The notes beneath the pieces were generated by a model. The model was not told the DNA's origin. It did no database searches and saw only the letters and a list, made by a program, of their open reading frames with translations. Source: a virus. From it: a DNA stretch of 21,244 bases. Shown here in pieces: positions 1 through 21,244 of this stretch; positions within the stretch are counted from its first letter, which is position 1, and each line of letters starts with the position of its first letter. The stretch spans positions 1 through 21,244 of the IMG/VR virus record IMGVR_UViG_3300047562_004352. One strand, given 5' to 3'. The translations under genes were made by a program, and so were the position numbers.

Positions 1-3000
1 TCCTTAAACAATCCTAATACTGTTTTTAAACTAGGTATTGAATATGCTCAACTGTCTAGAAGTCGTAAGTTTGGAATAAATGGTGGTTTTATTCCTAATT
101 TCGCCTACAAACAAGCAGTAATGAATTTTGAAGAACGAATGAGTGGCGAAGATGCCATTTATAGCGAAAATCCATTTCCTCATATTAGAAATAAAAGTCA
201 GCCCACGTTTGCTTCTGCAATTGCTGATCATGGCGGACTACAAAATGCTATAAGTGATTCGATGCATAATCAATCTGCGGCCAAGCTGATTAACAGAGGA
301 TTTATCCCTAATTTTGCAGCGCCACAAATAACTGTTGAAGAAGTCGTGGGTCAAGATGATGCAAATCAATTAGCTATGTTAATGCCCGATGTAGCAACGA
401 ACTTGGCTGATTTAAATATTATTTTAGAAAAATTAACTACTTCAGTAAAATTATCAGACAGCGAAGTGCTTAAACTCAAAGTAAAAGCTTATAATTTAGC
501 AGATAAGTTAGGCGTTTCCGCAAGAGTTACTGATGATTTAAATCAGGCCGAACAAGAAAGAATTAAGGCGTCAAAAGCGGCTGGCCCGGTCGGATCAATA
601 TCAGAATCAGATTTATTGTCAGCCGACGAAATTGCAAAAATGGAAAAAGCGAAAATAGAACGCGAAATAAAAAGCTCTTTCGCAGGTGGGGTCCAAATGA
701 CTGAAGGGCGATTGAGTATGCCTGACCTTTCAACTCTAAGACAGTTAATAGAGAAGGATAAAGCGGTTGTTACAGAGCTTATCGCTACAACCGAAGAATA
801 CAATAAGACTTTAGAAGAGCTTACAAACACGTCAGAATCTGAAAGCGGTAAAAGAGTGTTGCTAGAAGCTAAGTTGGGCGAACAGCTTAGTGCCATGAAT
901 AGAGCGGAGACAGTAAGTGATATATTGGTTTCTATAGATGATCAGCGCATAAAAGTTGAGCAAGATCGCCTAAATGCTGTTAAACAATTTATTTCAGGAA
1001 CAAAAATCGCAAACCTTGCAAATTTACAATTAGCTGGAGCCGGAACTCTTGCAGATGCCGAATTGGACAAATTAAAAATTGAAGCAGGAAAATTGGCGAT
1101 GCAATTTAGAGAAGGAGCAATAAATGAAGATGTCTTGAATACACAAATTCGCGAATTAGGCGTGCAGATGGGATTAAGCGAAGAAGCTATAAAAAGGCTC
1201 AGAGCTGGTATTACACAAACCGCTGGAGTTCAAACTGCTTTTGGCAAAGCCATGTCAAAAGCTGGAACGGCCCTATCTTTTATTGCGCCAATGGCCGCTG
1301 GATTCGTTGAACAAGCTATTTATGGAGATAAAACTCGTATAGACATGACCCGCGGAGAAAGATTTGGTAAATCTGCCATTAGTGGCGTGACAACCGCGGC
1401 AACTACTGGCGCAGTCATTGGCGGTATACTTGGACCTGCTGGAAGTGCTATGGGGGGAATACTCGGAGGATTAGGTGGAGCAGCTGTTGGTCTAACTACA
1501 GCTTTTATGGGTATGGAATTGACTGCGAAAGAGTTAATTCAAGCGAATGAAAAAGAATTAGAAATCAGAAAACAAAGCGCGACTTCAGCTTCAAATTATG
1601 TATTGGCCCAACAGGAATTAACCGACTTAATAGTAAAAGGAGCTTCCCAAGATGAAATACAGGCCGCTTCAAAAAGATTGGGAATGAATTTTGATCAGAT
1701 AGCCGATGTTAAATTGCAGGAGATTTTTGCTGAAACTGGCGGCGATATAACAAAAATGAAAGCCGCTCTTCAAGAATATAGTGATACATTGGTTAGAAGA
1801 GGGGCATTTTTAAGAGGAATAAGTGGTGAAGGCGGAGAAAAAGGTTTTATATCGGGCGCTGTTGTTGGAATGGGTAGAGAACAGGCTAGAGAGTTTGGCA
1901 AAAACTTTGTTGAAAAAATGGAAAGTTTTGTCAACCAAACGGCAGAGACAATAACGAAACCCAGATTGGAAAGCGCAGAAAAGGCAATGAACGCAGGAAT
2001 GAATTTAGGATTTAAATATGAGCCTAAACAATTTACACAAGAAGAATTAAAAAATAGTGCTGCAGGATTTGATCTTTTACAAAATCAAGGTTTCCTAGAT
2101 TTTAGCAAACAATTAGCTTTAGATGCGGGCCTTGAAGAAGATAGCAAATTTTTTAAAGAAAATTTAGAAAATTTGCGAAAAATGCTTCTTTCCTACGCAA
2201 AAGAGCCAGAAAAACTTGGCCAAGCGATAGAAGAGTATTTAAAAACTGGAGATGTGCAACAAGCGGGCGCCGCAGCCGCGGCAGCTTCGGCAATGAGTGT
2301 CAAATCTATCTTTAATGTCATTGAAAAATCTTTTAGCAATTTAGCTTTTACAACCGCCAGCGAATTTGAAAGAGCAAGTAGCGAGCAAAGGGTTGCTTCT
2401 ATGGTTCTTGATTTTACCTCTTCGTTTGGGGATCAATTAAGCTCCTTTATCCAAAACGCTCTTCCTGACTCAGCAAAATATCAATATGCAGCACAAGAGG
2501 CAGCGAGAAAAGCGGATAACGCTCTAGCGAAATTAAATCAAAATTATTCTAAATTACTTTTAGAGCAAGAAAATCAAAGAGCTGTAACTTTGCAGTCTAG
2601 TGCTAAAGAAATTACAAAAGCATTTCAAGACGCTATGATTGTTTCGGAAAGTAATGCTTTAAAATTTCAAGATACAATTTTAGAGAGATTGCAAAGTGGA
2701 GATTACAATATTAGAGAAGTGACTCAAGAATATAATGATGCGTTAAATAAACAGTTTCGAGATTATTCTTCTGTTTTTCAATTCAAATCGCAGGCAGACC
2801 AATTATTATCATCATTATCGTCTGATAAGCCTGTTTCCGGGCTCGATCCAGTAAAAATTAATTCTGAAATTGCTGATTCTTTAAAGGATATAGATATTTT
2901 TGATGCGAAAAAGGTGACAGCTTTTAGAAATCAACTTACTGCTGCAATTGAAGATTTAGAAGAAATTGGTGGAGAAACAAGTGATTTAGTACAGATTTTA

Positions 3001-5460
3001 GATAAATTGAATGACGTGACGGACTCGAATGGTTTTATCAAAAACAAAAATGAACGAGAAAATTTAGATAACCTATTAAAATTAAAAGAGCAGGACCTAG
3101 AGCTATTTGATCAAAGAATGGAAAACGCCAGAGAAGAAGCCAAACTTGCTAAGACTTTAGGCCAAGCCAGAATCGAAGCTGAAAAAATGCTGTCGGTAGA
3201 ACGCGCTAAAATTGATTATCAAAATTTGATGAGGTTAGAAGTCATGAAAAAAACAAGCGAAGAACTCGGAAATAGCTTAAAAATAGCACAAGCGAATTCT
3301 AATTTAGAAATAAGCAGATTAGAGTCTAGACTGGCAGATCCGAGAGAGACCTATGGAATGGGTCTTAGAGAAAGCCTTTCGGAAAGGAGAAGATTAGAAG
3401 ACGAAATACTAATTGAAAGGCAACGCATGGAAGATGAAGCGCTGAACATCGAAATACAACAACGCGTATTAGAGATGGAAGCGCAAAAAGAAAACACAAA
3501 GGCTTTATATAATTTAGCTAAAGTTATAGATGCGCAGGTTCGTGAAGAACTTAAGAAAGAAATCGGAGGCGATGAAGGAATAATGAGAATAGAAGAAGCC
3601 ATAAAATATAATGCGGGACGAACACAGGAAGAAAAAAGACTCGCTGTTGAAGACGGTTTAGGTTTGCCAAAAGGCACATATAATAATTATTTAGCCTATA
3701 AAGCTTCAAGCTCGAATGTCGCCGCCTATAGCCCAGAATCTGATCAAAAATTTAGAAACGCTTTAGAGAAAAGCCTTTATACTACAGATGATAGAGGAAA
3801 TAAAATCGCTAAAAATTGGGAACAACAAGCCTCATCTTTAAAAGAAGCGGCCCAAGAAATGCGCGGAGTTGATGAGGCCACCGCAAATAGAATAGAAGCT
3901 TTTGCTAAAGAGGTAGAAACAAGAAAACAAGTTTTAACTATTGAGCGACAAATAATAAAAGAAAGAAGAGCTTCAACTAGAGGACTGGAAAATGACTTGC
4001 TTACTGCCAAAGGCAGGTTAAGAAAAGGTCTTAATGATATGGTTGAAAATGCCGAAAATAGCATGTTAACTCTTATCGAAACGGCTCCACAAAAATTTGC
4101 TGACGGCATGACTACCGCACTAATGGAAGTGGCAAAAGGAACAAAATCTATAGGAGACGCTTTTAGAGATGTAGCTATAGATTTTGGTCATCAATTGATG
4201 CAGCAAGTTATTGGTGCATTAAGTCAAAAACTAATAAGTGGAATTCTTGGGCAAGGGAGTAGTTTATTAGGGCTTCAATCTGGAGGAGCGATAAGAGCGA
4301 ATAATGGTTTGTATGTAAACGGTTCTGGTTCTGGCGATAGATATCCAGCGATGCTTGAAAATGGAGAATATGTATTAAACAGGAATGCCGTTAAAATGAT
4401 GGGCGGTAAAAATGTTTTGGACAAATTGAATTTTCAAAATGCGCCAAGATTTGCTGCCGGAGGAGGATTCTTTACTTCTGCGGGCTATGATACAAAAAAA
4501 GATGATTATACTGGAGACCTATTATTAAATGGCAGATCTGCTGGCAAAATAGATCCTGATTTATATACTGCGAGAGCATTTGAAGAAGATCCTTATTTTA
4601 TAAAACAAAAAGAAAAAGCCGTCAAAAAATTTGAAGAACGCGTTCAAAAAAGATTTCAAAATAAAATGGCGCAAGCACAATTAGTGTCTTCTGCTGTCGG
4701 AGCGTTGGGCGCAATGTTCGTAAGTGCCGGATTTTCTCAATTAGCCTCGACTGCTGCTAACGCAGCTTCTCAAAGTGCGTCCGCAGCTAGTAATGGACAA
4801 CTGATAGCTGCTGAACCTGGATCTGTTGCTGATTTTAACATAAATGCGGTTACTAGAGGCGACATTTCTGCCTCTGAATTCAATTCTTTTGTAAAAGCCA
4901 ACCCAAGTCAATTTAAATTACTTGACATGGAAACCGGTAATTATAATGTTTTAAGTTCTGGTTCTAGAATTTCAAATAGAGCCCTTGTTTCTGCTTTTTC
5001 TGGCGTTAATTCTTATTTACAAAGCCAAAGAAGTGGTGGAAGACAAATGGGTGGTTATATAGGTTTTAATTCTGGCGGATTTGTGCCTTACGGTTCGAGA
5101 TTGAATGATACTATTCCAGCATTATTAACTGGCGGGGAATATGTTATGAATAATAGCGCTGTTAAAAAATATGGACTCGGCACGATGAATTCCATGAATG
5201 CTGGATCTTATCAAAGTGGCGGCATGGCCAGCAACTCCGCAACAACAAATAACAACACGAATAACAATGCAACAAATATTTCAATCAACGTTGATAGATC
5301 TGGTAAAGCGGTATATGGCGCTGATACGTCTAGCTACAAACAAAATGATATACAAATATCAAAGCAAATGGCGCGTCAAATAAATGCAATAGTATTAAAA
5401 ACAATGGTTAATGAAAAGCGATACGGCGGAGAATTATATAAAGATCCATTAAGATCATAA
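1..5460 (+). CDS. Tail tape measure protein (lambda gpH-like), 5' end cut by the window
   Basis: The frame is open from the first base, so the ATG at 121 is internal and the true start lies upstream. The visible part is 1819 residues. Tape measure proteins set tail length, fill the tail tube and leave it at DNA injection. Visible parts, numbered from the window edge: GFIPNFA repeats (residues 28-106); long Glu/Lys/Ala-rich helical stretches; a Gly/Ala-rich hydrophobic segment (about 461-506) able to span a membrane; more helix; a lambda-family C-terminal segment (about 1363-1418) containing GTKSIGDAFRDV; two blocks with PA-x-L-x-x-GEYV (about 1420-1476 and 1681-1733) around a second hydrophobic Ala/Ser-rich segment (about 1561-1600); an Asn/Thr-rich linker; and a C-terminal tail with EKRYGGELY. 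Lambda gpH is about 850 residues, so this one is more than twice as long. The stop overlaps the next start by one base. The identification is firm; the N-terminus is unseen. Confidence 0.93.
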   Translation, partial: SLNNPNTVFKLGIEYAQLSRSRKFGINGGFIPNFAYKQAVMNFEERMSGEDAIYSENPFPHIRNKSQPTFASAIADHGGLQNAISDSMHNQSAAKLINRGFIPNFAAPQITVEEVVGQDDANQLAMLMPDVATNLADLNIILEKLTTSVKLSDSEVLKLKVKAYNLADKLGVSARVTDDLNQAEQERIKASKAAGPVGSISESDLLSADEIAKMEKAKIEREIKSSFAGGVQMTEGRLSMPDLSTLRQLIEKDKAVVTELIATTEEYNKTLEELTNTSESESGKRVLLEAKLGEQLSAMNRAETVSDILVSIDDQRIKVEQDRLNAVKQFISGTKIANLANLQLAGAGTLADAELDKLKIEAGKLAMQFREGAINEDVLNTQIRELGVQMGLSEEAIKRLRAGITQTAGVQTAFGKAMSKAGTALSFIAPMAAGFVEQAIYGDKTRIDMTRGERFGKSAISGVTTAATTGAVIGGILGPAGSAMGGILGGLGGAAVGLTTAFMGMELTAKELIQANEKELEIRKQSATSASNYVLAQQELTDLIVKGASQDEIQAASKRLGMNFDQIADVKLQEIFAETGGDITKMKAALQEYSDTLVRRGAFLRGISGEGGEKGFISGAVVGMGREQAREFGKNFVEKMESFVNQTAETITKPRLESAEKAMNAGMNLGFKYEPKQFTQEELKNSAAGFDLLQNQGFLDFSKQLALDAGLEEDSKFFKENLENLRKMLLSYAKEPEKLGQAIEEYLKTGDVQQAGAAAAAASAMSVKSIFNVIEKSFSNLAFTTASEFERASSEQRVASMVLDFTSSFGDQLSSFIQNALPDSAKYQYAAQEAARKADNALAKLNQNYSKLLLEQENQRAVTLQSSAKEITKAFQDAMIVSESNALKFQDTILERLQSGDYNIREVTQEYNDALNKQFRDYSSVFQFKSQADQLLSSLSSDKPVSGLDPVKINSEIADSLKDIDIFDAKKVTAFRNQLTAAIEDLEEIGGETSDLVQILDKLNDVTDSNGFIKNKNERENLDNLLKLKEQDLELFDQRMENAREEAKLAKTLGQARIEAEKMLSVERAKIDYQNLMRLEVMKKTSEELGNSLKIAQANSNLEISRLESRLADPRETYGMGLRESLSERRRLEDEILIERQRMEDEALNIEIQQRVLEMEAQKENTKALYNLAKVIDAQVREELKKEIGGDEGIMRIEEAIKYNAGRTQEEKRLAVEDGLGLPKGTYNNYLAYKASSSNVAAYSPESDQKFRNALEKSLYTTDDRGNKIAKNWEQQASSLKEAAQEMRGVDEATANRIEAFAKEVETRKQVLTIERQIIKERRASTRGLENDLLTAKGRLRKGLNDMVENAENSMLTLIETAPQKFADGMTTALMEVAKGTKSIGDAFRDVAIDFGHQLMQQVIGALSQKLISGILGQGSSLLGLQSGGAIRANNGLYVNGSGSGDRYPAMLENGEYVLNRNAVKMMGGKNVLDKLNFQNAPRFAAGGGFFTSAGYDTKKDDYTGDLLLNGRSAGKIDPDLYTARAFEEDPYFIKQKEKAVKKFEERVQKRFQNKMAQAQLVSSAVGALGAMFVSAGFSQLASTAANAASQSASAASNGQLIAAEPGSVADFNINAVTRGDISASEFNSFVKANPSQFKLLDMETGNYNVLSSGSRISNRALVSAFSGVNSYLQSQRSGGRQMGGYIGFNSGGFVPYGSRLNDTIPALLTGGEYVMNNSAVKKYGLGTMNSMNAGSYQSGGMASNSATTNNNTNNNATNISINVDRSGKAVYGADTSSYKQNDIQISKQMARQINAIVLKTMVNEKRYGGELYKDPLRS
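82..318 (+). repeat. GFIPNFA-type protein repeat in the tape measure gene
   Basis: GFIPNFA is encoded at 85-105 and again at 298-318, exactly 213 bases (71 codons) apart. The two DNA copies differ mainly at third codon positions, so the protein motif is what is conserved. The segment between them contains SQPTFASAIADHGG and ends just before the second motif. At least one further unit probably lies left of the window. I recall GFIPNFA/GFVPNFA repeats from other large tape measure proteins in phage and metagenome data; their function is not known to me. Confidence 0.85.
1381..1518 (+). other. Hydrophobic Gly/Ala-rich segment of the tape measure protein (possible membrane-spanning region)
   Basis: About 45 codons read as an uninterrupted run of small and hydrophobic residues (GAVIGGILGPAGSAMGGILG and onward) between charged helical regions. 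Such segments are common in tape measure proteins and are thought to insert into the host membrane during genome delivery. The sequence shows the hydrophobicity; the function is inferred from the family. Confidence 0.65.
4258..4428 (+). repeat. GEYV motif block, copy 1 (tape measure C-terminal region)
   Basis: Reads Q-S-GGAI, a short Gly/Asn linker, then DRYPAMLENGEYVLNRNAV and a Gly-rich end before Lys-Leu-Asn. The pattern D-x-x-PA-x-L-x-x-GEYV-x-N-x-x-AV recurs 771 bases downstream at 5041-5199. This kind of block is typical of the C-terminal part of phage tape measure proteins. Confidence 0.75.
5041..5199 (+). repeat. GEYV motif block, copy 2 (tape measure C-terminal region)
   Basis: Second copy of the block at 4258-4428. 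It reads GGYIGFNSGGF, then NDTIPALLTGGEYVMNNSAV and KKYG. Shared positions are the leading GG, the D-x-x-PA-x-L core, GEYV, the Asn and the AV-K. The copies are divergent at DNA level, so the duplication is old or both copies are kept for function. Confidence 0.75.
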
Positions 5461-5462
5461 TG
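5458..5462 (+). promoter_or_regulatory. TAATG stop/start overlap (tape measure to 304-aa gene)
   Basis: The tape measure stop TAA (5458-5460) shares its last A with the next ATG (5460-5462). No Shine-Dalgarno-like purine run precedes it, so reinitiation by ribosomes that have just terminated is the likely way the downstream gene is started (inference). Confidence 0.6.
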
Positions 5463-6374
5463 AAAAACGCTATAACAAATTACGAAAATACGTTTTATTT
5501 AAAGAGCGCGGCTCTTTCTGGCGTTTTGTCTGTTGATGGATCTTACAGTTTAGATTATAAACCAGTAAATGTTTTAGGTAAGGGATTTTTAAAACAGATA
5601 ATGGCTTCTGTACCCGAAGCTGAAATATCTATATCTAGATATTTAACAAATAACGATCCTGCATTAAAATTAACTGGTGATGGCGCAAATTATATTTCAA
5701 AATCCATAGATGGCGGCATTTACTATGAGGGCAAATATTTTAGTTTTCAGAGAGGGTATTTAAATTCACTTGGAATAAACTGCTCTGTTGGGGAAGTTCC
5801 TCAAGTACAAACTTCATTTAGTATTTACGGGGACATTGGAAATAATTTTAATCCTTCTGGTCAAAACTATGCTGGAGGGGTATTCGTGCCGCAGGTTAAA
5901 AACATTATCTTGACTTGCAGAAATTCTACTACTAATCGTATTACTAATTTTAATCTGGATTTTTCTACTCCTAAAAATCCAATTTATGGGATTTCTAGCG
6001 TAAATGCTGAATTACCAATAGAGGTTCATAATACTTATCCGATAGAAATAACAAGCAGCTTTACTCTGGAAATTGATGACTACGAAACCAAAAGGGCCTT
6101 TTCTGATTTAACTTCAGCTGGCACAACAGATTTCACAATAAAAATTAGCGGAACAGTATTAAACGATATCTCTTTAATAGCGTCTAGTGGAACAAATTTA
6201 GAATTAACAACAAGCTCTGGAACTCCACAAACTTTTGTGGTTTATACAGAGGAGGATGCAGTGCCTATATTTAATTTTAGTGCTTCTGATGCTATAATAA
6301 TATCAGAGAAAGTTAATTCTAGTTCTGAAGACTTATTAAGTGTAAATCTATCATATAAAACATATTTAAACTAA
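5460..6374 (+). CDS. Minor tail protein, possible tail-tube-like fold (304 aa)
   Basis: I do not recognise a named family with certainty. The protein is beta-rich, has no signal peptide or membrane segment, and seems to consist of two similar halves. The first (about 1-130) ends in the pattern LNSLGINCSVGE followed by a short strand and YGDIGN. The second (about 145-304) has PIYGISS followed by ELPIEV and an alternating strand ending in TLEIDDYE. Both halves resemble the strand and loop pattern of phage tail-tube or distal-tail proteins, which is weak evidence. The product of the gene at 8148-8993 looks like a divergent paralogue: it has a similar N-terminus (I-x-NY-x-N) and an equivalent S-I-x-x-N-V-E / YGN stretch. 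Position directly after the tape measure supports a structural role in the tail tip. The start is fixed by the one-base overlap. Confidence 0.6.
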   Translation: MKNAITNYENTFYLKSAALSGVLSVDGSYSLDYKPVNVLGKGFLKQIMASVPEAEISISRYLTNNDPALKLTGDGANYISKSIDGGIYYEGKYFSFQRGYLNSLGINCSVGEVPQVQTSFSIYGDIGNNFNPSGQNYAGGVFVPQVKNIILTCRNSTTNRITNFNLDFSTPKNPIYGISSVNAELPIEVHNTYPIEITSSFTLEIDDYETKRAFSDLTSAGTTDFTIKISGTVLNDISLIASSGTNLELTTSSGTPQTFVVYTEEDAVPIFNFSASDAIIISEKVNSSSEDLLSVNLSYKTYLN

Positions 6375-6375
6375 T

Positions 6376-8148
6376 ATGGGAATAAAATTTACTGAATTAC
6401 CAATTAAGGCCGGAACAGACATGGACAGCACTTGGGTCTTTGCTGTTGCCACATCGACGGAAACTGAGCAGTTAAACTGGGAAGAGTTGCAGCAATCTTT
6501 TACAGGTTTAAGGGGCCAATCTAATTCTTTAAGTTTAATCGGCGGCACTTCGACAGATTACGGAATTACGGTTAGTGGAAATGGATTTTTAGGAATAAAC
6601 AAAACTGATCCAAGTTATGTTTTAGATATCGGCGATCAGGGCGGAGTAACTAATCCGCAAGCCAGAATAACAACGAGCGCTACGAATAGGTCAGCTTCAT
6701 ATACCCTAGCTGATTCAAGTATATTCTGGAAAACCACTAAAAAAGCAAGCGACACAGATTATTACATTGAAGTGTCAGAAGATGACAGCAATTATACCGG
6801 AGCAATCAATATAGATAAAAACGGTAATGTTGGTGTATTTGATGGTTCGTTTTCTGTACCTAATAAATTTTATGTATACAACGGAGATATTGGATTTCAA
6901 AGTGGTGCGTATAAAATAACTTTTGATCCAAGTGATAATTTGGAAATATCTACAAATACCGATGCTCTAAGATTAAACTACAATAATAATAATGGAGTTA
7001 TTTTAGGCAGTGATGTTGTTTATGTAGATAATTCGACTGCGCCTAAAGTCGGCATCAACACTTCAGTTCCAAATTATACTTTAGACGTATATGGATCTGG
7101 AATTTTTACTAGATTTAATAACGCGCTGACTTCATTAAGTTCTTTGGCCATAACAAATACTTCTACAACTGGTTATATAACTTTATCAACTCTTGGTTTT
7201 AATTTCGGGCCATCTGCTGGAAATAGTGAAAACAATATTTACATGCAAACGTCTACAAAAAATGTGGGTTTGGGTACTATTTCTCCAGATAATAAATTAC
7301 ATGTTAAGGCTACTGGATCTTTGAGTAGAATGGCCAAATTCGAAAATGGCAACAACGCTATTTCCGAAGTATTTCAAACTAACAATTATATTACTGGACC
7401 ATATAGTGGGCCAAGAAGCACTTTATATACTTTTGGTCGGGCAAACGAAAGTGGACCAACTAGTAATATAAGTAAATGGGCAATAGGTTTATATGACGAT
7501 GGCCCAACTAACACATATGATGATGTTTTTGTGTTTAGGGTGGATGCGTCAATGTCTGATTCTGCGATTAAAGCTTATTTAGATAGAGACGGCGATTTTG
7601 ATATTAAGGGTTCATACACTTCAAATACAGGAAATTACTGCAAAGGAAAATTTGTCCAAACACACCAAACAAGAGTAACTGGAGATTGTTTATATTTTAA
7701 TCCTTTTTATCCTAATTCTAATACTAATCCAAGTGGTCATAATGATTTATCGGCTCCATTTTGCGTTACTCCATACGCCGGAAGAATAGAAAAGATACAG
7801 ATTTTTTCTTCAGATCAAGACATGGCTTTTTCTACCACCAATGGAGGTAGATTTGAAATATCGGTTATTACGCCATCAAATGATGCAAGCGCTAATAATT
7901 TTGTTTCTGGTTTTTATGTAAGCCCTACCTCTCCAGCGACTAGTTTGCCTATTTCTGGCATAGTATCTCAATTTAGTTTGGCGTCTATGGCAAATACAAA
8001 TCAAGTATATACATATTCCACATTTTCAGGTAGTCCTGCTTTTACTGCTGGCCAGCTTTTGCAATATAGGATTACTGACGGAGATCAAAGGTCAAGCTAT
8101 CAACCCGCATTTACTGTAGTTTCTACAATTTCTTATACTGTAACATAA
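6376..8148 (+). CDS. Tail fibre / adhesin-like protein (590 aa)
   Basis: Probable trimeric receptor-binding fibre. The N-terminus (MGIKFTELP, then D-x-T-W-V-F-A-V and a short helix, residues 1-45) resembles the attachment segment found at the start of many phage fibre proteins. The shaft (about 50-320) has three copies of a G-I/L-N/G-x-x-x-P-x-Y/K-x-L-D/H-V-type repeat at about residues 71-86, 224-242 and 296-315, common in phage and bacterial fibrous adhesins. The C-terminal 160 residues or so contain PFCVTPYAGRIEKIQIFSS and a run of beta strands, compatible with a jelly-roll head; this part would contact the receptor. No C-terminal S74-type intramolecular chaperone is visible, although such repeats are often followed by one. 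It begins one base after the preceding stop and overlaps the next gene by one base. Fibre role is likely; receptor unknown. Confidence 0.7.
   Translation: MGIKFTELPIKAGTDMDSTWVFAVATSTETEQLNWEELQQSFTGLRGQSNSLSLIGGTSTDYGITVSGNGFLGINKTDPSYVLDIGDQGGVTNPQARITTSATNRSASYTLADSSIFWKTTKKASDTDYYIEVSEDDSNYTGAINIDKNGNVGVFDGSFSVPNKFYVYNGDIGFQSGAYKITFDPSDNLEISTNTDALRLNYNNNNGVILGSDVVYVDNSTAPKVGINTSVPNYTLDVYGSGIFTRFNNALTSLSSLAITNTSTTGYITLSTLGFNFGPSAGNSENNIYMQTSTKNVGLGTISPDNKLHVKATGSLSRMAKFENGNNAISEVFQTNNYITGPYSGPRSTLYTFGRANESGPTSNISKWAIGLYDDGPTNTYDDVFVFRVDASMSDSAIKAYLDRDGDFDIKGSYTSNTGNYCKGKFVQTHQTRVTGDCLYFNPFYPNSNTNPSGHNDLSAPFCVTPYAGRIEKIQIFSSDQDMAFSTTNGGRFEISVITPSNDASANNFVSGFYVSPTSPATSLPISGIVSQFSLASMANTNQVYTYSTFSGSPAFTAGQLLQYRITDGDQRSSYQPAFTVVSTISYTVT
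6586..6633 (+). repeat. Fibre shaft repeat, copy 1
   Basis: Encodes FLGINKTDPSYVLDIG, the first of three related shaft motifs in the fibre gene. The others are at 7045-7101 and 7261-7320. Spacing between copies is uneven (about 153 and 72 codons), so they mark homologous turns of the shaft rather than a tandem DNA repeat. Confidence 0.7.
7045..7101 (+). repeat. Fibre shaft repeat, copy 2
   Basis: Encodes KVGINTSVPNYTLDVYGSG. It shares the G-I-N-x-x-x-P-x-Y-x-L-D core with copy 1 and the P-x-x-x-L-x-V core with copy 3. Confidence 0.7.
7261..7320 (+). repeat. Fibre shaft repeat, copy 3
   Basis: Encodes NVGLGTISPDNKLHVKATGS. This copy is closest to the common VGIGT-x-x-P-x-x-K-L-x-V form of the motif in fibrous adhesins. 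Confidence 0.7.
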
Positions 8149-8150
8149 TG
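8146..8150 (+). promoter_or_regulatory. TAATG stop/start overlap (fibre to 281-aa gene)
   Basis: Stop TAA and start ATG share one A at 8148. The upstream sequence is A/T-rich without a purine ribosome-binding site, so coupled reinitiation is likely (inference). Confidence 0.6.
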
Positions 8151-8993
8151 GCTAATTTCATAAATTATAGAAACCTTGATTTTAAGCTAAATAGCCAAAA
8201 TTTTTATGCTACGCAAATCAGTTTGTCTGCACAAGCTTCTGTTGAACCTGTTTTATTAAGCGATGGAAGCTTATTGAATTACGCCCCACAGGGCGCATTG
8301 GTTGGAAGCTTGCAGTGTGAATTTTATCTTACCGGCTCTTTACCTTCTTTTTTAACAGTTACAAATAACGATGAGTCCGCAATAACAGCAAAATTTGCTG
8401 GAGTAGATATAACTGGAGTTTATCCAAAATCTATATCATTTAATGTTGAACCTTTTCAGCCAGTTCTTATCTCTACTGAATTTGACTGGTATGGAAATGT
8501 AAAAGTAGAAGATTTTATAGAGCAGAGCGTCACAGATCGGCAAAATAAATCTTCTCCGAATTATATAGCTAGCGCTTATAAGTCGTATTTAGATACAGCT
8601 GACATCTTTAATTTTGCTGGAAGCGCGGGAAGCGATGGTGCAGCGGGTTATCTTGGTGATAGCATCGGCAATATCGTTTCTTTTAGTTATAACTCTACTT
8701 GTGATAGACCAGCTTTTTATAATGTCGATGAAATCTTGCCTTTCAGAGTTGGAAAACTTAATAAAGCTAATCGAGTAGAATTGAAATCAAATTACTTAGG
8801 TAAACTGATATCTATAAACGGTAAAACAGCGGCTACAACTATTTATTTAAAAGATTTTTATGGAACATCTTTGCAGTCATTTTCTATTAGTGGTTTTGTC
8901 GGAAGTCAAAATTATGAAGTTTCAGAAGGTCAATATCTATTAAATTCGGCGACAATAGATCAAACTATTCCAAGAATTAAAACATTAGTTTAA
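8148..8993 (+). CDS. Minor tail protein, likely paralogue of the 304-aa protein (281 aa)
   Basis: No named family recognised with certainty. The N-terminal half (about 1-125) can be aligned by eye with the first half of the product of 5460-6374: both begin with I-N/T-NY-x-N, have a strand ending in F/R-YLT, and reach a stretch of S-I/L-x-x-N followed by P-x-x-V/I and YGN. The second half has IGNIVSFSYNSTCDRPAFYN, corresponding loosely to the NSTTNR region of the other protein. In the middle is a Gly/Ala/Ser-rich flexible loop (GSAGSDGAAGYLGD). Beta-rich composition and position in the tail-tip cluster suggest a structural protein that may cap or connect the fibre encoded just before it. The paralogy is my reading and needs a profile alignment. 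Start fixed by one-base overlap with the fibre stop. Confidence 0.55.
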   Translation: MANFINYRNLDFKLNSQNFYATQISLSAQASVEPVLLSDGSLLNYAPQGALVGSLQCEFYLTGSLPSFLTVTNNDESAITAKFAGVDITGVYPKSISFNVEPFQPVLISTEFDWYGNVKVEDFIEQSVTDRQNKSSPNYIASAYKSYLDTADIFNFAGSAGSDGAAGYLGDSIGNIVSFSYNSTCDRPAFYNVDEILPFRVGKLNKANRVELKSNYLGKLISINGKTAATTIYLKDFYGTSLQSFSISGFVGSQNYEVSEGQYLLNSATIDQTIPRIKTLV

Positions 8994-8995
8994 TG
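8991..8995 (+). promoter_or_regulatory. TAATG stop/start overlap (281-aa gene to gpM-like gene)
   Basis: Third instance in the window of a one-base TAATG overlap, again with no Shine-Dalgarno-like sequence upstream. Coupled translation of the two genes is inferred. Confidence 0.6.
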
Positions 8996-10852
8996 AGTTC
9001 AATTATATCAGGTTTAAATATTAAAAATATTTATGAGTACGACTCAACTCAATCGTATAATAAATATGATATTGTCGATTATCAGTTGAACACCGGAATA
9101 TCTGTTTATCCAAATTATACTGGACTTGGGCAGACTGGGATTTCATTTTGGTTTGATAATGATACATTCAATGAATTTAAAACAAATTCAGATGATTATG
9201 TAACTGGATGGATTAATAAAATAAACAATGAAATTAATTTGTATCAAAATGATTTTGAATTAACTCCATATATAGATTTTAATTATAATTACCTTAATTT
9301 AGTTGGCGAGCAATTTCTAAGCGGTAGCGGTTTCGACTTGTATACCAAAACTATATTCGTATGTTTTAACGCCTCAAAACATCCAAAAAATTCAGCTCAA
9401 AATATTTTAAAATTTGATAATCCAAATGCCGTAAGTGATGAATCTGGATATCTGAGGATTTCTGGCCGAGATGCTTTAGGATCTTCTAAAGTTTTTATTG
9501 ATAATAATTCTTTCAGCGCTGTCTTTTCTCCATATGAGCAAGCAAATATTCTAACGCTTTTAGTAAGCGGAACTTCGGTTAGCGGGCCTTCTGGGCCCAC
9601 CGTTCAAATAAGACAAAATGGATATTATATTGGAACGCAGACTGATACGTATAGAGGTTGGGCTTCTGGTTTTTTTAAATTAGGTGGAAACGATGAATAT
9701 AATTTAGGTTTAAAGTATTATGACGTTTTTTGCTTTTCTGGTTTGTTAAGTGAAACAGAATTAGATTATTATGAAAAATATTTATTTGAAAAATATTCTG
9801 ATAAGGGAGGTTTGTATTGGGCCAAACAAGATGTTCCGTCTTCTGAGTTTTATGCTCCTACCACTTATACGGGACAAAATTATTGGACTAGAGATATTAA
9901 CGAATTATTTTCTTTGAGTTATGAATCTAGAGCAGACTTTTCAGCTAAATTATCCGCTTTAAATTTTGGAGACGGCTATAAAACAAATATAGTAAATAGT
10001 ATAAATAGCTTAAACGCTGATTTTGAATTGGTTTATGATGGGTTAACAGACATTCAAGCTAAAGCTCTTATAACTTATTTTGAAAATACTCCAGAGGCTA
10101 AAGTTAAAAGCGAATACGAAGGTTATACTGGAGTTAATTTTAATCTATTTACGCCATACAAACAAAATGCTGAAGTTTATTTTCTGGACATAAGTCATTC
10201 GACTCCAGATGCGGACGTTAATAAAGTTGTTATAAAAGCAGAGTCTCTTTACGCCAGTAATTTAAATTACAAGGGAATGTTCGTTGAGCTTGACGAAGTT
10301 AATATTAGAACGTATCGCAATGACTTAACTAATTTCGATTATCATGATGTAGTTTATTTTGATAGTTCATCTTTTAATTCTAGAGGATATTATTTTTATA
10401 CGGGCTCATATAATTTGCGTAGATTATCTTTAGATAATAATCCAACTGGAGCTAATTCTTATTTCACTAAAAACTTTTATTTTAAACCTGATCTTGATTA
10501 TGATTTAAATTCTCAATTGAGATTAATCACTCAGGAGTATAAAAGTTCAACGAAGCAGTATTTAAAAGACGGCATCAACTATAATGTTTTAGAGTTTAAT
10601 TTAAAATTTAGCAATCGTTCGAATAAGGAAGCTCTTGCTATTTTAAAATTTTTCGATGATAAAGCTGGATTTAAAACATTTGATTATACGTTGCCTCAAC
10701 CATATAATAAAACGATACTTGTTTATTGTCCAGAATGGGGCCATACTTATAATTTTTATAATAATCATGACATTACTGCTAAATTTATTGAATTTAAAGG
10801 AAAGTTTACCGCAGAAACCCAGTTTAATACAAAAATAACTTTTATAGAATAG
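8993..10852 (+). CDS. gpM-like minor tail protein with added lectin-like domain and two gpM-type domains (619 aa)
   Basis: Lambda gpM (about 110 aa) sits in the tail tip between the tube and gpL. Here the signature occurs twice. Residues about 300-405 contain FGDGYKTNIVNSIN followed by a strand, GLTDIQAKALITYFE and F-x-L-F-TPY. Residues about 505-619 contain YLKDGIN, then SNKEALAILKFFDDKAGF and PQPYNKTILVYCPEWGHTY. The N-terminus carries extra modules. Residues 14-30 (YEYDSTQSYNKYDIVDY) look like the start of a CBM5/12-type carbohydrate-binding domain, whose second half (GLYWAKQ to YWTRDI) appears after residue 272. Between them, about 49-271, is a concanavalin/LamG-like jelly roll ending in the typical SETELDYYEKYLFEKYSDK. 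Adjacent to gpL as in lambda, apart from one intervening gene. The gpM assignment is likely; sugar binding is inferred from fold only. Confidence 0.72.
   Translation: MSSIISGLNIKNIYEYDSTQSYNKYDIVDYQLNTGISVYPNYTGLGQTGISFWFDNDTFNEFKTNSDDYVTGWINKINNEINLYQNDFELTPYIDFNYNYLNLVGEQFLSGSGFDLYTKTIFVCFNASKHPKNSAQNILKFDNPNAVSDESGYLRISGRDALGSSKVFIDNNSFSAVFSPYEQANILTLLVSGTSVSGPSGPTVQIRQNGYYIGTQTDTYRGWASGFFKLGGNDEYNLGLKYYDVFCFSGLLSETELDYYEKYLFEKYSDKGGLYWAKQDVPSSEFYAPTTYTGQNYWTRDINELFSLSYESRADFSAKLSALNFGDGYKTNIVNSINSLNADFELVYDGLTDIQAKALITYFENTPEAKVKSEYEGYTGVNFNLFTPYKQNAEVYFLDISHSTPDADVNKVVIKAESLYASNLNYKGMFVELDEVNIRTYRNDLTNFDYHDVVYFDSSSFNSRGYYFYTGSYNLRRLSLDNNPTGANSYFTKNFYFKPDLDYDLNSQLRLITQEYKSSTKQYLKDGINYNVLEFNLKFSNRSNKEALAILKFFDDKAGFKTFDYTLPQPYNKTILVYCPEWGHTYNFYNNHDITAKFIEFKGKFTAETQFNTKITFIE
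9137..9805 (+). other. Concanavalin/LamG-like domain inside the gpM-like protein
   Basis: The segment opens with GISFWFDND and continues with alternating strands, a Q-N-G-Y turn (VQIRQNGYYIG), and the closing pattern of a strand (YYDVFCFSG), then L-S-E-T-E-x-x-x-x-x-x-YL-x-x-KY. The same closing pattern ends the insert in the gpL-like protein. This is typical of bacterial and phage LamG/concanavalin-like domains. No catalytic residues were assigned. Confidence 0.6.
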
Positions 10853-10853
10853 A

Positions 10854-13538
10854 ATGACTACGGATTATTATACAGGAGTGGAGTTGTTTGAAGTGCCAAC
10901 GGGGTTTGGTGGCTATACTGGTATAGCGGTTACAAATAGTGGTGATTTTCCTGTCTTTTATACAGCTATTATATCTGATACGTCTGTAAATGTCGATTCG
11001 GCCGATGCAGAAGATGGCGAGCTTTATAATACTTTATTTATATCAAATAATGTTGATTATGTTGATTCAAATTCCTATGAATTAAGTTTTTCGGTTAATC
11101 CAAATGATTCTGGAATTTTTTATGTATTGCATAAACCATTTTCTACTTTTGTAGCAGGATCAGAAACCGAAGCGGACGAAACCGCAACATTGTCTATATA
11201 TTCTAATTCTTCTTTAGGTGATAGTGATGAGCTGATAACAATTGATGTTACTGGTCAGAGAGTCACTGGTTTTCAAGAGCCATCGAGGGTAGCGGGTTTT
11301 TATGCAATAAAAAATTATCGCGGAGATGATGGATTTAATTTAAATTTTAATTGGTCTTTTGTTAGTGGAAACACTTATGTGACTGGATTTAAATTAGATT
11401 TATCTAGTACTTCTGATTTTCTCAATCCTATAGGTGGTCCTTATTATCTAGAAGCTTTAAAAAATACATCGCTATCCTTGCCTGAATATGGAAAATACGA
11501 TGGTTTTATTGGTGAAAATTTTTCTATTACTGTTTCTAATTTGCCTATTTCTCAATCAATATATTCCAGGATAACAGCTATAAATCCAACTGGCGGAACT
11601 GGGGAATATTGTTATCCTACCGGATTTTCAGTTGCTCAACTAAATTTAGATAATAAAACTTATTCCGGACTTCATCCAGAACCGGGGGAAAATTTAGGTT
11701 TTACCGCAGATTTTTTAAATTTGGAATACGAAGCGGATTTTGCTGAAGACTTTGATATAGCTAAGTTTTTATATGAATCTAATGGCAATTCTTATGATTT
11801 TAGATTTTATTCCGGAGCTAGAATAACTTTTTCTCCAGCAAACAATGAAATGGGCGTTTTAGCCGCTTCTTCGATTAATAATGGCGCATTAAATTTAGTC
11901 AAGCCAGAAGATGGATTTTATTTCAATACCGGTAATAATAAACTTTTTAAATTAGAGCTTGAATTTAGAAATATGAAGGTTTTAGGGTTTGGCGGGGCGA
12001 ATGCTGTTTTTAATGCTGACGGAACTATTCAATCTTCTCAGCAAGGTGGGCCAATTTTTAATTTTGATAATTTAGATTATGTAGATTCTGATGACCCAAA
12101 TAACACAAGAGTTTTTTCTTATTATATAAAAAAGGATTTGTTTAGTTTATTTTATGCCGGTTTGGGCGGCAGCGATATTTATTATCTAACAAATGAGGAA
12201 ACGGGAGAACAAGACCCAAGAGAAGTAAAAGAAATTAGTACGCTGGAAGAAACAAACCTTGTCAATGTAACAAATTCAAATAACATAAATTCAGACAGAG
12301 CCGAATCTGGCCAACTAGCTTCGCCAGATACAGAAATTTATCCAAATATATATTTAAATTTTATACAAGAAACACCGCAAACAGATCTTTTGGGCTTTAG
12401 GTTCAGAACCGATAACATTTCTGCATCGGCAAACACGACTACAAATCAATGGGTTTGTTCTACAGATAGCAGTTTTAAATTACAAAATCCTGCTAGTGTT
12501 TTAACAATAAGAGAGGCTTACGGTAGAAAATTTTTTGAATTGGAGAGGGAATCTGGCATGATTAAACAGATCGGTGCAAAAAAATATCTTCCAATAAGAA
12601 ATAAACCGAGCTATGTTAATTTTGTTTTTGCTTTAGCTAGGGATAGTTTATCGGGAACTACGGAAAGCGCTGCATACAGAAGTATGATAGACAGTTTCTC
12701 CAATATGCATAAATTTGTTGGTATCGGTGGACCTTACAATCCGGTTGGAGGGGATTATGCACCTATTTATAATTTAAAAACTAGTGGTAGTTTATGTAAA
12801 GCGATTTTTAACGGTGGCATATTAAATAATAGTTATTTTTTGGGTAAAACTAATTGGATTTATAACGCTAGCGTTTTTGATTACGTTAATCCGTCAGTCC
12901 GCTCTCATGTTGGCGTTTATCCATATATGGAAAATTCTATAGACACGGGGCAGTACAAAGGTAATCCAAATATCTTAAATCCATTTTCTTTATTTAATAT
13001 AAGAAATTTAGGAAGTTTAAATAACCCCGATGGTCCTGAAGATTTTATTTTAACTGGTGCTGGTAGCGGTTCATCGGATTTGCCATTGCAATTAGTTAGT
13101 TTTTTCTTTGTGCAAATGCATATAACAAATGTTTATATGCCAATGGCGCATGAAACTAATTACAATAGATTTCTTTATGACACTTATGTTAATGGGATAC
13201 TAACTAGTCGTTTTAACTTATCTGCAAATCTAAAAGCTTTTTCGACAGTTGCTTCGCCGCATCAATATAAAATTTCCTTAAATAATGACAGTACTACTAA
13301 TGATCGTTTATTTTTATTTGATTATACATATGGCTATGGAAATAATCCTGAAGATCGAAATTTTAAATCGAATCAGTCTTTGGGGTATTTAGTTAAAGAT
13401 CTCGCGCCGCTTTTGTTTAAAACTACAGATCCTGATTTTCAGATACTACAAAGCACTTTAGATGAGAATCAACCTCCAACTTATGTAAAATTCCCTGTTC
13501 CGATAGCTCATAATTTTTTAAATTTATACACAAACTGA
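10854..13538 (+). CDS. Large tail protein with Ig-like and FN3-like N-terminal domains (894 aa)
   Basis: Not part of the lambda set. Residues about 20-140 look like an Ig-like domain of the ASH / choice-of-anchor-D type: an N-x-G-D-F-P-V-F strand, NPNDSGIFYV, then TATLSIYSNSSLGDSDELIT and a closing IDVTGQ. Residues about 155-270 look like a fibronectin-III-like domain, with F-N-W near the start and YSRITAINPTGGTGEY near the end. Residues 290-700 are not recognised; they are rich in Asn, Gly, Phe and Tyr. A region near 770-830 (LYDTYVNGIL and later RLFLFDYTYGYG) resembles the C-terminal half of a LamG-like jelly roll, tentatively. There is no signal peptide or membrane segment. It lies between the gpM-like and gpL-like genes (gaps of one base each side), so it is probably a tail-tip decoration or fibre. 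Binding partner unknown. Confidence 0.6.
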   Translation: MTTDYYTGVELFEVPTGFGGYTGIAVTNSGDFPVFYTAIISDTSVNVDSADAEDGELYNTLFISNNVDYVDSNSYELSFSVNPNDSGIFYVLHKPFSTFVAGSETEADETATLSIYSNSSLGDSDELITIDVTGQRVTGFQEPSRVAGFYAIKNYRGDDGFNLNFNWSFVSGNTYVTGFKLDLSSTSDFLNPIGGPYYLEALKNTSLSLPEYGKYDGFIGENFSITVSNLPISQSIYSRITAINPTGGTGEYCYPTGFSVAQLNLDNKTYSGLHPEPGENLGFTADFLNLEYEADFAEDFDIAKFLYESNGNSYDFRFYSGARITFSPANNEMGVLAASSINNGALNLVKPEDGFYFNTGNNKLFKLELEFRNMKVLGFGGANAVFNADGTIQSSQQGGPIFNFDNLDYVDSDDPNNTRVFSYYIKKDLFSLFYAGLGGSDIYYLTNEETGEQDPREVKEISTLEETNLVNVTNSNNINSDRAESGQLASPDTEIYPNIYLNFIQETPQTDLLGFRFRTDNISASANTTTNQWVCSTDSSFKLQNPASVLTIREAYGRKFFELERESGMIKQIGAKKYLPIRNKPSYVNFVFALARDSLSGTTESAAYRSMIDSFSNMHKFVGIGGPYNPVGGDYAPIYNLKTSGSLCKAIFNGGILNNSYFLGKTNWIYNASVFDYVNPSVRSHVGVYPYMENSIDTGQYKGNPNILNPFSLFNIRNLGSLNNPDGPEDFILTGAGSGSSDLPLQLVSFFFVQMHITNVYMPMAHETNYNRFLYDTYVNGILTSRFNLSANLKAFSTVASPHQYKISLNNDSTTNDRLFLFDYTYGYGNNPEDRNFKSNQSLGYLVKDLAPLLFKTTDPDFQILQSTLDENQPPTYVKFPVPIAHNFLNLYTN

Positions 13539-13539
13539 T

Positions 13540-15510
13540 ATGTCTGATTTATTTTTATTAAGAAATACTGAAATTATAGATTTATTCGAAATTAAGCTTG
13601 GAGATTTTGAGGGTTACTTTTATTTTCATGGATCTAAAAATCTAAACAGGGATATTATTTTTAAAGGGAAGAATTATTTATATATTCCATGTGAGATATC
13701 CAGTTTAGAATATAATTCAGAAGGCAAGCAAAGCAGACCGACACTAACCATTTCTAATACAAATAATTTTATCACTAATTTAATAAAAGATAGAAATGAT
13801 CTATTAGGAAGAAATTTATATCGTAAAAAAATTTTTGCGAAAGATCTAGACGGCGAAAATTTTGGCGAAATAAATAAAAATCTTTTAGGCTCTTATTCGT
13901 TTACTGACTTTTTGCATGTCGACTCCTTCGTTATTAATAAAAAAAATATGGAGGACAAGGAAAAAGTCGAATTCACCTTAGCGAACATTTTAGATATAGA
14001 CGGATTGACTGTCCCTACTAGAAAAGTTTTTAATGATTTTTGTGCGTGGCAGTATAGAGGCGATGGATGTAATTACGGTAGATTAACAAATTATAATGGG
14101 CCGACTCTTATAATAGGAGAGGCAGATTATGATAGTTTATCTGATATAACTACTGAATTTTCAATAGATACAAATTTAATTTTATGGCTGAATCAAGATG
14201 GTCAAACTTTTGGTAGCGAACAGCAATTAAATAATAAAAAGGGGGATAGCATTGGTGGTTTTCCGGTTTTAACATCTTGGCTCAATCAAGCCTCGACAAT
14301 TAATCTTTCAATTCCATATGCATTGCCAACCGTTTCTATAGGTGGGCAACCAAAAAAATTTATAAATTCTGGAAGATATAATAATAAACAGGGTATTTAT
14401 TTTTTACCAGATTCGCCAGCAACGGATAGTATTTCTATAACAAAAACTGGTGGGGACTTTACTGGAGAGGATTACACTGTATTTTATGTTTCTGAAATGG
14501 TGACAAAAGTTTATAATCCAGGAAATGGATATCATGCTGCAAGTCGAACTTTGGGGGGGAAACCTAGAGATATTTTGCGTGGAGACACTAATACTTTTTT
14601 TCTTGGGTACTACGCAAATCAATTAGATAAAATGTGGCTGGGAGGTAATTGGTTTTATAATTCAAATTTAAGTTTTAATGCGTCTTTGGACGGTAATGTT
14701 ATGGAGTTGCAGAATGTGATTGATACACAAATCGCTGGCCAAACGGAGCAAGCACAGCTTTCTAATTCATACTTTAATAAATTAAGGGCTTATTGTGGAG
14801 TTATGCCTTCGAGCACTTCAAGCGAAACTCAATTTTATAAAAATGGCTACTTGCTAAAAAGCGATTCTGGTTATACATATAATTCTACATCACAATTTGG
14901 AATCAATATTAATTCTGATACAACTAGTGAATGCGTAGTTTATGAGATGATTGTTTTTAATACGGCCTTAACTCAGGATCAAATTAGAGCGGTTTTTTCT
15001 TATTTATCTAATAAATATAAACTCCCGATAGAGTCTTTGTCTGTGAGGAATTTAGATAAGGATAGTTCTGCTTTTTTTCAGGGTTATGAAGATGGAAATT
15101 TAGGCGTTCCGATGGCCGATGAAAACAATAAATTATTTTTAGAAAGCCAGCAGTCTGAATTTTTTAACTATAATTCTTATGGCTTAAACGATTTAGTTTA
15201 CAAAGGAGACTATAGCGACAACGTAAAATACGCAAAAGGAGATTTCGTAAAAATTGATCCAGAAATCAATTTTGATTTTAATCAAGAAGTTATTAAAAAA
15301 ACAAATGAATTACCGGCTAGATTTTTTGTTTGCATAAATGATAATGGATCTGAGGGATTACATCCATTAAAATTTAAGAGTATTTGGGTTGAAGACAAGT
15401 GTTCAAGAAAATTAAGCGGATGTATTTTAAGGTTTAGAGGAGAAGTGCCCACGCCTTTTGGCGGGTTTCCTGGAACGGTTAGTTATGACTATAGACTGCC
15501 AAATACATAA
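13540..15510 (+). CDS. gpL-like tail-tip protein with iron-sulfur cysteines and a large domain insert (656 aa)
   Basis: Lambda gpL (232 aa) joins the tail tube to the gpJ hub and holds a 4Fe-4S cluster on four cysteines. Residues 1-170 match gpL: LFEIKLGDFEGYFYF, a D/N-I-x-F-K-G-x-x-Y strand, R-P-T-L-T-I-S-N, a D-x-L-G-x-x-x-x-R-K-K segment, and V-x-F-x-L-A-N-I-L-D-I-D-G. The cluster cysteines are C168 and C177 (CAWQYRGDGC) and C621 and C628 (CSRKLSGC), followed by I-L-R-F-R-G and PFGGFPG. Pair spacings (9 and 7) equal those I recall for lambda (C173/C182 and C205/C212), but the pairs are 444 residues apart instead of 23. The insert holds a concanavalin/LamG-like domain (about 205-497) and a CBM5/12-like segment (about 548-620). 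The gene overlaps gpK by 26 bases. The gpL assignment is firm; the insert's function is inferred. Confidence 0.88.
   Translation: MSDLFLLRNTEIIDLFEIKLGDFEGYFYFHGSKNLNRDIIFKGKNYLYIPCEISSLEYNSEGKQSRPTLTISNTNNFITNLIKDRNDLLGRNLYRKKIFAKDLDGENFGEINKNLLGSYSFTDFLHVDSFVINKKNMEDKEKVEFTLANILDIDGLTVPTRKVFNDFCAWQYRGDGCNYGRLTNYNGPTLIIGEADYDSLSDITTEFSIDTNLILWLNQDGQTFGSEQQLNNKKGDSIGGFPVLTSWLNQASTINLSIPYALPTVSIGGQPKKFINSGRYNNKQGIYFLPDSPATDSISITKTGGDFTGEDYTVFYVSEMVTKVYNPGNGYHAASRTLGGKPRDILRGDTNTFFLGYYANQLDKMWLGGNWFYNSNLSFNASLDGNVMELQNVIDTQIAGQTEQAQLSNSYFNKLRAYCGVMPSSTSSETQFYKNGYLLKSDSGYTYNSTSQFGININSDTTSECVVYEMIVFNTALTQDQIRAVFSYLSNKYKLPIESLSVRNLDKDSSAFFQGYEDGNLGVPMADENNKLFLESQQSEFFNYNSYGLNDLVYKGDYSDNVKYAKGDFVKIDPEINFDFNQEVIKKTNELPARFFVCINDNGSEGLHPLKFKSIWVEDKCSRKLSGCILRFRGEVPTPFGGFPGTVSYDYRLPNT
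14161..15030 (+). other. Concanavalin/LamG-like domain inserted in the gpL-like protein
   Basis: The domain starts at NLILWLNQDG and continues through a strand with W-L-N, then G-I-Y-F-L-P and DYTVFYVSEM. A QFYKNGYLL turn follows, and it closes with VVYEMIVFNTALTQDQIRAV plus YLSNKY. These are the usual landmarks of this superfamily, in the usual order. It sits between the second and third cluster cysteines of gpL and shares its closing pattern with the domain at 9137-9805. Confidence 0.68.
15181..15399 (+). other. CBM5/12-like segment in the gpL-like protein
   Basis: Residues about 548-620 read D-Y-S-D-N-V-K-Y-x-x-GDFV-x-I, an insert, FFVCIND, then HP and W-V-E-D directly before C621. The Y-x-x-GD-x-V / aromatic / P-x(n)-W layout resembles small carbohydrate-binding modules of the chitinase type. 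The match is by eye and the segment is short, so this is tentative. Confidence 0.4.
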
Positions 15511-15811
15511 AAATTTATTGGACGAATTAAAAAAAATATCTATAGATTCGGATGAGGAAATTTGTGGATTTGTAGTGGGGGGTAATACATTTATAAAATG
15601 CGAAAATATACATCCAAATCCAAAAGATTATTTTTTAATATCTCCAAACGAATATATATGGGAAGATGATATTATGCTTTTTCATAGTCACCCAAAACAT
15701 ATTGATATTAATGGATTTTCTGATTGGGACATAGAAAATCAATTTTATTTTCAGTTAAAAATGTTATTATATAGTGTAAAACATAATGAATTTTACTTTA
15801 GAGATTTATGA
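15485..15811 (+). CDS. gpK-like JAMM metallopeptidase-fold protein (108 aa)
   Basis: Lambda gpK has an N-terminal JAMM/MPN domain followed by an NlpC/P60 domain; only the first is present here. Numbered from ATG 15485, the likely catalytic glutamate is E25 in EICGFVV. The zinc site is H67-S-H69, with S79 and D82 in FSDWD. There are nine residues between the second His and the Ser, where the usual motif has seven, so the loop is slightly long. A longer reading from TTG 15458 is possible, but those extra residues lie inside the gpL end and do not look like part of the domain. The start overlaps gpL by 26 bases, and the stop overlaps the gpI start in ATGA. Role: tail-tip assembly, probably processing or a chaperone-like function. 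A cell-wall hydrolase activity would have to come from elsewhere. Confidence 0.8.
   Translation: MTIDCQIHKNLLDELKKISIDSDEEICGFVVGGNTFIKCENIHPNPKDYFLISPNEYIWEDDIMLFHSHPKHIDINGFSDWDIENQFYFQLKMLLYSVKHNEFYFRDL
15808..15811 (+). promoter_or_regulatory. ATGA start/stop overlap (gpK-like to gpI-like gene)
   Basis: The gpI-like start ATG (15808-15810) overlaps the gpK-like stop TGA (15809-15811) by four bases in total. A weak purine stretch (AGAG) lies upstream. This is the usual arrangement for coupled translation. Confidence 0.65.
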
Positions 15812-16350
15812 TAGATATAACTTTAAAAGGCATTTTAGGGAAAAAATTTGGGCAGGACTGGAAATTGGAAGTTTCTTCGGTTTTAGAAATTTTTGAAGCT
15901 ATTGAGGCCAATAATTCAACTGTGTCGAAATATTTTATGACTATAGAAAAGATAATTACGCATTTTATAGTTTTTATCAACGGAAAGGCTATGCCATCAT
16001 ATTTGATAAACAGCAAAATATTAAAAAACGGTGATGATGTTAAGATTGTTCCGATTTTACAAGGTGGAGGAATAGAGCTTTTAATTATTGGAATTATTTT
16101 AATGGTAGCGTCTTTTGTATTAATGAAGGTCTTGAGCCCCAAATCTCCAAAAGACGTGAAGACTGGATCTACTGTATTAGGGTCGATTAGAAATGTATTG
16201 AGTAGAAATATAGTTGTGCCATTGGGTTATGGAAGGTTGCGTATTGGAAGTGCTGTAGTATCTAATGATATTCGCGTTAGTTATTTAGATTCGGATTTAA
16301 AAACTTTTGATAGGTTTTTATATACAAGACTGGATGCAACAGAGCTATAA
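15808..16350 (+). CDS. gpI-like tail assembly protein (180 aa)
   Basis: Lambda gpI acts with gpK, gpL and gpJ in building the tail tip. The N-terminal 85 residues have the beta-grasp (ubiquitin/ThiS-like) pattern of the family: ITLKGILGKKFGQDWKLEV, a helix (LEIFEAIEAN), a central strand (HFIVFINGKAM), and NGDDVKIVPILQGGG. A hydrophobic helix (residues 90-109, ELLIIGIILMVASFVLMKVL) follows. The C-terminal part has VPLGYGRLRIGSAVVSNDI, matching the VP-x-x-YG-x-x-R-x-G-x-x-V-x-S signature of gpI proteins. It starts in the ATGA overlap with the gpK-like gene and is separated from the gpJ-like gene by two bases, preserving the lambda L-K-I-J order. Confidence 0.82.
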   Translation: MIDITLKGILGKKFGQDWKLEVSSVLEIFEAIEANNSTVSKYFMTIEKIITHFIVFINGKAMPSYLINSKILKNGDDVKIVPILQGGGIELLIIGIILMVASFVLMKVLSPKSPKDVKTGSTVLGSIRNVLSRNIVVPLGYGRLRIGSAVVSNDIRVSYLDSDLKTFDRFLYTRLDATEL

Positions 16351-16352
16351 AA

Positions 16353-19300
16353 ATGGCACAGAAAAATCAATCATTTTTTGTTTTAGGTCTGGACTCTTCC
16401 GCTCCTTCATATATTAACAAGATCGAGGGCAGAAAACTGGAATCTCAAGAAATTTTTTATTCGTCTGATTTGATTTGCGAAGGACCGATTGAGGGGTTGG
16501 TAGATAAAAATGGAAATTTATTAAAGTATATACCTGTAGATCAGGCTTCTGATATAATTTTGGGTAGGGGAGTTTATTATAACGACGTTCCGATTATAGA
16601 TCCGGGTGTTAACAAGTTTAATTTTGTTACGGCTGGCTTTAAAATTAATTACGGTGGTGGCGCTAATTCAAAAACTCAAGATTATCCATCTACAATACAC
16701 AGATATAATCAAAAAATATTTTTGAATGAAGCTGCATACACAATTTACTACTCGCAAAACGCTTGGAACTACTACTATCATACAAGAGAAAATGATATTT
16801 TGAATGGTTTTTATTGTATTAAAAAAGAAAACGGATCTTTTTCTACTGTTTTGATAGGTGGAGATAATTCCGCAAATGAAGCGCTTCTTGAAGAACTATG
16901 GAATCCAGGAGATTTCGGAGGTTTAAGTGTTTTAGTAGCTAGGCTAAATAATGCAAGAAAAACCTGTAATCCGGTTTCTCACAGAATTAAAAATAAGTAT
17001 TGTGATTATATTAAAATACAGTTGTCTTTTCCCCAACTTTTTTCTACAGATAGTTCTGGGAACGTAGGCCACACAAATCTAACATTTGTTATTGAGTTCT
17101 CTAAGTCTAGATCATCAGATGCTTTTTACGCCATCTGTTCTTTAACTGGCATTTCTAAATCCTCATTTGTTTTAAATGTTCCATTTAATTTGTCTTTAGA
17201 TTTTCTATCGGATGAGTCGTATTACGTAAAAATATACCCTCTAACTAGTAAGCTTGCTATAACCGAAGGTAATAGATTTAAAGAGTTTATGCTATCGTCT
17301 GTTGTTGAAAAGGTTTCTGGGAAGGGAGTGTTTAATTATCCTAATTCTGTAATCGTGCAAAGTGGAATTTCTTCCAGGCATTTTAGTCAAGATCCAAATA
17401 GAACATTCGATTTAAAGCTTTTAAAGATTAAGGTTCCAAATAATTATGATAGTGAAGCTAGAGAGTATAGGGGAAATTGGAATGGTAAATTTGATTCTTT
17501 TTTAAGGTGGACTGATAATCCTGCTTGGATTTTTTATGATATTTGTACAAATAGTCGATATGGCGTTGGAAATGGTTTAATAAATGATACAGATTTGAAT
17601 AAGTGGGAGCTTTATAAAATAGCTAAATATTGCGATTCATTAGTGAGGGTTGATGCTCCACAGAAATATGAGGAGGATATTTTTTATACACAACCTGGTA
17701 GTAATGAATTGAAATTTATTTATATAGAAAAAAGTTCTGAGGACAAAGCGCCTAGGACTTTGGCCCAAATGAAAGAGCAGTATCCGCCAATAAATTTTAA
17801 TTCTAGTAACGCTCATTCTAGAAACGGAGGAACCAATAATTCTATTATTTATTTATATGACATTTCTTACACAGATTCAAACGGGATACTCGAGAAAGTA
17901 GAAACAGTTTATAAAAAAATAATTTATGATGTTACAGAAGTGGCTGTTGGTGCGAATGGTTTTTTTGCTCAGACCCCAGAGGGGGAAGGGACGGCTTATA
18001 GAATATCATTAATGGATGATTTTGGGCCCAGAAGATATTTTGAGCAAGAACCAACTGGAGAAATGTTGGAAAACTTTAAAAACCGCTATGTTAAGCTCGG
18101 CATAGATGGAGATGACGCGGTGGCAGAATCGCTTAGTACGGCGATACAAGACTCTGTAAATAACACAGAAGATACTGCAAAAAGAAGTATATTAGGTTGG
18201 ATGTTAAGCAATTATAAGAATAGCTATTTTGCGCAATCTAGAATAGATAGAGGAGTACTTCCTTTAGAATATAAAAATATAGCTATTTATGGAAAGTGCC
18301 TGCCTAAATCTCTTGGGTATAAAGAGCCATTTGAACCAAGATTTAGCGCTAATATTTTAATAGACAACGAAGTTGAGTGTTTAAGGCTTCTTAATGATTT
18401 GTCTTCTGTTTTTAGGGGCATAACTTATTATAAAAATAATCTTATAACTGCAACTATAGATGTCGACAAACCTGTTTCATATGTTTTTAACAATACAAAT
18501 ATCAAGGATGGAAATTTTTCTTATTCCTCGGGATCTATTGATGGCAACTATAGCGTAGCAAAAATTCTATTTAAAGACAAGGACGATAATTTTAACGATA
18601 ACGTAGAGATTGTTGAAGATTCAGAGATGATAAAAAAATATGGAATAGTCGTAAAAGAAATATTAGGATTTGGGGTTACATCTAGAGATCAAGCCAGAAG
18701 AATTGGTACTTGGTTGTTGGCAACCAATCGCTTCGAAAATCAATCTGTTTCATTCGTAACTGATATGCAGGCGATATCGCTAAAGCCTAGCGACGTAATA
18801 AGAATAGAAGATTCAAATAAAAATAATTCAACATTGCAGGGAAGAGTTTTATCTGTAAGCCCTGACTCTGGTTACGTTGTCGTTGACAGGAAAATTAATC
18901 TTAACTTAACTGGAAAAAAGATAAAATTTATCACATCTAAAACAGAAAAAAAATATTCGGACATACAAGACTCTTCTGATCTTGATTCTTCTGAGCCGGT
19001 TGGTTTTATTGAATTTTTTATAGATAGAATTGAAAATAATTCTGGGAGAATTTATTTATCGGCGACTGAAACGCTAGATTCTATTAACGCAATCATCGCT
19101 ACGTCTATTTTTGTTATTGATGGTTTTGATTATTCTGGTTCTGATAATTTATATAAAATTGTAAGCATTTCTGAGCAAGATATTAATGAATATAGTATTT
19201 TTTGTATAAGGCACGAACCAAATAAATATTTAAGCATTGACAAGGATTTAATTTTTGATTTTAAAACTAAGGATGATTACGCTATATCGTATTCTATTGC

Positions 19301-19733
19301 AGATAACTTATCAGAATTTGATTTAACTGGAATGGGCGAAAGTTATTACGGCTTAGAATACGTGTCTTTAAGTGAGGTTTTTTCTGATGATGTAGACTAT
19401 GCTTTTAGCGATGATGGTTATTCTTCGGAATATTCTTCTCAAGAAGATAATGTCATTTTAAATTTATTTTTTAATGAAATTTATTTTTACATAATTCGAG
19501 AATCGGGCTCATCTGAATATTATAGAAACGCAAGATCAGTACTTGAGTCTGGCGGTGGATTTTTATGTAAGTTGACCTTTCAAAATCAGTCGATTAAATT
19601 TAAAGTACAGTATAACAATATTTCAACTAAAAGGGTTTTCTTAGGAAAATCAACGGGAGGATTAAAAATTTCATCTGTTTCTGGTATTAAGATTTATTTA
19701 TACAACAGTCAAAATCAGATAGTAGAGTTATAG
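16353..19733 (+). CDS. gpJ-like tail-tip hub / host specificity protein (1126 aa)
   Basis: gpJ forms the trimeric hub of lambda-like tails and carries the receptor-binding end. Landmarks in order: SSDLICEGPIEGLV (residues about 37-50); N-D-V-P-I-I-D; a strand ending in I-K-I-Q-L-S-F-P-Q-L-F; FNYPNSVIVQSGI; IKVPNNYD, then E-Y-R-G-N-W-N-G-K-F; DNPAWIFYDICTNSRYGVGN; ELYKIAKYCDSLV; EPRFSANILID (661-671); NTNIKDGNFSYSSGS; KYGIVVKEILGFGVTSRDQA; and LKPSDVIRIED. The total length is close to lambda gpJ (about 1130), but the layout differs: about 230 residues (about 430-660) separate the CDSLV helix from EPRF, where lambda has about a dozen. Correspondingly the region after the hub is short. The last 150 residues (Ser/Tyr/Asp-rich, then VSGIKIYLYN) are not recognised and may bind a receptor or the next protein. 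The start ATG follows gpI by two bases. Confidence 0.9.
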   Translation: MAQKNQSFFVLGLDSSAPSYINKIEGRKLESQEIFYSSDLICEGPIEGLVDKNGNLLKYIPVDQASDIILGRGVYYNDVPIIDPGVNKFNFVTAGFKINYGGGANSKTQDYPSTIHRYNQKIFLNEAAYTIYYSQNAWNYYYHTRENDILNGFYCIKKENGSFSTVLIGGDNSANEALLEELWNPGDFGGLSVLVARLNNARKTCNPVSHRIKNKYCDYIKIQLSFPQLFSTDSSGNVGHTNLTFVIEFSKSRSSDAFYAICSLTGISKSSFVLNVPFNLSLDFLSDESYYVKIYPLTSKLAITEGNRFKEFMLSSVVEKVSGKGVFNYPNSVIVQSGISSRHFSQDPNRTFDLKLLKIKVPNNYDSEAREYRGNWNGKFDSFLRWTDNPAWIFYDICTNSRYGVGNGLINDTDLNKWELYKIAKYCDSLVRVDAPQKYEEDIFYTQPGSNELKFIYIEKSSEDKAPRTLAQMKEQYPPINFNSSNAHSRNGGTNNSIIYLYDISYTDSNGILEKVETVYKKIIYDVTEVAVGANGFFAQTPEGEGTAYRISLMDDFGPRRYFEQEPTGEMLENFKNRYVKLGIDGDDAVAESLSTAIQDSVNNTEDTAKRSILGWMLSNYKNSYFAQSRIDRGVLPLEYKNIAIYGKCLPKSLGYKEPFEPRFSANILIDNEVECLRLLNDLSSVFRGITYYKNNLITATIDVDKPVSYVFNNTNIKDGNFSYSSGSIDGNYSVAKILFKDKDDNFNDNVEIVEDSEMIKKYGIVVKEILGFGVTSRDQARRIGTWLLATNRFENQSVSFVTDMQAISLKPSDVIRIEDSNKNNSTLQGRVLSVSPDSGYVVVDRKINLNLTGKKIKFITSKTEKKYSDIQDSSDLDSSEPVGFIEFFIDRIENNSGRIYLSATETLDSINAIIATSIFVIDGFDYSGSDNLYKIVSISEQDINEYSIFCIRHEPNKYLSIDKDLIFDFKTKDDYAISYSIADNLSEFDLTGMGESYYGLEYVSLSEVFSDDVDYAFSDDGYSSEYSSQEDNVILNLFFNEIYFYIIRESGSSEYYRNARSVLESGGGFLCKLTFQNQSIKFKVQYNNISTKRVFLGKSTGGLKISSVSGIKIYLYNSQNQIVEL

Positions 19734-19746
19734 TGTAATAATTAAT
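19734..19746 (+). other. Largest gap between genes (13 bases), no signal seen
   Basis: Reads TGTAATAATTAAT. It is A/T-rich, with no hairpin, no purine-rich ribosome-binding site and no room for a promoter. Listed because it is the only gap above two bases in the window. Confidence 0.7.
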
Positions 19747-21244
19747 ATGCCAATCATAACAGGAAAGTCAACAAATAATTATGAGAGATTTGAGATAGTT
19801 GATTTAAACATTATTGATTTAAATAGCTATAGCACGCTTCAAAAAAGAATTCTGCCAGCCACTTATGGCCTCCCTCTTGATTCAAAATTAGATAGCGCAT
19901 ACATATATCAATCAAATTTTAATGTTTCGCTTTCTATAAAAGATCCTTTTTCTAGTAAAATTGATAATAAAATTTTTAATCCGGTTTTTTCTGGAATAAA
20001 GGTTGATTTATATACAACCGGAAGAGATTTTATAGCGGAGTTTGATATTTCTAGAGATAACGGGTCTTTTTATATTAATAGCTCTGATTTAGCCAACAGC
20101 ATAAAAGGTTATACTGGGATCAGTAACGTAAATAATATAAGAAGTTTTTTTGTAGATTTTTCCACTTCAGATTTAGCCGGTAATGAGGATGTTTATAGAT
20201 TGCTATTGAATTATCCGCAAGTTGAAATAACTGGATTAGAAGTAGAAAACAAAAATCCATTAAGAGTTTCTCCTTTATTAAATGATTATTCAAGGGCTAA
20301 TTATATAAACGCATATGCAGTTGTAGATAATACAATAACTCCAGATTCTTTTAAAGACTCGTCTGAATATTCATTTTCTCCATCTGGATGTTATTCGCTA
20401 ACGCCTTTAAAATATAGCGACTCTAGATATAAAAAATATTTTACAATTCCAATCCCTATTTCTGGACAGGATGTTTTTTCTGACATTTCTTTTCCTTTTA
20501 ATTTAGTTTTAATTCCTTATGACTATTTTAATACTGGAGCTTATTTTTTAACTTCTGGAATTAAAACTTCGTACTATAACACTTCTGAAGTTCCTTTGCG
20601 AATAGATAATATAACTGGATTTGTATCTTGCGATCAAAATTCTTTCGATAAAACCTTAGATACACAAGCGATAGTAAAGTGGGATTCTGTAAAAACATCC
20701 AACGCGCTTTCTTTTGAAACTTATGTTTACGAAGATGGTGCAGAAAATGCAAATTATATATTTTCATCGAATAACCCAACGGTTGAAGCCATAAGTTATA
20801 TAACTTACGGAACTGGTACTGGCCTAATAAGAAATTCTACTGCTTCTGATTATTATTCTGGCGATCAACCAATATTTACCAAGTATGGCGCTTCTGGAAT
20901 ACAATGGTCGGACCATACTTTATTTATTGATAATTATAATTCTTTGCCTCTTGGTTTTTATCCAACAGGTACACAGTTAAAATATGTAACTGAAGTTCGA
21001 ATTCCTTCAGGGATATTGGATTATCCAGAATTATATTTTGTTTATGCGTACGAAAGTGGTACGAATACTTTTGAAATATTACCTAGCGGTGGCCAATATA
21101 GCGGCTCAATTTATACAGGAACTTATACTGGCGCAAGATACGGCGCGGGAAATGCCTCTAGCGCTGGAACTGCTGGAACCGCTGGAACATCGGCAAATTC
21201 AATAAACATTAATAACTACGAAACTGGTATTTTGTTCGCAAAAA
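19747..21244 (+). CDS. Tail-tip accessory or fibre protein with possible FN3-like parts, 3' end cut by the window
   Basis: An open frame of 499 codons runs from ATG 19747 to the right edge with no stop. The product begins MPIITGKSTNNYERF. It is beta-rich and Ser/Tyr/Asn-rich, with no signal peptide or membrane segment. Two places look like weak fibronectin-III starts: VEITGLEVENKNPLRVSPLL (residues about 159-178), and ITGFVSC followed by AIVKWDSVKTS and FETYVYEDG (about 291-330). The visible end contains YTGTYTG and three AGT tripeptides in a row, a flexible linker or the beginning of a collagen-like region. In lambda-type tails the gene after J often encodes a side fibre or an accessory tip protein, and FN3 domains are usual in the C-terminal part of J itself, so this gene may carry functions that elsewhere are fused to J. 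Function not established. Confidence 0.6.
   Translation, partial: MPIITGKSTNNYERFEIVDLNIIDLNSYSTLQKRILPATYGLPLDSKLDSAYIYQSNFNVSLSIKDPFSSKIDNKIFNPVFSGIKVDLYTTGRDFIAEFDISRDNGSFYINSSDLANSIKGYTGISNVNNIRSFFVDFSTSDLAGNEDVYRLLLNYPQVEITGLEVENKNPLRVSPLLNDYSRANYINAYAVVDNTITPDSFKDSSEYSFSPSGCYSLTPLKYSDSRYKKYFTIPIPISGQDVFSDISFPFNLVLIPYDYFNTGAYFLTSGIKTSYYNTSEVPLRIDNITGFVSCDQNSFDKTLDTQAIVKWDSVKTSNALSFETYVYEDGAENANYIFSSNNPTVEAISYITYGTGTGLIRNSTASDYYSGDQPIFTKYGASGIQWSDHTLFIDNYNSLPLGFYPTGTQLKYVTEVRIPSGILDYPELYFVYAYESGTNTFEILPSGGQYSGSIYTGTYTGARYGAGNASSAGTAGTAGTSANSININNYETGILFAK
21163..21189 (+). repeat. Three tandem 9-base repeats encoding Ala-Gly-Thr
   Basis: GCTGGAACT, GCTGGAACC and GCTGGAACA follow one another directly and differ only in the last base. 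They sit 55 bases from the right edge, inside the last gene. The Gly-x-y periodicity could be a short flexible linker or a slippage-prone collagen-like seed. Confidence 0.75.

What the first reader, a model, noticed from the sequence alone, without database searches (positions are those of the whole stretch)
14068..15402. About 440 residues, including a lectin-like domain, inserted between the two cysteine pairs of the gpL iron-sulfur site
C168/C177 and C621/C628 keep the pair spacings of lambda gpL and the flanking CAWQYRG and CxxxxxxC-I-L-R-F patterns, yet the loop joining them grows from about 23 to 444 residues. A concanavalin/LamG-like domain plus a CBM5/12-like segment would then project from the metal site in the tail-tip core. 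The cluster may act as a clamp that tolerates insertion, making this loop a natural display site for host-binding modules.
Basis: partly seen in the sequence, partly recalled or inferred. Interest (0 to 1): 0.78.

Follow-up and report, generated by a model that had tools for sequence, protein, structure and literature searches.

The report
Lectin inserted in phage iron-sulfur loop
An uncultivated lambda-like phage carries a sugar-binding-type domain and a second small domain inside the short loop that joins the two halves of its tail-tip iron-sulfur site, and a survey shows that phages have stuffed unrelated domains into this same loop several times, so the loop looks like a natural display position.

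Summary
The ORF at 13540-15510 is a lambda gpL homologue (PF05100, 1e-36). C168/C177 and C621/C628 match lambda C173/C182 and C205/C212, and 443 residues replace lambda's 22 between C2 and C3. Every complete relative examined keeps all four cysteines. They flank a retained lambda linker motif (lambda PAVADEYDQ, window GVPMADENNK): a ConA/LamG-like lectin (aa 189-513, model pLDDT about 88-98) and an ~80-residue beta module (aa 535-615). Compact (~22), module-only (~120-157), nested-repeat (~210-302) and lectin-plus-module (385-525) loops all occur. On a tree of the gpL core the lectin forms were gained once, inside module-bearing gpL. Unrelated inserts occupy the same loop in cultured Synechococcus phage S-CBS4 (260 aa) and, in cryo-EM structures, in the RcGTA and R4C hubs, where the cysteines still hold the cluster. 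A homologous lectin also sits on the gpM-like neighbour. The lectin is the fastest-diverging part of gpL (30% versus 69-74% identity for the core). Adhesion is inferred, not shown, and cysteine distances could not be measured. Verdict: real, a new variant of a known kind.

The parts
13540..15510 (+). gpL homologue with loop inserts (656 aa)
   Evidence: PF05100 1.1e-36, phrog_18 3.6e-48, lambda gpL 8iyk_L 1.6e-21
13540..13995 (+). aa 1-152, HDI/attachment domain of gpL
   Evidence: Foldseek 8iyk_L 1.9e-11 and T1 9l9p_J 1.2e-8; pLDDT about 71-93 over most of it
14041..14070 (+). first cysteine pair C168/C177 (CAWQYRGDGC)
   Evidence: invariant in 79/79 aligned gpL; aligns with lambda C173/C182
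14104..15078 (+). site-1 insert, ConA/LamG-like lectin domain, aa 189-513
   Evidence: pLDDT mostly 88-98; Foldseek to ConA-like lectin domains in PDB and BFVD; present only in one clade of 32
15103..15132 (+). retained lambda linker motif GVPMADENNK, aa 522-531, between the two inserts
   Evidence: lambda PAVADEYDQ; P524 and D527 nearly invariant in 79 gpL
15142..15384 (+). site-2 insert, ~80-residue beta module, aa 535-615 (CBM5/12-like pattern only)
   Evidence: pLDDT mostly 85-95 with a dip at 574-593; present in 77 of 79 gpL; Y564, P609, W616 invariant, G567 75/77
15385..15501 (+). second cysteine pair C621/C628 and gpL C-terminal tail (EDKCSRKLSGCILRF...PFGGFPGT)
   Evidence: invariant cysteines 79/79; matches lambda KDKCSKCLSGCKFR
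9197..9796 (+). lectin-like N-terminal domain of the gpM-like protein (ORF 8993-10852), homologous to the gpL site-1 lectin
   Evidence: hhalign 95.5%, E 1.6e-8; site-1 HMM hits the gpM-like ORF in L240, E 2e-4
9869..10789 (+). two tandem gpM-type domains in the same gpM-like protein
   Evidence: hhalign between halves 99%, E 7.7e-18; PF05939 1.4e-15

Best explanation
This is a gpL tail-tip (baseplate hub) protein of an uncultivated lambda-like siphophage. The short loop between its two cysteine pairs has become a platform for host-facing modules. Shown here: the four cysteines and the linker motif are retained, and two separately folding modules sit on either side of that motif. The ~80-residue beta module came first; the ConA-like lectin was added once, later. 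Inferred: the four cysteines still coordinate a [4Fe-4S] cluster as in lambda gpL and the RcGTA/R4C hubs. [quoted passage not shown] There the lectin helps reversible adhesion to surface glycans, alongside a homologous lectin on the gpM-like ring protein and the central gpJ fibre.
For: Domain and cysteine match to lambda gpL. All complete relatives keep four Cys. Site lengths: site 1 is 3-8 residues in compact, 9-53 in module-only and 284-421 in lectin forms; site 2 is 5 versus 76-126. Tree of gpL core without inserts: lectin forms are one clade 100/97, nested among module-only forms. AF2 of the window protein with 79 homologues: mean pLDDT 81, hub, lectin and site-2 module confident. Foldseek: lambda gpL top hit, then ConA-like lectin domains. 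Within the lectin clade mean identity is 69% hub, 74% Cys1-2, 30% lectin, 48% site-2, 72% Cys3-4. Independent inserts in the same loop: S-CBS4 260 aa, nested repeats in L203/L222/L250/L254/L265/L267. Solved precedent: RcGTA and R4C hubs (R4C C147/C157/C244/C251). Lambda iron-binding domain on the outer surface.
Against: No iron or glycan measurement exists. The model tool returns no coordinates, and aa 153-181 around C168/C177 has pLDDT below 50, so cysteine convergence was not seen directly. No Pfam lectin or CBM family matches. Prochlorococcus phage MED4-184 has a gpL-like protein that ends before the cysteines, so a cluster is not obligatory for such hubs. Fast divergence of the lectin could be relaxed constraint instead of receptor-driven change.
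Confidence: 0.72

Rival explanations
1. The inserts are structural decorations or docking surfaces: the gpL lectin packs against the homologous lectin of the gpM-like ring or holds the extra tail proteins (window 10854-13538, 6376-8148) and does not touch the host.
For: A homologous lectin on the adjacent gpM-like protein; several large tail proteins of unknown role encoded next to gpL; the site-2 module is fairly conserved (48%), as an internal contact would be.
Against: The site-1 lectin is the least conserved part of gpL (30%); the lambda domain that bears the loop is on the outer surface (PMC10721106).
Confidence: 0.18
2. The cluster is lost: the four cysteines now form disulfides or a zinc site that merely ties the loop ends.
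For: Four invariant cysteines alone do not identify the ligand; some gpL-like proteins lack the cysteine domain altogether.
Against: Spacing and flanking residues match lambda, T1, F2-pyocin and hub gp21 proteins; lambda, RcGTA and R4C hubs with these motifs hold Fe-S clusters (PMC10721106, PMC7296036, PMC10276861).
Confidence: 0.07
3. The insert is an intein or an enzyme (for example a GH16-type glucanase sharing the ConA-like fold).
For: Large in-frame insert at a conserved metal site; the ConA-like fold includes glucanases.
Against: No intein or hydrolase Pfam match in any of 22 members; no GH16 ExDxxE motif in 32 site-1 inserts and no HN end; the linker motif sits inside the supposed insert.
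Confidence: 0.03

Closest known systems
Lambda gpL (8iyk_L; C173, C182, C205, C212; PMC10721106)
   Same: Same family, attachment domain, cysteine spacings, flanks and linker motif; same gene order M-L-K-I-J.
   Different: Lambda has 22 residues between C2 and C3; the window has 443 with two folded modules.
RcGTA hub g13 (PMC7296036) and roseophage R4C hub (PMC10276861)
   Same: The iron-binding domain is split by an inserted oligosaccharide-binding domain in the same loop, with the cluster seen by cryo-EM.
   Different: A single ~80-residue insert, different Pfam families (PF09931 + PF09356 for R4C), no detected sequence similarity to the window inserts.
Synechococcus phage S-CBS4 gp036 (cultured; 465 aa)
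   Same: gpL-type cysteine pairs and the linker motif (AIANEFDQPI) with a 260-residue loop, the insert lying at site 2.
   Different: The insert is flanked by alanine-rich, helix-like stretches and has no detectable relation to either window module.
Evolved Dit proteins of lactic-acid-bacteria phages (e.g. PMC10688798)
   Same: Carbohydrate-binding modules inserted in a conserved tail-tip protein.
   Different: In Dit, not in a gpL Fe-S loop.

Membership tests
gpL / Phage_tail_L (PF05100) | Attachment (HDI) domain matching the family profile | tested here: met
   126.6 bits against a cut-off of 25; Foldseek to 8iyk_L 1.9e-11
gpL / Phage_tail_L (PF05100) | Four cysteines in two pairs, C-x8-C and C-x6-C | tested here: met
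   C168/C177 and C621/C628; invariant in 79 aligned gpL
gpL / Phage_tail_L (PF05100) | Position between gpM and gpK/gpI/gpJ | tested here: met
   gpM-like PF05939 upstream with one extra gene between; JAB-type gpK (phrog_30), gpI and gpJ downstream
gpL / Phage_tail_L (PF05100) | Binds a [4Fe-4S] cluster | not testable with these tools
   needs purified protein or cryo-EM; cysteine distances are not returned by the model tool
ConA-like lectin / LamG jelly roll (site-1 insert) | Jelly-roll fold | tested here: met
   pLDDT mostly 88-98; BFVD phage proteins annotated ConA-like lectin/glucanase, TMt up to 0.65
ConA-like lectin / LamG jelly roll (site-1 insert) | Match to a curated lectin or LamG sequence family | tested here: not met
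   no Pfam match in 22 members up to E 5
ConA-like lectin / LamG jelly roll (site-1 insert) | Glycan binding | not testable with these tools
   needs a glycan array or similar
CBM5/12 (site-2 insert) | Sequence family match | tested here: not met
   no Pfam match in window or module-only gpL
CBM5/12 (site-2 insert) | Small beta module with Y..GD and W pattern | tested here: inconclusive
   Y564, G567, D568, P609, W616 conserved and short strands predicted; no structural hit was isolated for this segment
RcGTA/R4C-type hub (PF09931 + PF09356) | Family profile match | tested here: not met
   window matches PF05100 only, R4C matches PF09931/PF09356; similar in design, not filed as a member

The most novel reading that the evidence does not exclude
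The gpL/hub iron-sulfur site is a general insertion-tolerant clamp: across many siphophages the cluster holds a loop in which unrelated domains (lectins, beta modules, repeats, possible coiled-coil stalks, OB-like domains) are swapped for host contact. That would explain why a surface-exposed Fe-S cluster of unknown function is kept.
Probability: 0.45. Interest if true: 0.72.

Novelty: new variant of a known kind. Interest (0 to 1): 0.58.

Why it matters
The role of the Fe-S cluster on the outer surface of the lambda-type tail tip is stated to be unknown (PMC10721106). A set of natural gpL proteins with 22 to 525 residues in the same loop, all retaining the four cysteines, makes a concrete hypothesis testable: the cluster is a staple that lets host-binding modules be plugged in. 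It also names a second modular display site on siphophage tail tips besides Dit and the central fibre.

Tried and rejected
A genome-contig scan with the clade alignment gave no relative; a mixed gpL alignment was too diverse to search with. Relatives cannot be drawn for a virus record. The first AF2 run with 22 sequences modelled the hub poorly (mean pLDDT 60); 79 sequences fixed this. Intein, GH16 enzyme and chimeric-assembly ideas were rejected. A shared origin of site-1 and site-2 modules was rejected (hhalign 0.3%); likewise site-2 versus the gpM-like N-terminus (0.5%). Cultured phages were searched with several gpL forms; none has the window architecture, and S-CBS4 turned up only through the C-terminal piece. 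Most solved-structure matches of the lectin are receptor-binding domains of clostridial neurotoxins and parasite trans-sialidases at 9-16% identity; this is fold-level similarity of the ConA class and is not evidence of toxicity.

Full report
Check of the observation. The ORF 13540-15510 encodes 656 aa without interruption. It is a lambda gpL homologue by profile (PF05100 E 1.1e-36; phrog_18 3.6e-48) and by sequence against solved structures (lambda gpL 8iyk_L E 1.6e-21 on aa 13-181 plus a weak second stretch on aa 617-643). The cysteines sit at 168, 177, 621 and 628. Lambda gpL, read from J02459, has CTWTYRGDECGYSGPAVADEYDQPTSDITKDKCSKCLSGC with 22 residues between the second and third cysteine; the window has 443. 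A tail-tip operon surrounds it: tape measure, three further tail proteins, a gpM-like protein, an 894-aa protein, gpL, a JAB-type gpK, gpI, gpJ.

The architecture is inherited, not an assembly accident. IMG/VR gives 32 loci at first pass, one of them identical to the window and the rest 41-49% identical, and a wider set on a second pass. No cultured phage in the 50,697-record collection covers the protein: 1219 records match, none over 80% of it, and the insert alone matches none. Of 101 loci found by patterns that do not include the cysteines, every complete gpL keeps all four; the two exceptions are a contig-end truncation and a frameshifted copy. In the 79-sequence alignment the four cysteines are invariant, while the other cysteines of the window protein vary. 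The extra loci were found with a motif that includes C177, so they do not count as independent proof of that cysteine.

Two inserts, not one. The lambda linker motif PAVADEYDQ survives as GVPMADENNK (aa 522-531) and P524 and D527 are nearly invariant. Measured around it, site 1 (aa 181-522) is 3-8 residues in compact gpL, 9-53 in module-only gpL and 284-421 in the window clade; site 2 (aa 532-615) is 5 residues in compact gpL and 76-126 in the others. A few gpL have further beta-repeats nested within the site-2 region, giving loops of about 210-302 (L203, L254, L222, L250, L265, L267). On a tree built from the gpL core without the inserts the lectin-bearing forms are a single clade (100/97) nested among module-only forms. 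The order of events is therefore most simply module first, lectin later and once. The root and the place of the two compact sequences are weak because their branches are long.

Structure. With 79 sequences in the alignment AlphaFold2 gives mean pLDDT 81: attachment domain mostly 71-93, lectin mostly 88-98 apart from a poor stretch at 381-409, site-2 module mostly 85-95 with a dip at 574-593. The segment with C168/C177 (153-181) is below 50 and C621-C628 about 62-74, as one may expect for a metal site modelled without metal or partners. Foldseek puts lambda gpL first (1.9e-11) and T1 second among solved structures, then ConA-like jelly rolls at 9-16% identity. Among viral predictions it finds many phage proteins named concanavalin A-like lectin/glucanase or LamG. 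No Pfam family recognises either insert, so 'CBM5/12' for site 2 rests on a Y..GD..W pattern only.

The indirect test of convergence comes from published cryo-EM. The RcGTA hub is described as ion-binding 143-167 and 250-263 with an oligosaccharide-binding domain 168-249 between, and the R4C hub as ion-binding 142-161 and 244-266 with 162-243 between; in both, four cysteines hold the cluster (PMC7296036, PMC10276861). The R4C sequence read here has C147, C157, C244, C251. Insertion between the pairs with the cluster kept is thus a solved fact in a related hub family. [quoted passage not shown] The LSH1 paper calls the gpL C-terminal region a focus of hypervariability close to the cell wall (PMC13243795).

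A further apparently independent case was found in a cultured phage. Synechococcus phage S-CBS4 gp036 (465 aa) has the gpL cysteines C166, C175, C436, C443, keeps AIANEFDQPI, and carries a 260-residue loop whose middle is flanked by alanine-rich, helix-like stretches; neither window module profile detects it. Counting RcGTA/R4C, S-CBS4, the site-2 module and the window lectin, at least four apparently unrelated insert types occupy this loop. Absence of sequence similarity does not prove separate origin for the small beta modules.

Function. Within the lectin clade mean pairwise identity is 69% for the hub, 74% around Cys1-2, 68% for the linker motif, 72% around Cys3-4, 48% for the site-2 module and 30% for the lectin. 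The lectin diverges fastest, as host-facing domains do, though relaxed constraint would look the same. The gpM-like protein upstream has an N-terminal domain homologous to the gpL lectin (hhalign 95.5%, E 1.6e-8; a site-1 HMM hit to it in L240). Long lectin-length N-terminal regions occur on the gpM-like protein in the sister group whose gpL lacks the lectin, so gpL may have acquired a module type already used on the tip; direction of transfer was not tested. The best explanation is a surface-displayed adhesin platform held by the Fe-S site, with iron binding and glycan binding both inferred.

Novelty and score. The member is new and uncultivated; the principle has a structural precedent in RcGTA/R4C and a relative in evolved Dit proteins. 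New are the two-site arrangement around a conserved motif, the lectin-in-gpL form, the graded series, and the evidence of repeated use. I found no paper in the library that describes the gpL Fe-S loop as a general insertion site, but the key 2013 gpL Fe-S paper is not held.

Noticed in passing
window 8993-10852: The gpM-like protein is 619 aa with a lectin-like N-terminus and two tandem gpM-type domains (hhalign 99%, E 7.7e-18). Three copies would make a pseudo-hexameric ring, a possible fit to the 6-to-3-fold step at the tail tip.
   Followed up: partly
window 15485-15811: gpK is a short JAB-domain protein (Prok-JAB below cut-off; phrog_30 4e-13) overlapping the end of gpL; at about 108 aa it is too short to carry the NlpC/P60 half usual in gpK.
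   Followed up: partly
window 10854-13538: An 894-aa protein between gpM-like and gpL, with no family match, conserved in relatives but varying in length.
   Followed up: no
L104:5953-6525 and L105:3850-4422: Prochlorococcus siphophages MED4-184 and MED4-117 have a 190-aa gpL-like protein that ends before the first cysteine, so the cluster domain is absent.
   Followed up: partly
L301:717-2114: Cultured Synechococcus phage S-CBS4 gpL has a 260-residue loop between its cysteine pairs, with an insert flanked by helix-like alanine-rich stretches.
   Followed up: partly
L250, L265, L267, L222, L254, L203: Beta-repeat units (RTIVFSTGATLKL... type) nested inside the site-2 region of gpL.
   Followed up: partly
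window 15808-16350: gpI matches ThiS (1.7e-5), above its cut-off, and Lambda_tail_I only below its cut-off (0.0058); it sits next to a JAB protein.
   Followed up: no
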